A stretch of DNA of 64,000 bases from Vampirovibrionales bacterium (GTDB lineage Bacteria; Cyanobacteriota; Vampirovibrionia; Vampirovibrionales; Vampirovibrionaceae), in NCBI GenBank assembly GCA_029262635.1, contig JAJCZA010000017.1, positions 1 to 64,000 of the forward strand, given 5' to 3'. Shown here piece by piece: positions 1 to 64,000 of this stretch. A model generated the notes under the pieces. The model had not been told where the DNA came from and made no database searches. It saw nothing but the letters and a program-made list of their open reading frames with translations. Numbering within the stretch: position 1 is the first letter of the stretch; each line of letters starts with the position of its first letter. The translations under genes and the position numbers were made by a program.

Positions 1-887
1 CCTGTTTTGGATGTTTTAGACGGAAACAACCACTCCTGCCCGGATATCGTGTAGCTGGCCAGATACTCATGCAAGAAGTCTGCCAAATTAGCTGTTATTG
101 GTTGTTCCCGAGATCCAGCCTTCGCTTCAGGGACATAAATAGTCCGTCGTTCGAGATCAATATGCTCAATACGAATGGATAAAATCTCCATCCGGCGCAT
201 GCCTGTTTCCAAAGCAATTTTGATGAAGGGATAAACCACGGGATGATTATCCTTTTTGGCCTCCTCAAGCAGTTTGCGGATCTGTGGTTGCGTGAGATAG
301 ACAATGCGCCCCGGCGATTCCTTGTATTTTCTGACACGGGCCGGTGAATGATCCAGCCAGTCCCAATCCACCGCTTTGCTGAAGAGGTGTGACAAAACCG
401 CAAGATATCGGTTCACCGTAGACGTGGAAAGTTTGGAGTCCAAACACTGTTTTTTGAATCGCTCGATGTCAAAAGATCCGATACGTTCCAGGGGCATATC
501 TCCAAAGAAAGGAATCAGGCGTTGCTCAAGTTGCTGACGTTTTATAGGGATATTCTTGCCGCCTTCCTGTTCAATGCGATCCAAATAACGGGTCGCCGCT
601 TCCCTGAAACTCAATGGGAGTTTTCGGCCTTTAGGAAGGGACAGACGATCCATCCGAGCCTCATTCTTGAGCTTTTCAATCGCGTTTTCGGCATGGGTTC
701 GGGTAATGCCTTCCGATTCATTCCCGACGACCCGATGCATCCGCTTTCCGTTGACCTGAACACAAATCTCAAAACGACCATCGCCGCTCTTAAGCTTTTC
801 ATAAATAATCCCATGCTCGACAATCCGCTTTCCGGGGGGCAAAGAACGAAGGGCCTGTCTTGTCAGCTTCTCAAATCGCTTGCTCAT
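1..887 (-). CDS. Phage-type tyrosine integrase, partial (C-terminus off the left edge)
   Basis: Reading the minus strand from an ATG at 887 gives 295 uninterrupted codons to the window edge; the ORF track missed it because no stop lies inside. Residues ~90-180 look like a core-binding SAM-like domain (FREAATRYL to LFSKAVDWDWLDH). The catalytic domain starts near residue 197. Box I is visible as ALETGMRRMEILSI, with the active-site Arg, followed by the beta-hairpin with PEAKAGSREQPI. The HxxR and Tyr motifs lie beyond the edge. An AAGG sequence sits about 10 bases upstream of the start. The gene is divergent from the Xre regulator, the usual layout of an integrative element control region. Expected role: site-specific integration and excision of the element at 1-8 kb. 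The family is clear; the attachment site is not visible. Confidence 0.9.
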   Translation of the reverse strand, partial: MSKRFEKLTRQALRSLPPGKRIVEHGIIYEKLKSGDGRFEICVQVNGKRMHRVVGNESEGITRTHAENAIEKLKNEARMDRLSLPKGRKLPLSFREAATRYLDRIEQEGGKNIPIKRQQLEQRLIPFFGDMPLERIGSFDIERFKKQCLDSKLSTSTVNRYLAVLSHLFSKAVDWDWLDHSPARVRKYKESPGRIVYLTQPQIRKLLEEAKKDNHPVVYPFIKIALETGMRRMEILSIRIEHIDLERRTIYVPEAKAGSREQPITANLADFLHEYLASYTISGQEWLFPSKTSKT

Positions 888-948
888 CTCAATTGTTACC
901 TTTTGGTTAATAAACACTTGTATTAATCTTACAGGAGAGATAAACTTC

Positions 949-968
949 TGTGTAGTGATTCCTACACA
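949..968. promoter_or_regulatory. Inverted repeat, candidate operator between integrase and Xre regulator
   Basis: TGTGTAG and CTACACA form a perfect 7-bp inverted repeat separated by 6 bases, in the 134-bp divergent spacer between the integrase and the Xre gene. Position and symmetry fit an operator for the adjacent Xre protein. Related half-site-like pieces (GTGTAAG, CTTACA) occur nearby. Binding by Xre is inference. Confidence 0.5.
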
Positions 969-1021
969 CTGTAAATTCCATTCTATCGTGTAAGAACCCA
1001 AAAATGTATAGAGAGGCCGAT

Positions 1022-1411
1022 ATGACTCCCTTAACACCCCAAGAAAATCAATTTGGAAAGCTTATCCGGGAACGCCGGGAGGCCAAGAACATTTCGTTGC
1101 GAAAGTTTGCACAACAGGTGGGATTGAGTGCAACCTATCTTAGCAAGATTGAACGGGGGGAAATGGCTGCACCGGGTGAAGAAAAAATCAAAATCATTGC
1201 AGAACATTTGGAATTGGATGAAGACGAGTTGCTGGCCTTGGCCGGAAAGGTCTCCACGGATCTGAAGGAACTCATCATGGAACATCCTAAAGTGATTGCC
1301 AATTTTCTTCGTTCCACGCATGGCCACAGCGTTAAAGAGATCCAACGCATTACCGAGAAGTTACAGAATGAAGTGTTGTCCAAAACCCAAAAAGAGGAGA
1401 TTGACCCTTGA
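1022..1411 (+). CDS. Xre-family HTH transcriptional regulator
   Basis: This 129-residue protein has a Cro/CI-type HTH in its first ~65 residues (IRERREAKNISLRKFAQQVG, then LSATYLSKIERGE). The C-terminal half is helical and probably mediates dimerisation. The ORF track starts at 1004, but the ATG at 1022 is preceded by GAGAGG at good spacing, so I prefer it. The stop overlaps the TTG start of the ImmA-like protease in TTGA. In ICEBs1-type elements such a pair acts as repressor and anti-repressor protease; that role is inferred here from arrangement. Confidence 0.88.
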   Translation: MTPLTPQENQFGKLIRERREAKNISLRKFAQQVGLSATYLSKIERGEMAAPGEEKIKIIAEHLELDEDELLALAGKVSTDLKELIMEHPKVIANFLRSTHGHSVKEIQRITEKLQNEVLSKTQKEEIDP

Positions 1412-2100
1412 ACTACCAGAAAATCATTTACCCAAACTACATTCCTGACGGCCGGATCAGGCGGCTGGTGGAGGAACTGCTGTTTAACTTTAATGGAAAA
1501 TCCATTGCTGAACAAACACTCCCCATTCCTGTTGAAGAGATTGCTGAATTTCACCTGGGATACTCGCTGAACCTGGATCATCTTGGTGATCGTTTCGGAT
1601 TCCAGGATACGTTTGGGTTCATTGATTTTGATCGGAAGGAAATCTGGATTGACAGCAGCCTGGAGCCAGGGGTATCGCCGACTGGTAATGAAGGCCGGTA
1701 TCTGTTTACCGTCAGTCATGAAATTGGTCATGACCAGTTGCATCGGCCGTTCTATGATAACCGCCATATCCAGAAGAGCCTCTTTGATTCCGAACAGCCC
1801 GTTGATAATGATCAGCCGGATGCGGCCATTATGTGCAGGGAAAAGGAAAAGAGAGAACCGCAAGAAATTCAGGCGGATCTGTTTGCCAGCGAACTGTTGA
1901 TGCCTGAAGTTCTGATCCGGCAACAGTTCCACGAGATTACGAACGAAATTAGACGTAATCCGAATCGTTGGGCCGTGGAAATGATGGTTACCGATGAATT
2001 ATGCCGGCGGTTTCATACTTCCAAACAAGCCATGGAGATCCGGCTGGACAAACTAAAACTCTGGCATGGTTTGCAGGGCAACCGGTTAATCCTGACCTGA
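1408..2100 (+). CDS. ImmA/IrrE-family metallopeptidase
   Basis: The protein has 230 residues with the zinc-protease motif HEIGH (VSHEIGHDQLH) near residue 108. A downstream acidic stretch (EIQADLFASELLMP) is the typical ImmA/IrrE second motif carrying the third zinc ligand. Translation starts at a TTG that overlaps the Xre stop codon (TTGA), with AAAGAGGAGA just upstream, which implies translational coupling. Members of this family cleave a partner Xre repressor to induce the element; the direct pairing here supports that. The substrate has not been shown. Confidence 0.88.
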   Translation: MNYQKIIYPNYIPDGRIRRLVEELLFNFNGKSIAEQTLPIPVEEIAEFHLGYSLNLDHLGDRFGFQDTFGFIDFDRKEIWIDSSLEPGVSPTGNEGRYLFTVSHEIGHDQLHRPFYDNRHIQKSLFDSEQPVDNDQPDAAIMCREKEKREPQEIQADLFASELLMPEVLIRQQFHEITNEIRRNPNRWAVEMMVTDELCRRFHTSKQAMEIRLDKLKLWHGLQGNRLILT

Positions 2101-2165
2101 ATACAAAAATTTTTTGTCTATATTGTTTCTAATGTACTAAACGCTAAACAAAAGGAGAAGTAACG

Positions 2166-2432
2166 ATGACTGAAGATGTCACCCCAAACGAAACCCCGCA
2201 AGTTCAGATGCTCCATGACGGACGGATGGACACTGAAAACGCCGCACTGTATCTTGGCCTGAAACCAAAGACGCTTGCCATGATGCGATGTTCTGGTTCT
2301 GGACCCCGATTTATCAAGAAAGGGCGGGTCTTTTATTACCAGGAGGATTTGGATGGCTGGCTCAATGATGATGGCCGGTTCCAGTCCACCGCACAGGCCC
2401 GTTTCCATCAGGACCAAAGTCACAATATCTAA
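2166..2432 (+). CDS. Excisionase-like HTH protein (AlpA/HTH_17 type)
   Basis: A small protein of 88 residues. Residues ~20-70 (MDTENAALYLGLKPKTLAMM to YYQEDLDGWL) match the winged MerR-like fold of excisionases and AlpA regulators: a 'column' helix, a wing rich in Gly/Pro, then YYxxDLxxWL. AAGGAG lies just upstream of the ATG. The position between the regulatory pair and the replication genes fits an excision or replication-control factor. No direct evidence separates these roles. Confidence 0.75.
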   Translation: MTEDVTPNETPQVQMLHDGRMDTENAALYLGLKPKTLAMMRCSGSGPRFIKKGRVFYYQEDLDGWLNDDGRFQSTAQARFHQDQSHNI

Positions 2433-2447
2433 AGAGGACAAAACCCT

Positions 2448-3284
2448 ATGATCACGCTTGATCTTCTTGAGCAGACATTTGGCCCGGCACGGCAACAGGG
2501 CAGGGAATGGCATTTTCCATGCCCTCAGTGCCTTTATCAATTCACAGCCTGCGAGAAAAACGGGCAGGTTCTGGTGTATTGCCACTCCTGCGCCTCGAAC
2601 CATCATCTTCTGAGTGCCTTGGGCTCAAGTCATACATTCACCCGTTCCGCATCTTTCCAAAAAACACAAAACAGTAATTTGGAAACCCGACAATGGGCGT
2701 TGCGAATCTGGAATGAGACCATTGCTATAGAAAACACCCTGGCCGAGTGCTATTTGAGAAGACGCGGGATCAATCTTTCGTTCCCTCCCGTCATCCGGTT
2801 TCATCCCGGTTTGAAACATACGGAAAGCGGCCAGTATTTTCCGGCGGTGATTTCATCCATTACCGACCCGACGGGAGAATTTATTGCAATTCATCGAATC
2901 TGGCTGTCTCCAGATGGCAAAAAAGCCCCTGTGAAACCTTCAAAAAAAACATTGGGCAGCTTTCGGGGCGGTATCATCCAGCTGGCAGAACCTTTAGACA
3001 TGCTGGCCTTAGCTGAAGGGCTGGAAACCGCGCTGAGTGTTCAGCAGTTGAGCGGACTGCCAACTTGGGCAAGCGTTTCATCAGCCAATATGAAAAATAT
3101 ACGCCCCTCTGCCAGCGTGAAAACCGTCTATATTTTTGCGGATCATGACCCGGCAGGAATCAAAGCTGCGGATCAGACAGCGGCCATATTGGCACGAGAA
3201 GGGTTTCATGTGGCGATGGCCGTTTCTCCTGTCCCTGGCAGTGATTTTAATGACATATTGTTGAAAGGAGTTGTGCCCGAATGA
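2448..3284 (+). CDS. Toprim-domain primase of a mobile element
   Basis: The 278-residue protein begins with a zinc-ribbon-like segment (CPQC near 25, CHSC near 46), as in the CHC2 finger of DnaG-like primases. After a middle region it ends in a Toprim domain: AEGLETALSV with the catalytic Glu at ~185, and FADHDPAG with the DxD-type metal site at ~232. The stop overlaps the next start (ATGA). The gene pairs with a DUF3987 protein, a frequent primase/helicase-like combination in satellites and integrated plasmids. Likely role: RNA primer synthesis for element replication. Confidence 0.82.
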   Translation: MITLDLLEQTFGPARQQGREWHFPCPQCLYQFTACEKNGQVLVYCHSCASNHHLLSALGSSHTFTRSASFQKTQNSNLETRQWALRIWNETIAIENTLAECYLRRRGINLSFPPVIRFHPGLKHTESGQYFPAVISSITDPTGEFIAIHRIWLSPDGKKAPVKPSKKTLGSFRGGIIQLAEPLDMLALAEGLETALSVQQLSGLPTWASVSSANMKNIRPSASVKTVYIFADHDPAGIKAADQTAAILAREGFHVAMAVSPVPGSDFNDILLKGVVPE

Positions 3285-4804
3285 ACACCAATCACATTAT
3301 GGATTTGGCACAAACCTATCAGAAGCAATGGCCAAAACCGGACATGGCATTAATCAGCGGGGGGCGAGAGAAGGCTCCTGAGATTCCATTGGCTGTGTTC
3401 GGGGATGTCTGGTCATCCTGGATGAAAGTAGCGGCCAATGGACGTTCAGCACCAGTTGATTATATCGTAGGTGGTGTCATGGCTGTTGTATCCGCTTTAG
3501 TTGGTAACGTAGCTACTGTTTCACCCTGGCCGGACTGGAATCAATCAACCACCCTGTGGGTAGCATGTGTCGGCAACCCTTCTGCCGGAAAAACACCGGC
3601 CCTGGATTTTGTCCTCTCACTGCTGCGCACTCTTGAAAGCGAACAGGCCAAGGATCTCAAACAACAGCGTCAGGACTATGCCCAGAAGCTTGAGACGGCA
3701 CGGGCAATCAAGGATAAATGGCGATTGGAAGTCAAAACCGCCACACAGGAAAATAAACCTGCTCCCCCCATGCCGGATGAGGCCGTTGAACCTGAACCAC
3801 CCACGGAACCCCGGCTGCTAGTCGTTGATGCCACCGTTGAATCATTGGCAAAAATTCATTCCCGAAATTTACGGGGTTTGCTCTTGTTCAGGGATGAACT
3901 TTCCGGTCTAATTGAAGGGTTCGGGCGCTATGGCTCTCAGGGGGCTGACCGGGCTTTTTACAATGAAGCCTACAATGGAAATCGTTACGTGATGGATCGG
4001 GTCAAAAATGATGAAAATCCGATTCGTATTCCCCGGCTGTCGCTTTCCATTGCGGGGGGCATTCAGCCGGACAAACTGAAAAGCGCCATACTGGGCGGAG
4101 ATGATGACGGCCTGAGTGCACGATTTTTGTATTTCTGGCCTGATCCGGTAACCCCAACACGTCCCAGGGGGAAAACGGACAAAACCATTGCCCTTGAAGC
4201 CCTCCGGCGAATTTTAAACATCCCCATGCCCTTGAATGAATTCGGAGAACCTACTCCCAAGGGTTACCCTCTGGCATCCGAAGCGGTTGATTGTTTCCAT
4301 GATTATCGTCTGGAGTTAGCCAGGGAAGAGGAAGGAGCCAGTGGCTTATACCTTTCCTTTCTGGGCAAGCTTCCGGGTGTGGTTCTGAAACTGGCACTGA
4401 TTATTGAATTTATGCGCTGGGCCGTTGAACCTTTCAGCAGTCCTGAACCCCCCGGCCAGATTTCAAAAGAATCGGTTTATGGTGCACTGGGTCTTGCGGA
4501 CGCCTACTTCAAGCCGATGGCAAAGCGGGCTTTCGGCGAGGCTGCACTCCCCCGCCATGAACGTGATGCAGCCGCTCTGGCTCGTTTTATCTTCAAAGCT
4601 CGTCCGGAAACCGTCAACGCCAGAAAACTGCAACAAAAACGGCTCGGTGGTATCAACAAGGCCGAGAGAATGTATGCGGCATTGAATGAACTGGAAGAGG
4701 CCGGTTGGATCGATCCTGTACCCAGTCGGGAAGGCGAAACGGCAGGTCGAAAAAAGGCTGATTACGACGTCAATCCCAGAATTTGGGAAACATCCGATGA
4801 ATAA
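3281..4804 (+). CDS. DUF3987-family protein, probable replicative ATPase
   Basis: The 507-residue protein carries a P-loop (GNPSAGKTPALD) near residue 100 and an acidic Walker-B-like LLLFRDELSGLI near 205, with a basic/charged coiled stretch between them. The C-terminal ~90 residues look like a winged helix (ARFIFKARPETVNARKLQQ). These are features of the DUF3987 family found next to phage and plasmid primases. The start overlaps the primase stop by 4 bases, so the two are almost certainly co-translated. It probably acts with the primase in replication of the element; helicase activity is not established for the family as a whole. Confidence 0.8.
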   Translation: MNTNHIMDLAQTYQKQWPKPDMALISGGREKAPEIPLAVFGDVWSSWMKVAANGRSAPVDYIVGGVMAVVSALVGNVATVSPWPDWNQSTTLWVACVGNPSAGKTPALDFVLSLLRTLESEQAKDLKQQRQDYAQKLETARAIKDKWRLEVKTATQENKPAPPMPDEAVEPEPPTEPRLLVVDATVESLAKIHSRNLRGLLLFRDELSGLIEGFGRYGSQGADRAFYNEAYNGNRYVMDRVKNDENPIRIPRLSLSIAGGIQPDKLKSAILGGDDDGLSARFLYFWPDPVTPTRPRGKTDKTIALEALRRILNIPMPLNEFGEPTPKGYPLASEAVDCFHDYRLELAREEEGASGLYLSFLGKLPGVVLKLALIIEFMRWAVEPFSSPEPPGQISKESVYGALGLADAYFKPMAKRAFGEAALPRHERDAAALARFIFKARPETVNARKLQQKRLGGINKAERMYAALNELEEAGWIDPVPSREGETAGRKKADYDVNPRIWETSDE

Positions 4805-5096
4805 ATGGCTTGAGCTTTTCTACAGTGAAACAAAAGCTACAGTATCTACAATAGCTACAAAAGCAGACCCTATTGTTGCAAACGTAGATAATGTAGCTAA
4901 CGTACAAGCGTTGAAAACCGAACTTGAAAAATTGCGTTTGAAGTGGAAAGCCTGTCTGTGGATTCGAACACAGCCTCATTACAAAGATCTTTCACCCGGA
5001 TGTCTCCAGTCAGAGAAAAAAGCCTATGCCCGGATGCGCTCACGGGCAAGTGAAATTAAAAGAATCCTTTCAACAATCCAGCATCAAGAGGACTAA
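4797..5096 (+). CDS. Small hypothetical protein
   Basis: A 99-residue ORF starting at an ATG that overlaps the DUF3987 stop (ATGAATAA). The ORF track opens it earlier at 4686, inside DUF3987, which is unlikely. A short N-terminal stretch rich in Thr/Val/Asn is followed by basic helices (LKTELEKLRLKWKACLWIRT, then MRSRASEIKRIL). I recognise no domain. Tight overlap suggests it is a real last gene of the replication unit. Confidence 0.6.
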   Translation: MNKWLELFYSETKATVSTIATKADPIVANVDNVANVQALKTELEKLRLKWKACLWIRTQPHYKDLSPGCLQSEKKAYARMRSRASEIKRILSTIQHQED

Positions 5097-5191
5097 TAAT
5101 CTTGCAAACTTCCATTTTATTCTGTTTCTTTCAACACCCCTAATCCCCCTGTTATAGTGGAATGATAGGTATTTAACAGGAGGCACTTCGT

Positions 5192-5716
5192 ATGGCCGGC
5201 GCTTCTCATAAACTGAAAATAGAATGGATTCTAACAGAGAAACTGGTTCCTCATGCCAACAACGCCAAGCAACATCCCGAAGAGCAGGTAGACCAGATTG
5301 CGGCATCCATTCAGGCTTTCGGTTTCAATGATCCCATTGCAATTGATGAAAACAATACCATTATTGAAGGACATGGCCGTCTGCTGGCCGCCAAAAAACT
5401 GCAACTTGAAAAAGTGCCGATCATCCAGCTTTCCCATCTCAGCGAAGCCCAGAAGAAAGCCTACATTCTGGCTCATAACAAGCTGTGTCTGAATACCGAC
5501 TGGAATCTGGATCTGTTGCGTTTGGAGCTGGAACGTCTTCAGGAACTGGATTTTGAAGACCTCTCATTAACGGGTTTCCGAAATGCCGAAATCGGAATTC
5601 TCTTTGCCGAACCCTCAATCCCTGATACGGAACCCGAACTGGATGAAACTCTTGTGGAGAACAGTACGACAAAGCAGATTACCTGCCCTGAATGTGGAAC
5701 GAGCTTCAATGCCTGA
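5192..5716 (+). CDS. ParB/Srx-fold nuclease-like protein with C-terminal zinc ribbon
   Basis: The 174-residue protein has a ParB-like N-terminal domain: LVPHANNAKQHPEEQVDQIA, then FNDPIAIDENNTIIEGHGRL with the GHGR motif near residue 60. A helical region follows, and the tail ends in CPECGTSF, one half of a possible zinc knuckle. A strong AGGAGG precedes the start. Its 3' end overlaps the cytosine methyltransferase by 8 bases. ParB domains of this type are often fused to or placed beside phage DNA methyltransferases, where they may help DNA recognition. It is unlikely to be a chromosome-partition protein because no ParA is nearby. Confidence 0.78.
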   Translation: MAGASHKLKIEWILTEKLVPHANNAKQHPEEQVDQIAASIQAFGFNDPIAIDENNTIIEGHGRLLAAKKLQLEKVPIIQLSHLSEAQKKAYILAHNKLCLNTDWNLDLLRLELERLQELDFEDLSLTGFRNAEIGILFAEPSIPDTEPELDETLVENSTTKQITCPECGTSFNA

Positions 5717-6725
5717 AAATGCATTCAAGGTTGTATCCACTTTTGCGGGCTGTGGCGGTTCGTCCCTCGGTTATAAAATGGCTGGGGGTGAGGTTGCGCT
5801 AGCTATCGAATGGGAAGCAAATGCTTGTGACACCTACCGCCTGAACCATCCCGATACCCCTGTCTTTCAGCGTGATATCACGACAGTTACCAGCGCCGAG
5901 ATACTGGATGTGATTGGAATGAAACCGGGTGAACTGGATATTCTGGACGGCTCTCCACCTTGTCAGGGGTTCTCAACAGCGGGAAAACGCCGAATTTCTG
6001 ATCCAAGAAACCATTTATTTAAGGAATACGTCAGGCTACTGAAAGAATTGCAGCCGAAGGTTCTGGTAATGGAAAACGTAGCTGGCCTGGTGCGCGGACA
6101 GATGAAACCCGTCTTTGTAGAAATCCTGACTGCGCTAAAGGAAAGTGGTTATCAGGTTCGGGCCCGCCTGATGGACGCCCAGTATTACGGCGTTCCCCAG
6201 CGACGCAAGCGTGTCATTTTTATTGGTGTCCGGCAAGATCTGGATATTTCACCTTCTCACCCTCTACCTGAAACAAGACCCATCCTCCTTAAAGAAGCTT
6301 TGGCAGACTTGAAGCCACCATTAAAAGTACTGTATCCCAAAGGAACAGCCGCCCGGCTTGCCGAATGCCTGAAGCCGGGTGAGGATGGTTCCAGGTTGAG
6401 AACCCGTCTTGGTGGCAAGGTGCGCGATTATTCCCTGAAGCGTTTGTCCTGGTACAAGGTGGCTCCGACAATCTGCAAGTCTGTCCGACCCGGACAATGT
6501 GGCCTCCTGCATCCCGAAGAGAGCCGTTACATGGCTACTGAGGAACTAAAACGGATTGCATCTTTCCCGGATAATTACCAGTTTACCGGCTCCCTGGAAG
6601 AGCAATGGGCCCGTATTGGCAACAGTGTTCCTCCACTTCTGATGAACGCCATTGCCGGGCATATCCGGGATCATATTCTTACTCATGTTCCTGAACTTCG
6701 GAGTTATAAAAAAAGGAATGCCTAA
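5709..6725 (+). CDS. DNA (cytosine-5)-methyltransferase
   Basis: A 338-residue C5 methylase with the conserved blocks in order: FAGCGGSSLGYKMAG (SAM binding) near residue 10, GSPPCQGFS with the catalytic Cys near 80, MENV near 120, QRRKRVIFIG near 165, and RIGNSVPP near 305. The ATG at 5709 overlaps the ParB-like gene and directly precedes the conserved N-terminus, so the longer track ORF is not used. The target-recognition region (~190-280) is short. No restriction nuclease is adjacent, so it is an orphan methylase, probably protecting the element from host restriction or marking its DNA. Confidence 0.93.
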   Translation: MPENAFKVVSTFAGCGGSSLGYKMAGGEVALAIEWEANACDTYRLNHPDTPVFQRDITTVTSAEILDVIGMKPGELDILDGSPPCQGFSTAGKRRISDPRNHLFKEYVRLLKELQPKVLVMENVAGLVRGQMKPVFVEILTALKESGYQVRARLMDAQYYGVPQRRKRVIFIGVRQDLDISPSHPLPETRPILLKEALADLKPPLKVLYPKGTAARLAECLKPGEDGSRLRTRLGGKVRDYSLKRLSWYKVAPTICKSVRPGQCGLLHPEESRYMATEELKRIASFPDNYQFTGSLEEQWARIGNSVPPLLMNAIAGHIRDHILTHVPELRSYKKRNA

Positions 6726-7254
6726 TCCGCCCAAAAAACTGACCGTAAAAGAATTGGCCGAGGTTGAGACCTTGGCCGGACTCGGCATGCGTTTTGAGGA
6801 TATTGCGTTGACCAAAGACATGTGTCTGGATACCCTCAAAAAATATGCCGATGAGCAACTCCAGCGTGGAAAGGCCAAGGCCAAAGCCCAGATCATGCAA
6901 ACAGCCTATAAAATGGCGGTTTCCGGGGAAAATCCGACGATGACCATCTTCTGGCTAAAAACACAGGCTGGCTGGAGCGAAAATCGCAATAACACCGCTA
7001 ACCGAAACAATCTGGCCGAAATGGTCAAAAAATCCGACAAACCGATCCAGATTATTGTTGCCTATCTGGCCGAGACCATGGGACAAGTCAGTCATGGGGA
7101 TGTTGATCCCCGTGTGGCCTCCTGTATTGCCCGCATTGCCGGAGTGTTCCTGAAAGCCGTGGCTCAGGGCGAACTGGAAGAACGCCTTGCCCTGCTGGAA
7201 TCGACTATAAAATCGTCGGAACCCCAGTTACTGGATTTGGAGCTGGAACCATGA
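6718..7254 (+). CDS. Possible phage small terminase subunit or HTH protein
   Basis: The start is taken at the ATG at 6718, which follows AAAAAAAGGA and overlaps the methylase stop (ATGCCTAA). The 178 residues open with an HTH-like part (TVKELAEVETLAGLGMRFED then LCLDTLKKY-type helices), followed by AKAKAQIMQTAYKMAVSG and TMTIFWLKTQAGWSE. The 'FWLKTQAGW' ending of a helical DNA-binding domain is characteristic of small terminase-like proteins. No large terminase follows, which fits a satellite that redirects a helper's packaging, or a relic. Function remains uncertain. Confidence 0.55.
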   Translation: MPNPPKKLTVKELAEVETLAGLGMRFEDIALTKDMCLDTLKKYADEQLQRGKAKAKAQIMQTAYKMAVSGENPTMTIFWLKTQAGWSENRNNTANRNNLAEMVKKSDKPIQIIVAYLAETMGQVSHGDVDPRVASCIARIAGVFLKAVAQGELEERLALLESTIKSSEPQLLDLELEP

Positions 7255-8054
7255 AATCAGCCAAAAACCGCCTAAAGACGCTGGAGGCACAACTAACACC
7301 CAGGCAGGTTATTATCCATCTGGTGGAGCGGATGAAAGAGTTTGATGATCTCGATGCCTTTATTCTATGGGGTTATACCGGTGAAACATTGGTCAGGATG
7401 GCAGAGACTCGTGAAAATATGTATAAGGCAATCAAACAAGGGGCAGGGGATAAAGATCCACGAAAAATCCATCGGGCATGCAAGAAAGTACAGCGGGAAT
7501 TGTTTTTTCTCTATGAACTGGCAATGGCACCCTCGATGCGTATCAAAACCAATAAATACCGCTATCTATACTGGATCAGCACCATGGCGCACCAACTGGA
7601 GGGAATATTCCGAAAACTGAAAGACTCCTCCAAACAGGAGCCCACGGTAAAGGAACTGGCCATGTTCAGAGATAGTGCCCAAAAACTTTTGCTGGATCTG
7701 GTCAGTGAGCAGCTGGTCGTGGAATGGATTAGTCAGCAGTATTTTGACGGACGTCCTTTGCTGTTCAACAGCCAGCAGACCTTTCTTGAGAAATTGATCA
7801 GCCGTGTGGAGCAGATGATTGAACTTTTCAATGAAGCTCTGGAATTGTTCCAGGTAATGGACCAGCCCTCGGAGAGTTACAAATTTGAGCCGGTCAATGT
7901 CCAAAAACTCCGGGCAGAAGGTAAAAAATTTGTACCCGGCATCATTGAACAGGTCAAACAGGATTCCAGGATAAGCATGTACAATGCGGAGGGGGCTCAT
8001 GACGAGGCCATCAAGCTGTTTAAGGATTCATTGAGCATAAAATCAGGGAAATAA
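7251..8054 (+). CDS. Hypothetical protein, last gene of the left element
   Basis: The protein has 267 residues, is almost entirely helical and charged, and has no signal peptide or membrane segment. Recognisable pieces such as IHLVERMKEFDDLDAFILWG and CKKVQRELFFLYELAMA do not match a family I know. It overlaps the previous gene by 4 bases (ATGA) behind a GGAG site, so it belongs to the same transcript. The gene ends about 170 bp before the IS remnant, which may have replaced further element genes. Confidence 0.6.
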   Translation: MKSAKNRLKTLEAQLTPRQVIIHLVERMKEFDDLDAFILWGYTGETLVRMAETRENMYKAIKQGAGDKDPRKIHRACKKVQRELFFLYELAMAPSMRIKTNKYRYLYWISTMAHQLEGIFRKLKDSSKQEPTVKELAMFRDSAQKLLLDLVSEQLVVEWISQQYFDGRPLLFNSQQTFLEKLISRVEQMIELFNEALELFQVMDQPSESYKFEPVNVQKLRAEGKKFVPGIIEQVKQDSRISMYNAEGAHDEAIKLFKDSLSIKSGK

Positions 8055-8193
8055 CCTGAATCTCTATACGTCTGCTACGCTCACAGAAAAAAGTGGCCAA
8101 AAACCCTCTAGTCCCTTGGTCGTTTTTATCCCTAGTCCTACAATCAAGAGTTTAGCAGGACTTTATGCACTTCCGCATCCAGATATATGAACC

Positions 8194-8220
8194 ATTGTGC
8201 ATTTTTTGTGCATTTACGCC
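8194..8220. repeat. GTGCA...TGTGCA repeat, possible recombinase arm site (copy 1)
   Basis: The stretch TTGTGCATTTTTTGTGCAT holds two GTGCA copies spaced by T-rich sequence. A near copy occurs at 19,362-19,390 (CTTGTGCACTTTTTGTGCAT) just before an orphan tRNA half. Such paired short repeats beside tRNA junctions are often arm-type binding sites of tyrosine integrases, so this may mark an old element end. That is inference. Confidence 0.35.
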
Positions 8221-8224
8221 ATTT

Positions 8225-8827
8225 GATTGGAAGTTATGGGAAGCACGGCCGGCGCAGACGGCCCAAACGTCAGGATGTCCTAGTGCTAATTCATCAGCAG
8301 GCCAAATCCCCTAATTATGTATGGACGGTGGACTTTGTGTACGACACACTGGCCAGCAATCGAAGTATCCGTCTGTTATCGGTGGTGGACGAGTTTACCC
8401 GTGAGTGCTTGTGCCTGAGGGTGGAATACTCATTGAAGGCAGCGGATGTGCAGACCACGCTGGAAACCCTGTTCAAGGATTACGGCAAGCCGCTGTATCT
8501 CAGAAGCGACAACGAGTCTGAATTTATCGAAAAGAGCCTGCAAAAATGGCTGAAAGAAAAAGGCACCTTGCCGTTATTTATTGACCCAGGGAGTCCGTGG
8601 CATCGCAAAGCATCCCCTTGGGGGAAAACGGCAAATGTGAGAGCTTTAATGGACGGTTACGGGATGAATGTCTGAATGCCGAATGGTGGGGGAACCTGCG
8701 GGAAGCCCAGAACGTGATTGAGATGTGGCGAGACCACTACAACAAGGAACCTCCCCACAGCTCATTAGGAGAGCAGACACCTCATTCCTTCGCCGCCGCA
8801 AACAGTCTGGCTAGCCAGACTGTTTGA
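8225..8827 (+). pseudogene. IS3-family transposase (OrfB) remnant, truncated and frameshifted
   Basis: Two overlapping frames together encode the DDE core of an IS3-type OrfB. The first gives YVWTVDFVYDTL (first Asp), YLRSDNESEF (second Asp) and GSPW; the second continues as ENGKCESFNGRLRDE (Glu) to the end. A frameshift lies near 8,597-8,640, where extra sequence between GSPW and the ENGK motif breaks the frame. OrfA and the N-terminus of OrfB are missing. The product closely resembles the intact copy at 22,069-22,899 (same RLRDECLNA and NVIEMWR-type motifs). It is inactive; the first part of the ORF at 8,187 is foreign flanking DNA. Confidence 0.85.
8800..8825. repeat. Perfect 26-bp palindrome at the 3' end of the IS remnant
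   Basis: AAACAGTCTGGCT is followed directly by its exact reverse complement, giving a loop-less 26-bp palindrome that spans the last codons of the transposase remnant. It could form a cruciform or act as a bidirectional terminator-like hairpin, though no long T run follows. I did not see it in the intact IS copy at 22.9 kb. Confidence 0.6.
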
Positions 8828-8905
8828 ACCCCGTTTTTCTCACTTGATCTGGTACGCATTTAGGGTCAAGACCATATGATCCCACTCTCTAGTTTTGACT
8901 AGATC

Positions 8906-8924
8906 AATTTTTGGGGGGCAGTCA
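8906..8924. repeat. Right terminal inverted repeat of the IS remnant
   Basis: Read on the minus strand this end is TGACTGCCCCCCAAAAATTG. It matches the ends of the intact IS at 21,710 (TGACGTGCTCCCCAAAATTG) and 22,945 (TGACTGGTCCCCTTTTTT). The IS remnant therefore extends from about 8,225 to 8,924. Confidence 0.7.
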
Positions 8925-9074
8925 TCTTTTGTAAACTATTATTAATTCTCTGAGCATAGTAGATGGGCGCCTGTCAAGATTTAGAGGGGTTTTCATAACA
9001 AATTTGTTTGCTGATCTGGTTTTATTGGTATACAGTAATGTCTACAATCGGCAAAATCATAACGAGAATTCATT

Positions 9075-9365
9075 ATGAAAGATAAGAAAAAGTACTTAAA
9101 ACCTCTTAGTGTGGCTATAGTAGCCCTATTAGCTGCCACCGGTGTATCGGATGCCAGTGTCTCCGACACTAGTATTGAAACTGCGCTAGAAAAGGCGCAA
9201 GCCGTTGTGATGGAACAACAGGTAGAATCCACACAACCCGATTTTCTGATGATCGAGCCAGCGGAACAAATGGATGCAAATAAAGCTGCATACCATTACT
9301 CTCACCGCTCACACTCGTCTCACCGGTCGCATTCCTCTCACCGCTCGCACTATTCCGGTTACTAA
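9075..9365 (+). CDS. hxsA: His-Xaa-Ser repeat precursor protein (HxsA-type)
   Basis: The 96-residue protein has an N-terminal basic/hydrophobic export-like segment (KKKYLKPLSVAIVALLAATG) ending in an Ala-Ser cleavage-like site near residue 27. A short acidic linker follows, and the last 23 residues contain seven uninterrupted His-x-Ser triplets, ending in SGY. The triplet tract is encoded by imperfect 18-bp DNA repeats. Immediately downstream are HxsD-, HxsB- and HxsC-type genes, the defined partners of His-Xaa-Ser systems. The repeat tract is the presumed substrate of the two radical SAM enzymes. It is shorter than HxsA proteins I know of, so it may be one of the short HxsA variants. Confidence 0.85.
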   Translation: MKDKKKYLKPLSVAIVALLAATGVSDASVSDTSIETALEKAQAVVMEQQVESTQPDFLMIEPAEQMDANKAAYHYSHRSHSSHRSHSSHRSHYSGY

Positions 9366-9383
9366 GATTTCGAGATTATCGCC

Positions 9384-9722
9384 ATGACTAAGGAGTCGAC
9401 GACTCCGCTCGTCAAAAATGACGACGGAAGTTTGATCATATTATTTCCGAAGTCCGTGTATAGCTTAGATGCTGTCAAGAAAGCCTCCTATAAGTTTACG
9501 GACTCCTGCTCGTTTCTAATTAATGAGCAGAACACTGCATATGAAGTTCTATGCAAACCAACCGCTGATATACCGTCTAAGGCTTTGGATGAGCTCGTCA
9601 ATTCCTTCTGTAACGAGGTCCTCGACCAGGATCTCAGGGAACGTATTGCTTCCGAGACCCATGCCGTAAGAAGCTTGATACTAGCACAGGCCTTCTCGAA
9701 AACTTCTCTTCTGGAGGGGTAG
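9384..9722 (+). CDS. hxsD: His-Xaa-Ser system protein HxsD
   Basis: A 112-residue cytoplasmic protein with no membrane segment. Residues ~10-75 (DGSLIILFPKSVYSLDAVKKASYKF, then CSFLINEQNTAYEVLC) match the compact alpha/beta HxsD family. The end contains LNNEVLDQ-like and ERIASET helices typical of the family (here FCNEVLDQDLRERIASET). It lies 18 bp after hxsA and 2 bp before hxsB, which fixes its place in the operon. HxsD-type proteins are small accessory factors and may act as the substrate-recognition partner; that mechanism is inference. Confidence 0.85.
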   Translation: MTKESTTPLVKNDDGSLIILFPKSVYSLDAVKKASYKFTDSCSFLINEQNTAYEVLCKPTADIPSKALDELVNSFCNEVLDQDLRERIASETHAVRSLILAQAFSKTSLLEG

Positions 9723-9724
9723 GA

Positions 9725-11197
9725 ATGGCACTTGCATCGACTAAGTTTAAAGATCTAGACTTTTTCAACCAAAGTCTAGAAAGCGGTTACAAGCTGCTAC
9801 CATTTAACTTTATCAAGCTCGATGACTCCCGATATGTCATTACCAATATTGCCGGTGAATATTTAGTCATCACCAAAGAAGATTTATATGCTGTCGCAAA
9901 TAAACAACTGTGCCCGGGCTCACCAGTCTATAACACTTTGAAATCCAAGCACTTTATATATGATGACGACTCCTCTGTAGCTCTTGAACTACTGGCGCTA
10001 AAATACCGGACAAAGATGGCCCCTCTTGCTAACTTCACAGGGCTTCATCTCTTTGTAACTACTTTACGCTGCGACCACTCTTGCCCATACTGTCAAGTTT
10101 CACGGCAAAGTGAAGACAAAGCGGCTTTTGACATGACCCCAGAGATCGCTGACAAAGCCATTGACTTTACTTTTCAAAGCCCTTCTAACGAAATCAAAAT
10201 CGAGTTCCAAGGTGGTGAATCTCTACTTAACTTCGAAATGGTTAAATACGTTGTAGAAGAAGCCACAAAGCGAAACCAAACTGAAAATCGTGACTTACAG
10301 TTCGTGATAGCCACAAACCTTTCACCACTTACGGATGGGATGCTTGACTTCTGCCTTAAGTACGACATTCTGATATCCACCTCATTAGACGGTCCGGAAG
10401 AGCTCCACAATGGAAACCGCCCTCGTCCGGGCAAGGACAGCTATGAAAAAGTGATGACGGGCATGCAAAAAGTTAGAGAACTACTAGGACCGGACAAGCT
10501 TGGGGCATTGATGACCACCACAAAAGATTCATTAACACAGGCAAAACCAATAATTGATGAATACGTTGAGCAAGGCTTTTCTTCAATATTTTTACGCCCA
10601 TTAAGTCCCTACGGGTTTGCCATTAAAACAAAGTCATTTGATGCATACCAAACCGAAGAATGGCTTAAATTTTACAAAGAAGGTCTCGACTATATCATCG
10701 AGTTGAACAAACAGGGCTTGTATTTTATAGAAGACTACACAGCGCTTATTCTCAACAAAATGCTAACACCCTTTGGGACTACTTATGTAGATCTTCAATC
10801 ACCGTCCGGAATGGCAATCAGCGCAATTGTTTTTAACTATGATGGCGACATCTATGCGTCAGATGAATCAAGAATGTTAGCTGAAATGGGAGAAAAGCGA
10901 TTCCGCTTGGGCAACCTTCTTCAAGATACGTACGAAGGTGTCATGCTTTCTGATGCTCTCTTAGGACCACTGGAGGCAACTATCACGGAAAGCATGCCTA
11001 TGTGTAACGATTGCGGTTTTCAAAACTATTGCGGAAGTGACCCGGTATACCATTACGCAACTCAAGGTGATATCATTGGAAACAAGGCCTTCAGTGGATT
11101 TTGCAAGAAAAATATGACCATCATGCGTCATCTGATTAAGCTGTTAGAAGACGACCCAGAAGCACGGGACGTTCTATTGAGTTGGGTGAGGGTATAA
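9725..11197 (+). CDS. hxsB: His-Xaa-Ser system radical SAM maturase HxsB
   Basis: A 490-residue radical SAM enzyme. The cluster motif is RCDHSCPYC (CX3CX2C) near residue 117; the SAM-binding segment FQGGESLLNF follows at ~162. The C-terminal region holds further cysteines (MCNDCGFQNYCGSD and a later FCKKN), a SPASM-like set for auxiliary Fe-S clusters. The first ~100 residues look like a peptide-recognition region. AGGA precedes the ATG. The predicted reaction is a radical-based modification of the His-x-Ser tract of HxsA. The chemistry cannot be read from sequence. Confidence 0.9.
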   Translation: MALASTKFKDLDFFNQSLESGYKLLPFNFIKLDDSRYVITNIAGEYLVITKEDLYAVANKQLCPGSPVYNTLKSKHFIYDDDSSVALELLALKYRTKMAPLANFTGLHLFVTTLRCDHSCPYCQVSRQSEDKAAFDMTPEIADKAIDFTFQSPSNEIKIEFQGGESLLNFEMVKYVVEEATKRNQTENRDLQFVIATNLSPLTDGMLDFCLKYDILISTSLDGPEELHNGNRPRPGKDSYEKVMTGMQKVRELLGPDKLGALMTTTKDSLTQAKPIIDEYVEQGFSSIFLRPLSPYGFAIKTKSFDAYQTEEWLKFYKEGLDYIIELNKQGLYFIEDYTALILNKMLTPFGTTYVDLQSPSGMAISAIVFNYDGDIYASDESRMLAEMGEKRFRLGNLLQDTYEGVMLSDALLGPLEATITESMPMCNDCGFQNYCGSDPVYHYATQGDIIGNKAFSGFCKKNMTIMRHLIKLLEDDPEARDVLLSWVRV

Positions 11198-11199
11198 AC

Positions 11200-12411
11200 A
11201 TGCTTCAACTTCATACAACGAAAATCGAATGTCTAACCACCTCCAGCGAAGAGGCCTTCATTGCTCGGCTTAGTGAGAATGACCAATATCCGTTGCCGCT
11301 TAGAGGAAAAGAAATCTTTCTTGCACCGGAAACACATTCGGGAAAGTTGCCTGACGGGTTCAGAGCATACTTTATTTTGAGAAAAAATTTAGACAGCGTT
11401 GAAGCAAATCAAGATTTTCCTAATGTCTTCATCATTCCCAATGATCAGCATTACCTCCGTGATGGAGATGTTATCCGTTTCGATCCAAAAAGGATCAAAC
11501 TTCACACGCTTTACCGTAAAAATTCACAGCACAATTCATTACTGGTAACTGAACGCTGTAACAACTACTGTCTAATGTGCTCACAGCCTCCTAAAGACAT
11601 TGATGATAGCTACATTGTTCAGGACTTACTTGTTGCAATTCCGCTAATGAGGCGTGAAACTGAAGAAATTGGCATTACCGGTGGAGAACCGACCATTCTT
11701 GGAGATGATTTAATTAGAATCCTCCGAGCCTTAAAAAACTATCTTCCATCCACATCAGTGCACATACTGTCGAATGGTAGAAATTTTGCCAATATTGATC
11801 TGGCTCGGAAAGTTGCAGGGGTAAAGAACCACGATCTAATGATTGGAATTCCTCTATATGCAGACATTTCAAATATTCATGACTATGTCGTTCAAGCAGA
11901 TGGAGCCTTTGATGAAACGATTAAAGGAATTATGAATCTGAAAAGACACGGAGTAAAAGTAGAAATCCGTGTAGTGATTCATAAACAAACATATGAACGT
12001 TTGCCTCAATTGGCTGAATTCCTAGCGCGGAACCTCCTCTTCGTTGATCACGTTGCCCTCATGGGGCTAGAAATGATGGGTTTCACAAAAGCCAATATAG
12101 ATGAGCTGTGGGTAGATCCTATCGACTATCAGCCCGAGTTAGTTCGTGCAATCGATGTTCTGGCTAGGTACAACATGAATGTTTCAATCTATAACCACCA
12201 GCTCTGTCTGCTTGATAAGCGGTTGTGGCCTTTCAATACAAAAAGCATTAGCGACTGGAAAAATGAATACATGCCAGAGTGCGAACCTTGTACTCTAAAG
12301 GAACAATGCGGTGGTTTCTTTAGCTCGGCTCTTTTTAAGTATAGTGATCATATCCAGCCGTTTTCAGAGTCTGAAATGCCAACTAAAAATGCACCTCAGC
12401 CCACTCTGTGA
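11200..12411 (+). CDS. hxsC: His-Xaa-Ser system radical SAM maturase HxsC
   Basis: The ATG at 11,200 follows GAGGG at good spacing, two bases after the hxsB stop; the track start at 11,182 lies inside hxsB. The protein has 403 residues with TERCNNYCLMCSQPP (CX3CX2C) near residue 123 and a GGEPT motif near 160. The C-terminal CEPCTLKEQCGG is a partial auxiliary-cluster motif. HxsC is the second, shorter radical SAM enzyme of these systems. The last 29 bases overlap the convergent nuclease gene, so transcription of the two ends probably interferes. Confidence 0.9.
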   Translation: MLQLHTTKIECLTTSSEEAFIARLSENDQYPLPLRGKEIFLAPETHSGKLPDGFRAYFILRKNLDSVEANQDFPNVFIIPNDQHYLRDGDVIRFDPKRIKLHTLYRKNSQHNSLLVTERCNNYCLMCSQPPKDIDDSYIVQDLLVAIPLMRRETEEIGITGGEPTILGDDLIRILRALKNYLPSTSVHILSNGRNFANIDLARKVAGVKNHDLMIGIPLYADISNIHDYVVQADGAFDETIKGIMNLKRHGVKVEIRVVIHKQTYERLPQLAEFLARNLLFVDHVALMGLEMMGFTKANIDELWVDPIDYQPELVRAIDVLARYNMNVSIYNHQLCLLDKRLWPFNTKSISDWKNEYMPECEPCTLKEQCGGFFSSALFKYSDHIQPFSESEMPTKNAPQPTL

Positions 12412-13207
12412 GCCCTCGCTGTTCAATTTCTTGCTCCACGTTATCCGGTAGCTCCCATAGCAAGTCTAAATCGGTGAACTCTTCGATCTCATGAATAGTG
12501 GTTACATGATCAATGATCCGATCACCCCTAGGAGTGGCCTGCTCCATCATAAAGGCGGCTGTCTGAATGGTGTCTGAGCTTGAACCCGTCTGCACTGCTA
12601 CCACCTTCCAATAGCCTGAAGGAACCACATGGTCGTCATCCGCGTTGGGAAGCTCGTCCATATCAGTTTGATACAGCGGACCGGTCATCACCCAAACAGT
12701 CCCGTATTCCATTACTAAATCCCGCACCTTACCCTCAAGCTCCTTCCAAGTCCCTCGGTTTAAATCCTCATGTTGAGGCGTGATATTACTCATGAAATTG
12801 ACCTGGCTAGCATACTTGGTGCCCTTAAATGATGCCAGTGGAGCTTGGTGTCCCCGATCATAGCCAAGGGCAGAATACGCCCCCTCGTAATCGTCAATGG
12901 CTGCCTCACCCTCAAGGGTTTCTGATTCATCCAGCCATGGGTCAGAGTGCCATTCTCTGAACAGGTCCAATGTTCCCATTACCTCATGTGGGGTTAGTCG
13001 GTATGCCACCCAATCAGCAAACTTGGTTTCATCGTTGTTGGATAGGGCATAGGTATCCCGGATGATGAGATCATTGGTTTCAGGGGTTCCTGCCGGGTAG
13101 CCGTAGAAAAAATGCTTACAGTGGATTTCGGGGTTATCCGCAAATACCGGGGAAGTTACCAAAAGTATAAAACACAACAGCAATACAGTATCTTTAAAGG
13201 GTCTCAT
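12383..13207 (-). CDS. Secreted DNA/RNA non-specific endonuclease (NUC family)
   Basis: Starting at the ATG at 13,207 (AAAGG upstream) gives 274 residues with a classical signal peptide (DTVLLLCFILLVTSPVFA) near residue 24. The ββα-metal motif YDRGHQAPLA lies near residue 140, followed by MSNITPQHEDLNRGTWKELE, which carries the metal-binding Asn. These are the signatures of Serratia-nuclease-type enzymes, so it should cut nucleic acid outside the cytoplasm. It is the last of three overlapping minus-strand genes. The track's longer start runs through the small HTH gene. Confidence 0.9.
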   Translation of the reverse strand: MRPFKDTVLLLCFILLVTSPVFADNPEIHCKHFFYGYPAGTPETNDLIIRDTYALSNNDETKFADWVAYRLTPHEVMGTLDLFREWHSDPWLDESETLEGEAAIDDYEGAYSALGYDRGHQAPLASFKGTKYASQVNFMSNITPQHEDLNRGTWKELEGKVRDLVMEYGTVWVMTGPLYQTDMDELPNADDDHVVPSGYWKVVAVQTGSSSDTIQTAAFMMEQATPRGDRIIDHVTTIHEIEEFTDLDLLWELPDNVEQEIEQRGLTEWAEVHF

Positions 13208-13364
13208 TCTCGATTCGCCTTTCTTTTTCAACGATCTGACCGATTCGTCCCTCGGAAACCCCATATTCTTTGGCCAAAGACACAATACGTTCACCGGCCT
13301 TATACCGCTGGTATATTTCCCGGTTTCTTTCTGCTTTGGATAGGGGGTGACTATATCTCACCAT
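13194..13364 (-). CDS. Small HTH protein missed by the ORF track
   Basis: A 56-residue ORF starting at an ATG inside the 3' end of the Cys-rich gene and ending inside the nuclease signal peptide (14-base overlap at each end). The sequence is KAERNREIYQRYKAGERIVS, then AKEYGVSEGRIGQIVEKERR, a clear sigma-region-4/Mor-like HTH. Overlap with both neighbours suggests translational coupling. It may autoregulate the operon. Too short for the track's cut-off. Confidence 0.7.
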   Translation of the reverse strand: MVRYSHPLSKAERNREIYQRYKAGERIVSLAKEYGVSEGRIGQIVEKERRIENETL

Positions 13365-13644
13365 TTGTTTTGACTTTCTCTTCCTGTTGGTTTGTATCTA
13401 TTTTCTCACAGGATGAGAGGTCATAGTCGGTTGAACTATCGTGCTTGCATCCATATGATGGACTCAAACTACCATCACAGCATTTGGCTCTACCACTTGA
13501 GCATCCACAGACACCGCCATGCCAAGAGCAGCAGCCACGCCGACCTTCTTCCAATTCTGGAATTTTAACCTGATCAGCCGACCATGATATAGAAAATGCT
13601 GTTAGGGACAGGGTAATAAGGGTCAAAGTCAAGATATTTTTCAT
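13351..13644 (-). CDS. Secreted cysteine-rich protein with CCSxHGGVCGC motif
   Basis: A 97-residue protein starting at the ATG at 13,644, with a signal peptide (NILTLTLITLSLTAFSISWS) and then GCCSWHGGVCGCSSGRAKCC, continuing to CDGSLSPSYGC. Nine cysteines lie within about 55 residues, implying a disulfide-bonded or metal-binding exported module. I have seen this motif in short bacterial exported proteins with no assigned function. The gene heads an overlapping three-gene unit with the small HTH protein and the nuclease. The track's 178-residue version includes an upstream region with no signal. Confidence 0.75.
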   Translation of the reverse strand: MKNILTLTLITLSLTAFSISWSADQVKIPELEEGRRGCCSWHGGVCGCSSGRAKCCDGSLSPSYGCKHDSSTDYDLSSCEKIDTNQQEEKVKTNGEI

Positions 13645-13873
13645 GGCAGAATTCCTCTCGAATTGAAGGACTCCATGGCAGGTTAATGTATTACGAAAAG
13701 TGTCACAGAACAATGGTTTGGTTGGGGTGTTACCTTTGTTTACAAACCCTGTTGCAATAATAACAAGCTTTTGATCCTTAATAGCCAGAATCAGGATGGA
13801 TGAAAAGCTGTATTTGTAGTAACTTTTTCTTGCCTCTAAAAACTGGGTAAGCAACTGTAAGGAAGCCTCTCCA

Positions 13874-14566
13874 ATGCAGAAATACATTGCCTGTTGGCTT
13901 GTCTTAAGCTTTTTGACGGCTTCGGTTGCCTATGCCCAAGAAAGCGGAAAGTCAGTACCTGAATCAGGAGAGGTTCTGGAAGACACCCAAAATTCGTTTC
14001 CTACGGTTGATTCTACGACAATACAGATGGATATTACGGCAGTTCGGGAGACAAGAGAGTCAACAAAAGACGAATTAAAGAAGCGAATACGAAAAAGGTA
14101 CACACCTATACGGGTCACTCTGACAAACCAGTCGGGAAAGCTGCTGAAAATCCCCAGAGAAAACGTCTATTTTCTCACTACAGAAGGGGAAAAAGTCCCT
14201 CCACCAACAGATGCGGAAATCTTCGATAAAATTAGACGGCATGGTATCCGGCGTGGGGTTGCCTGGGCTGTTCCAGCAGGTTTACTTTCTTTTGGAATTC
14301 TGGCTGTTCCTGCTGCTGTGTGGTCAGGCACCCATACGAAAGTTACAAACAATGGCGTAAAGGCTAATCTTGAAAAAAATAACTTTGATGGAGGGCATCT
14401 TCCCCCCGAAGGGAGTGTAACGACAATGCTTTTCATTCCTAAAAAGGTGAAAGATATTACTACTGTTGTCTTTGATCGGGTTATTAACATTGAAGATGAG
14501 GTAGAAACTACAAAACAGGTATTAATTAAAGATTTGGAGACAATAATCGATGAATCTGAAAAATAG
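13874..14566 (+). CDS. Exported hypothetical protein
   Basis: A 230-residue protein with a signal peptide (YIACWLVLSFLTASVAYA) ending near residue 21, preceded by AAGGA. The mature part has a beta-rich segment (YTPIRVTLTNQSGKLLKIPR), as in proteins that model gene-expression-independent surface or periplasmic domains. A central hydrophobic stretch (VAWAVPAGLLSFGILAVPAA) could cross the membrane. The 3' end overlaps the next gene by 17 bases, so the two are co-expressed. I do not recognise the family. Confidence 0.65.
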   Translation: MQKYIACWLVLSFLTASVAYAQESGKSVPESGEVLEDTQNSFPTVDSTTIQMDITAVRETRESTKDELKKRIRKRYTPIRVTLTNQSGKLLKIPRENVYFLTTEGEKVPPPTDAEIFDKIRRHGIRRGVAWAVPAGLLSFGILAVPAAVWSGTHTKVTNNGVKANLEKNNFDGGHLPPEGSVTTMLFIPKKVKDITTVVFDRVINIEDEVETTKQVLIKDLETIIDESEK

Positions 14567-15245
14567 AATATGCGCCTCTTGTGTTGCCATTTCAGTATTT
14601 CTGATGGTTCCGATGATGGCTCTGGCAAAAGAAATCAAACTTGAAGAAGGAACCCCTGTACGCTTAAAGCTACTGGATACAATCTCGTCAAAAAGTAACC
14701 ATGAAGGCGATAGCATCAGTTTTCGGGTAGTTGATGACATTACAACTGCCGATGGTAAGACCGTTCTGATTAAATCGGGAGCAGTAGCCTGGGGTTCTGT
14801 TACTGAAGTTCAGGAAAGAGGTATGGTCGGCTCAAAAGGGGAGCTTTCCCTGTCTATTGAAGCCACTAAGGCCAGCGATGGGAAAAGGGTTCCTTTAAGA
14901 GCCTCTCTTCACCGTGAAGGAAAAGGGAAGCTGGGTACTGTGGTTGCTCTTAGTCTGATCATCACTCCCTTATTCTTGTTTATGCGTGGTAAGAATGCCA
15001 AAGTTCCGGCAGGAACAATTATTAATGCTTATGTTGACCGTGACATTATGGTTGCAGTGGCCGATGCCCCCACTCCAGCCCAAACAGCAGAAGCTACTGG
15101 CACAGAAAACTCTGTCCCCGTGAATCTCCTACATTATACAGATTCTGAGGTATCAGAATCTGTAAAATCACTTGAACAACTTCGTGATCAGGGAGTTTTG
15201 ACCCAAAAGGAGTTTGAAAGAAAGAAGGAATCCCTATTAAAATAA
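14550..15245 (+). CDS. Exported protein with C-terminal SHOCT-like domain
   Basis: The 231-residue protein has a signal peptide (NRICASCVAISVFLMVPMMA) and a beta-rich region with EEGTPVRLKLLDTISSKSNH followed by SGAVAWGSVTEVQERG, a pattern seen in periplasmic proteins that assemble or scaffold envelope structures. A hydrophobic segment (LGTVVALSLIITPLFLFM) lies near residue 135. The last ~32 residues (ESVKSLEQLRDQGVLTQKEF) are a SHOCT-type oligomerisation motif. It overlaps the preceding exported-protein gene by 17 bases, with GGAGAC upstream. The exact role is unknown. Confidence 0.72.
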   Translation: MNLKNRICASCVAISVFLMVPMMALAKEIKLEEGTPVRLKLLDTISSKSNHEGDSISFRVVDDITTADGKTVLIKSGAVAWGSVTEVQERGMVGSKGELSLSIEATKASDGKRVPLRASLHREGKGKLGTVVALSLIITPLFLFMRGKNAKVPAGTIINAYVDRDIMVAVADAPTPAQTAEATGTENSVPVNLLHYTDSEVSESVKSLEQLRDQGVLTQKEFERKKESLLK

Positions 15246-15386
15246 ATAGTAACTATAACGCCGTTTGGATGAGGAACTAAAGCGGTTTATGGAGCATATG
15301 GTTGGTTATGAGGAAATAAAAGATAGTTGGATAAATCTTTAAGACTTGAACTCCTCTTTTTGACACTCTCCTGAGGACGTTATTTT

Positions 15387-16199
15387 ATGAAGTTAATTAA
15401 AAGCAAAATAATAAGCCTTATAATTATTGGGGCTATTGGTATGATATCAATAGTGCCATTATGGGCAGATACTCGTGTCAAAGGGTATTACCGTAAAGAT
15501 GGGACATATGTAAAACCGCATTGGCGTTCTAGCCCTAATTCTAGTGTTTGGGACAACTGGTCAACTAAAGGGAATGTGAATCCTTATACTCAAACTCCTC
15601 CTTCAACGTATTATCCCGCCCCATCCTTTAACACTAATGTTCCTTCAACAAATTCCTTACCACCTCTCAACTATGTAGATCCTGACATAAATGACTCAAT
15701 AGTACCTCAGAGTTTACCTCCTTTAACACAAATTAATCCTACTTCTCATGATCCTGTTGATGTAATACGTTCCGAAGCGTTTCAGCAAGCATACTCTATG
15801 CAGACTAGAGATTTGTCTGCAATTCCATCATTTGATCCCAATTATCTGGAAAACGCCAAAATTAGAAACAAAAAAATAAAAAATAATACAAAGAGAACAT
15901 TATATGACTACATAAATAGTTATGGAATTGTAAATGAATCTCAAGACATGGGTTTCTATTATTCAAATACTGGTTCTCTGTATGCAGTTGATTATTACAT
16001 TGGAGAAACGTTCCCAAAGAAAATATTTCAATATAGCTACCCAAACGGTCAACTCATGAACATTGGGGTGTGGGAAAATTTATCAAAAGGATATCTTTTT
16101 AATCTGCAAGGGGGGCTAATAACTTTTTGGGATAACATAAAAGCCAGAGATCCATCCGGAAATGTAATGGCAAAAAGAAAAATATATGAACCCCAATAA
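15387..16199 (+). CDS. Exported protein with DGTYVxPHxRSxPN motif
   Basis: The 270-residue protein begins with a signal peptide (IISLIIIGAIGMISIVPLWA) followed at once by KGYYRKDGTYVKPHWRSSPN and then GNVNPYTQ. This is a short module seen in many small exported bacterial proteins, of unknown function. A Pro/Ser/Thr-rich linker covers residues ~70-130. The C-terminal ~120 residues (NTGSLYAVDYYIGETFPKKI) are Tyr-rich, likely globular, and resemble a repeat-type surface domain. Base composition is more AT-rich than the genes before it, suggesting separate acquisition. Confidence 0.65.
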   Translation: MKLIKSKIISLIIIGAIGMISIVPLWADTRVKGYYRKDGTYVKPHWRSSPNSSVWDNWSTKGNVNPYTQTPPSTYYPAPSFNTNVPSTNSLPPLNYVDPDINDSIVPQSLPPLTQINPTSHDPVDVIRSEAFQQAYSMQTRDLSAIPSFDPNYLENAKIRNKKIKNNTKRTLYDYINSYGIVNESQDMGFYYSNTGSLYAVDYYIGETFPKKIFQYSYPNGQLMNIGVWENLSKGYLFNLQGGLITFWDNIKARDPSGNVMAKRKIYEPQ

Positions 16200-16308
16200 A
16201 GCTTTGTCTTTTATTAGTTTTCATTTATTGAGCATTATCTTCTAGTAAAGGTTTTGCTTCAATAAATTGAGGTTGCGAAATGTTAGCACTTTGGGTTGCA
16301 TGAGAAAG

Positions 16309-16372
16309 TAGTGCCCGGTCTCCATTTTTAATACCAGGTCGAGTTAGAGTAAAGGGATCATATCACAGCCCG
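16309..16372. mobile_element. Solo terminal end of an IS3-family element
   Basis: The stretch TTAATACCAGG...GAGTTAGAGTAA...GGGATCATATCACAGCC matches, base for base in long runs, the reverse complement of the right end of the intact IS (22,880-22,945). No transposase remains next to it. It marks a decayed copy or a deletion that stopped inside an IS. Confidence 0.75.
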
Positions 16373-16423
16373 GAGGGAGTTGATCGGTCCCCGAAATGGG
16401 TGCCATTTAAAAGTAGTTAAAAC

Positions 16424-16741
16424 CTATTGAGGTTCTAAACCATACACTCGAAACAATTTCAGTGCCTTCAAGGCGGCAGGCACATTGTAAACTAGACGCC
16501 CGTGGAAAGTGCTAAAGGAATGAAACAATTGCTTCTCCCCACCTATTAACCACAGAACTTCTAGATCATTTTCATCCAACCAACTTAAGAAAGCACTTTT
16601 CTTTATTAAAGCAAAAGATGGTCCTTCCTCGGCAACACTGGGGTCAAGGAAAATGCTTTCCCCTTGATCGTTGTGCCATAAACCAAAATTGCCTTTTGAG
16701 CGAGTAAGTTGAAAATCATCTATTAGTTCAGCAGCAGGCAT
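16424..16741 (-). CDS. Small hypothetical protein downstream of GHKL ATPase gene
   Basis: A 105-residue ORF with no ribosome binding site at its ATG. It starts 20 bases after the GHKL ATPase stop and continues the same transcript. The content (FLDPSVAEEGPSFALIKKSA, then ENDLEVLWLIGGEKQLF) looks like the C-terminal domain of a longer protein, because it begins mid-fold and its frame stays open upstream into the GHKL gene. It could be a genuine small partner or a 3' relic. A solo IS end lies just beyond its stop. Confidence 0.5.
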   Translation of the reverse strand: MPAAELIDDFQLTRSKGNFGLWHNDQGESIFLDPSVAEEGPSFALIKKSAFLSWLDENDLEVLWLIGGEKQLFHSFSTFHGRLVYNVPAALKALKLFRVYGLEPQ

Positions 16742-16761
16742 ATAGAACGATAAAGAACTAT

Positions 16762-19104
16762 CTAATGAGAAGCGTCATTTACTGATTCGTGCAGGGAGTC
16801 AATAGTAGGTATTAAGAACGGAGCAATATAAGAACTGATTGCCTGTATGTCTTCAACAGTATAGTCTTCATTCTCATTCTTATTTTCAATACCGTTCAAT
16901 AAGCCCAGGCCTAGCAAAACCAAGCCGTATTTATATTGCCTCTCAATCGTGTCCACAGAATTTTTTTTCGCGACTTTCTCAGTCTGTAGATATATGTTGT
17001 CCATGTTAATAAAGAAGTCGTATCCATCGACACCAGCGTCTCGTACCTCTAGCGCTGTTTCCTCGTCATGATTATAGATTCCCCATTCATCCTTCCGTAC
17101 CTCTATAATATTCGGCAACGCTAAGCCTTCTGGACTTTTATCTGAATCCTTCTTGTCCCTTTCAGAAGGAGGTTTCCGCTTACCTTTTTCTCCTTTCCCA
17201 TGCTCCGTTTTTTGAATTACTTCAAGAGTAAATTCGCTTGAAAACGGTTCTGTTTGGGTAGGATCCGACACTTCAAGGGATAGGGTATAACTCATTCCTT
17301 TACTAGCAGTCTTTGGCAATGAAACATTTAACGTTCCATATCCATTCCACAAATTCATCTGAAAATCGGTATATTCTTCTCTATTTAGAAAGAGGGAAAT
17401 TTCACCAGAATGAGACTCACGGGAAAAATAATCGTTTCTGGCATCCGTCTTGTACTTAATTCTGCACCGCCTCATTTCTTCCACATTGCGAGGATTCTCT
17501 TTTGGGTACTCTTTCTCTAACATAAAGTACGTCGGAAACTCTTTACCTTCAAATTTTGTTTTATCTTTTCCACCGGTTGGGTTAACTGGATTTGTAATTT
17601 TCTTGCCTTGTATAAACAATTTATTCAATGTAGGCGATTTTTTCATAACTTTTTCTATGGCTTCTACAATAGGTTCATCATCTTCAGACTTACGATCCAA
17701 TAATTCTCTTCGGCGTTTATCTTTTAACTCTCGAAGACCAGCATGATTTGAAATCAGTTCCTCCAATTCACCCATAAGCTTTTTATACACTTCACCTTTA
17801 CGCAGACGGTCACGGCTATTCATGAACAAATCTTCTCGCGCTCTTCCTGGTATTTTCGAGCAGTCAACAATGACCAGTATTGAATCGGCAATATATGCCA
17901 TTCCCACAGACTTTTTCTTGAAAAACGTTTTCTCGGCATATCCATGGGTTTGTCCATTTATAGCAAAAAGTATCCCCTCCTTCGTAGTATATTTTTTATC
18001 TTGCCCCTCTTTAAACGCAACGAGTTTAACAGGTAACTCTAAACTTTCAAAATGTATCACTGCCGAAGTCGGAAAACCCTCTTCAACATTGCTGCGCTTA
18101 TCTTCCTCTATTCGTATATTTAGACCTGTTAAGGTTGTTTCAAGAGTGTGACCTGTATAGTCACGTCTCTCATACATTCTCACAGGAAGAGCTATTTCCG
18201 GCATCAGAAGCGAAAGCCTGTTATATAGGTCAAACAAAATATTTGTACGCAAAGATGCAGACATCTGGTAGTCATACAATTTGATAAACGCCCCCCCAGT
18301 AACTGGCATCCCATATGCATCAGAACTAGTCGGCGCCAACGGCAATTCGTCTGCTTCAAAGCGTAAAATCTTCCGTGACGGGGCTAAATACTTGTATACT
18401 GAACTTCTTACTTCACCGGATGGATCGAATCTACGTACAACCGTAAACCCCCAATATGTTGAAGAATCATCAACAAAACGGTCATCCTCTTTTAGAATCA
18501 ATGGGTTTCGCTTTGAAATGATCAACTGTACATTATGAACACCGCAAAATTGAAGAACTCCTGTTCCCCCCATATTAAACTTACCTTGCACAAAGGGGAT
18601 TCTTAACTTATTTGATTTGTTCAAAGATAAAAATGTATCGGGCATCTTATTCGGAGTTTGCCCTTCACCTTCATCTATAATCGTATAACAAGGTTTTGAT
18701 CTACTGCCTGTAGCAATGAGCTTGATATTTTCAGCTAACTCGTTTCTCTCTGACACCTGCAAATTTGTCAGACGCCCACTATAAATGCAAAAAAAATCTT
18801 CTAAAGCTGCGTAAATGGATGTTGGTGCTTTCTCTGTATTGAGAGGGTTAATTCCTTTTTCCATACACCCTCTCATCAGCAGGGCATCAACTGAATTAAT
18901 AATTTTTTCTACTAAAGCCGCGTCTGGACTACTCTGCTGATTTCCAATTGTCGAGAAGTTATTTTCATTGTACCCAAAGTCGATCCAGGCTGAAGGGTCT
19001 ACCCAATATCCTTCACGCTCAAGTATTTCAATAACCTCATCCTCGGATTCAGCTTTAGCAAGGTCAATACAGACTTCCCTATTCTTAATAAGCATCTCAG
19101 CCAT
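16762..19104 (-). CDS. GHKL (Hsp90-like) ATPase domain protein, candidate defence gene
   Basis: A 780-residue cytoplasmic protein. The N-terminal half carries the Bergerat ATP-binding motifs in order: N box EKIINSVDALL near residue 66, IIDEGEGQTP (DxGxG) near 148, and GKFNMGGTGVLQF (GxGxG lid) near 185. Residues ~330-440 resemble the transducer part (REDLFMNSRDRLRKGEVY). The rest is beta-rich with a Lys/Asp-rich linker near 655. GGAGTGGA precedes the ATG. It sits in a mobile cluster beside a recombinase and a broken reverse transcriptase, the kind of place where single-gene GHKL ATPase defence systems occur. Its target is unknown. Confidence 0.72.
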   Translation of the reverse strand: MAEMLIKNREVCIDLAKAESEDEVIEILEREGYWVDPSAWIDFGYNENNFSTIGNQQSSPDAALVEKIINSVDALLMRGCMEKGINPLNTEKAPTSIYAALEDFFCIYSGRLTNLQVSERNELAENIKLIATGSRSKPCYTIIDEGEGQTPNKMPDTFLSLNKSNKLRIPFVQGKFNMGGTGVLQFCGVHNVQLIISKRNPLILKEDDRFVDDSSTYWGFTVVRRFDPSGEVRSSVYKYLAPSRKILRFEADELPLAPTSSDAYGMPVTGGAFIKLYDYQMSASLRTNILFDLYNRLSLLMPEIALPVRMYERRDYTGHTLETTLTGLNIRIEEDKRSNVEEGFPTSAVIHFESLELPVKLVAFKEGQDKKYTTKEGILFAINGQTHGYAEKTFFKKKSVGMAYIADSILVIVDCSKIPGRAREDLFMNSRDRLRKGEVYKKLMGELEELISNHAGLRELKDKRRRELLDRKSEDDEPIVEAIEKVMKKSPTLNKLFIQGKKITNPVNPTGGKDKTKFEGKEFPTYFMLEKEYPKENPRNVEEMRRCRIKYKTDARNDYFSRESHSGEISLFLNREEYTDFQMNLWNGYGTLNVSLPKTASKGMSYTLSLEVSDPTQTEPFSSEFTLEVIQKTEHGKGEKGKRKPPSERDKKDSDKSPEGLALPNIIEVRKDEWGIYNHDEETALEVRDAGVDGYDFFINMDNIYLQTEKVAKKNSVDTIERQYKYGLVLLGLGLLNGIENKNENEDYTVEDIQAISSYIAPFLIPTIDSLHESVNDASH

Positions 19105-19221
19105 ATTCCACTCCAGTTCTTGTCAGTTCTCTACAAATCCCTGCACGATAACACAGGATCGGCACAATATGGCTCAGTATACCACGTGCACAAAACACCT
19201 GAAGACCAAGCCAGAAGATAG

Positions 19222-19263
19222 TGGGCCTAGCAGGGCTTGAACCTGCAACCAAGGGATTATGAT
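19222..19263 (-). tRNA. Orphan 3' half of a tRNA-Met(CAT), att-like
   Basis: On the minus strand the sequence reads anticodon loop with CAT, 3' anticodon stem TCCCT, TGGTT variable loop, T arm GCAGG-TTCAAGC-CCTGC and acceptor TAGGCCC-A. Nothing pairs on the 5' side: the D arm and 5' acceptor are absent. It is therefore not a functional tRNA but the 3' segment left at one end of an integrated element. Confidence 0.75.
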
Positions 19264-19361
19264 TTTTGTTGGATTAGCCTTGGAAACCCCTAACCGGGAT
19301 ATTATAACGTTTGGAGAATGGCATAGGTTACAATCGCGAACTAGACTTTTGTAGCAGCCAT

Positions 19362-19390
19362 TCTTGTGCACTTTTTGTGCATCCGTGCAT
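19362..19390. repeat. GTGCA repeat, possible recombinase arm site (copy 2)
   Basis: CTTGTGCACTTTTTGTGCAT closely matches the repeat at 8,194-8,220. It lies ~135 bp before the tRNA-Phe half. The spacing and sequence fit an integrase arm site at an element end; no binding evidence exists. Confidence 0.35.
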
Positions 19391-19523
19391 AGAAAAGCTT
19401 GGTAAATACTGGTAAATATAAGAATTTTTGAGACTAAACTACCGAAGCAGCTAGCGTCCCATAAGGTAGCAACCAGAGGTTTCTGGAAAACCAAGGAAAT
19501 CAATGGAATAAGTTGCTGCAAAC

Positions 19524-19568
19524 CTGAAAATCCTTGTGTCCCCAGTTCAAATCTGGGAGGAGCCACCA
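19524..19568 (+). tRNA. Orphan 3' half of a tRNA-Phe(GAA), att-like, with CCA
   Basis: The plus strand reads the anticodon loop CTGAAAA, TCCTT stem, TGTGTC variable part, T arm CCCAG-TTCAAAT-CTGGG, acceptor AGGAGCC and encoded ACCA. The matching 5' acceptor (GGCTCCT) is absent upstream. It is a 3' half broken at the anticodon loop, as expected at the far end of an element that integrated in tRNA-Phe. By polarity that element lies to the left and its intact tRNA lies outside the window. Confidence 0.8.
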
Positions 19569-19581
19569 TCCAAATCTAAAG

Positions 19582-19605
19582 ACTCGCTCAACAGGCGGGT
19601 TTTTT
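19582..19605 (+). terminator. Rho-independent terminator after tRNA-Phe half
   Basis: ACTCGC-tcaacag-GCGGGT forms a 6-bp stem (one G-U pair) followed by a T run. It lies 14 bases past the encoded CCA, where a tRNA gene's own terminator would be. It was probably carried over with the original tRNA-Phe 3' flank. Confidence 0.65.
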
Positions 19606-19817
19606 GCGTTTTGAGGTTGTTTGAGATAATGGATATACGGGGCTGAAAAGGGTCTTATTGCTCGATGGAGCAAAGTAGTGTTTGTTCTTTGCTCTACCCA
19701 TATATATCGATTATCAAGCGCCTCTTTGTGTCCCATTGTGTCTGGAGTCTGGATAAGGAACTGGGTTGGAGCAATAAATGGGGTGTCCTACCGTTAAGTA
19801 AAAGGAGCCTTGAACAC

Positions 19818-20777
19818 ATGCCTCGGATTTACGAACGAAAACGAATGTTACCCCCGGAGTGGTGGTCACCTGAACTACAGCAATACTTTGAGCTCTGGTG
19901 CCTCGATATGCAGCAAGGCATGCGTCCTTACACACCGGTGACGGTTCGAACCTTCAAGCGTCGATTCATCCTCTATACTCGCCTCGGCTGGGAAGCGAGT
20001 CCACCCAAAGCGCTCAGTCTGACAGAAGTTTTTAATCCGACCCAAGTTTACCGGGTTCTGAGTAGCTACCCGATAGAAAGCTTCTCAAACCGACATAATA
20101 TGCTGTATAGCCTGGTCAGTTTTGCGAGATTTCTTGTCGCCTTAGGCCTTGTGGAAAACAGCCTTATTGATAAACTTCGGAAATTCCGCCCTAAACGGGT
20201 CATTCCCGCTCGAAAAACCGTCCTCAAAAACGAAAATCAAATCGAAGCCTTACGTCAGGCCATTCAAACCGGAAATTATATTTCCACTTACAGCCGAATT
20301 TTAGATGAGACCATCGTAGAAACCATCATGTACACCGGAATCCGAAACGCCGAACTGTGCCAGCTGAATTTAGAAGATGTAGACTTTAAAGAAAACGTGA
20401 TTCATATTCGATTGGGAAAAGGCCGAAAGGATCGAAAGGTGGGTCTGTCACAGACGCTTCGTCCTATCTTGCTCAAATACTTAAAAGAACGCCAACTCAA
20501 AGCAAACCTTGAGCCCACAGCCTTTTTCATTAATCGCCGAGGAACAAGAATTAAAACTGCCGATATGACCCGTCGCTTCATGCGTTTCTCAAAACGCATG
20601 GGACTCTCCATCACTCCTCATGGACTCCGCCGAACCTTCGCCACCCGCCATGCCGAAAACGGCAAGCCCCTGCACCTCATCCAAAAAGCCCTTGGCCACA
20701 CCGATATTCGAACTACCCAAGGCTATCTTATGTCCGACGAAAAGGCAGTAATCGATGCTATGAAAGACTGGGATTAA
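19818..20777 (+). CDS. XerC/D-like tyrosine recombinase (integrase)
   Basis: I start it at the ATG at 19,818 with AAAGGAG upstream; the track start at 19,665 precedes the terminator region. The 319-residue protein has an N-terminal SAM-like domain (~25-120) and a catalytic domain with all key residues: Arg in TGIRNAELCQ, Lys in LGKGRKDRKV, HGLRRTFATRH (HxxR), LGHTDIRTTQGY with His and the Tyr nucleophile. It sits about 250 bp after an orphan tRNA-Phe half and between two tRNA-Met halves, so it probably mediated one of these insertions. Confidence 0.9.
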   Translation: MPRIYERKRMLPPEWWSPELQQYFELWCLDMQQGMRPYTPVTVRTFKRRFILYTRLGWEASPPKALSLTEVFNPTQVYRVLSSYPIESFSNRHNMLYSLVSFARFLVALGLVENSLIDKLRKFRPKRVIPARKTVLKNENQIEALRQAIQTGNYISTYSRILDETIVETIMYTGIRNAELCQLNLEDVDFKENVIHIRLGKGRKDRKVGLSQTLRPILLKYLKERQLKANLEPTAFFINRRGTRIKTADMTRRFMRFSKRMGLSITPHGLRRTFATRHAENGKPLHLIQKALGHTDIRTTQGYLMSDEKAVIDAMKDWD

Positions 20778-20988
20778 GCACTCAACTAAAGACCTCAAAT
20801 CCGGTTCGAATCTTACTGGAACCGCATACTCTCATAGGCTTGTTTAGGGTTTGGCTTTTTGGTGTTAAAGGTTTTATCGCAGTTACGTCACAATAGCTCG
20901 TGACAAAGAACTTGCTCATACTTTACTTCTTCTATTTTAAATAAGTTAACATTATAAAAAGCATACTATTTATGGATACACTTAGATA

Positions 20989-21709
20989 ATGAGTTTTAAT
21001 GGAGTTACAATTGAGCATATTTGTTCTGTTTACAAGCTATTAAAGACCTATGCTTATTTTGAGAATTTGAATCTGTTCCTGAAGGAGCGTGTTGCTACCT
21101 TTGAAAAATCTTATATTACAGATATAGTTAATTCAAAAGATATAACTAACTCAAAAAAATTAAAATATAACCTTAAAAAATTTACAAAAGACATTAAAAA
21201 TAAAGCAGACCACCCCTTTAACAAAATAGCAAATGTTTTAAATAGTAAAAGTCCATTAAAGCACCCTGATTTTAAAGCTTGGTTAGAGGATATTGATTTT
21301 CGATTATATTTTAAGGGGTTTGAAAATGAGGGTGAAAATAGTAAGAAAACAGGAACGTTTTTAACGAATAGAAAAACAAAAAACGAGTATATTGTTAACA
21401 AAGTAAACTATTTTATCGATGCACCTATAGAGCTCCATATTTTAGAGATCTTATGGACTGTTCTGGTTGGAAAAAAGCTTGACGATACTTTTAGAAGTAG
21501 TTGCTTTGGTAATCGTTTAAGTGAGCATACTAAACGTTACCCTGACAGCTTTTATAAAGGTTCTATAAATCCAAAAAACTTTCAAGGAGAATTGTTCAAG
21601 CGATATGTTGAACAATATAAAGACTGGAGAGATGGAGCATTAAAAACGGCGAGTTCTATAGTAGAAGAGTCTGATTCTAATCTTGCAATCTTTTCTTTAG
21701 ATATAAAAT
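20989..21709 (+). pseudogene. Reverse transcriptase-like gene cut by an IS after motif A
   Basis: The first ~240 codons of the track ORF end exactly where the IS begins at 21,710. The preserved part has NRLSEHTKRYPD and ends LFKRYVEQYKDWRDGALKTA...LAIFSLDIK. The 'FSLDIK' with the catalytic Asp, preceded by a DWRD...A segment, is the motif A context of bacterial defence-associated reverse transcriptases (DRT/AbiA-like). All downstream motifs, including YxDD, are missing; the IS supplies the terminal residues of the track translation. I did not find the 3' part beyond the IS, so a deletion followed insertion. Base composition is strongly AT-rich. Confidence 0.55.
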
Positions 21710-21781
21710 TGACGTGCTCCCCAAAATTGTTACCAGGGGTTGTTAGAGATTTCCGTAAAATAGAGTCAAAGGAGATCTCGA

Positions 21782-22048
21782 ATGAAACCCAAACGATTTA
21801 CCGAAGAACAAATAGTCAGAACCCTGCAAGAACTGGAAGCAGGCGGCATTACGCTTGCTGAAAAAGCCCGAAAGCTTGGCTGCTCGGAAAGCACTATTTA
21901 CCTGTGGAAAAAGAAATACGGCGGACTCGAAGTACAAGACGTCAAAGAGCTGCGTGATTTACGTCAGGAAAACAACCGACTCAAGCAGATGGTGGCCAAT
22001 CTCATGCTGGAAAAAGAGGCCATTGCCGAAGCCTTAAAAAAGCTCTGA
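21782..22048 (+). CDS. IS3-family OrfA (HTH, leucine zipper)
   Basis: The 88-residue protein has the IS3 HTH (RFTEEQIVRTLQELEAGGIT, then LGCSESTIYLWKKKYGG) followed by a coiled coil (LRDLRQENNRLKQMVANLML). It provides end recognition and dimerisation. Near its end A-AAA-AAG at 22,036-22,042 is a classic -1 slippery heptamer; slippage there joins it directly to the OrfB frame to give the OrfAB transposase. Confidence 0.92.
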   Translation: MKPKRFTEEQIVRTLQELEAGGITLAEKARKLGCSESTIYLWKKKYGGLEVQDVKELRDLRQENNRLKQMVANLMLEKEAIAEALKKL

Positions 22049-22068
22049 GCCCAGATACACGAAAAATA

Positions 22069-22899
22069 GTGGTTGAGACGCTGGTCAACAAAGGATTGTC
22101 TCAACGGCAAAGTTGTCGGTTAATCGGGTTGTCACGTGTGGCCGCCCGATATCAGCCGTCACTAGCCAATGAACCATTGGAGGTCAGAATGAAAGAACTG
22201 GCACTAACTTACAACCGTTACGGTTACCGGCGTATCTGGGCATTGTTAAAACGTGAAGGATGGATGGTGAATCTCAAACGCATCTGGCGCTTGTGGAAAA
22301 AGCATCAGTTGCAAGTACCCAAAAAGAAACGGCGTAGAAGACGTCAGGGCAGTATTAATCCCTTATTTCCTAAAAAAGCACTCGCGCCGAATCATATTTG
22401 GACGTTGGATTTCGTTCATGATTCTTTGCGTCATGGGCGGCGAATCCGCATGTTGACAGTGGTGGACGAATTTACCCGAGAAGCACTGAATATTCATGTG
22501 GATTATTCTTTAAAGTCACATGATGTCCAGCAGGTACTGGAATCGCTATTTAACCAACGCGGGGCACCGTGTTATTTACGCAGTGACAATGGTTCTGAAT
22601 TTATTGAAAGGGCATTGAACAAGTGGTTAAAGCAGCAAGGCACTCAGCCGATATTTATTACGCCTGGCAGTCCTTGGGAAAACGGTAAGTGCGAAAGTTT
22701 TAACGGCAAGCTTCGTGATGAGTGTCTGAATGCCCATTGGTTCCAGACAATGCGGGAAGCGCGAGTACTCATTGAAATGTGGCGAAAGCAGTACAATACG
22801 TTTCGCCCTCATCGGTCGTTACGCTACGCGACACCGGTTGAATTCGCCGCCCGTTGGTATTCTACGAATACCAACCCTCCCCCGCAGGCTGTGATATGA
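22069..22899 (+). CDS. IS3-family OrfB transposase (DDE)
   Basis: The frame reads LDFVHDSLR with the first catalytic Asp, SDNGSEFIE with the second and GSPWENGKCESFNGKLRDE with the Glu. The N-terminal segment (YNRYGYRRIWALLKREGWMV) is the IS3 DNA-binding HTH_21 region. Frame analysis shows a -1 slip at AAAAAAG in orfA fuses straight into this frame upstream of the GTG at 22,069, so the active product is OrfAB; the GTG is the track's start. The gene is intact, so the IS may still move. Confidence 0.92.
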   Translation: MVETLVNKGLSQRQSCRLIGLSRVAARYQPSLANEPLEVRMKELALTYNRYGYRRIWALLKREGWMVNLKRIWRLWKKHQLQVPKKKRRRRRQGSINPLFPKKALAPNHIWTLDFVHDSLRHGRRIRMLTVVDEFTREALNIHVDYSLKSHDVQQVLESLFNQRGAPCYLRSDNGSEFIERALNKWLKQQGTQPIFITPGSPWENGKCESFNGKLRDECLNAHWFQTMREARVLIEMWRKQYNTFRPHRSLRYATPVEFAARWYSTNTNPPPQAVI

Positions 22900-22960
22900 T
22901 CCCATTACTCTAATGCCACCTGGTATTAAAAAAGGGGACCAGTCACTTCCAACTCTAAAT

Positions 22961-23002
22961 ACCAAGAACCACCCAACTCTGAAAGCCTGATGGTTCTTGG
23001 TG
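22961..23002. repeat. Hairpin repeat copy 1
   Basis: CCAAGAACCA and TGGTTCTTGG form a perfect 10-bp inverted repeat around a 19-base loop. The 24 bases CTGAAAGCCTGATGGTTCTT...GGTG recur unchanged in copy 2 at 23,535-23,558. The pair flanks the tRNA-Met half. It may be a recombination site or a terminator-like hairpin. Confidence 0.55.
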
Positions 23003-23139
23003 AAGAGTAGCTAAAACCACTGTTGTTTTTTTGTGGGTATTTTTTTTAAAATTTTATCTAAAGGGGAGGCATAAGAACTTCTCACACACTGCGGGCCATT
23101 GAAGAAGGGGCGCATAGGGGTCAAAAAGAAGGGGGGGGG

Positions 23140-23208
23140 GTAAATCGATTTATCACCAATTGTTATACGCAAATGCGGGGAGAGTGCGGTAAATCATATT
23201 ATCACCTA
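23140..23208. promoter_or_regulatory. Paired GGTAAATC...TTATCACC motifs, candidate operators
   Basis: GGTAAATCGATTTATCACC contains the perfect 12-bp palindrome TAAATCGATTTA, and GGTAAATCATATTATCACC recurs 48 bp downstream. Two nearly symmetric copies with the same flanks are typical of a repressor's paired operators. No adjacent regulator gene is obvious. Confidence 0.4.
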
Positions 23209-23240
23209 GGACGCAAACCCTAAAATCAAGTTATAGAGAG

Positions 23241-23287
23241 TGGGCCCAGTAGGATTTGAACCTACAACCAAGGGATTATGAGTTCCT
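23241..23287 (-). tRNA. Second orphan tRNA-Met(CAT) 3' half, att-like
   Basis: On the minus strand: AGGAA, loop CTCATAA, TCCCT, TGGTT, T arm GTAGG-TTCAAAT-CCTAC and acceptor TGGGCCC-A. The 5' anticodon stem keeps only four of five pairs and the D arm and 5' acceptor are missing. It is the same isoacceptor half as 19,222-19,263, in the same orientation. The two copies bracket 4 kb with the recombinase, reverse transcriptase remnant and IS. Confidence 0.75.
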
Positions 23288-23523
23288 GATATTTTTAAAA
23301 GTAGTAATGGAGGTATACTAATTTTATATATTTTTATTTTTTTTCACCGTTCAAAACTCAGGCAAGGGGCTCTCCCGTGGAGAGCGTCGACGAAAGAAGG
23401 GATCGCACCGGGTCGAAAAAAGGCGGGGGGTACCTCCCGTTTTTAACAGAAGCCCGCACACCAAAAAAGTGCAAATTTTATCCTCTTGCACTTCCACTAC
23501 ACTTCCAGGCAAAAATACAAAAA

Positions 23524-23560
23524 ACCACCAAGCGCTGAAAGCCTGATGGTTCTTGGTGGA
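23524..23560. repeat. Hairpin repeat copy 2
   Basis: CCACCAAG and CTTGGTGG form a perfect 8-bp stem around 19 bases. It shares 24 identical bases with copy 1 at 22,961. Located ~250 bp before hsdM. Confidence 0.55.
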
Positions 23561-23807
23561 GGAAGATTGACTCGGTTCGAACCAATTACTATGCCGATGT
23601 TATAGAGTTTGGACAGTATGCTAAAGCTGTAGAAAGCAGTTTAAACTTTAATTTAGCTTAGCGTTTTATTTTTGAAATCATTTAGGGGGAAACGCTACTT
23701 GCTAACTCAAGACCTTTTTTATATATAGGAAGGAAGAGTTTATGTTTCGGGTGTTTTTACTTTATAATAAAAGATTCGTTTAGTATCAATGAGTGAAATG
23801 AGTCTTT

Positions 23808-25259
23808 ATGTTTGAACAAGCTTTTAAGAATATTGATGATGTCCTTTGGAAAGAGGCTGGCTGTACCACCGAGCTGGATTACACCGAGCAGACCTCATGG
23901 ATGCTGTTTTTAAAGTATCTGGATGATCTTGAAGCGGAACGAGCATTAGAAGCCGAGTTGCGGGGCAAGGGCTACGAGTTTATCATTGATACGGCGCATC
24001 GTTGGTCGCTGTGGGCGGCTCCCAAAAAGGATGATGGAACGTTTGACCACGACAAGGCATTAACAGGCGATGACTTGATTGATTATGTGGATAACAAGCT
24101 TTTTCCGTATTTAAAGGGTTTTAAACAGCGTGCCAGTAGCCCAGATACCATTGAGTACAAGATTGGTGAGATTTTTAGCGAGATTAAAAACCGCTTTCAA
24201 AGTGGGTATAGCTTGCGGGATGCTTTGGAGTTGATTGACGGGCTAAGCTTTAACTCTCAGGATGAAAAACACGAACTCTCTCACCTTTACGAAGCCAAGA
24301 TTAAAAACATGGGCAATGCCGGACGGAACGGGGGAGAGTATTACACGCCTCGCCCACTGATTCGGGCGATGGTTCAGGTGATTAAACCCGAGATTGGTCA
24401 GCGGATTTATGATGGGGCATGTGGCTCGGCGGGATTTTTGTGTGAGGCGCATGATTATCTTCTACCACAAGCCGAGAGTACCACCCAGTTGGCGACCTTA
24501 AAGGGCAAGACTTTTTATGGCAAAGAGAAAAAGAGCTTGGCTTATGTCATTGCCATTATGAATATGATTTTGCACGGCATTGAAGCCCCTAATATTTTGC
24601 ATACCAACACCCTGACGGAAAATTTAGCCGACGTTCAGGAGCGAGACCGTTACGACGTGATTTTGGCGAATCCGCCGTTTGGAGGCAAAGAACGTCCAGA
24701 GGTTCAGCAGAATTTCCCTATTAAAACCGGCGAGACGGCGTTTTTGTTTTTACAGCATTTTATTAAAATGCTAAAAGCCGGTGGGCAAGGTGCGGTGGTT
24801 ATTAAAAATACCTTTTTATCCAACAGCGATAATGCCAGTACCGCCCTGAGAAAAGAGCTTTTAGAAAATTGCAATTTGCACACGGTGTTAGATTGCCCCG
24901 GCGGGACATTTTTGGGGGCGGGGGTTAAAACCGTGGTTTTGTTTTTTAAGAAGGGCGAAGCCACTCGAAAGGTTTGGTATTATCAGCTTGATCCGGGTAG
25001 AAACATGGGCAAGACCAATCCCCTGAATGATGAAGATTTAAAAGAATTTGTCGCCTTGCAAAGTAGCTTGGCAGAGAGTGAAAAAAGTTGGACGGTCAAT
25101 ATAGGGGATGTTGATCCCGACACGGCAGATCTCAGCATTAAAAACCCTAACGCAGCAGAAGAAGCCCCTTTGCGAGAGCCTTTGGTGATTCTCGATGAAA
25201 TCGCCCAACTCGACCAAGACAGCCAAAAACTCCTCGCCACCGTTCGGGGGATGCTCTAA
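23808..25259 (+). CDS. hsdM: Type I restriction-modification system, M subunit
   Basis: A 483-residue N6-adenine methyltransferase subunit. The N-terminal helical HsdM_N domain (WKEAGCTTELDYTEQTSWML) is followed by GGEYYTPRPLIRAM and DGACGSAGFLCEAHD (SAM-binding motif I, near residue 203), then ILANPPFGGKER with the catalytic NPPF near 286. It methylates the target site set by HsdS and, with HsdR, forms the restriction complex. The stop overlaps the hsdS start by one base (TAATG). All motifs are intact, so it is likely active. Confidence 0.95.
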   Translation: MFEQAFKNIDDVLWKEAGCTTELDYTEQTSWMLFLKYLDDLEAERALEAELRGKGYEFIIDTAHRWSLWAAPKKDDGTFDHDKALTGDDLIDYVDNKLFPYLKGFKQRASSPDTIEYKIGEIFSEIKNRFQSGYSLRDALELIDGLSFNSQDEKHELSHLYEAKIKNMGNAGRNGGEYYTPRPLIRAMVQVIKPEIGQRIYDGACGSAGFLCEAHDYLLPQAESTTQLATLKGKTFYGKEKKSLAYVIAIMNMILHGIEAPNILHTNTLTENLADVQERDRYDVILANPPFGGKERPEVQQNFPIKTGETAFLFLQHFIKMLKAGGQGAVVIKNTFLSNSDNASTALRKELLENCNLHTVLDCPGGTFLGAGVKTVVLFFKKGEATRKVWYYQLDPGRNMGKTNPLNDEDLKEFVALQSSLAESEKSWTVNIGDVDPDTADLSIKNPNAAEEAPLREPLVILDEIAQLDQDSQKLLATVRGML

Positions 25260-26497
25260 TGGAAGGTTGGATAAGAACAAACATTGACAAAATTATTGAA
25301 ACGATAAAAAATGGCACCACTTCTAAACAAAATAAAGAAACAATCGGGAAGAAAATTACAAGAATTGAAACAATAGCCTCAGGAGTTTTTAACTTTGAAA
25401 AAGTAGGTTATTGCTCTTTAAATAACTCTGAAAAACAAAAATATAAATTAAAAAAAGGGGATATTCTATTTAGCCATATTAACAGCCCTCCTCATGTTGG
25501 AAAAACAGCTATCCTAAATTCAGAAACCGAAATATACCATGGAACAAACCTTATTCTAATTAGACCCAAAACTTTTATCTGCTCTAGATATTTAAATCAA
25601 TATTTTAAATATCTACACTCTTCAAAATATTGGTTGGGAATATGCAAACAATCGGTTAATCAAGCAAGTGTCAACCAAACTGATATCAGACAAACCCCTT
25701 TTAACTACCCTGAATCTCTCGACGAGCAAAAGCGGATTGTTGGGGTTTTGGATGAGGCGTTTGCGGCGATTGATCTTGCCCGTGCCAACGCCCAACGCAA
25801 CCAAGCCAACGCCAAAGACCTCTTCGACAGCTACCTAAACAACATCTTCACCAACCCCGGCGAAGATTGGGAAGAAATGACTCTTGAAAATGCAACTAAC
25901 TTAATAACTTGTGGTGTAGCTGCTCGTCCAGAATATATTGACAAAGGAATCCCTTTTTTATCAGCAAAAAATGTAAAAAATGGACAAATTATTTGGAAAG
26001 GCTTTAAACACGTTTCAATAAAGACACATTCAGAGCTTACTAAACATAATAAACCTTTAATCGGGGATCTTCTTTACTCAAGAATTGGAGCTTGCCTTGG
26101 TGATGCTGCGGTAATAGATAAAGAAATAGAATTTAGTATTTTTGTCAGCCTCACACTTATTAAACCAAAAACCTTTTTATACAATCACTTTCTAAAGCAT
26201 TATCTTAATTCACCTCAAATAAGAAAATTTGCTTTTAATAATTTGAGCGGTAGTGGTGTGGGCAATTTAAATGTAGGAACTGTTAGAAAATTCCCCATAT
26301 CAATACCAAAATTAAAGGAACAAAAAAAAATTGTAGAGGCAATAGAGCTTTTTTCACAAAAATCAGAAAAATTAACAAATGCTTATAAAGATAAAATTAG
26401 CGCTCTCGATGAACTTAAGCAATCCTTGCTCCATCAAGCATTCACAGGACAACTGAGTGGCAGGCTTGAAAAAGAAATGGAGGCGGCGGGGATTTAA
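25259..26497 (+). CDS. hsdS: Type I restriction-modification system, S subunit
   Basis: A 412-residue specificity subunit with two target-recognition halves. The first (~1-150) ends in QTPFNYPESLDEQKRIVGVL and a helical spacer; the second (~205-360) ends in RKFPISIPKLKEQKKIVEAI and another coiled spacer. Such duplicated halves set the two parts of a bipartite DNA target. The two recognition halves are AT-rich (about 30% GC by eye) while the spacer between them matches the operon, a sign of domain exchange. It is in phase with hsdM and directly abuts hsdR. Confidence 0.93.
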   Translation: MEGWIRTNIDKIIETIKNGTTSKQNKETIGKKITRIETIASGVFNFEKVGYCSLNNSEKQKYKLKKGDILFSHINSPPHVGKTAILNSETEIYHGTNLILIRPKTFICSRYLNQYFKYLHSSKYWLGICKQSVNQASVNQTDIRQTPFNYPESLDEQKRIVGVLDEAFAAIDLARANAQRNQANAKDLFDSYLNNIFTNPGEDWEEMTLENATNLITCGVAARPEYIDKGIPFLSAKNVKNGQIIWKGFKHVSIKTHSELTKHNKPLIGDLLYSRIGACLGDAAVIDKEIEFSIFVSLTLIKPKTFLYNHFLKHYLNSPQIRKFAFNNLSGSGVGNLNVGTVRKFPISIPKLKEQKKIVEAIELFSQKSEKLTNAYKDKISALDELKQSLLHQAFTGQLSGRLEKEMEAAGI

Positions 26498-28864
26498 ATG
26501 AGCGATGAGAACCAAGCCTTAAACGAAGCCGAAACCCGAGCGGAATGGATTGACCCTGCCTTAAAGCTCGCCGGATGGGGCGTTAAAGACGCTAGCCGAA
26601 TCCGCCGAGAGGTCATCGCCCCCGGTCGTTTATTAGGTTCCGGTCGACGCTCTGATCCCCTCTTCTCTGATTACGTCCTCATTTATCAAGACCAAAAACT
26701 CGCCGTCATCGAAGCCAAAAAAAACACCCTCGACGCAACCGAAGGCTTGCAACAAGCCAAAGAATACGCCACCCGCCTACAAACCCGCTTTGCCTACGCT
26801 AGCAACGGCTTAAAAATTTATCAAGTGGACATGAAAACCGGCAAAGAAGGCTACATCGACCGCTACCCTAGCCCGCAAGAACTATGGCAAAAAACATTCG
26901 CCCAAGAAAACATTTGGCGCAATCGCTTTGCCCAAGTCCCTTACGAAGACGGCGGCGGTAAGTTCCAAGCCAGACACTACCAACACAACGCCATCAACCA
27001 AACCCTAGAAGCCATCGCCCAAGGGCAAGACAGAATCCTCCTCACCCTCGCCACCGGAACCGGCAAAACCGCCATCGCCTTTCAACTGGCATGGAAACTT
27101 TTTTATAGCCGATGGAACCTCAGCGACTGGAAAGAAACAAACCCCGATAAAGCCCCCAGTCGTCGCCCAAGAATCCTATTTTTAGCCGACCGTAATATTT
27201 TAGCCAATCAAGCCTACAATTCCTTTTCCGCCTTTCCTGATGATGCCCTCGTTCGCATTGACCCAAAAAACATCCGAAAAAAAGGACGAGTCCCCAAAAA
27301 CGGTAATCTATTTTTCACCATCTTCCAAACCTTCATGAGCGGAAGCGACGACGAGAAAAACCCCACCCCAAACTTTGGCGACTACCCGCCTGATTTTTTC
27401 GATTTTATCGTTATCGACGAGTGCCACCGAGGCGGAGCCAGAGACGAAAGCAATTGGCGAAAAATCCTAGAATACTTTGCCCCCGCCGTTCAATTGGGCT
27501 TAACCGCCACCCCAAAACGAGACAACAACACCGACACTTACGCCTACTTTGGCGACCCCGTCTACATCTACTCCCTCAAAGAAGGCATCAACGACGGCTA
27601 CCTAACCCCCTTTAAAGTTCGCCAAATTAGCACCACCCTAGACGAGTACACTTACACATCGGATGATGATGTTATAGAAGGCGACATTGAAGAGGGCAAA
27701 ATCTATACGGAAAGCGAATTTAATCAAATTATCGAAATTGAAGCCCGAGAAAAAAAACGGGTCGAAATATTTATGGAAGCCATTAATCAAAACGAAAAAG
27801 CCCTCGTTTTTTGCGCCACCCAAGCCCATGCCATGGCTGTCAGAAACCTAATTAACCAAACAAAAACCAGCACCCACCCAAACTACTGCGTTCGAGTAAC
27901 CGCCGATGATGGCGCATTAGGCGAACAACATCTAAAAACATTTCAAGACAACGAAAAAACTATCCCCACCATTTTAACCAGCTCCCAAAAGCTTTCCACC
28001 GGCGTGGATGCCCGAAACATTAGAAACATTATTTTATTACGCCCTGTTAATTCCATGATCGAATTCAAACAAATCATCGGACGAGGCACTCGCCTCTACG
28101 ACGGCAAAGATTATTTTACGGTCTACGATTTTGTCAAAGCCTACACACACTTTAGCGATCCCGAGTGGGACGGCGAACCCATCGACCCCGAGCCACCCAC
28201 TCCACGCCCCACCCCAGACGAAGCCCCCATTACAAAGCCGGAACGTCCTGAAGGCAACGACGAAGATTTTAAACCCAAGGTCAAAATAAAAATAAAATTA
28301 GCCGACGGCAAAGAACGAAGCATCCAAGCCATGGAAGTTACCAGTTTTTGGAGTCCCGATGGCAAGCCCATGCCCGCCAGTGAATTTATCGAACAACTTT
28401 TCGGCGATTTGCCGGAACTCTTTAAAGACGAAACCGAACTTAGAAAGCTTTGGGGCAAGCCCGACACTCGAAAGAAACTCCTTGAAAGCCTTTCAGAAAA
28501 GGGCTATGGCTCCGAACAATTAAACGAAATGAAACGCCTCATCAACGCCGAAAAAAGCGACCTCTTCGATGTCCTTGCCTATATCGCCTTTGCCGAAGCA
28601 CCCATCACCCGAGAAACCCGAGTCAAAGAACGCCATGACGTTATCGTAGGTCAATTTGATGAAAAGCTCCGAATCTTTATTGATTTTGTATTGGATCAAT
28701 ACATCAAAGAAGGCGTCGGCGAACTAGACCAAGACAAGCTTCCTCAACTCATCGAACTAAAATACAAAGCCATTAGCGACGCCAATAAACTCCTTGGAGG
28801 CGTCGGACGAATCCGAGACGCCTTCATCCAATTCCAAAAACACCTCTACGACGGAGCGGCGTAA
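26498..28864 (+). CDS. hsdR: Type I restriction-modification system, R subunit
   Basis: A 788-residue restriction and translocation subunit. The N-terminal nuclease domain carries LAVIEAKKN, the E-x-K of the PD-(D/E)xK site, near residue 72. The SF2 helicase follows with LATGTGKTAIAFQLA near 180, VIDECHRGG (DECH box) near 305, LTATPKRDN and RQIIGRGTRLYD (motif VI, as QIIGRGTR). The C-terminal part (~580-788) is the EcoEI-like assembly region. It starts right after the hsdS stop. Every expected motif is present, so the restriction system looks complete. Confidence 0.94.
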   Translation: MSDENQALNEAETRAEWIDPALKLAGWGVKDASRIRREVIAPGRLLGSGRRSDPLFSDYVLIYQDQKLAVIEAKKNTLDATEGLQQAKEYATRLQTRFAYASNGLKIYQVDMKTGKEGYIDRYPSPQELWQKTFAQENIWRNRFAQVPYEDGGGKFQARHYQHNAINQTLEAIAQGQDRILLTLATGTGKTAIAFQLAWKLFYSRWNLSDWKETNPDKAPSRRPRILFLADRNILANQAYNSFSAFPDDALVRIDPKNIRKKGRVPKNGNLFFTIFQTFMSGSDDEKNPTPNFGDYPPDFFDFIVIDECHRGGARDESNWRKILEYFAPAVQLGLTATPKRDNNTDTYAYFGDPVYIYSLKEGINDGYLTPFKVRQISTTLDEYTYTSDDDVIEGDIEEGKIYTESEFNQIIEIEAREKKRVEIFMEAINQNEKALVFCATQAHAMAVRNLINQTKTSTHPNYCVRVTADDGALGEQHLKTFQDNEKTIPTILTSSQKLSTGVDARNIRNIILLRPVNSMIEFKQIIGRGTRLYDGKDYFTVYDFVKAYTHFSDPEWDGEPIDPEPPTPRPTPDEAPITKPERPEGNDEDFKPKVKIKIKLADGKERSIQAMEVTSFWSPDGKPMPASEFIEQLFGDLPELFKDETELRKLWGKPDTRKKLLESLSEKGYGSEQLNEMKRLINAEKSDLFDVLAYIAFAEAPITRETRVKERHDVIVGQFDEKLRIFIDFVLDQYIKEGVGELDQDKLPQLIELKYKAISDANKLLGGVGRIRDAFIQFQKHLYDGAA

Positions 28865-28890
28865 TTTATTAAAGCTTTTTGGCTCTTATT

Positions 28891-28930
28891 GGTCGTAATC
28901 GGTTATAATTGGACGTAATTGGTCAGAAAT
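28891..28930. promoter_or_regulatory. Four tandem 10-bp repeats at the 5' end of the Fic gene
   Basis: GGTCGTAATC, GGTTATAATT, GGACGTAATT and GGTCAGAAAT follow each other without gaps. A 10-bp period equals one DNA turn, so a protein could bind along one face. The repeats lie between hsdR and the fic ATG and cover the upstream TTG start. They may be an operator for the Fic protein's own C-terminal winged helix. Confidence 0.5.
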
Positions 28931-28944
28931 ACGGACATGTCCCC

Positions 28945-29988
28945 ATGAACACCTTTAGCATCGAGATTACCCCAGAAATGCTTCAGCTCATCGCTGAGTT
29001 AGACGAGTTTAAAGGCGCTTGGAGAGCCCTTAAAAACCTTGCTCCTGAGCGACTAGCTGCACTGCGAAAAGTAGCCACCATTGAAAGCGTCGGCTCATCC
29101 ACCCGAATCGAAGGGGTTAAGCTGACAGATAAAGAAGTCGAAGCTTTTTTATCAAACTTAGAAACTCAATCTTTCCAAAGCCGAGACGAAGAAGAGGTTG
29201 CGGGTTACGCTAGTGTCATGGAACGTGTGTTTGATTCGTGGGAGTCCATCCCTCTCACCGAGAACTATATCAAACAGTTTCACGCCATGCTTTTACAATA
29301 CAGCTCCAAAGATCAACGGCATCGAGGCGCATACAAAACCCTTGCCAATCACGTGGAAGCGTTTGACCCTGATGGCAAGAGTCTAGGTGTTGTCTTTCAA
29401 ACCGCCTCCCCTTTTGATACGCCAAACAAAATGACCGAGTTAATTTTATGGACACGGGAAAGCTTAGACGATAAAAGTCTCCATCCGCTATTAGTAATTG
29501 CCCTTTTTACTGTTAGCTTTTTATCAATCCACCCCTTTCAAGATGGAAACGGTCGGCTTTCTAGAATTCTGACCACCCTTTTGCTATTAAAATCGGGTTA
29601 TGCTTATGCCCCTTATAGCTCACTAGAAAGCATCATTGAAGAGAGTAAAGACAGCTATTATCTTGCTTTAAGAAAAACACAAGGCACACTGGAAAAAGAA
29701 CGTCCTGATTGGCAACCGTGGACTCTTTTCTTTTTAAGAGCCATGCAAAAACAAATGCGCCGTCTTGAAGTAAAAGTTGAACGTGAGCAATTAATAACCG
29801 GTGCCTTGCCCGCCCTCTCCGTAAAAATACTTGAACTAGCGAAAGAACAAGGACGCATCAAAACCAAGGACATCGAGATAATCACCGGTGAAAGCCGAAG
29901 CACCATTAAAGCAAGACTCAATGACCTTGTTAAAAGCAAACAATTAACCCGCCACGGTCAAGGTCGTTCCACATGGTATAGCGTATAG
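28945..29988 (+). CDS. Class II Fic-domain protein (probable AMP transferase)
   Basis: From the ATG at 28,945 (the track begins at a TTG within the repeats) the protein has 347 residues. The catalytic core is HPFQDGNGRLSR near residue 198. An inhibitory motif in the N-terminal part, SSTRIEG near residue 52 of the short form, fits the (S/T)xxxE(G/N) helix of class II Fic proteins, which restrains AMP transfer. The C-terminal ~65 residues resemble a winged helix (TKDIEIITGESRSTIKARLN), as in Fic proteins that regulate their own gene. It lies right after the RM operon. No cognate antitoxin is needed for class II Fic proteins. Confidence 0.9.
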   Translation: MNTFSIEITPEMLQLIAELDEFKGAWRALKNLAPERLAALRKVATIESVGSSTRIEGVKLTDKEVEAFLSNLETQSFQSRDEEEVAGYASVMERVFDSWESIPLTENYIKQFHAMLLQYSSKDQRHRGAYKTLANHVEAFDPDGKSLGVVFQTASPFDTPNKMTELILWTRESLDDKSLHPLLVIALFTVSFLSIHPFQDGNGRLSRILTTLLLLKSGYAYAPYSSLESIIEESKDSYYLALRKTQGTLEKERPDWQPWTLFFLRAMQKQMRRLEVKVEREQLITGALPALSVKILELAKEQGRIKTKDIEIITGESRSTIKARLNDLVKSKQLTRHGQGRSTWYSV

Positions 29989-30110
29989 AAGCATTCTCTA
30001 CACTGAATAAAGTCTATTTAAATCCAAACATTAATATTTTTTAAAAACAGTTGAAAAACTGTAATTTATAGATTACGATAATTAAGCTTAAAAATAGAGA
30101 GATTAAAGAG

Positions 30111-30401
30111 ATGAAAGACCATAAAGAATACATCTATGAGCAACTTCAAAACGATGAATTTGCCATTGAATATCTTCGGGAATCTCTTAAAGACGATGAT
30201 ATTTGTGTCTTTCTATTGGCTTTGGATGATTTTACAAAAGCTCGTAATATTGGAAAAACGGCTCTTGCAAAACAAACCGGACTATCAAGAGAACCCCTTT
30301 ATAAAGCCCTTTCAGATAAAGGAAACCCACAATTCACAACCGTTAGACAAATATTAAAAGCCCTAGGATTCCAACTATCCGTTGAACATGACGTTGCTTA
30401 A
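30111..30401 (+). CDS. HigA-like antitoxin, Xre-type HTH (orphan)
   Basis: The 96-residue protein contains LGFLESFYK-like helices followed by KTALAKQTGLSREPLYKALS and QFTTVRQILKALGFQLSV, the layout of the 'addiction module antidote' family. These normally follow a RelE/HigB toxin gene. Here the upstream gene is fic and no RelE-like ORF exists, so it is an orphan. It may regulate transcription of neighbouring genes or neutralise a toxin encoded elsewhere. Confidence 0.85.
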   Translation: MKDHKEYIYEQLQNDEFAIEYLRESLKDDDICVFLLALDDFTKARNIGKTALAKQTGLSREPLYKALSDKGNPQFTTVRQILKALGFQLSVEHDVA

Positions 30402-30418
30402 AAAGGTAACCAAACAAA

Positions 30419-30976
30419 ATGACTAAAGAATTTGAACAAGACCGATTTATCTGGGAACAAGATGAAACTGACCGAAACCTACTATGGGAACGATATAAAA
30501 TTTTATCCAGTGAAACTATTGATTATTTAAGAATAGTAATCAATTTTACAATATTCTTTTACGGCATAACGGGTGCAATTATTTCCTTTGTCCTTTCCCA
30601 CGAGAATTATGAGGCTTTAAAAGTAGCATTTTGGATGCCTGCCTTAATGGGAATCAGCTCCAGTTTAGCTTACTTTTACTTTTGCCTTAATCAAAAAATA
30701 ACAAATGAAGAACTAGAGAACCTTGCAGATAAACTGTTTGGTTATACAAAACGTGAAATAAGAATTTCAGATTACTTAAACACTCAAGCTCCTTACAGCA
30801 CAATGTCAGATGATGAACGTAATAAAATCTATAAAGAAGAATATGGGATTGATGGTAGTTATATGTTTAGAACGACGCATGCTCTTCAAGCAACTTTGCT
30901 TGTTTTAGGACTTATGCATATAGCTATTGGTTTATTTTCCCTCTGGCTTCTTTTCTGTTACCAAGTTAAAAGTTAA
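30419..30976 (+). CDS. Hypothetical membrane protein, 3 TM
   Basis: A 185-residue protein with hydrophobic segments near residues 40-60 (IVINFTIFFYGITGAIISFV), 72-90 (FWMPALMGISSSLAYFYFC) and 158-180 (LLVLGLMHIAIGLFSLWLLF). Between the second and third lies a soluble loop of about 65 residues with acidic and Tyr-rich parts. The topology with paired helices and a cytosolic loop resembles effector membrane proteins of defence systems, but no catalytic domain is visible. It lies close behind the orphan antitoxin. Function unknown. Confidence 0.65.
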   Translation: MTKEFEQDRFIWEQDETDRNLLWERYKILSSETIDYLRIVINFTIFFYGITGAIISFVLSHENYEALKVAFWMPALMGISSSLAYFYFCLNQKITNEELENLADKLFGYTKREIRISDYLNTQAPYSTMSDDERNKIYKEEYGIDGSYMFRTTHALQATLLVLGLMHIAIGLFSLWLLFCYQVKS

Positions 30977-31006
30977 TAAGAAACGTAGTAATGATTGAAG
31001 AATGTA

Positions 31007-32719
31007 ATGAAGAAACAAAAATCCACAGCTCCCGTCATAGAGAAGGCAAAAGAACCTAGCCTACTCTATGAGAAACCTATCAACGAGCTTGCTTTAAGCT
31101 CTTATAATGACTGTCTGCAAGCCTTTATTGAATACCTTTATCCTTTCCCCTTAGATAACTACCCTTTTACTGAAGGGCTAACAGAAACAGAACAGAGCGT
31201 ATTACTTCTTGAATATAAAGACAAAATCCGTCTATGGAAAGATGATCCAAATCTCCAAATAGAAAATATAAAACAGTGGATTCAACAAACTCAAGAACAC
31301 ATTGTCAACGCTGTTAGAGAAGAAACAACCCTCCCCCTTGGAAACCTCATCGGTGAACTAGCAGAAGACCCAAAGGAGCAAAATGCCGAGGAATCAACAG
31401 AACGCAAGAACCATAAAACATTTAATACGTTAGCTCAACAAGGCATTGCTAATCGAGCCTTGCTTTATAAGCTTGTTATTGAACGCTCCTCATTTCTGGA
31501 GCAATTAATTTCAAATGTTCGTTATCAAAAATTTAGAAAAGAAGAGTTAAAGAGAGAAGAAATCGCTTTTGAATCTTTTGTTCTTGCCACAATGCCCATT
31601 CCTGAATTTCAAGATTTAAATGATATTCGCTTTGCCGTTTGGGAGATGTTAGAAGCATACTTCCCTTGGGAGGAAACAACTTATAAATGGCAGAAAAGAA
31701 TCTCTTTCGCCTCACCCAAGCCCGAACGAGATAGCTTCATGTTAGAACAACTCAATACTCATAATCGACGTGAACCCCTAATCTGGAACCTAGCTCTAAC
31801 TCCTAAAGAGCCAGAAGTACAATGGGTTGACGAAAAGCTTATTCAAATTGAAAAAGCCATTGAAGGGCAAGATCAATTAGCTAGTATTCACATATTATGC
31901 AAGCCTTATGTAGATGGGGACAGTCGCTCAAGACCGATTAAAGGGAGCCCAGCTCGTTATCAGCTATATCAATGGCTTCTTGAGCGCCTCATGCTTAACC
32001 CTCCTCAAGAGCTAAAAGCATTTAAAAGGTTTATACCTCGAATACACAATCTAGCGGAGCTAGTTCCTTCTCAAAAGGCAAAAGAGAAACAAGTTGAAAA
32101 AATAGGTCTTAAAACCAGTTTGGAAGCAATGAGAGAACCCTTTATTGAACTCGAAAAAATAGCTGAAACTATATGGCATGGTAAAGAGCTTAGCCCTGAA
32201 GAGCGAAAAAAAGAGAATGAAAAACGAATGCATTCAGGATTAGAGACGCTAAAAAAAAGAAACGACTTCCTACAAGGTCAAATAGAATTAGAAAAAAACA
32301 AACGGTTAAAAGAGGATTATAGGCAACTAAGAGAAGCCTCAAACACACCCTTATCAAGCCCTATAATGGAGAAAGAAGAAAATAAAAACAAGGCTTCTAA
32401 TAATGAAGAGCTTATAAATGCCCAAGGTTTTAAAATACACCTTGACCATCAACGTAAAAACCTTACTTGTTCAGGAAAGCTACTCACAGAAACAAGACTT
32501 TTTGAAATTTTGAAAATGCTTATTGAAAATCCCGAAGGATTAACAAAAGAACAATTACTCATACTTTGGAAAGATGACCGTTCGGATAATAAGGAAAGAA
32601 GGTTGTTTGAAGGGATAAGTAAACTTCGTCGTTTTTTTAATGAAGTTGAACCCAATTTAGGAAGACAACTGTTACCTGATGCACGTAAAAACAGTTGGAT
32701 TTATACACTTCAGATATAA
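31007..32719 (+). CDS. Large hypothetical protein with C-terminal winged-helix-like domain
   Basis: The ATG at 31,007 is preferred to the TTG at 30,995; neither has a strong ribosome site. The 570-residue protein is helical and acidic/basic-patterned, with long coiled coil near residues 405-450 (EERKKENEKRMHSGLETLKK). The last ~110 residues (ITAQGFKIHLDHQRK-type start, TETRLFEILKMLIENPEG, LLILWKDDRSDNKERR) look like an OmpR/SARP-type DNA-binding domain. The rest matches nothing I know. It is followed by a strong terminator, so it ends a transcript. Confidence 0.6.
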   Translation: MKKQKSTAPVIEKAKEPSLLYEKPINELALSSYNDCLQAFIEYLYPFPLDNYPFTEGLTETEQSVLLLEYKDKIRLWKDDPNLQIENIKQWIQQTQEHIVNAVREETTLPLGNLIGELAEDPKEQNAEESTERKNHKTFNTLAQQGIANRALLYKLVIERSSFLEQLISNVRYQKFRKEELKREEIAFESFVLATMPIPEFQDLNDIRFAVWEMLEAYFPWEETTYKWQKRISFASPKPERDSFMLEQLNTHNRREPLIWNLALTPKEPEVQWVDEKLIQIEKAIEGQDQLASIHILCKPYVDGDSRSRPIKGSPARYQLYQWLLERLMLNPPQELKAFKRFIPRIHNLAELVPSQKAKEKQVEKIGLKTSLEAMREPFIELEKIAETIWHGKELSPEERKKENEKRMHSGLETLKKRNDFLQGQIELEKNKRLKEDYRQLREASNTPLSSPIMEKEENKNKASNNEELINAQGFKIHLDHQRKNLTCSGKLLTETRLFEILKMLIENPEGLTKEQLLILWKDDRSDNKERRLFEGISKLRRFFNEVEPNLGRQLLPDARKNSWIYTLQI

Positions 32720-32775
32720 ACCAAAGTAAATTCCAAAGAGAATTCCAAAATAAAACCAAAAGACAAACCCAATGA

Positions 32776-32814
32776 CGATCTGGCTTAATAGAAAGTAGCC
32801 CAGATCGCTTTTTT
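32776..32814 (+). terminator. Rho-independent terminator
   Basis: CGATCTGG...CCAGATCG forms an 8-bp stem (extended by a bulged CT/AG pair) followed by CTTTTTTAT. It separates the large unknown gene from the small Rep-region genes. Confidence 0.85.
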
Positions 32815-32846
32815 ATATTCTGGGCAAAACGCCGGAGTATAGAAGC

Positions 32847-33017
32847 TTGAGTAGCAAAGTAGTTAATCCGATACGAGACAAAATAGAGACTCTTTATGAT
32901 GAAAAAATAGAGCCTTTAGAAAGTCTTGAAATGATACGAAACCTAACAGGGCTTGTTGAAGTGTTATTGGAATGTGTAAAAGACAATGAGATTGAGCTTG
33001 ATGACCATGCCGTTTAA
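32847..33017 (+). CDS. Small acidic protein of the rep operon (missed by track)
   Basis: A 56-codon ORF that starts at a TTG, with GGAG about 12 bases upstream, and ends at TAA 33,015. Content: VVNPIRDKIETLYDEKIEPL, then LTGLVEVLLECVKDN; acidic and helical. It overlaps the SpoVG-like gene start by 17 bases. Its short length and tight spacing explain why the track skipped it. No family recognised. Confidence 0.5.
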   Translation: MSSKVVNPIRDKIETLYDEKIEPLESLEMIRNLTGLVEVLLECVKDNEIELDDHAV

Positions 33018-33318
33018 AGTAACAGAGGTTCATATTCATCGAGTTCCCCAATACCAAGGGCTCATTGCAATGGTAAAGATTGTCTTATCCGACTCTATTG
33101 TCATTGATGGCATTGGCATTCATGAAAAACGTCATGAACAAGGCTACCGATTGACCTATCCCAATAGGCGGCTGAATAACGGAAACACAATCACCGTTGC
33201 CCACCCCATTAAACAAAGCCTTAGCAAAGCCATTGAGAAAGCTGTATTTAAAGAATTAAGTTTGATTCAGAAAGATGTAGAGCCCCATGATCGATACCGT
33301 TCGGCTGATTTTAGATGA
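33001..33318 (+). CDS. SpoVG-like DNA/RNA-binding protein
   Basis: Starting at 33,001 (33,007 is also possible) gives 105 residues. The pattern KVTEVHIHRVPQY, VKIVLSDSIVIDGIGIHEK, then TYPNRRLNNGNTITVAHPIK and SKAIEKAVFKEL matches SpoVG: a beta-sheet core followed by the conserved 'HPI' and a final helix. SpoVG proteins bind nucleic acid. Mobile elements often carry them beside replication genes. It overlaps the small acidic ORF and the rep gene, so the three form one translation unit. Confidence 0.75.
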   Translation: MTMPFKVTEVHIHRVPQYQGLIAMVKIVLSDSIVIDGIGIHEKRHEQGYRLTYPNRRLNNGNTITVAHPIKQSLSKAIEKAVFKELSLIQKDVEPHDRYRSADFR

Positions 33319-34429
33319 AGGTACTTTTACCATCCTTGATCCTTGGCGCTTTAAACCCAACGCCAAGAGGATTCTTGATATGGAAAAGAGGCTTAAAAGC
33401 TCTGGCGTTATAAAATGCGTTTTAAACCCTTCAAAAGATTCACCCTTCTATGCGCCTCGACTCACCTTGCGACGACGAGCCCCTAACACGGTTGAGCTGG
33501 TCATTGAGCTTTCTATTCCTAAACTTCTTTATGGTAATAATTTTGACGAATTAGAAGAAACAGATTTTGACCGAGTTATTAAAATTCTGGCTGACCGACT
33601 TCTTGACATGAATATTATCGTTTTTACTGAATTACTTCGAAAAGCGCCTGTAGGGGCTATTCATTATGGTAAAAATATTGTTCTTCCTTCTTATAGCCTG
33701 TGTAAAAGCATTCTTCGTTTTTTAGCTAAAGTCCCGATTAATCAATGGTTTGATTATAATTCAATTGAATTTAGAAATGGTGGACACCTTTATAAAATTC
33801 ATTCTAATAGCTTTGAATTGGCTTTTTATGACAAAGTAAAGGATCTCAAAAAATCAAAAAGAGGCAAGAAACGAGCCCATGAGCAAGAAAACGAAATTCA
33901 AATGGATCTACTGGAACATTTTGAAACCTCGATAACAACTCAGGTTTTACGAATGGAAGCCCGCCTCAATACTCGAACACAAATAAAACATCTTCTAAAA
34001 AAGATTAATTTACCCGATGACGATCTACGGTTTTTTGCTCTATTTAAAAAAGACATTGCTCAAAAAGCTTTGCTTCATTACTGGGAACCTTACGAACGGG
34101 CTTTACCTAGCATCATACTAGCCCAAAGAGAGAGTCCAAGCAGTTTGCTAGATAGTTTGATAAAACACGCCCCTGAAGCTACAATAGGGACTCTTTTACA
34201 ACAGCTCGGAGTGTTAACTCTTGTAGGGGATACGGGCTGGGATGACTTACGCTCTTATTGTAGCGGTAGAGAAAAGAGCTATTCTCGAATCAAAAAAGGG
34301 CTTAAAGGCTTTTCTGCAGAGGCCACAGACACCCTTTTTTTAGACCTAGAAGCCATAAAAACCACCCTCGAATCCTTCGGTTCCGTTAAGACAGGACTAA
34401 TTTTCCAAGAAGCAAGTATAAAAATTTAG
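33287..34429 (+). CDS. Replication initiator, gpII-like (Phage_CRI type)
   Basis: The 380-residue protein opens with IDTVRLILDEG, has RLTLRRRAPNTVELVIELSI near residue 60, and contains FELAFYDKVKDL near 178, the 'xxFYDK' signature of filamentous-phage and plasmid initiators. A basic loop (KKSKRGKKRAHEQE) follows. Such proteins nick an origin and start rolling-circle replication, so the island may be able to replicate after excision, like an IME or filamentous-phage satellite. It overlaps the SpoVG-like gene by 32 bases. The nicking Tyr cannot be assigned with certainty. Confidence 0.7.
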   Translation: MIDTVRLILDEGTFTILDPWRFKPNAKRILDMEKRLKSSGVIKCVLNPSKDSPFYAPRLTLRRRAPNTVELVIELSIPKLLYGNNFDELEETDFDRVIKILADRLLDMNIIVFTELLRKAPVGAIHYGKNIVLPSYSLCKSILRFLAKVPINQWFDYNSIEFRNGGHLYKIHSNSFELAFYDKVKDLKKSKRGKKRAHEQENEIQMDLLEHFETSITTQVLRMEARLNTRTQIKHLLKKINLPDDDLRFFALFKKDIAQKALLHYWEPYERALPSIILAQRESPSSLLDSLIKHAPEATIGTLLQQLGVLTLVGDTGWDDLRSYCSGREKSYSRIKKGLKGFSAEATDTLFLDLEAIKTTLESFGSVKTGLIFQEASIKI

Positions 34430-34504
34430 ACACAAAAAAACGAAAGAAAGCGAAAAATATTTTTTAAAGTTAAGATAAAAAGAGAAAGTAAAGGAACCCT
34501 TAAA

Positions 34505-36019
34505 ATGAAAGCCGTAATTTTCACACGTGTTTCCAGTGTGGGACAAGAAGAGGGAGTATCTTTAGATGCTCAAGATCAAAAACTACAAGACTACTGCCAA
34601 GATAATCACTTCGATATTATCCAAACTTTTCGAGCCGTAGAATCTTCAACACGAGGCGAACGAAAAAAGTTTTATCAAGCTCTTGAGTTCATTAAAAAAG
34701 AAAAAGAAACTATTGCTCTTGTGGTTCACTCTACCGATCGACTTTTTCGAGGGTTTAAAGAATATGGCATCATCGAAGAATTAATAGAAGAAGAACAACT
34801 TGAAATCCATGTGGTAAATGAACGATTAATACTCAATAAAGAAACAGAATGGGCTAAATTATTGCAATTCGATTTCTCAATCCTCGGAGCCAAAATGTTC
34901 ATTGCTCAATCTAAAGCACACATCAAAAAGGTTATTGCTTACAAAATATCTAAAGGCGAAGTCATTGGCAGAGTCCCCACAGGCTACCTTAACTATCGAG
35001 ACCCCATTACGGGCAAAGCAAGCGTTATTTTAGACGAAGGTAGAGCAATCCTCATCAAACGCCTGTTTGTCTCTTATGCCTCCGGTATCTATTCTCTGCG
35101 AGAGCTAACCTTTAAAGCCGAAGAATGGGGCTTAACCAATCCCAAAACAGGAAACGCCCTTGTCCATGCCAGCATTTGCGACGTTATAAAAAACCCCTAC
35201 TACATGGGCTTTATGCTCTACAAAGGAAATCTTAAACCCCACGTTTACCCCCCAATTATTGATGAAGCCCTTTTTAATCGTTGTCAGGCACTTCGAGAAA
35301 GTAATCGAACAAAACCAATTAAAGCGAGTAAAAAGCCTTTTGTTTTCCGAGGGTTAATGAAATGCGCTCAATGTGGTTGTTCTATATGCTCCGATATTAA
35401 AAAAGGGAAATATATCTACCTTTTCTGTACCAAACAAAAAGGGAAAGACATATGTAATAGTAAAAGAATTCGGGAAGAAGTCGCTTTAGAAGTTGTTGAA
35501 GAGGTGCTAAACAGCCTTGTTATACCTGACTCATTGCTTGAAGAAATTCGAAAATACCTTATAGAAACTAATTCAAATGAGAAAAAAGACTATAAATCCG
35601 TCGTTGAAGGCTTTCAAAAAGAATTTAACAAAGAAGAAAAGAAACAAGAGCGCCTGTTTGAACTTTATCTTAGCGGGAGTATTACAGCGCCTAAGTACGA
35701 CAAAACTCGCTTACAAATCGAGAAAAAGATACAACAGCTAAGCTTGCTCATCTCCTCCGGCAGGAAAGATCATAAAGAGTTCCAAGACTCTTTAGTGCTC
35801 TTGCTTAAAGTCGTTTCAAATGCTGGCAAAATCTTCAAAAGTTCGAAAATAGAACAAAAACGCAAGATTATCGGATTTGTATTTTCGAACTTATATTTAG
35901 ACGGGCAAGAAGTCCACTATAAGCTAAACCGACCGTTTGATAAACTGGTCGGTTTGCCTAAAGATAAAGTATGGTGGAGGATACCGGATTCGAACCGGTG
36001 GCCTTCTCAATGCCATTGA
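34505..36019 (+). CDS. Large serine recombinase (element integrase)
   Basis: A 504-residue recombinase with a resolvase domain (FTRVSSVGQEEGVSL with the Ser nucleophile at residue 10), a recombinase domain near 150-260 (GRVPTGYLNYRDP) and a zinc ribbon (KCAQCGCSICS to CTKQKGKDIC) near 290-325, then a coiled coil. AAAGGA precedes the ATG. The frame reads into the 3' end of tRNA-Ala on the opposite strand (VWWRIPDSNR), so the last ~16 residues are encoded by host att DNA. The integration junction therefore lies at or before 35,972. Confidence 0.9.
   Translation: MKAVIFTRVSSVGQEEGVSLDAQDQKLQDYCQDNHFDIIQTFRAVESSTRGERKKFYQALEFIKKEKETIALVVHSTDRLFRGFKEYGIIEELIEEEQLEIHVVNERLILNKETEWAKLLQFDFSILGAKMFIAQSKAHIKKVIAYKISKGEVIGRVPTGYLNYRDPITGKASVILDEGRAILIKRLFVSYASGIYSLRELTFKAEEWGLTNPKTGNALVHASICDVIKNPYYMGFMLYKGNLKPHVYPPIIDEALFNRCQALRESNRTKPIKASKKPFVFRGLMKCAQCGCSICSDIKKGKYIYLFCTKQKGKDICNSKRIREEVALEVVEEVLNSLVIPDSLLEEIRKYLIETNSNEKKDYKSVVEGFQKEFNKEEKKQERLFELYLSGSITAPKYDKTRLQIEKKIQQLSLLISSGRKDHKEFQDSLVLLLKVVSNAGKIFKSSKIEQKRKIIGFVFSNLYLDGQEVHYKLNRPFDKLVGLPKDKVWWRIPDSNRWPSQCH
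35925..35955. repeat. Inverted repeat near the recombinase 3' end
   Basis: AAACCGACC and GGTCGGTTT form a perfect 9-bp stem around 12 bases, ending ~18 bp before the tRNA-Ala 3' end. No T run follows. Symmetric sites at this position are candidates for the recombinase's own attachment core. Confidence 0.5.
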
Positions 36020-36047
36020 GACGCGCTACCAACTGCGCCAATCCCCC
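35972..36047 (-). tRNA. tRNA-Ala(GGC)
   Basis: The minus strand gives the full cloverleaf: acceptor GGGGGAT/ATCCTCC (one G-U), D arm GCGC...GCGC, anticodon stem TCTCA/TGAGA with loop ATGGCAT (anticodon GGC), T arm ACCGG-TTCGAAT-CCGGT, discriminator A and encoded CCA. It is intact and marks the right boundary of the island and the start of the core region. The serine recombinase reading frame extends into its 3' end. Confidence 0.95.
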
Positions 36048-36098
36048 ATCAATGGGTGAAGTCTTTTATAACCTGAAGGAAGCAGGAAATCAACTCTA

Positions 36099-36980
36099 TT
36101 AATTAAGCCGGAATTCATGAAATTCTTGATAGAGTTCATTCGCTCGGTTAAACCATACCGCCATTGGAGGGCTGGTTAAAATGTCCTCGGCTTCGGCTGC
36201 CATGGTAAAAAATTCATGAACCACTGAGCGAATATTGTCCTGATTCAAGTCAAAAATATCCCGCCACATGGTATAAGGGCTCGCCGCCAAACGAAGTTGA
36301 TCATCGATACCGGCGCCGTGGAAGGCGAGTAGCTTGCCGGGCTGGTTTCGATGAAGCAAGTTAGTCAACATAATGGCGTAGAGTTGTGGGAAATGACTCA
36401 CAAAAGCCATGTACCGATCATGCTCTTCTGCGGTTAACTCACCGATTTTAGCTCTTAACCCGACCGTAATAAAGGTTTTAAGCTGATCAAACCGTTCCTG
36501 AAGCTCTGCGTCTTGATCTAAATAGGTTGACGGACAGAAAGCATAGGGTTTTTGGGCAAACAGCAGACTTGTGGCATGGGCAATGCCTGATAGCTCCTTA
36601 CCTGCCAGTGGGTGCCCTCCAATAAACTGGGAAGGGAGAAGCTCCTCCCCCAAGGCACAAATAGCTCGCTTGCAACTCCCAATATCTGTTACGGTAACGT
36701 GTTTCCCTTTGATCTCAGGCGCAAAGAGTCTTAATAAATCCATACTCTGATAGAGGTGAGTTGCCAGAACAATCAGATGATCTTCTTCCCATGTCACAGG
36801 GAGCGTCAGGGATACCTCATCTACAATACCTGCCCGAATGGCATATTGAAGGGTTTTCTCGTCTGAATCGACGGCTCGGATATGAAGGTCAGAAAACATT
36901 TCCCGACAAGCCATGGCAAAAGACCCGCCCAAGAGGCCGGTACCAATGACGGTTAAATACTTAAACGGGGAGTCTGCCAT
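36099..36980 (-). CDS. tyrA: Prephenate (or arogenate) dehydrogenase, TyrA
   Basis: A 293-residue NAD(P)-dependent enzyme. The Rossmann motif is VIGTGLLGGSFA near residue 11; GGHPLAGKELSG near residue 130 is the catalytic/substrate loop of the family, and a helical dimer domain follows (~170-293) with SHFPQLYAIMLTNLL. It converts prephenate or arogenate toward tyrosine; which substrate is used cannot be told. No ACT domain or fused chorismate mutase is present. It stands alone, next to the tRNA-Ala. Confidence 0.92.
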   Translation of the reverse strand: MADSPFKYLTVIGTGLLGGSFAMACREMFSDLHIRAVDSDEKTLQYAIRAGIVDEVSLTLPVTWEEDHLIVLATHLYQSMDLLRLFAPEIKGKHVTVTDIGSCKRAICALGEELLPSQFIGGHPLAGKELSGIAHATSLLFAQKPYAFCPSTYLDQDAELQERFDQLKTFITVGLRAKIGELTAEEHDRYMAFVSHFPQLYAIMLTNLLHRNQPGKLLAFHGAGIDDQLRLAASPYTMWRDIFDLNQDNIRSVVHEFFTMAAEAEDILTSPPMAVWFNRANELYQEFHEFRLN

Positions 36981-37058
36981 GATGAAACCACCTTACCAAC
37001 ATTCGACACCTTAATACACGACAATACGCATAATCTATTTTAATAGTAAAATAAAACC

Positions 37059-38390
37059 ATGCTGAGTCGAATAAAAAAACAAGGGTGGCTAGTGATCCCC
37101 AGTGTCGTAGCGGTCATTTTTCTTGTTATCTATGTCTTCCAACTGTCCGTGCCCGAATCCATCGTGGCGCATCAGGTTAGAAAAGATAACATCCTGGTCT
37201 CTCTGACCATTACTGGTGAAGTTCGTGCCGACAATACGGTCAATGTCACGGCACCCATTCAATCTCGGATTCAAAAAATCTGGGTTGATGACGGGGATCT
37301 TGTTAAACCGGGACAGGTCCTCGTCCAACTGGATTCCGATGACCTGCAGGCCAGTTACCTGGAAGCTCAGGCCCAAGCTGAAAAAGAACGGGCATCGCTG
37401 GCCTTTGTACTTCAGGGTACTCGTAAAGAAGAGTTGAAACGGTTAGAAAACAGCGCGAAAGAAGTTCAAAAACAAATTGAATCTGCTCGTGCCGAATATG
37501 AAAAGGCCCAACGGTTTGCCCAACGGATGGAACCTCTACACCAGGATGGAGCCATAAGCGACAACGAGTACGACAACGCTTTGACACAGGTTGAAAACAC
37601 GAAAGCGAATCTGTCTTCAGCCAAATTTCGGCTAGCTCAGATGGAAGACACCCTTGAAAAAGGTCGGGCTGGCCCAACTCAGCCTGAAGTGGACGAAGCC
37701 CGCTCCGCCTATCAAGCGGCACACCAACGCACCAACACCGCTCACGCCAAACTCCAAGATCAGAACCTCATAAGCAATTTATCGGGTATTGTTCTTGCTC
37801 GTCTGCAAGAGCCCGGCGAAATCGCCCAACCCAATCAACCCATTCTTAAAATCGCAGACCAAAACACCCTTGAAGTGGTTGGCTATGTGGAAGAGGTCGA
37901 CCTATCCCGGATCAGACTCGGCGATGCCTGTTATGTGGTCTTGGATGCTGAACCGGAAACGCCACTTAAAGGAAAGATTCAACGTATCGGCAGTGAGGTG
38001 AACCCGGAAAACGGAACCGTGGAAATCAAGATTGGCCTGATTCTTGATACATCAACCCCTTCACCCTCCATTGCATTATTGCCCGGTATGACAGCAGACA
38101 TTAATGTTATTACCGATACCCTAACCGAGAGTATGGTCGTGCCTTCGACTGCTCTCTACAAAGATAAAAATCAATTTTGGGCCTTTAAGCTAGTGGACAA
38201 TCACATCGAGAAAACGGCCGTCCAAGCCCGACGAGTTTCTCTGGAGTATTTTCAAATTGTAGAGGGCCTGCAACCCGATGATTGGATTGCCCGAACCGCG
38301 ACCCCCGATTTACTAGAAAAAAAGCAGGTTCAACCCGTTCCTTTTGATGCTATTCCTGCTAGTAGCCCCGCCAATAAGCAAAAGGGGTAG
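37059..38390 (+). CDS. HlyD/MacA-family periplasmic adaptor
   Basis: A 443-residue protein with an N-terminal membrane anchor (GWLVIPSVVAVIFLVIYVFQ). The lipoyl half-motifs lie near residue 72 (WVDDGDLVKPGQVLVQLDSD) and ~255 (LSGIVLARLQEPGEIAQPNQ), separated by a long alpha-helical hairpin (~105-235). A beta-barrel and membrane-proximal domain follow. It links an inner-membrane transporter to an outer-membrane duct. The permease and ATPase genes come directly after it. The substrate is not evident. Confidence 0.92.
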   Translation: MLSRIKKQGWLVIPSVVAVIFLVIYVFQLSVPESIVAHQVRKDNILVSLTITGEVRADNTVNVTAPIQSRIQKIWVDDGDLVKPGQVLVQLDSDDLQASYLEAQAQAEKERASLAFVLQGTRKEELKRLENSAKEVQKQIESARAEYEKAQRFAQRMEPLHQDGAISDNEYDNALTQVENTKANLSSAKFRLAQMEDTLEKGRAGPTQPEVDEARSAYQAAHQRTNTAHAKLQDQNLISNLSGIVLARLQEPGEIAQPNQPILKIADQNTLEVVGYVEEVDLSRIRLGDACYVVLDAEPETPLKGKIQRIGSEVNPENGTVEIKIGLILDTSTPSPSIALLPGMTADINVITDTLTESMVVPSTALYKDKNQFWAFKLVDNHIEKTAVQARRVSLEYFQIVEGLQPDDWIARTATPDLLEKKQVQPVPFDAIPASSPANKQKG

Positions 38391-38396
38391 CATCCG

Positions 38397-39662
38397 ATGA
38401 CCCTTGCCCCTGAACTTTTTATCGCCATCCGCTACACCCTCGCCAACATGAAACAATCGCTAATGATTGCATTTGCCGTGGGGTTGGGGGTTGCTATTAT
38501 TATTTTCATTCCCTCGGTCAACCTAAGTTTTTTCGGGTATTTCCTGGAAAAAACCGTGGAAAACTCGGCCCATATTAAGGTGACCCGTGAACTGGAAACC
38601 ATGGAACGGAACATTCAGGCTCTGACCCGGCATCTCACCTCAGGTAGTCCTGAAAACGACGATCCTCACATTATTTTCTCCGACCAAACCCTGACCCGTA
38701 AACGAAATATCAAGGCCTACCGCCAATTGATGAAACAGATTCGGGGTGTAACCGGCGTTCTGGAAGTCTCACCCTATATTAATGAACAGATTATTGTTTC
38801 CCACGGCAGTCAGATTCGAGGCGGGAGTATTCAAGGCATTGTCCCAGAAATGGAAAAAAATATTCGCCAGCTGGAAGAAGACATCGCCGTTGGCAATATC
38901 GATAACATGGGCAGTAGCGACGTGTTTATCGGCTGGCGACTGGCCGATGAGCTTGGAGTGCGGTTGGGTAACCGGATTCAGCTGGTAACCAGCGAAGGTC
39001 GAAAAAGCTATAAAGTAGCTGGGTTAATTAACACCGGTATTTATCAGAAAGATCTCGATACCATTTACATTTCCCTGAAATCTGCTCAACAACTACTCAA
39101 CATGTCAAATGAGATTACGGGTATCAATATTCGGCTTCAGGATATTTACGCCGCACCTAAAATATCGGATGTTATTCATCAGACCTTTCATCTGAAGACA
39201 CGCAACTGGATGGAAGATAATGAGGTGATTCTGGATCAAATTGGCATGTTTCGAGTAATTATCGCCTTTATCAGTTTTCTCATTGTCTTTGCCGCCGCAT
39301 CCAGCATTACCAGTGTTCTAATCATGGTGGTGGCGTCCAAGTCCAAGGAAATTGGCATTTTAAAAGCCATGGGGTTACCACCCGGTTCTATTATGCGACT
39401 TTTTGTATTTCAGGCTATTTGCCTCAGTATTCTCGGCGCAACGGCGGGCGTGTTTGGTGGCATGGGGCTGATTGAACTCTATAACGCCACCCCTTACTCT
39501 AAAGCCGAAAGCTTTCTCGGTATTGGCCGCCAACCGGTGGAAATCAATCTGGAATACACTTACTACGCCATTATCTACGCAATGCTCAGCAGCTTCCTCG
39601 CCAGCCTGTTTCCTGCCTGGCATGCCAGTCGACTGGATCCAGTGAAAGCCATCAACAGCTAA
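38397..39662 (+). CDS. ABC transporter permease, FtsX/MacB type
   Basis: The 421-residue protein has TM1 near residue 20-50 (SLMIAFAVGLGVAIIIFIPS), a long periplasmic domain (MacB_PCD, residues ~50-280), then three TM helices in the FtsX domain (~285-415; VIIAFISFLIVFAAASSITS). It carries no nucleotide-binding domain, so it works with the separate ATPase encoded next. It lies 6 bases after the adaptor gene. The trio resembles MacAB/Lol-type mechanotransmission systems. Confidence 0.92.
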   Translation: MTLAPELFIAIRYTLANMKQSLMIAFAVGLGVAIIIFIPSVNLSFFGYFLEKTVENSAHIKVTRELETMERNIQALTRHLTSGSPENDDPHIIFSDQTLTRKRNIKAYRQLMKQIRGVTGVLEVSPYINEQIIVSHGSQIRGGSIQGIVPEMEKNIRQLEEDIAVGNIDNMGSSDVFIGWRLADELGVRLGNRIQLVTSEGRKSYKVAGLINTGIYQKDLDTIYISLKSAQQLLNMSNEITGINIRLQDIYAAPKISDVIHQTFHLKTRNWMEDNEVILDQIGMFRVIIAFISFLIVFAAASSITSVLIMVVASKSKEIGILKAMGLPPGSIMRLFVFQAICLSILGATAGVFGGMGLIELYNATPYSKAESFLGIGRQPVEINLEYTYYAIIYAMLSSFLASLFPAWHASRLDPVKAINS

Positions 39663-39695
39663 ATAAAACCAACACCATAGGAACCTTTCCCCAAT

Positions 39696-40397
39696 ATGCC
39701 ATCCCCTTTATTACTCGAAACCCACAATCTCACCAAAACTTACCCCGGTATTGAACCCGTTACTGCTGTAGATCACATTAGCTTCTCTGTTCGGGAAGGG
39801 GAGTTTCTCAGCATTGTCGGCGAAAGCGGCTCAGGTAAAAGCACCTTGATGAACCTACTGGGACTACTGGATTCGCCGACCGAAGGACAGCTCAATTATC
39901 ATGGGCAAGATATTTCTCATTGGAGTGAAGGAGAACGTTCTCTGTTTCGTAACCAGGAAATCGGATTCATTTTTCAGGCTCACATGCTATTGCCTGAGTT
40001 CAATGCCCTGGAAAACGTGCTAATGCCTCCTCGTATCGGTAGATCGTTAGGGCCAGAAACTGTTGAACGCGCCAAACATTTGCTTACCCGTATTGGCCTA
40101 GAAAAGCGCATGCACCACATGCCCGGCGAGTTATCCGGCGGGCAAAATCAGCGGGTGGCCATTGCCCGGGCACTGATTAACAACCCGCGAATTGTTTTTG
40201 CCGATGAACCTACCGGTGCGCTGGATCATAAAACCAGTCGAGACGTCTATGAACTCATGCGAGAAATTAATCAGGAAAATAACGTGACGTTTATCATTGT
40301 GACCCACGAACAGGGGTTCGCAAAAAAAACCGATCGTACAATCACCCTGCTTGACGGACGGATGATCTCCGATCAAGTGACTCATCCAACACCTTAA
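39696..40397 (+). CDS. ABC transporter ATPase, LolD/MacB type
   Basis: The 233-residue protein has every ABC motif: Walker A GESGSGKSTLMN near residue 42, Q loop IFQAHMLL, signature LSGGQNQRVAIARAL near 143, Walker B IVFADEPTGALD near 165, and the H-loop THEQG. It energises the FtsX-type permease encoded just before it. Spacing of 33 bases suggests one operon with the adaptor and permease. Confidence 0.94.
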   Translation: MPSPLLLETHNLTKTYPGIEPVTAVDHISFSVREGEFLSIVGESGSGKSTLMNLLGLLDSPTEGQLNYHGQDISHWSEGERSLFRNQEIGFIFQAHMLLPEFNALENVLMPPRIGRSLGPETVERAKHLLTRIGLEKRMHHMPGELSGGQNQRVAIARALINNPRIVFADEPTGALDHKTSRDVYELMREINQENNVTFIIVTHEQGFAKKTDRTITLLDGRMISDQVTHPTP

Positions 40398-40532
40398 ACC
40401 GTCGCAAAGAATAATCTTTCCCATTGTTTGATTCGGGCTCCCGTATTAGGATAGACACAGCAAACAGGCTATAATAGGACACCAGAGTTGTCTTAAAAAG
40501 AGAGTCCTTTAAACACTAGGTATTCCTTTATT

Positions 40533-41027
40533 ATGGTTAATGTACAGGAACACACTAAATATTGTGCGGGTAAAGGCTACGTCATGCCGACGTTTGAGGC
40601 TGCCAAACAGAAAACACGCGTACAAAGCGATATGATCGCCCAGTTCATGAACAGCCTGCATGCGAATCAGGCTAAAACCGCTCAGGAAGCCCATCGTCTT
40701 CAACTCCCTCAACCCCAGACATTGGGACAACGTCTTGCTATTTCGCTAGCTCGTCCTTTGCTCGCTTTAGCCGCGCTTTTTAGTAATTTGCAAAAACTAC
40801 CGATTCCGTTACCTCCATTTATTTCACAGGCCGGTCAAAAACTAGGTAACAAGCTAGTTCAGTTGACAGGACACTTGCTTAGTTTTTTCTTCACCTCCAA
40901 AAAAACACAAAATAAAGACGACATTGAAGAACGGGAAAAGCGCAACGCAGAAGATATTTCTGATAACGACTTATTTACCAAATTGGTCGTCAACGAATCC
41001 CAAGAATCCAACATGGGCAACAGTTAA
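40533..41027 (+). CDS. Hypothetical protein
   Basis: A 164-residue ORF; a second ATG at 40,584 is possible. Central residues 65-115 have an amphipathic, Leu/Ala-rich region (AISLARPLLALAALFSNLQK) that could associate with a membrane. The end is Lys/Glu-rich. I know no relatives. A single gene between the transporter operon and the flavoprotein, with no clear functional link. Confidence 0.6.
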   Translation: MVNVQEHTKYCAGKGYVMPTFEAAKQKTRVQSDMIAQFMNSLHANQAKTAQEAHRLQLPQPQTLGQRLAISLARPLLALAALFSNLQKLPIPLPPFISQAGQKLGNKLVQLTGHLLSFFFTSKKTQNKDDIEEREKRNAEDISDNDLFTKLVVNESQESNMGNS

Positions 41028-41072
41028 TACCCTATTGTTCACCTTTTAGAGTCGTTCCGGTAAAATGGCGTT

Positions 41073-42593
41073 ATGGGTTTACATGGATTTTATTTGACAC
41101 GTCGGCAATTTATAAAAGCGTTGGGAGCCGCTATGGTTCTTCCCTGCTTTGTATTGAGACGGTCAACCCTTAAAAGCTATGCCGAAAGCCAACAGGGTGT
41201 TTGGCTCAATGATGTTCACTCTCAGTTAAACGCAACACGTGTCGCAGAAGTAGTTTACCCTGCTTTTCCTGAAGAGATTCAATCCGTTGTGTTGCGCGCC
41301 CGGCGAGAAAAGCACGTTATCTCTATCGCTGGAGGTCGGCATGCGATGGGTGGCCAGCAATTTGCGACCGGCGCCATTCATGTTGATACCCAATGCTTGA
41401 ATCGGATTCTGGACTTTAATCCCACTGCGGGGACCGTAACCGTGGAAGTCGGAATTCAATGGCCTCAACTGATGCGTGAACTAGCACACCTCCAGGCTAA
41501 TATTCCTGAAGCCGACCGATGGGGTATCCGTCAAAAGCCAACAGGCACCGATGATATTAGCGTTGGCGGCTCCATGTCCTCAAACATCCACGGGCGAGGG
41601 TTGCATTACCAGCCATTTATTCAGGATATTGAATCGTTTGAACTGATTAATGCTTCTGCCGAACGTTTGGTTTGTAGCCGGTCCCAGAATGCTGAACTTT
41701 TCAGCCTTGTAATTGGTGGCTATGGACTGTTTGGAACTATTTATTCAGCGACCCTTAGGCTATCACTCCGACAAAAAATCCGTCGGTTTGTTCAGCCTCT
41801 ATCCATTGGTGATGCCGTATCGACCATCGAACGAGTGAGCAAGGACGGAGCGTTATACGGTGATTTTCAGTTTGAGATTGACGAAAAGGGTCCCGGCTAT
41901 TTAACCGATGGGATCCTGTCCTATTACAAGCCTGTTTCTCCTAAAACCACCATTCCTAAAAAGCAGACATCTCTCTCCCAACAAGATTGGAAGGAACTGG
42001 TGGCTCTGGCGCATCACGATAAAGCCAAAGCCTTTCAGCAGTATAAAACCCATTACCTAAAAACCCAGGGTCAGCTTTATTGGTCGGATACTCATCAGAT
42101 GGGACCTTACCGGGATAATTACCACGAAGGACTAGACTGGCCTAAAAACGAACCGGTTCAGGCCACGGAGATGATTACCGAAATCTACGTGCCTCGTTTG
42201 ATCCTATCGACCTTCTTAAAGCGGGTTCGGCAGGATTTTAGAAAGCATCAGGTCAATTTAATTTATGGCACGGTTCGGTTTATCGAAAAAGATGATGAAA
42301 GTTTTCTGCCATGGGCCAAGGAACGTTACGCGAGCATTGTGTTTAACCTGCACACGCCTCATTCACCGGAAGGATTGAGCCATTCCGCACGGGCGTTTCG
42401 ATTACTCATTGATCGGGCGATTGCCTTTAACGGCAGTTTTTACCTGACGTATCACCGTTGGGCAAATCGCGAACAGATCACTCAGTGTTATCCCAAGTTT
42501 CAGGCGTTTCTGGATAAAAAATTACATTACGATCCCGACGAGCGTTTCCAAAGCAATTGGTATCAACACCATAAAGCGTTGTTTCATTCCTGA
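41073..42593 (+). CDS. Tat-exported FAD-linked oxidase
   Basis: The 506-residue protein has a twin-arginine signal (LTRRQFIKALGAAMVLPCF) in the first ~30 residues. The FAD-binding PCMH domain follows, with SIAGGRHAMGGQQ near 90 and GSMSSNIHGRG near 170 (FAD loop). A C-terminal substrate domain covers the rest. It resembles sugar-lactone or lignostilbene-like alcohol oxidases of the vanillyl/GlcD superfamily. Substrate unknown. TatC, needed for its export, is encoded at 51.9-52.7 kb. Confidence 0.88.
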   Translation: MGLHGFYLTRRQFIKALGAAMVLPCFVLRRSTLKSYAESQQGVWLNDVHSQLNATRVAEVVYPAFPEEIQSVVLRARREKHVISIAGGRHAMGGQQFATGAIHVDTQCLNRILDFNPTAGTVTVEVGIQWPQLMRELAHLQANIPEADRWGIRQKPTGTDDISVGGSMSSNIHGRGLHYQPFIQDIESFELINASAERLVCSRSQNAELFSLVIGGYGLFGTIYSATLRLSLRQKIRRFVQPLSIGDAVSTIERVSKDGALYGDFQFEIDEKGPGYLTDGILSYYKPVSPKTTIPKKQTSLSQQDWKELVALAHHDKAKAFQQYKTHYLKTQGQLYWSDTHQMGPYRDNYHEGLDWPKNEPVQATEMITEIYVPRLILSTFLKRVRQDFRKHQVNLIYGTVRFIEKDDESFLPWAKERYASIVFNLHTPHSPEGLSHSARAFRLLIDRAIAFNGSFYLTYHRWANREQITQCYPKFQAFLDKKLHYDPDERFQSNWYQHHKALFHS

Positions 42594-42728
42594 TTTAAAG
42601 CTGGTCTTCACCCACTTATGATCTCTACAGAACGATTATTTAGTCAGCTTATTTACATTTAAAGCAATTTATATTTTTACTGGTGTTGATTACTTTAAGT
42701 TTAAAAACGAAAGAGGTTATCTTACTCC

Positions 42729-43112
42729 ATGATTCATCCTGCTTTAAGACATTCTGTAGTCTCGACACACCCCAATGAGTTTAAAGGGCCATTATTTAAA
42801 GGCTCGCCCCCTAAATACACACACGAAACAGCCCTCGAAACCCTGAATCTATTCATGAATAGACAACGTTATGATGTCCATCGATTTATCCGGTTTGCCC
42901 CCAAATCCCAACAGGATTCCGAACTCAAAGATAAACTTCAGGAACTCCACACCGCACTGAAAGAGAATGCAGGCCTACTCGGTGAGGATAACACCGAAAT
43001 TAAAGCTACGCTGGGCTCTCTATTGGTTCACTTTGAAAAGGAGAGTGGGTTCTCCATCTTATTTGATTCTCCCATCTGGAGCGACATCCAAAAAGTCCTC
43101 GATAAACAATAA
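42729..43112 (+). CDS. Small lineage-type hypothetical protein
   Basis: A 127-residue soluble protein, helical after residue 35, with 'FKGPLFKG' near the N-terminus. Short proteins with such segments are common in the suspected phylum. It has no recognised domain. Intergenic space on both sides is short and no operon is evident. Confidence 0.55.
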   Translation: MIHPALRHSVVSTHPNEFKGPLFKGSPPKYTHETALETLNLFMNRQRYDVHRFIRFAPKSQQDSELKDKLQELHTALKENAGLLGEDNTEIKATLGSLLVHFEKESGFSILFDSPIWSDIQKVLDKQ

Positions 43113-43132
43113 GCGAGCTAAAAGCCTTCCCC

Positions 43133-43837
43133 TTAAGCCTTGTTTCTGGAGGTGAGTAAGCCATAATAACCCAGAGCAAAGAAGAGGCCACCGAGAAATC
43201 CACCGAGATGGGCAAAGATAGCGACATGGGCTTCCGTCAAATTCATGTAGGTGTAAACAATTAAGAGAATAATCAGACCTCGTAAGTCGCTACCAAAGCT
43301 ATTAGGGTGGGTCTTTCTCCGGATCAGCAAGTAAAACGTAAATGCCGCAGCCATAACACCATAATCAATCCCCGATGCCCCTGCCGCAACCGCAGGTCCT
43401 TGGCTATGCCAATAAATACCTGCCATATCCATAGCCAACATGGCCAGCGATGCTGTCAGACCCGAAATAATATAAAGATAAACCATATTCCGGGTGCCCA
43501 ATAGCGGCTCTACAATACGCCCGAACACCCATAAACCAAATGCGTTGCTCAACAAATGCATTAGGTTCCAGTGCAAGAGGTTCGCTGTTATTAACCGCCA
43601 CCACTCGTTATCGAAAGCCACACTGGGCGAATAATAGCTACCGATCGTTACCGCCCAGCGAGCGGGATGAAGAAACGAGGGGTAACACGTAATCCCATAG
43701 ATCACTCCGAGCAAAATAATCAGGCCAAACGTGGCGGGCAAAGGAGGGGCCGGCATTTGAATCGCTTCAGCCTCGTTAACGATTTCTTCGGGAATACCCG
43801 TCTTCTCCTCTGGTATTTCAGGGGGTTGTTCAGTCAT
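43133..43837 (-). CDS. Rhomboid-family intramembrane serine protease
   Basis: A 234-residue protein with six predicted helices and the family motifs: HWNLMHLLSNAFGLWVFG near residue 90 (His/Asn oxyanion region), AGASGIDYGVMA near 150 with GxSG and the Ser nucleophile, and AHLGGFLGG near 212 with the catalytic His. It cleaves membrane proteins within the bilayer. The N-terminus has a short Pro/Glu-rich cytoplasmic tail. It is transcribed away from gatB. Confidence 0.93.
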   Translation of the reverse strand: MTEQPPEIPEEKTGIPEEIVNEAEAIQMPAPPLPATFGLIILLGVIYGITCYPSFLHPARWAVTIGSYYSPSVAFDNEWWRLITANLLHWNLMHLLSNAFGLWVFGRIVEPLLGTRNMVYLYIISGLTASLAMLAMDMAGIYWHSQGPAVAAGASGIDYGVMAAAFTFYLLIRRKTHPNSFGSDLRGLIILLIVYTYMNLTEAHVAIFAHLGGFLGGLFFALGYYGLLTSRNKA

Positions 43838-43975
43838 TCTTCCATTCTATCACTGGTTCCCATCACCGTTCAAAGTAAAAATCATCCTAAAATAAGGCCC
43901 GCTGTGCTGGTGGATTTGGATCCGTGCCCTGCGTATAATAACGGCATCGAATCAAAATTTTGGGAGAGTTGCCTC

Positions 43976-45427
43976 ATGCCCCAAACGCCCACACAAACAG
44001 AGTACGAAGCCGTTATTGGCCTGGAAATCCATGTTCAGCTTCGCACCCAGTCCAAACTATTTTGCCCGGACAGCACTCGGTTTGGCGATGAACCCAACGT
44101 TAATACCTGCCCTGTGTGTTTGGGGTATCCCGGTGCGTTGCCCGTACTGAATAAAAAAGCCGTAGAATACGCCGTGATGCTGGGGTTGGCTCTAAATTGC
44201 GAGATTGCCGAGCTTTCTAAATTTGACAGAAAACACTATTTTTACCCGGACTTGCCCAAAGCCTACCAGATTTCTCAGTACAACATGCCTGTCTGCACCA
44301 ACGGCTATATGGAACTTAGCACCGGCACCCGGGTTCGCATCAACCGAGCCCACATGGAAGAAGATGCAGGAAAGCTGGTTCACGCGGGTGCCGAAGGACT
44401 CGCCGGATCCGATTACAGCCTGGTGGATCTCAACCGGGCTGGCACTCCACTTCTGGAAATTGTCAGCGAGCCGGATATTAAAAGTGCCGCTGAAGCCCGG
44501 GAATACATGACTAACATGCGCAACATTGTCCGTTACCTTGGCGTATGCGATGGGAACATGGAAGAAGGCTCTATGCGGTGCGACGTCAATATCAGCGTAC
44601 GCCCCAAAGGACAAACAGAATTCGGCACCAAAACCGAAATCAAGAACATGAATAGCACCCGAGCCATTGAACAGGCGGCGGAATACGAAATCGCCCGTCA
44701 GGTTCAAATTCTGGAATCCGGGGGAAGCATTACTCAAGCTAGCCGCCTATGGAATGAGGCAACGAGCGAAACCATGTTAATGCGAGTTAAAGAAGGCGAA
44801 GCCGATTACCGGTATTTCCCTGAGCCGGATCTCCGTCCCCTCCACATTAGCCGGGAATGGATCGAAGCACTCAAAAGACAGCTCCCAGAACTTCCTGAAG
44901 AACGACGTGCCCGATATATCAGCGAATTAGACTTCTCCACCCATGACGCAAGCATTCTGGTAGACGTTAAGGAGCTGGGTGATTTCTTTGACGCCGCTCG
45001 ACCCCACTGCCCTCACTACAAAACATTAGTTAATTGGCTCACCGGCGAAATTACCGCCTACCTCAAAACCGAAAAGAAAAGCATGGCTGACACCCGCTTA
45101 ACCCCTAATGCACTGGCAGAACTGGTGGAACTGCAAGAAAACAACACCATCAGCTCCACCACCGCCAAGAAACTCTTGGCCGAACTATTAGAAAAAGGCG
45201 GTTCACCCGCTAAAATCGTGGAAGAACGAGACATGGCGCAAATCAGCGATGTGGGTGAATTGAAAAAAATGGTCGAAGATGTCATTGCCAATAACCCCAA
45301 ACAGGCCCAACAATTTCGGGACGGCAAAGAACAGGTGTTGGGCTTTTTCGTCGGCCAAATTATGCGCGCCACCCAAGGCTCCGCCAACCCTGAGCTGGTC
45401 AATCAACTGCTTCGGGAACTGATTTAA
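43976..45427 (+). CDS. gatB: Aspartyl/glutamyl-tRNA(Asn/Gln) amidotransferase subunit B
   Basis: The start is at 43,976 (GGGAGAG upstream); the track ORF opens far earlier inside the rhomboid region. The 483-residue product has the GatB core: EAVIGLEIHVQL, KLFCPD, CPVCLGYPGALP, then YYFPEPDL-like YRYFPEPDLRPL, and a C-terminal YqeY-type tRNA-binding domain (~335-483). It transfers amide nitrogen to misacylated tRNA. gatA and gatC are not in this window. Confidence 0.96.
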   Translation: MPQTPTQTEYEAVIGLEIHVQLRTQSKLFCPDSTRFGDEPNVNTCPVCLGYPGALPVLNKKAVEYAVMLGLALNCEIAELSKFDRKHYFYPDLPKAYQISQYNMPVCTNGYMELSTGTRVRINRAHMEEDAGKLVHAGAEGLAGSDYSLVDLNRAGTPLLEIVSEPDIKSAAEAREYMTNMRNIVRYLGVCDGNMEEGSMRCDVNISVRPKGQTEFGTKTEIKNMNSTRAIEQAAEYEIARQVQILESGGSITQASRLWNEATSETMLMRVKEGEADYRYFPEPDLRPLHISREWIEALKRQLPELPEERRARYISELDFSTHDASILVDVKELGDFFDAARPHCPHYKTLVNWLTGEITAYLKTEKKSMADTRLTPNALAELVELQENNTISSTTAKKLLAELLEKGGSPAKIVEERDMAQISDVGELKKMVEDVIANNPKQAQQFRDGKEQVLGFFVGQIMRATQGSANPELVNQLLRELI

Positions 45428-45449
45428 TATTTTAAAAGGACACACACCC

Positions 45450-46685
45450 ATGACCACTCAAAGCAAAAAAACCATTCGGGACATTGCACACTGGCACAAC
45501 CAACGGGCGCTGGTTCGGGTGGATTTTAATGTGCCTCTAAATGAGCAGGGCGAAATTACGGATGACACCCGGATTCAAGAAGCCCTACCGACCCTAACGT
45601 ATCTAACAGAGCAAGGTGCCCGCGTGATTTTGGTTAGCCATATGGGGCGTCCTAAGGGGACGGTTAAAGAGGAGCTTCGGCTGACGCCCATCGCCAAACG
45701 ACTTCAGGAACTACTTCCTAACACCCCAATAACGGCCCTAAAAGAGGTTTTTTCATCCGCCGTGGAAGAGACGGTAAAAAGCTTAAAACCGGGAGCCATC
45801 ATTCTATTAGAAAACATTCGGTTTGAACCAGGCGAAACAAAGAACGACCCCGCTCTGGCTAAAAATCTGGCAAAATTGGCCGACATTTACATAAACGATG
45901 CCTTCGGTACCGCCCACCGAGCCCACGCTTCCACCGAAGGCGTGGCTCATTACGTGCCGGTAAAGGTCGCTGGCTTATTAATGGAACGGGAAATTCAAGC
46001 TCTCTCTAAAGTTGTGACCCGGCCGGAGCATCCGTTTACAGCCATCATCGGGGGCAGTAAAGTCTCAACCAAAATCACCGTGCTCGAAAACCTGCTAGAC
46101 CATGTGGATACGCTGATTATTGGCGGTGCTATGCTCTTTACCTTTCTGAAAGCTCAAGGTCATGCTGTTGGCGCTTCTATGGTTGAGGATAATTATCTAG
46201 AGATGGCTAAAGACTTGCTGGCGTTGGCTCAGCAAAAAGAAACCCGTATTGAACTGCCTCAACAAGTTGTGATTGCCGATGCCTTTAGCGAAACAGCAAA
46301 AACCAAGGCTATTTCCATTGAACTTGGTATTCCTGACGGTTGGATGGGACTGGATATTGGCCCGGATAGCATCGTTGCCCTGCAGCAGATCATTCGGAAT
46401 TCCAAAACCATCCTTTGGAATGGCCCCATGGGGGTTTTTGAGATGAAACCTTTTGCCCCGGGAACCCAATCCATTGCGGAAGGCGTGGCTAAGCAAACTC
46501 AGGTCGGTCCGTGCCAAAGTATTCTGGGTGGTGGCGATACGGTGGCCGCCATCGAACAGTTCGGCATTGATAAAACCCGCTATACCCATGTCAGTACCGG
46601 TGGCGGCGCCAGTTTGGAATTTTTAGAAGGTAGCCCTCTGCCTGGCATTGCCATTCTCGATGAGTCCGTCCCAACCGCTGTTTAA
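45450..46685 (+). CDS. pgk: Phosphoglycerate kinase
   Basis: The 411-residue protein shows the standard motifs: RVDFNVPL near residue 22, SHMGRPKG near 63, INDAFGTAHRAHAST near 150, GGSKVSTKI near 199, and the nucleotide loop LGGGDTVAAIEQ near 363. It transfers phosphate from 1,3-bisphosphoglycerate to ADP in glycolysis. It lies 22 bases after gatB and may be co-transcribed with it. Length and motifs are normal. Confidence 0.97.
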   Translation: MTTQSKKTIRDIAHWHNQRALVRVDFNVPLNEQGEITDDTRIQEALPTLTYLTEQGARVILVSHMGRPKGTVKEELRLTPIAKRLQELLPNTPITALKEVFSSAVEETVKSLKPGAIILLENIRFEPGETKNDPALAKNLAKLADIYINDAFGTAHRAHASTEGVAHYVPVKVAGLLMEREIQALSKVVTRPEHPFTAIIGGSKVSTKITVLENLLDHVDTLIIGGAMLFTFLKAQGHAVGASMVEDNYLEMAKDLLALAQQKETRIELPQQVVIADAFSETAKTKAISIELGIPDGWMGLDIGPDSIVALQQIIRNSKTILWNGPMGVFEMKPFAPGTQSIAEGVAKQTQVGPCQSILGGGDTVAAIEQFGIDKTRYTHVSTGGGASLEFLEGSPLPGIAILDESVPTAV

Positions 46686-46711
46686 ATGATTTTAAATCCT
46701 ATAAAAACAGC

Positions 46712-47140
46712 TTAGTTCCGCTCAAAGCTAAATATTTTGGAAAACACCACGCCGATCATTCCTATAAAGGGAATCGAGTAAATAAAGGGTAAAATACTGG
46801 TATTTAAGGGCAAGGGCAGGTAGGCTGAGAATAACCCATTTTCCAACTGCAGATCTCGAAACGTGAGATAGGCAAACGCCATATGGGCCAGCATAAAGAC
46901 AATAAATAGCGCCATTCCCTCACCGCCAATGGGTTTGATGTTCATGATCTGCCGACTAATTACTCCAGCCAAAAAGGTGCTGAGTAAGAGGAGAAAAATG
47001 CCTGCCCAGACTTTTTCATAGATTACATCATGGGCAAAGCTATAAGCGAACCAGCTTAAGCCAATTAACAGCAGGATAGGAAGCAGAGTAAACCCCACCA
47101 ACAGAAAGATTTGATTGATAAGACGCCAGAAGGTGGTCAT
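46712..47140 (-). CDS. Hypothetical four-TM membrane protein
   Basis: A 142-residue protein of four hydrophobic helices: IFLLVGFTLLPILLLIGLSW, VWAGIFLLLLSTFLAGVI, GEGMALFIVFMLAHMAFAYL and TSILPFIYSIPFIGMIGVVF. No charged or catalytic motif stands out. It lies between pgk and the PHP gene on the minus strand. Function unknown. Confidence 0.65.
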   Translation of the reverse strand: MTTFWRLINQIFLLVGFTLLPILLLIGLSWFAYSFAHDVIYEKVWAGIFLLLLSTFLAGVISRQIMNIKPIGGEGMALFIVFMLAHMAFAYLTFRDLQLENGLFSAYLPLPLNTSILPFIYSIPFIGMIGVVFSKIFSFERN

Positions 47141-47241
47141 TTTAAATGAAACTCTCTATATCACACGTGTACCCTATTATCCCATTAAATGTTATTATGT
47201 CCGATCTTTTTAATTTAGATCTCTCACAATAGGGCCGATTT

Positions 47242-48099
47242 TTAAGAAACTTTAAATGAGGCCTTGTGTCTTTGTTGATGCTCTTTTTTTAATTCGGCAT
47301 ACACATAATCCGGTGTATGAAGTCGGCTCAGAGCATTCTGATAGGAATCTGCCATCCCATGATAATCGGTTCCACCAGTGACAATCAGGCCATATTTTTC
47401 TGCCAACCCACAATGAAATTCGATAGTCGCTGGAAAATGACTCCGATGATAGGCTTCCAGACCTCGTAGGCCGTAATCCATCATTTCCACGACCAATTGT
47501 TCAATGTGTTCCATATCTCCCGGGTGGGCAATAACTGGAATCCCCCCACTTTCGCTGATAGCTTCCGCCGCCTCGTGGGGCGATACCGTACTGCGCCGAA
47601 CATAAGTAGAGGAATTACGCTTTAGATATTTACTGAATGCTTCAGAAATAGTGGCCGCTCCCTCTTTCTCCACAATGGTTTGAGCAATATGAGGGCGACC
47701 CAAACTGCCTAAATCACGGGATTGGGCCTGAATATCCTCAAACGTAATGGCAAGCCCGCCCTGACCTTGAAGGAGACCCGCAATTTCTCGAATTTGTTCA
47801 ACACGCGCTTCTTGATGTTTTTTAATCACCTTCTGTAGGGCTTTATTGTCTGTATCAATATAATAGCCTAATACGTGGACTTCTGTTTCCCGCTCAGCCC
47901 AAACCGTGTTGATTTCAATACCGGGAATAATTTCCAAATCCGTCCCCTTAGCGGCTTCGAGGGCAATAGCATAGGACTGGGTATTATCATGATCCGTAAT
48001 GGCCATGGCCTGTAGCTTAAACGCCAACGCTTCCCTGACAAGATCCTCCGTTTCCGAAGCCCCATCAGAGTATGTGGTGTGTAGATGTAGATCGATCAT
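47242..48099 (-). CDS. PHP-domain phosphoesterase (YciV/TrpH-like)
   Basis: The ATG at 48,099 follows AAGGA at ideal spacing, so the 6-residue track extension is dropped; 285 residues. Metal-ligand motifs in order: IDLHLHTTYSDG, ITDHDN near 40, GIEINT near 65, IAHPGD near 187 and GTDYHG near 245. Homologues are 3'-5' exonucleases or RNase AM-like enzymes that degrade short nucleic acids. Cytosolic. Confidence 0.88.
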   Translation of the reverse strand: MIDLHLHTTYSDGASETEDLVREALAFKLQAMAITDHDNTQSYAIALEAAKGTDLEIIPGIEINTVWAERETEVHVLGYYIDTDNKALQKVIKKHQEARVEQIREIAGLLQGQGGLAITFEDIQAQSRDLGSLGRPHIAQTIVEKEGAATISEAFSKYLKRNSSTYVRRSTVSPHEAAEAISESGGIPVIAHPGDMEHIEQLVVEMMDYGLRGLEAYHRSHFPATIEFHCGLAEKYGLIVTGGTDYHGMADSYQNALSRLHTPDYVYAELKKEHQQRHKASFKVS

Positions 48100-48277
48100 A
48101 CGGATTATCCTTGCCATTACCGGCGTTTCCCTTTATTCTACCACTCGTTCAGGTGAAATACTAGTGATATAGATTGGATAAGAGAAGTGGCTTATAACTT
48201 AAATAACTTGACCGACAAAACTTTTATTAATACAGTTGTAGTTGATTAAAACAATCTTCTATCTAAAGGAGAAATGA

Positions 48278-48775
48278 ATGACCACCCTGACAACTCAAGA
48301 AATCAAAGCTAACCTACCTAAAAACCTGAATATTACTTCTTCTGTTCCCAAAAAGGTAAGAAAGAAAGTAGGGCTTGCTTCGCTCCAGTTTTTAAACGGC
48401 TTTGAGGCCTTCCCAGAAAGTCGATTTCTATTTTCTCGAAAAACAAATATTTGGGGCCAAGATCAGGATACCTTTTCTCTGGAGACCCCCATTACAGCAG
48501 GTTCTAAAAAAGGAAAAGATGAAATAAAAACGATTAAGCGAAAGATGGGAGTCCGCCTATTTGCAGAGAATGAGCCGGAGTCGATAAAAAGCTTCCTGGA
48601 CAGCGCCTTTTATAGTCTCGTTCCGGGTCTCGGTGCTTATGCAAGAAGCCTAACAGAAGTCAAAGCCCGAATAAAAGGCCTCCCCTATGAACTAACCCCG
48701 CCACCGACCACTCAGTCTCCTCTTCCTCACCAGGACGTGCGGACTCGTCCAGTTAAGATTAGCTATTCGGCCTAA
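48278..48775 (+). CDS. Hypothetical protein with lineage-type C-terminus
   Basis: A 165-residue ORF with AAAGGAGA upstream. Basic N-terminal half, then LDSAFYSLVPGLGAYARSLT and a Pro-rich linker ending in VKISYSA. No domain recognised. The 17 bases of 3' overlap with the next minus-strand gene make the two convergent. Confidence 0.6.
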   Translation: MTTLTTQEIKANLPKNLNITSSVPKKVRKKVGLASLQFLNGFEAFPESRFLFSRKTNIWGQDQDTFSLETPITAGSKKGKDEIKTIKRKMGVRLFAENEPESIKSFLDSAFYSLVPGLGAYARSLTEVKARIKGLPYELTPPPTTQSPLPHQDVRTRPVKISYSA

Positions 48776-49238
48776 TTCCAATTGAATTTTTTGATTTCTT
48801 TTTCTCCCAAGAGTCGTGATATTGATTCATTAGTTTTAGAAAAGGTTTTGCGTCCTGAATTAACAGGGTTGTGCTGATATATTCACCTAAATGCCACACG
48901 CCTTTAGCGTCCTGATGATTTTTATACGTATCGTAAGCCAGCACACCGGTCTCATCAGCCGTTTTGGTGTGCCTCAGAATATACTCAAACCGGGTTTCTC
49001 CCGGATGTAGCGTGCCATCTGAAGCCTCGTTCCAGACATCTTCTAGATACAGCTCGAATACAGGGAAAAAATTACCGTTGAACCAATTTCTCAGCCGGTT
49101 CATCCGGGTATAGTTATCGTCTTCCTCTGCCGAAAGAAACGCTTGAACCCGCTGGGAAAAAAGCGCTTCCGTAACCGGGGCATTCTCCTTCAAATGCCCT
49201 GCCCGTTTTGGATCCAAACTCTGTATTATTTTTGTCAT
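48759..49238 (-). CDS. Hypothetical acidic protein
   Basis: A 159-residue soluble protein, rich in aromatic residues (RLRNWFNGNFFPVFELYLED). No export signal or known motif. It overlaps the 3' end of the preceding plus-strand gene. Function unknown. Confidence 0.6.
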   Translation of the reverse strand: MTKIIQSLDPKRAGHLKENAPVTEALFSQRVQAFLSAEEDDNYTRMNRLRNWFNGNFFPVFELYLEDVWNEASDGTLHPGETRFEYILRHTKTADETGVLAYDTYKNHQDAKGVWHLGEYISTTLLIQDAKPFLKLMNQYHDSWEKKKSKNSIGIRPNS

Positions 49239-49418
49239 CCTAATTATTATTGTAAGGGATTGGTTATTGATTTGCCGTTTAAAATGTAACTATTCTTTAC
49301 GTCAATCGGAACAAACCCATCCCTTCAGTAGACTTAACAGATTATGACCGATACAGTATTGGACTATCAAAACTGGGATGGATTACAATAACGGAATGAA
49401 AGAAGGTTAGAAACACTC

Positions 49419-50279
49419 ATGACTCCTCCATTAAAAGCCGTTACCACACCACTGGATGACGTACAAGGTTACGCGGATACCCGAGGCGTGGCCTTGAAGC
49501 AGGCTGGCGTTAAGCAGGTGGATATGCCTCTGAGTCTGATGGAAAAAAGCGGGGGCATTCAATCTATTAAGGCACGGGTTTCTTTGGGGGTTCATCTGGA
49601 AAAAGAATCCAAGGGCACTCATATGTCCCGCTTTATTATTCAACTCACCGAATGGAGCCGGGATAAGGTCATTACCCTGAACTTTAAAGACTTGCTGGAA
49701 GAAACGATGACCCGGCTAGACTCCAAAGCCGCTCATATGAAAATGGACTTTGCCTATTTTATCGATAAAAAAGCGCCGGTAACCCATTACTCAGCCCCGA
49801 TGGCGTTTCCCTGTTCGTTTCAAGCGAGTCTTATCCGAACATCCGAAAAGAAACTCAGCCACCAGCTTGTTCTTGGAGTGACGGTTCCTGTGGCCACACT
49901 CTGCCCATGCAGTAAGGAGATTTCTGACTACGGTGCCCATAATCAGCGAGCCGAAATCCGGGCACATTTGGTTCTCGACACAACCACCGATCATCAAATG
50001 GTTTGGATTGAGGACGTTGTTGCCGCCTTGGAAGAATGTGCTTCCTGTCCCGTTTACCCTGTTCTCAAACGGCTTGATGAGAAATACGTCACCGAGCGCC
50101 AGTACGATAACCCTAAATTTGTAGAGGATGTCGTACGCGACGCGACGCTGGTGCTTCGAGAATATCCGGGCGTCCTTGGCTTTTCCATTGAAGTCGAAGC
50201 CTTGGAAAGTATCCATGGTCATAATGCTTATGCCTTTCACGAAGAGAACGTTACCGCCACCCACGGATTGCACTCATAG
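49419..50279 (+). CDS. folE2: GTP cyclohydrolase FolE2
   Basis: The 286-residue protein has the FolE2 hallmark TLCPCSKEISDYGAHNQR near residue 165, where the Cys binds metal; ESKGTHMSRF near 67 and EECASCPVYPVLKR near 205 also belong to the family. It forms 7,8-dihydroneopterin triphosphate from GTP, as FolE does, but with other metals. It heads a folE2-PTPS-PTPS-SDR cluster. Confidence 0.95.
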   Translation: MTPPLKAVTTPLDDVQGYADTRGVALKQAGVKQVDMPLSLMEKSGGIQSIKARVSLGVHLEKESKGTHMSRFIIQLTEWSRDKVITLNFKDLLEETMTRLDSKAAHMKMDFAYFIDKKAPVTHYSAPMAFPCSFQASLIRTSEKKLSHQLVLGVTVPVATLCPCSKEISDYGAHNQRAEIRAHLVLDTTTDHQMVWIEDVVAALEECASCPVYPVLKRLDEKYVTERQYDNPKFVEDVVRDATLVLREYPGVLGFSIEVEALESIHGHNAYAFHEENVTATHGLHS

Positions 50280-50281
50280 CC

Positions 50282-50734
50282 ATGGCGCCGGTCTGCATCA
50301 CACGGAAAGTTCGGTTTGCGGCGGCTCATTATTTTTACCTTCCAGAATACTCTGAAGCGGAAAATTTTCAGCAGTTTGGAAAATCCGCCAACCGCCATGG
50401 CCACGGTCATAATTATGAAGTAGAGGTAGCCGTTGAGGGAGAATTGAACCCTGAAACCGGTATGGTAATCAACTTAACTCAACTTAAATCCCTATTAAAT
50501 GAAGAGGTGGTTGAGCCATTGGATTTCAAAAACCTGAATCAGGAAGTGCCCTTTTTTAAAGACCGTCTTCCCTCACTGGAATCTCTGGTGCTTTATATCT
50601 GGAATCGATTGGAGCCTCGGTTAAACGCCCGACACCTAAAATTAATTTGGGTTAAAATAGCCGAAGACGACGATTTGTACGCCACCTACTTCGGTGAGGC
50701 CATTAACGCCCCCAATTTTGAGAATGCTCCATGA
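50282..50734 (+). CDS. PTPS-fold protein with altered catalytic residues
   Basis: The 150-residue PTPS paralogue keeps the zinc ligands (AAAHYFY, and GHGHNY) and the ligand-anchoring Glu (KIAEDDD). The catalytic Cys of GKCNNP is replaced by Ser (FGKSANRHGHGHNY) and the catalytic Asp-His pair by Asp-Phe (PLDFKNLNQE). It therefore probably cannot do the standard reaction. It may form a heteromer with the active copy, bind pterin, or carry out a different reaction. Start is 2 bases after folE2 and it overlaps the second copy (ATGA). Confidence 0.88.
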   Translation: MAPVCITRKVRFAAAHYFYLPEYSEAENFQQFGKSANRHGHGHNYEVEVAVEGELNPETGMVINLTQLKSLLNEEVVEPLDFKNLNQEVPFFKDRLPSLESLVLYIWNRLEPRLNARHLKLIWVKIAEDDDLYATYFGEAINAPNFENAP

Positions 50735-51153
50735 TTTATTTGACCCGACGCTATGATTTTTCCGCCAGTCATCGACTGTATAACCCTGATTTTTCCGACG
50801 AGAAAAATTGGGCCGTCTTTGGCAAATGCAATAACCCCAATGGCCATGGCCATAACTACGAGCTCGAGATCACCGTCAAAGGCCAGCCCGATCCTCGAAC
50901 CGGTCTGATTATTGATTTGGCCGAATTTAACCAGCAAGTCAACAGCCGCATTATTGATTTGTTGGATCATAAAGACTTGAATCGGGATGTGAGCTTTATG
51001 GCCGATCAGATCCCCACGTCGGAAAACATCGTAATCGCCATTTGGAATGAACTGGTGCCATATATTCCGGCGCCTGCAACCCTCCATAAATTGCGCCTTA
51101 TGGAATCTCGCAATAATTATGCTGAATATCAGGGCGCATCATTGCTTCGTTAG
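50731..51153 (+). CDS. 6-pyruvoyl-tetrahydropterin synthase (PTPS)
   Basis: A 140-residue PTPS. SASHRLY, VFGKCNNPNGHGHNY with the catalytic Cys, LLDHKDLNRDV with catalytic Asp-His and LRLMESRNNYAEY with the substrate Glu are all present, and its motifs resemble eukaryotic PTPS more than QueD. It converts dihydroneopterin triphosphate to 6-pyruvoyl-tetrahydropterin. It overlaps the inactive-looking paralogue by four bases. Confidence 0.93.
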   Translation: MIYLTRRYDFSASHRLYNPDFSDEKNWAVFGKCNNPNGHGHNYELEITVKGQPDPRTGLIIDLAEFNQQVNSRIIDLLDHKDLNRDVSFMADQIPTSENIVIAIWNELVPYIPAPATLHKLRLMESRNNYAEYQGASLLR

Positions 51154-51173
51154 TTTAAAGGATCTTCTCCCCC

Positions 51174-51914
51174 ATGACTTTATCCCTCAAAAATCAGGTG
51201 GCTCTAATCACCGGTGCCGGTAGCGGTATTGGCTTGGCAACCGCTCATGCCTTGGCCTCAGAAGGAATTCGCCTGGTACTTTCGGGTCGGACCGTTTCAA
51301 AATTAGAAAAACTAGCGAATGATTTAAAACAGACCCTCCCGGAAGCCGACGTTCTCATCCTCCCCGCCGATGTAAGCAACCCCACTCAGGTTAACACACT
51401 CGTCACTCAAGCTCTGGAAAAGTTTCAGCGCATTGATATTTTGATTAATAACGCCGGGGTGGCCGGAAAAACCGCCTTGCTTCAGGAGATCCCGACTGAA
51501 GAAGTTCACCGGATCATTGATACCAACCTCAAAGGCGCTATTTTTGTTATGCAGGCCGTTTTACTTCACGCCATGGTTCCCCGACAAGCGGGGACTATTA
51601 TTAATATTAACTCCGTCTCCGGAAAAACCGCCTTTCCCTTCTGGAGCCTCTATGATGCTTCTAAATTTGGCCTGCGAGCCATTACCGAAGCCGTCGCTGA
51701 AGAACAACGAAGCAATAATATTAAGGTAACGAGTATTTACCCGGGTGCCGTAGATACTCCCCTCTGGGAAACCGTCGAACTCGACCACGAACCCCAGCGA
51801 GAGGGCATGCTGGACAGTCAGACCATTGCGGATACGGTACTGTACATTCTGCGTCAGCCGAAAAAAGCATTTATCCCTGAAATCACCCTAGAGCCCCTGC
51901 AACCGGCCCTATAG
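51174..51914 (+). CDS. Short-chain dehydrogenase, possible sepiapterin reductase
   Basis: A 246-residue SDR with TGAGSGIG (NADPH binding) near residue 14, NNAG near 92, the Ser of NINSVSGK and YDASKFG (YxxxK) near 157. As the fourth gene of a folE2-PTPS-PTPS-SDR row, it could reduce 6-pyruvoyl-tetrahydropterin to tetrahydrobiopterin, as cyanobacterial and Chlorobium SDRs do. SDR substrates are hard to call from sequence, so fatty-acid or sugar reductase roles remain possible. Confidence 0.85.
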   Translation: MTLSLKNQVALITGAGSGIGLATAHALASEGIRLVLSGRTVSKLEKLANDLKQTLPEADVLILPADVSNPTQVNTLVTQALEKFQRIDILINNAGVAGKTALLQEIPTEEVHRIIDTNLKGAIFVMQAVLLHAMVPRQAGTIININSVSGKTAFPFWSLYDASKFGLRAITEAVAEEQRSNNIKVTSIYPGAVDTPLWETVELDHEPQREGMLDSQTIADTVLYILRQPKKAFIPEITLEPLQPAL

Positions 51915-51929
51915 AGGGGTCAAAACTCT

Positions 51930-52694
51930 TTACCGACCACACAGCTTAATGGGAACAATACTGGCCATGTAAAGTGCCATAAGCGCACTGGCTACAATTA
52001 GCATGGTAAAAGGGTCTTGAGAGGGTGTGAGAATAGCCGACAGGAGAAAAATTCCCACAATAGCGGCTCGCCAGTGTGCGATTAATTGGCTGGAATGAAT
52101 TAACCCGGTCATTGAAAGGAAAAACAGCACCATCGGTAGTTCAAACATCAGTCCGGTTAATAAAATGAGAGACGAGCAAAAATCAATGAACAAGGAAATG
52201 CTCATCATGCTTTCAGCCACGTCGCTTCCGTAGTCCATCAAAAACCCAAGGGCTGGTGGAATGACTGCCCAATAAGCAAACCCACCTCCCGAAATAAACA
52301 GAATGCTCCCAAAAATAACACAGAGAAGCACAAAACCCCTCTCTTTTGATTTTAACCCCGGCAAAATAAACCGTAGGAGTTGGTACAGTATCATGGGGAA
52401 TGCTAGCGTCAGCCCACCTAAAACGGCTAGCTTAAAGCTAGTCATTAACACCTCGCCCGGACTCAGTTGAACAAAATGCACTGTTTCTGGCGCCAGATAT
52501 TTTAAGCCCTCAATCAGGTAACGTGAGAAAGCAAACGAAATGAGCACGCCAGCAACAAAACTGACCAGCGCGACAATCAAACGCCGACGCAATTCATCCA
52601 AATGATCCATCATGCTCATCTGGACGTTCTGCCCTGGCTGATTTTCAACCGGAATCTCATTGTTCACTGTATTCAAATCAGGCGTCGTACCCAT
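51930..52694 (-). CDS. tatC: Sec-independent translocase subunit TatC
   Basis: I place the start at 52,694 (GGAG upstream); the track ORF begins inside the methyltransferase gene. The six-helix TatC core starts with MDHLDELRRRLIVALVSFVA, and FPMILYQLLRFILPGLKSKE near mid-length matches the conserved 'F..P.L...E' loop. It binds twin-arginine signals; the Tat-signal oxidase at 41 kb is a likely client. tatA/B are not visible in this window. Confidence 0.92.
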   Translation of the reverse strand: MGTTPDLNTVNNEIPVENQPGQNVQMSMMDHLDELRRRLIVALVSFVAGVLISFAFSRYLIEGLKYLAPETVHFVQLSPGEVLMTSFKLAVLGGLTLAFPMILYQLLRFILPGLKSKERGFVLLCVIFGSILFISGGGFAYWAVIPPALGFLMDYGSDVAESMMSISLFIDFCSSLILLTGLMFELPMVLFFLSMTGLIHSSQLIAHWRAAIVGIFLLSAILTPSQDPFTMLIVASALMALYMASIVPIKLCGR

Positions 52695-52704
52695 CATCGC
52701 TCCA

Positions 52705-53526
52705 TCACTGCGATTGCCGCTGAGCCGCCGCTTCAGCCAGTAAAATAGAGCCACACACACTCACGTTTAATGAGTCCACCCCATCTTGCATGGGAATAGA
52801 CACCCAGCGCATGTTACCGGGGTTAATATTAACCAGTGCTGAGGTGTCAATACCCTGCCCCTCATTCCCAAGAACAAACGCCAGTTCGCCTTGATAAGCC
52901 ATGGACTTATAATGGTTGTTTTGGTTTTTCTGTTTTGGGTCATCCCCATCGCCTCGAGTAAGCATCAATTGAAAACCCAGTTTTTCTAAACTTTCCAGCG
53001 TATCCCTCAGCGTACCGCTAGTTGTAATTATAGGTAAGTGGAACACAAGTCCGGCAGAGGAACGAATAGCCTTGGGGTTATACGGATCCACAGAACAATC
53101 GGTTAATACGACAGCGGAAATGCCAAAGGCCATGGCCGAGCGGATGAGTGTTCCCAGATTCCCCGGATCCTGCAAGCGATCTAACACTAAGAGGGTTCGG
53201 TTTTTTCCTTTAATTTCAGTTAACGGTGGTGAGTCTGGTTTTTCCACCGCGGCGATACAGGGAACCGGCGAATCAGTGGAGGCCAGCTTGGCCATCACTT
53301 TTTTGGAAACCAAAACTTGAAGCGTGCTATCTGGTAAATCTTTAGGTAAGGAGGCTTCATCCAACGCAAAACATTGATAAACCTTTAGATTGGCTTTGAC
53401 AGCCTCTTCAATGGGGTGTTTCCCTTCCACCAAGACGGCTTGCACTTCATCTCGATTTTTCTTCTGGTGAAGGCCGGCGACTTCTTTAATAACCGGATTC
53501 AATGGGCTCTCAATGATCATGACCAT
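52705..53526 (-). CDS. SpoU/TrmH-family RNA 2'-O-methyltransferase
   Basis: A 273-residue protein with an N-terminal SpoU_sub_bind domain (VLVEGKHPIEEAV) and a SPOUT trefoil-knot domain: LVLDRLQDPGNLGTLIRSA near 110, LGNEGQGI near 217, and MQDGVDSLNVSVCGSILLAE near 245. It methylates 23S rRNA or tRNA; the exact site cannot be told. It sits between the DUF4127 and tatC genes on the same strand, overlapping the former by 10 bases. Confidence 0.92.
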   Translation of the reverse strand: MVMIIESPLNPVIKEVAGLHQKKNRDEVQAVLVEGKHPIEEAVKANLKVYQCFALDEASLPKDLPDSTLQVLVSKKVMAKLASTDSPVPCIAAVEKPDSPPLTEIKGKNRTLLVLDRLQDPGNLGTLIRSAMAFGISAVVLTDCSVDPYNPKAIRSSAGLVFHLPIITTSGTLRDTLESLEKLGFQLMLTRGDGDDPKQKNQNNHYKSMAYQGELAFVLGNEGQGIDTSALVNINPGNMRWVSIPMQDGVDSLNVSVCGSILLAEAAAQRQSQ

Positions 53527-54989
53527 AGATTAATCTCAATTTCAAACGAACGATGACACGGGAAACGGCATTGAACCGAAACATCTTCCAACCCCAGTCG
53601 GTTTTGGATAAGTTCTAGCCCATTGGCCATCATCAGGTTCAACCGGATTTCTTCGGCGGCTCCCAATGGGCTTCCGTTGGTTTCCTCTCGTATTGTATAG
53701 CGAACATTGGCCTGATAAAACCAGTCGTCTCCCAGTCGAATCATCAATAGCTGATTAAACGCATCAGAATGATAGTGACCTTTTTCCTCAGCAATCCAAC
53801 GGATCATTCCCATGGCAATAGCGGTTCCCAGTGTATTTCCCGGCGTATTCCAACCTGCGTAACCGTAAAGAGGCGTTAAGTCATCAAACCGACAGACCAT
53901 TTGCTCTGCTAATTTGGGATCACTTCCATTGGCATGAGAAACATCCGCAAGCGTAATACATTGGCCTTTGGCAAAAGCTTTGTCCAGATAGGCGAGTGTC
54001 CAGTCAACTTGCTCCGAACTGTTCTTCGCAGAAATGCCTTCGCAATGATCCCCTTGAATGCTTTGGGGTGTATGTACCAGCAGAATCAAATCCGCCTCTT
54101 TTTCTGAAGAGACCCGCACGGCACCGCAGTCGGATATTTTTTGGTTCACGAGCCTTTCAATGGGCAACCCATCAAAACGAGCCTGAATTTTTCGACCGGC
54201 CTGATCCGTATACACAGGGAAAATACGAGGGGCCATGCCTTGTGCCTCACTATACCACCGAGCCAGAAGACTCCCGGCGACCTCATCCGCCCCGGTTTGA
54301 ATATGGGATTTTTCAGTCAACTTCAATGTTTTTAACTGCTCTGAGAGGGTCTCCGCTTCCTGAACATTTAATCCGTATTCACCCGTGTCATCCTGGCAAA
54401 ACGTTAGATAGTCGATCTGATCCGCCTGAAGTCGCTCCAGATGATGCAGGTTCAGGGACAAATTGCGACGACGACGAGCCTCAAAGTCTTTAAGCACATC
54501 CGCCGGAATCGTTTGAAGCAATGCCTGACCCGCTTTATTGTTTTGGTGCATTTTCACTGAATAGTCATGCAGTGCTTTTCCGTAAAGCGCCCAGTAATCG
54601 GGTTCTTCTTCCGACGAATTATAATCTGGAATCCGCATAATTGATGAGAAGCCATACACACACGGCGCTTGAACCGCATTAAAAAATTCATCCAGCCGAT
54701 TTTCAATGGCCTCAAACGATTCCTCGCTGACCCGAGAGGAAATCAATCCTCCATAAGCCAACGTATCCAGAGCCACAATAACGGGTGCGTTCTCAAATAA
54801 ATGATTTTTGATCCACCGCTTCATGGTCTTGAAATTCGCTGGTTGCTTAAGTTTGCCCAGCAGTTTAGGCGAGGGCATGTCCAATTCTAGTCCGGCAATG
54901 GCCGCTAGCCGCCGGGGCTGATCGTAACACACAGGGCGTGCATCCAACGGAATAAAGCAGAGTCGCTTATGCGGAACAGTCAGTGGCAA
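53517..54989 (-). CDS. DUF4127 family protein
   Basis: The 490-residue protein opens with CFIPLDARPVCYDQPRRLA, the hallmark start of DUF4127, with IVALDTLAYGGLISSR and FSSIMRIPDYNSSEEEP following. The family is cytosolic, found in Firmicutes and Cyanobacteria-related groups, and has no confirmed activity. The conserved Asp, Arg and Asn residues suggest an enzyme. Overlaps the methyltransferase gene at its 3' end. Confidence 0.9.
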   Translation of the reverse strand: MPLTVPHKRLCFIPLDARPVCYDQPRRLAAIAGLELDMPSPKLLGKLKQPANFKTMKRWIKNHLFENAPVIVALDTLAYGGLISSRVSEESFEAIENRLDEFFNAVQAPCVYGFSSIMRIPDYNSSEEEPDYWALYGKALHDYSVKMHQNNKAGQALLQTIPADVLKDFEARRRRNLSLNLHHLERLQADQIDYLTFCQDDTGEYGLNVQEAETLSEQLKTLKLTEKSHIQTGADEVAGSLLARWYSEAQGMAPRIFPVYTDQAGRKIQARFDGLPIERLVNQKISDCGAVRVSSEKEADLILLVHTPQSIQGDHCEGISAKNSSEQVDWTLAYLDKAFAKGQCITLADVSHANGSDPKLAEQMVCRFDDLTPLYGYAGWNTPGNTLGTAIAMGMIRWIAEEKGHYHSDAFNQLLMIRLGDDWFYQANVRYTIREETNGSPLGAAEEIRLNLMMANGLELIQNRLGLEDVSVQCRFPCHRSFEIEINLWS

Positions 54990-55171
54990 AGGAAATCATC
55001 TCGAAAACGAATTAAAACGGGAATAGCAGGAAATACAGGATGAAAAAACCGTTCCCCTCATCCTTCATCCCATTGTAATATGGTAAGGGTCAATGCGGTT
55101 TCATTCCATCCCCAAATTGGAACAAGCTTTTACAAACCACGCCAAAAGCATCAATCGTCAAAGAGAGTTTA

Positions 55172-55891
55172 ATGAATAAATACTTTACTCCTGCCCGCCG
55201 TGCCTATGTCGCCGTTGCCCTTCTCCGAGTTTTGGTGGGTGCCTTTTTTATTTATGACGGCTATACCAAACTTAACGACCCCAATTTCGCGGTTCGCCTT
55301 CCCAGCATGCTGGCAGGCTGGTCGGCTAACAATCCGATTTTCTTTTACCAAGACTTACTAAACCTCTTGATTATCCCCAACGGCTGGTTTTTTGCCCCAA
55401 TTGTTATCTACAGCGAGCTTCTTGTTGGTGTTGGCTATGTCTTGGGCGCTTTCATGCCCATTATGATTCTTGTTCAGGCTTTTCTCAATTTGAATTTTCT
55501 GATGGCCGCACAGCACACTCATCCGAGTGAACTTCTGGTCAATATGGCGTTTCTCGCTATGGCACTGGTTCTGTATGTTAGCGGTGCCGGTAATCATTAT
55601 GGGCTGGATCACTGGCTGAAACCTTACCTGCCCTTTGGAAATCTCAAAAAGAAAAAGCGAAAACCGGCCAAAAACAAGGCTCAAAAAAAGGCCCAAGTCT
55701 CAAGAAGCCTCAAGAAAAAAGTGAACTCTCGGGACAATTTTGAAGATGACCACCATTGGGATGATTCAGACGATTCGATTGATCCCGACTGGGACGTGGG
55801 TGAAAACGAAGACAGTGACAAGGACATTGATTTGGTGGAATTGGCGGAAATGAAAAAACGAAAAAAACGCCAGAAGGCCACTCAACTTTAA
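55172..55891 (+). CDS. DoxX-family membrane protein with a charged C-terminal tail
   Basis: A 239-residue protein. The DoxX core (four helices, residues ~12-145) carries ALLRVLVGAFFIYDGYTKL and YSELLVGVGYVLGA. After residue 155 comes a long Lys/Arg-rich segment and then an Asp/Glu-rich one (DDHHWDDSDDSIDPDWD), with charge blocks unlike typical DoxX proteins. The tail may bind nucleic acid or another protein; no function is known. Ends 4 bases before the convergent helicase gene. Confidence 0.85.
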   Translation: MNKYFTPARRAYVAVALLRVLVGAFFIYDGYTKLNDPNFAVRLPSMLAGWSANNPIFFYQDLLNLLIIPNGWFFAPIVIYSELLVGVGYVLGAFMPIMILVQAFLNLNFLMAAQHTHPSELLVNMAFLAMALVLYVSGAGNHYGLDHWLKPYLPFGNLKKKKRKPAKNKAQKKAQVSRSLKKKVNSRDNFEDDHHWDDSDDSIDPDWDVGENEDSDKDIDLVELAEMKKRKKRQKATQL

Positions 55892-55895
55892 TGAC

Positions 55896-58800
55896 TCAAT
55901 CCATTGAAGCCTGAGGACACAAAGAAGTGTAAGGACAGGTTTTACAATTGGCTGTTGCCGATCGTTCCGGCAATTTATTTTCGTAATGAACCCGCTGAAT
56001 AGGCAAAATACACTGTTTAATTTCTTCTGCCGAAGGAGAATCCGACGAGGTGATTTCTTCTGCCTCTTGTTCACTCACATGAACCAGCACCATAGCTGAA
56101 TTCGGGAGGCTTCGCTCAGGCCATAAGGCCCTAAGCCCTTCCCGGTATAGGGCCAACTGCTGAAAATAAACAGCTTCTTTTTCAGGACATCGCTGTCGGT
56201 CGGTTTTAAAATCAATCAACTTATATTGCTGTGTTTCGGGATTAAATAACAGCAAGTCCAGAGTGCCCCTGAAGACAGCTGGAGCGGTTTGATCATCAGA
56301 CCCTTTAACAGGGAACTGAATGGGTTTTTCGCTCTCAATCTGCCAACCCTGTTTCGAGAGTATTTCATAATGGTATTTCGACGCCAGAAAGGCTTCAAAC
56401 AAACGGACCGCTTTATCTCGTTTCGTCTGTTGATCGGCGGCAAAAGCGTTGTCCAAAATAAGGGCTTTCTCCGCCTCGGACACCTGCCCCTCGTTAACAT
56501 AGTGTTTTTCAATCAGCTGATGCACACAGGTCCCAACTTGCGGAGTGGCCTGCTTTGGCACAGGCAAACGACCGACATATTGAAGCCAGTATCGGGTCGG
56601 ACATTGATTAAAAGCATTGAGTTTAGAAAAACTGAGTGTTCCTTGAAGCGAGCTTTTGTTCTCTTCATTTAAAGGCTCTACAGAGGGGCTCTCCTTCTTT
56701 TTAGGTCGACTTTCCACCGTTACAGCCAATGAACCAGAGAACCTGTGGTTGACTTTCTCTCGCCACTTAACATCCAGCGCCGGATCGCAATAACGATAAT
56801 AGAAATCGTCGGGTTCGTCATTTTCCACAATGACGGACAAAGCTTCCTGTGGATATAACGATGATTCGGTCCAAGCATGGGATTTAGGCCCCCGAATGAC
56901 GTACAACTTTTTTTCCGCTCGGGTCACCGCCACATAAAATTTTCGTTTACTTTCCGCTTCTTCTCGGGGTTTTTCCCAAACGTTCTGATAAACTAACTTT
57001 TTTAGCGTATCTTCATCATGGTGCTTTTGGATAAACAGACCGAATCCGCCTTTTTTCGAGTATTGAGGGTCAAAATGCACATAGGGTGCTGCACCAAAAC
57101 CGCTTCGATTGCTTCGGGTGGTGTCTTCAGTGCAGGCGGCAAACACCACGGGGAACTCAAGCCCTTTGGCAATATGAATGGTCATTAACCGAACGGCATT
57201 TTCCTTAAATTCGTCATTATTAACCGGCAAATCCAGACTGGTATCTTCTTGGTACTGGCCCAACGTTTTTAGTACTTCGGCCAAACTGGGGGTCAGGGTA
57301 CTATCCTGTACAAGCTGATATAAAAACTTTTTGAATAAATTCAGATGGGTTCGGGCTTCCACTTGTTCATCGCGTGGAGCCTCTGGCGAGACCAGTCCCA
57401 ATGTGTCCGCCAGATGCAAAAACGTAAAGACCAAATCCGTTCGAGAAAGCATTTTTCTGGCTCGATTCAATTCGGTCGCCAAATTCACCAACGCCGTGCG
57501 TTGCGCTAACGAAAATCCCGGCAGAAACGAGCTATCGGCCAGTGCTTCCAACACCTGAAACAACGCTCGTTTTTCGTAAGGGTGTTCTCTTTTTTTCTGA
57601 TCGGCCAACATCCGCAATTGCCGATGATTGAGTTTTTTCTGAAGCAGGCGAACCAACGCCCCTTCGTGGTAAGGGTTATGCAATAAACGCAACAGAGCCA
57701 GCGCATCCAAAATAACCGGCTCATTAAAAAAGCCTTTATTTTTTTGCTTAATGGCCGGAATCCCTAACTGACGCAATTCCCACTCGATTTCATCCGCCCG
57801 GCCATGTTTACTGACCAGCACAGCCACATCTTGAGGCTCGTATTGACCACTCGTAATCAACTCGGCAATTTCTCGGGCAATAAACCGGCCTTCCCGCTCC
57901 CGAAGCGTCTCGATCTTTTCTTGATGTTTGTATTCCAGCCCATTTTTCTTTGTTTCTTTTTCTGTTTTTACGCCCAACTCCACCCACGTGACTTTGGGCG
58001 AGTCGGCCAAGGCCGCGTTTTTATCGGATAAATCCAGACGTTGGCTTTGATCACCAGTAATCATTTCCGCCAATCGGTTCGCTACAGCCAGCACCGATGC
58101 CTGCGATCGATAGTTGGTATGCAAAGCTACCGCATTATAAGAACGCCCGTCAAAAATTAAGTCCATATTCTCCGGTTGGGCATGGCGAAATCCGTAAATG
58201 GATTGTTTTAAATCACCCACGACGGTAACTTGTGCCGCATTTGGCCTGAGGAGTTGTTGCATCAAACGGAGTTGACTACCGTTGGAATCTTGAAACTCAT
58301 CTACAATTATCGCTTCAAACGAACTTTGATAATGTTGTCTCAAATGAGGGCAGGCCTCAAACAGTTCCAAACTCCGATTAATCAGGTCATCAAAATCACA
58401 GATATTTTGCTGATGCAAAATATATTGGTACAGAGCATATACAGCCGCTAACACCCCAATAAACTGCTCTTCTTCGGCTTGAATTTCATTCAGAAAGGAC
58501 AGGTCTTCCGTCCCTGAAGTGAATTTTTTCTTCACGCCATCAAACCACACAAAAGCCCTTTGTTTTTTAGGATACTCGTACTTGGCCAGCCACTTTAGGC
58601 GTTCTTGGTAATAGGACTCATTATTACTCCAATCGTACCTATCCGGCTTGGCCGAATCTCGACACTTTTTATCGTGAAAGGCTTCTTCTGTCATGGTATC
58701 ACCCAGAAAATGCCAATGATCGTCGCCCCAGTCTGCCAAGTGCTGATGCCAGACACGGCAATAGGTTTCATTATCCTCAAAAAACCCACCGGCTGAATTA

Positions 58801-59504
58801 CGCAGAGGCAGGGCTTTCAATGTTTTTGTCAGCCGTCGACTCTGGTTTAGAGCCGTATCAAAAAACTGCCGGGGCGACAGCCCAGTGGATTTAATCTTGC
58901 CCAGAATCCCGAGGAAATCATCTAGTGCTTTGCCAATAGGCGATACAGGCAATTGTTGGAGAGCGTCTACCGATAAAATGTTCGGCGATAACACATCCGC
59001 CAAATTCGCGCGCTTCAAAGCAGGCAAAATAGTAGCGTACTCGTTATGCTTCATTCCATCGAATAAACGGGTCATCAACAGGGTTTGTTCCAACCCGCCC
59101 AAAATAGAAAAATTCGGTGTCAAGCCAATATCCAGTGCATGACGACGCAGTAGCCTGTTACAAAATCCATGAAAGTTCGTAATCGACGTATACGGGCTAA
59201 GGCCATCCATTTGATGAGTGGTCAAAAGACGGTGAATCCGTTCTCGCATCTCACGAGCCGCTTTCACCGTAAAGGTTACAGCTAGAATTTTTTCTTCAGG
59301 ACTGGGAAGCCCTTCGGCCTTCATCTCCTCGACCAGCAAAGCGAATCGGCGGGAAATCAGATGGGTTTTTCCCGTACCGGCCCCGGCTATAACTTGAACT
59401 CCTTGCCCACGCTCAGTAGAAGCGACACGGGCCTGCTCCGGGTTCAGCCCTTCCAGCAAACGACTTTGAAGGTCTGTGTTTTTATATTGATCAGAATACG
59501 GCAT
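55896..59504 (-). CDS. UvrD-type helicase/RecB-type nuclease subunit, AdnAB- or AddA-like
   Basis: From the ATG at 59,504 (GGAGG upstream) the protein has 1,202 residues. Helicase motifs: AGAGTGKTHLI (Walker A) near 43, DEFQDSNG near 390, GDLKQSIYGFRHA, TIHIAKGLEFPVVF near 780 and YVAVTRAEKKLYV near 880. The C-terminal nuclease has NQCPTRYWLQYVG, RGTLDLLLF, IDFKTDRQ and CKTCPYTSLCPQ, a four-Cys Fe-S fold. It starts inside the partner's 3' end. With it, it should resect DNA ends for recombination. Confidence 0.9.
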   Translation of the reverse strand: MPYSDQYKNTDLQSRLLEGLNPEQARVASTERGQGVQVIAGAGTGKTHLISRRFALLVEEMKAEGLPSPEEKILAVTFTVKAAREMRERIHRLLTTHQMDGLSPYTSITNFHGFCNRLLRRHALDIGLTPNFSILGGLEQTLLMTRLFDGMKHNEYATILPALKRANLADVLSPNILSVDALQQLPVSPIGKALDDFLGILGKIKSTGLSPRQFFDTALNQSRRLTKTLKALPLRNSAGGFFEDNETYCRVWHQHLADWGDDHWHFLGDTMTEEAFHDKKCRDSAKPDRYDWSNNESYYQERLKWLAKYEYPKKQRAFVWFDGVKKKFTSGTEDLSFLNEIQAEEEQFIGVLAAVYALYQYILHQQNICDFDDLINRSLELFEACPHLRQHYQSSFEAIIVDEFQDSNGSQLRLMQQLLRPNAAQVTVVGDLKQSIYGFRHAQPENMDLIFDGRSYNAVALHTNYRSQASVLAVANRLAEMITGDQSQRLDLSDKNAALADSPKVTWVELGVKTEKETKKNGLEYKHQEKIETLREREGRFIAREIAELITSGQYEPQDVAVLVSKHGRADEIEWELRQLGIPAIKQKNKGFFNEPVILDALALLRLLHNPYHEGALVRLLQKKLNHRQLRMLADQKKREHPYEKRALFQVLEALADSSFLPGFSLAQRTALVNLATELNRARKMLSRTDLVFTFLHLADTLGLVSPEAPRDEQVEARTHLNLFKKFLYQLVQDSTLTPSLAEVLKTLGQYQEDTSLDLPVNNDEFKENAVRLMTIHIAKGLEFPVVFAACTEDTTRSNRSGFGAAPYVHFDPQYSKKGGFGLFIQKHHDEDTLKKLVYQNVWEKPREEAESKRKFYVAVTRAEKKLYVIRGPKSHAWTESSLYPQEALSVIVENDEPDDFYYRYCDPALDVKWREKVNHRFSGSLAVTVESRPKKKESPSVEPLNEENKSSLQGTLSFSKLNAFNQCPTRYWLQYVGRLPVPKQATPQVGTCVHQLIEKHYVNEGQVSEAEKALILDNAFAADQQTKRDKAVRLFEAFLASKYHYEILSKQGWQIESEKPIQFPVKGSDDQTAPAVFRGTLDLLLFNPETQQYKLIDFKTDRQRCPEKEAVYFQQLALYREGLRALWPERSLPNSAMVLVHVSEQEAEEITSSDSPSAEEIKQCILPIQRVHYENKLPERSATANCKTCPYTSLCPQASMD

Positions 59505-62500
59505 TAATGTTAGCCTCCTCCGATTCCGCTTGATCGCAAATTTCCCTGTAACCACATTGCTTACAAGATTCGCCCGTATTAGCGGAGAATGATTGAGCGT
59601 TTAGAATGGGCGTGGCCACCCATCGCTCCAAATCCGCCAACAGCCGGTCGGTATGAGGTTCAATCGTCTCGGCACTCACAGCGACTTGAACGGCACCGGT
59701 CGCTTGTTCCGATGGCCGGACCATCTGTAAACCACACTGCCCAATTACTTTAACCTCCTCAAATACTGAATCTTGCTGTGTTGCCAGATAATACAGAGGG
59801 ATTTGATAGTTACGCTCCAATGCGCCAAACGATTGACCTCGGCCAAACGTGGCATCATGGACTTGCGACGAGTCTAGCGACTCTTGCTCGTCGTGCTCAA
59901 TGCCCATGGGATGGAACACTTGCATGAGCTTTTCCTGGCGTTTATCTGGGTTTCTCTCGCCAAAGGCCGAGCGGGAAGTCTTGTAATCTAGCAGATCCCA
60001 GCCTCTTTTCCCCGTATCATCCTCATACTGAATCAAGGCATCGATTTTTCCATTCAACTCCACCCGCGGCAGGTGCGGCGACTGAAAACGAAAGGATCGC
60101 TCTGCTAAAATCTGTTTGGGCGTCCGATTAAAATACCCTTGCCCTTCTAACGCATCCACACTTCTCAGAATCCAGAGCTTAAAATCCATTAGGTCAACGG
60201 GGCTGTAAGTCCTTAGTTTCTGGAAATCTTTCTCCTTAAATAGGGTGGTATCTTCCTTGAACATGGCTTCGGTCAAAAACTTTAACCGCTCTGCTGTATA
60301 AGGTTCTTCGGGGAATTGATCGTTTAATACTTCGAGCAGACAATGAATCAAAGTCCCTTCAAAAGCGGATTTTCCACTCTCTGTTAAAATTCCTAATACT
60401 TGGTTATAAAAAAACTTCCGAGGGCAAGCTATGTAGTTACTAATCCCGGACGGACTCAGTGATAGGCACTCCTCTGCCGTATAAATCGGCTCCGGGGACT
60501 GTACTGGTAATTCGGCCCAATCAGAATGCCCGTAAAACGTTCGGGTTTCTGTTTCCAAACGTTCCTTAGTGATTAAGCCTTCTGGCTCTAAAGCCGTCTC
60601 TGCCACCGATGTTAACCACCCAGGTGGTTTTGAAAGGTCTGGCAATGAATCCAAAGAAGCCAATTGAGGGTGTGCCTGGAGGAAATCTGTAAAAAACACC
60701 GATGGTGACACGGATTCCACCCGGCCTTCCGCTGAGGCATGATGTTGATGACTGGTTAAAAGCAATTTCTTCTTCGCCCGGCTCATGGCCATGGTCATTA
60801 ATTGTGCTTCGTGATGAAGTCCTGCCTGATGCTGGGCATGATCGAACCCTAATGGCAAAGTATATGGATTGTGCCCTCGCTCTAAAAGGTAACTCTGAAG
60901 AGCTTTAGATGTTTCAATGGAGAACAGTTGGTGCTCTTCTGTCGTCCTTGGGAAATCATCCGAAGTCAACTCAGGAATAAACACCACATCAAACGTCTTG
61001 CCCTGTACTTGCTGAATCGTTTTTAATTGAACCGCGTCCTCCTCTGTCTGCAAAGGTTGAGTCCCACCCTCTTGCGGCCAGAAAAAGAGGTAATCCTCTG
61101 AGAACCCATTAAGCCCACCAAGATCACCGGGTGTTTTATCCTCTGACTTTTTATCCAGCGACTGAATCGCCTGAAGAAAGCTACCCAAGCCTTGAAGTGC
61201 CAAGGTCTCTTCCGATAATAAAGCGACCACACCGGCCTGTTCCATAATTCTCTGACAGAGGGGAAACAACTGACCGGTTTTCAGATAGTGCTTATAAGCA
61301 TTATCCATGGCACTTAAAAACTGCTTTGTCCTTTCTTGTAATGGATGCTCGTAACGAGCATACTCTCGAATAAGGGTCCAGCCAGCTAACGGGTTGCTTA
61401 TGTCCGCTTGATAGCTAGCCATTCGGGCCAATAAATCGGTCGCTTCCGAGAAAACGGTATCCAACGAAAGCCAGGACACCAAATGTTGGTTCATTGACTC
61501 TAAACAAGCCATTTTTTCCAAAACGGAAAGAGAGGATGCTTTTAACACACTCTCATCTCGTAAAGATTTTTCAGGAAGCTCGGTCAATCCCAGCTTTTCC
61601 ATAAGTTCAAAAACATTCAAGGCATGAAACAGTAAACTCTTAGGCCGCTGGAGACTCTCAGGAAAACCGTTACAGACTACGGGTATCTGATGTTCCAGTA
61701 GAATCTGTGTTAAAAGAGTCTGGAATCCTCTTCGAGATTCTCCCGCATTGTTGTTTCGGAATAAAATCGCCATACTCTGCCATGGACAGCCTAATTCCTT
61801 TTTTAAAGCTTTTAACTCTCGAGCAATGGCTTGGGCTTCCTGCTCAGGTTCATAAAAATAGCCCAGATGTACCTGCTCCTGAAGTTGGGTTTTGTAATCC
61901 ATATCCTGCCCCACCACCGTCGGGATACCCCAGAGCTTTTTTCCGTAACCTTTCTGTTCTAACCACTCGCCAATCCACCAGAGTAGGGCTTCGTTATTCC
62001 GATAGCATGTCAGCTCATTTGGCGAGAAGTAAGAAGTAACCGGCACGTTTTCGCCAAACGGAAGTGTTAGGTCAGCAAACCAATCGGGAGCCGCCCCTCT
62101 AAAAGCTGTCAGACAAAGACGATCGTTGCCTGAAAAAACCAACTGGGTTTCTGGGTAAAGATGCCGCAAAAGCTGAAATCGCCGTTGACTTAACTCTTGT
62201 GCTTCATCGATCAGAATCAGCGAGTATTGACGTTGAACCCGCTGACGCACCCTCTCGTTGGTTCGTAATAATGTCTCGGTTTGCTCGGTTAAATCCCGGT
62301 AAGTCATCCAATGATGGGCTTGGCAATAATCAAAGAACCGACGCTGAAACTCAATAACTAATGCCAGCCGGTTTTCAGGGTCGTCGGATGATGGCAAACC
62401 CTTTAAAACTTGTTCTAAATCAGAGGTAGAAATCCCAAACGTTTGGAACTGCCGGATGAAAGGATAAAGCTGTCGAGAAAACCCCGTCGTCTGAATAGCG

Positions 62501-62889
62501 TAAAATAGCGGATGTTCCACCGTCAGCCGTTCTTGAGCAATCTTACGGCCTAGTTGACGCAATAGCCAATGGGCTTCTTGTTCAGAAAGCAGTTGACTGC
62601 CAGGGGAAACGTGAGGCGAAAACGTCTGAAGAATCTGAAGACAAAACTGCTCAAACGTCTCAATGACCAAAGCTTGACTTGATAAGGTCTCTCCGTCACA
62701 AAAATTATTCAGGTAACACGTCAGTTGTTCAACGTGAGACGGACTAGTCGTCAAAATTCTAACCGTTTCAGGCGGTACTTCACCTGCCTGAACCCGCCGG
62801 ACGGCTTCCCGGATTAAAGCCCACGATTTCCCGGTGCCGGGCGCCCCTTCAATTTTGGTTATCGTTGCTTCTAAAGTGGTTTGAGTCAT
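59491..62889 (-). CDS. Partner helicase/nuclease subunit, AdnAB- or AddB-like
   Basis: A 1,132-residue protein with its own helicase motifs: EGAPGTGKSWALI, LIDEAQELS near 226, FSGNDRLCLTAFRGA and AMSRAKKKLLLTSH. Its C-terminal nuclease is also complete: GISNYIACPRKFFYNQ, ELNGKIDALIQY, LLDYKTSRSAF and CKQCGYREICDQ (four Cys). Classical AddB lacks a working motor, so having two motors and two Fe-S nucleases is more like actinobacterial AdnAB. It overlaps the other subunit by 14 bases, and lies 10 bases after a small membrane-protein gene. Confidence 0.88.
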   Translation of the reverse strand: MTQTTLEATITKIEGAPGTGKSWALIREAVRRVQAGEVPPETVRILTTSPSHVEQLTCYLNNFCDGETLSSQALVIETFEQFCLQILQTFSPHVSPGSQLLSEQEAHWLLRQLGRKIAQERLTVEHPLFYAIQTTGFSRQLYPFIRQFQTFGISTSDLEQVLKGLPSSDDPENRLALVIEFQRRFFDYCQAHHWMTYRDLTEQTETLLRTNERVRQRVQRQYSLILIDEAQELSQRRFQLLRHLYPETQLVFSGNDRLCLTAFRGAAPDWFADLTLPFGENVPVTSYFSPNELTCYRNNEALLWWIGEWLEQKGYGKKLWGIPTVVGQDMDYKTQLQEQVHLGYFYEPEQEAQAIARELKALKKELGCPWQSMAILFRNNNAGESRRGFQTLLTQILLEHQIPVVCNGFPESLQRPKSLLFHALNVFELMEKLGLTELPEKSLRDESVLKASSLSVLEKMACLESMNQHLVSWLSLDTVFSEATDLLARMASYQADISNPLAGWTLIREYARYEHPLQERTKQFLSAMDNAYKHYLKTGQLFPLCQRIMEQAGVVALLSEETLALQGLGSFLQAIQSLDKKSEDKTPGDLGGLNGFSEDYLFFWPQEGGTQPLQTEEDAVQLKTIQQVQGKTFDVVFIPELTSDDFPRTTEEHQLFSIETSKALQSYLLERGHNPYTLPLGFDHAQHQAGLHHEAQLMTMAMSRAKKKLLLTSHQHHASAEGRVESVSPSVFFTDFLQAHPQLASLDSLPDLSKPPGWLTSVAETALEPEGLITKERLETETRTFYGHSDWAELPVQSPEPIYTAEECLSLSPSGISNYIACPRKFFYNQVLGILTESGKSAFEGTLIHCLLEVLNDQFPEEPYTAERLKFLTEAMFKEDTTLFKEKDFQKLRTYSPVDLMDFKLWILRSVDALEGQGYFNRTPKQILAERSFRFQSPHLPRVELNGKIDALIQYEDDTGKRGWDLLDYKTSRSAFGERNPDKRQEKLMQVFHPMGIEHDEQESLDSSQVHDATFGRGQSFGALERNYQIPLYYLATQQDSVFEEVKVIGQCGLQMVRPSEQATGAVQVAVSAETIEPHTDRLLADLERWVATPILNAQSFSANTGESCKQCGYREICDQAESEEANINAVF

Positions 62890-62899
62890 CGTTTCGGTC

Positions 62900-63172
62900 T
62901 CAATTTTTGCTTCCGGTAAATAAAGTGCTTTTTATCCCACGCCACAGAGTGTCGTCCGTCACATAACGCACCGTAAACGTCACCCCGTTTTCATCTGCAC
63001 CGAGGGTTATCCGTAGTGCGACACGCGCGTCTTCAATCATGTATTTACGTACGACTGTTACCATTCCCCAGATAACGGCAAAAAGAAAGAAAACCGTTAT
63101 CATGCCCGTTAACGGATCAAGTACTCTTTTTTCAAGATAGGGCTGAAGGTTTATTCCCCAATTTTTATCCAT
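62900..63172 (-). CDS. Small single-TM hypothetical protein
   Basis: A 90-residue protein with one TM helix (MITVFFLFAVIWGMVTVV) near residue 32 and a short soluble C-terminal part (DARVALRITLGADENGVTFT). AAAGG precedes the ATG. It lies first in the operon with the helicase-nuclease pair. No family known. Confidence 0.6.
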   Translation of the reverse strand: MDKNWGINLQPYLEKRVLDPLTGMITVFFLFAVIWGMVTVVRKYMIEDARVALRITLGADENGVTFTVRYVTDDTLWRGIKSTLFTGSKN

Positions 63173-63387
63173 GCAAGTCAGCCCTTTTCTCCTATCCCAG
63201 CTTAAACGGCCAATACCCTCAAATTACCACAAACACGAAGCCGCCACGAACAGCCCCTATCGATTCATGGATCCGTTCGCCTCTTCCTAACCCTCTCTCT
63301 ATCTTTCCTCTTTGACGACAGGGTGTTTCTCTTTCATAATAAGAATGAAAAACTACCCGGTTCAATTATCCAGCAAGGGAATTGTTG

Positions 63388-64000
63388 ATGACCACACCAG
63401 CCGCAGAAAAAATGACCTCAAAGCAATCCATTCAGGCTTATTATCAGCCCGTTTTACCCTATCTGGATACGGTGAGGGAAAAATTGCTCAATATTGTACC
63501 GCCAGAGTCACAATTACTTGCGGAAGCCCTCCATCACTCTCTTGGCACCGGCGGTAAACTGCTCCGCCCGGTGGTCTGTTTACTGGCCTGCGGTGCCACA
63601 GGTAAGATTAAAGATAGCCACCTGGAAACCTCGGCTATTTCCGAAATGATCCACATTGCGACCCTGCTTCACGATGATGTGCTGGACGACGCGGATCTTC
63701 GTCGAGGCAAGGTTACGGTCCGTTCTTTGTGGGGAAACCCGGTCTCTATTCTTAGCGGCGACTATTTACTGGCGCAAGCCAGTCGAAAGCTAGCTCAAGT
63801 TGGCTCAATCCGGATTGTGTCTATTTATTCCGATGTGTTAGCGGATCTATGCGACGGAGAAGTGGAACAGATTCGAGCCAGTTACAATCTGGATGCGCTT
63901 GACTGGGACAGTTACTACCGAAAAACCATCTGCAAAACCGCCACTCTATTTTCCGCTGGTTGCGAAGCCGCTGGTGTTTTAAACGACTTGCCCGAAGAAC
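63388..64000 (+). CDS. Polyprenyl diphosphate synthase, partial (3' off the right edge)
   Basis: From the ATG at 63,388 (AAGGGA upstream) 204 codons stay open to the edge; the track missed it for lack of a stop. GTGGKLLRPVVC near residue 50 and LLHDDVLDDADLRRG (first Asp-rich motif, DDxxD) near 93 identify the trans-prenyltransferase family. VSILSGDYLLAQA matches the next conserved block. It extends isoprenoid chains; the residue before DDxxD that fixes chain length suggests a longer product but cannot be called safely. Confidence 0.9.
   Translation, partial: MTTPAAEKMTSKQSIQAYYQPVLPYLDTVREKLLNIVPPESQLLAEALHHSLGTGGKLLRPVVCLLACGATGKIKDSHLETSAISEMIHIATLLHDDVLDDADLRRGKVTVRSLWGNPVSILSGDYLLAQASRKLAQVGSIRIVSIYSDVLADLCDGEVEQIRASYNLDALDWDSYYRKTICKTATLFSAGCEAAGVLNDLPEE

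Follow-up and report, generated by a model that had tools for sequence, protein, structure and literature searches.

A UG5-family reverse transcriptase gene broken at motif A beside an IS3-family element in a Vampirovibrionales genome

In the window analysed here, a stretch of 64,000 nucleotides of Vampirovibrionales DNA, one reading frame begins as a reverse transcriptase (RT) and stops at the border of an insertion sequence (IS), which raises the questions of what gene once stood at this locus, how it was cut and what has become of the rest. A first-pass annotation had read the frame as a probable defence-type, DRT/AbiA-like RT cut right after motif A, with its catalytic half gone and the system recently disabled.

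Identity of the reverse transcriptase fragment

Translation from the ATG at 20989 gives 240 RT codons without a stop, the last of them, K240, closing the FSLDIK motif and ending at 21708 (Table 1). The product carries DWRD at residues 212-215 and ends ...KDWRDGALKTASSIVEESDSNLAIFSLDIK, the arrangement that the first-pass annotation had described, and its open frame extends to 21861, adding ~50 IS-encoded residues. The HMM search which that annotation proposed returned an RT family: in a PADLOC profile search, residues 1-241 matched the UG5 models RT_UG5_small (4.2e-43) and RT_UG5-nitrilase (3.1e-41 and 4e-37), the small and nitrilase UG5 models giving near-equal scores. The assignment to RTs lies far above chance, with a tblastn match of 2e-26 to one full-length relative and a BLASTP match of 5e-27 to another, and the motif A expected of a UG5 RT is present with its catalytic Asp, the invariant D238. 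We identify the fragment, from its sequence, as the N-terminal region of a UG5-family defence-associated RT, a class 3 DRT; the UG5 HMMs and the alignment with relatives both support the reading of a defence-type RT that breaks off directly behind motif A.

Pfam and NCBIfam searches of the fragment gave no match, which probably reflects RT models built chiefly on the region absent here, and searches confined to Pfam or NCBIfam overlook RT remnants of this kind. The same silence would suit a frame that is not an RT and resembles its motifs by chance, a reading to which we assign practically no probability; it is refuted by the UG5 HMM score (E 4e-43) and by homologues that carry YGRYVDD downstream, most of which score as RVT_1. 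PADLOC matched no AbiA model to the fragment at E<=1, nor to its full-length relatives at E<=1e-5, in a library that should contain AbiA models. Since the fragment is assigned to UG5, an AbiA identity is unlikely; of the DRT/AbiA-like label, the defence-type DRT part stands.

Table 1. Features at the RT locus, with positions in the window
Feature	Position	Strand	Evidence or remarks
5′ part of UG5-family defence RT gene, residues 1-240 including motif A FSLDIK	20989..21708	+	PADLOC RT_UG5_small 4.2e-43; alignment with full-length relatives
Motif A FSLDIK	21691..21708	+	catalytic-type Asp238 at 21700-21702, invariant in 7-sequence alignment
IS3-family insertion sequence, 1236 bp, ends TGACGTGCTCCCC...GGGGACCAGTCA	21710..22945	+	boundaries from other genome copies; NF033516 transpos_IS3
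IS3 OrfA (HTH_Tnp_1)	21782..22048	+	PF01527 6e-18
IS3 OrfB transposase (rve / rve_3), integrase core	22069..22899	+	PF13683 1.2e-28; NF033516 3.5e-72
IS right flank	22946..23807	.	no RT remainder; 62-nt repeat pair 22944-23005 / 23500-23561; tRNA-Met-like remnant 23235-23284
Tyrosine recombinase, upstream of RT fragment, same strand	19665..20777	+	PF00589 1.3e-37
3′ tRNA-Phe remnant upstream of integrase	19524..19568	+	45 bp identical to 3′ part of tRNA-Phe gene on contig C28

Full-length relatives and conservation

An alignment-based scan of genome contigs found 10 relatives of the fragment; a close-peptide scan of genome contigs with the fragment alone as query found nothing. Full-length UG5-nitrilase relatives from Pedobacter (L035, 984 aa), Gastranaerophilales (L038, 1062 aa), rumen (L041, 1011 aa) and Hydrocarboniphaga (L042, 986 aa) have RT_UG5-nitrilase as their best PADLOC model (7e-200 to 2e-274) and align with the fragment up to the junction at motif A. 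Beyond that point they continue with P(I/V)G...AN and YGRYVDD, the YxDD motif, followed by a C-terminal nitrilase. The first-pass annotation had held that homologues without a YxDD-containing downstream region would speak against its reading, and the full-length relatives have one. A profile of the family alignment matches both domains of DRT1 (PDB 9yfd), RT and nitrilase alike. We infer that the intact gene encoded ~1000 residues, with an RT and a C-terminal nitrilase, the nitrilase being deduced for this gene from relatives of 30-34% identity only.

The fragment retains 15 of the 18 columns that are invariant in six relatives, these columns having been defined on the relatives alone with the fragment excluded; the three changes are A14V, K17L and P108F. 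The claim that all alignment-invariant residues are kept was dropped as circular in favour of this relatives-only count.

Relatives of the fragment occur in four other genomes of a 386-genome sample of the phylum, of which three belong to the same class, and the locus adds one decayed UG5 case in this class, which holds Gastranaerophilales and Melainabacteria. Within the order, none of the 17 other genomes has a relative, and no intact copy was found at the same locus among the 18 genomes searched. Viral contigs and phage records yielded no relative, and a plasmid search gave two weak matches, both in E. coli and covering 40% of the query.

The IS3-family element and its copies

The element shows the features of the IS3 family, namely an OrfA with an HTH domain, an OrfB with a DDE integrase core and TGA...TCA inverted ends. 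Its left end at 21710 is marked by the copies in which contigs C13 and C27 terminate, whose shared sequence begins with TGACGTGC and gives way to unlike sequence on the outer side, and its right end at 22945 is fixed by copies at the starts of contigs C9 and C6; between copies, the ends are 99-100% identical over 139-142 bp. A single base lies between the codon end at 21708 and the start of the IS, which follows directly on the RT frame as had been annotated.

Several observations concern the element itself. OrfA scores as DrmC in PADLOC (8e-23), most likely through contamination of that model by transposase sequences, and a contaminated DrmC model could yield false DISARM calls. A 70-bp fragment at 16310-16379 on the minus strand, near an Avs2-like ORF, matches the IS right end at 85% identity and appears to be an older remnant of the same kind of element. 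Two other junctions of the IS, at the start of C6 (L026) and the end of C27 (L025), are flanked by long ORFs. By reading only, the first resembles a phage portal protein and the second a large virion protein of a phage, interrupted by the IS.

How the gene was cut

A plain IS3 insertion is expected to leave a target duplication of 3-4 bp and to have the remainder of the gene on its other side. The IS is flanked by AAT on the left and CTT on the right, with neither a target-site duplication nor a shared short repeat, a lack that concerns the history of this copy and not the family of the element; its right flank is unrelated to RTs and contains no RT sequence. DNA was therefore lost or rearranged at the IS, and the picture of a simple insertion gives way to one of IS-linked loss. 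The 3′ part of the RT gene would have been removed by a deletion adjoining the IS or by recombination between IS copies, and such an IS-linked loss is most likely, rather than a plain insertion. In a two-step variant, simple transposition into the gene came first and a separate, later deletion took the 3′ half, which would agree with an IS that lies inside the reading frame and has intact ends; we consider this variant unlikely, if worth keeping in view, given that no RT 3′ remnant lies to the right of the IS and that a single IS-linked event needs fewer steps. The one-event and two-step routes are indistinguishable without an intermediate.

Four contigs, C13, C27, C9 and C6, each have one edge that lies 139-142 bp within the IS. 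Because contigs break inside this multicopy element, the path through it at this locus, and with it the way its two flanks are joined here, may be the assembler's choice, and for this reason every IS junction that the assembly contains was read, three at the left end and three at the right. None encodes an RT remainder, and pairing the six ends by target-site duplication gave no matching pair. Were the order of RT, IS and right flank a misjoin at a collapsed repeat, an intact gene would exist in the actual genome, or in a fraction of the population that was sampled, and the multicopy IS, the contig breaks within it and the missing duplication at the junction would all fit. We nevertheless regard a misjoin as improbable, since left and right IS ends are equal in number, no right flank encodes the RT remainder, genome-wide searches with the family and with a full-length protein find no other piece, and the RT frame would still run into the left end of the IS. 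Whichever way the known IS ends are paired, the gene is truncated, unless the other half sits in an assembly gap, where it could lie; genome completeness is 95.9%.

Genomic surroundings

The fragment sits in a defence-rich, recombinase-rich stretch. The tyrosine recombinase precedes it, while a type I restriction system lies downstream together with a Fic protein. GC content is ~30% over 20800-21599 and rises to 44-46% in the IS and the integrase on either side. The tRNA-Phe remnant is a possible attachment-site scar, as are the two tRNA-Met-like remnants on either side of the locus (19216-19265 and 23235-23284, 86% alike), a pair too diverged for a recent attL/attR call. The low GC and the defence, recombinase and tRNA-remnant surroundings fit a horizontal acquisition of the RT gene. 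No credible Rfam match was found in the RT locus. The two copies of the 62-nt direct repeat are 82% alike, with a hairpin-like ACCAAGAACCACC...GGTTCTTGGT inside.

Further upstream, a 105-aa ORF at 16424-16741 on the minus strand has a match confined to the C terminus of Avs2 (PADLOC 2e-21, profile 1392-1479 of 1504) and may be either an Avs2 tail that became detached or a domain that is shared. It adjoins a 780-aa ORF (16762-19104) that has no significant PADLOC, Pfam or NCBIfam match.

State of the gene and age of the loss

About three quarters of the RT protein is missing. The YxDD motif and the remaining RT core are absent both beside the fragment and elsewhere in the genome, where a full-length relative used as query found this fragment only and the UG5 family model gave no second match beyond it, in agreement with the earlier view that the catalytic half is gone. 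Lacking these parts, the feature is therefore classed as a pseudogene, a broken gene of the UG5 family and not a working member. The fragment should be inactive because it has neither YxDD, with its Asp-Asp, nor the nitrilase effector. That a truncated product of 240 residues plus the ~50 encoded by the IS is still expressed and has a separate role, such as regulating another defence protein or interacting with it, is very improbable. We are highly confident in explaining the locus as a pseudogene in which an IS3-family element has cut a UG5 gene, probably of horizontal origin, at motif A, leaving its 5′ quarter while the rest was lost.

As for the statement that the system was recently disabled, a disabled state agrees with the missing YxDD and effector. 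A recent loss is plausible because the IS ends are nearly identical between copies, the frame is still open and most conserved residues are kept; it cannot be dated, since no close relative is available. IS-linked loss of a defence gene in a defence-rich region is common and expected, and the RT fragment is an ordinary pseudogene.

Comparison with known systems

AbiA-like RTs share with the fragment a place among defence-associated UG/Abi RTs in the broad sense, but differ in that AbiA models are missing from the PADLOC matches of both the fragment and its full-length relatives. Its 240 residues instead match the PADLOC models of UG5 RTs, with motif A and most invariant residues kept; unlike such RTs, it has neither YxDD nor the remaining RT, nor any nitrilase, the gene having been cut by the IS. 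The Gastranaerophilales and Pedobacter UG5-nitrilase proteins L038 and L035 are homologous over nearly the whole fragment, at 34% and 32% identity, respectively, but are intact, at their full 1062 and 984 aa.

Class 3 DRTs, including purified DRT5S and DRT5L, make template-free, protein-primed DNA (PMC13275509), and the UG5 families of PADLOC are probably the DRT5S and DRT5L of that work. DRT1 acts by abortive infection and requires the Asp-Asp of its RT and the Cys of its nitrilase, whereas its priming site, Ser402, is reported not to be conserved in other class 3 DRTs (PMC13275509). By analogy with DRT1, the product of the intact gene would make protein-primed DNA and stop phage growth by abortive infection. 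DRT1 belongs to another family, as a UG1 RT-nitrilase of 1229 aa, but shares the class 3 RT-nitrilase design, both of its domains being matched by the UG5 family profile, and it provides the solved example of that design.
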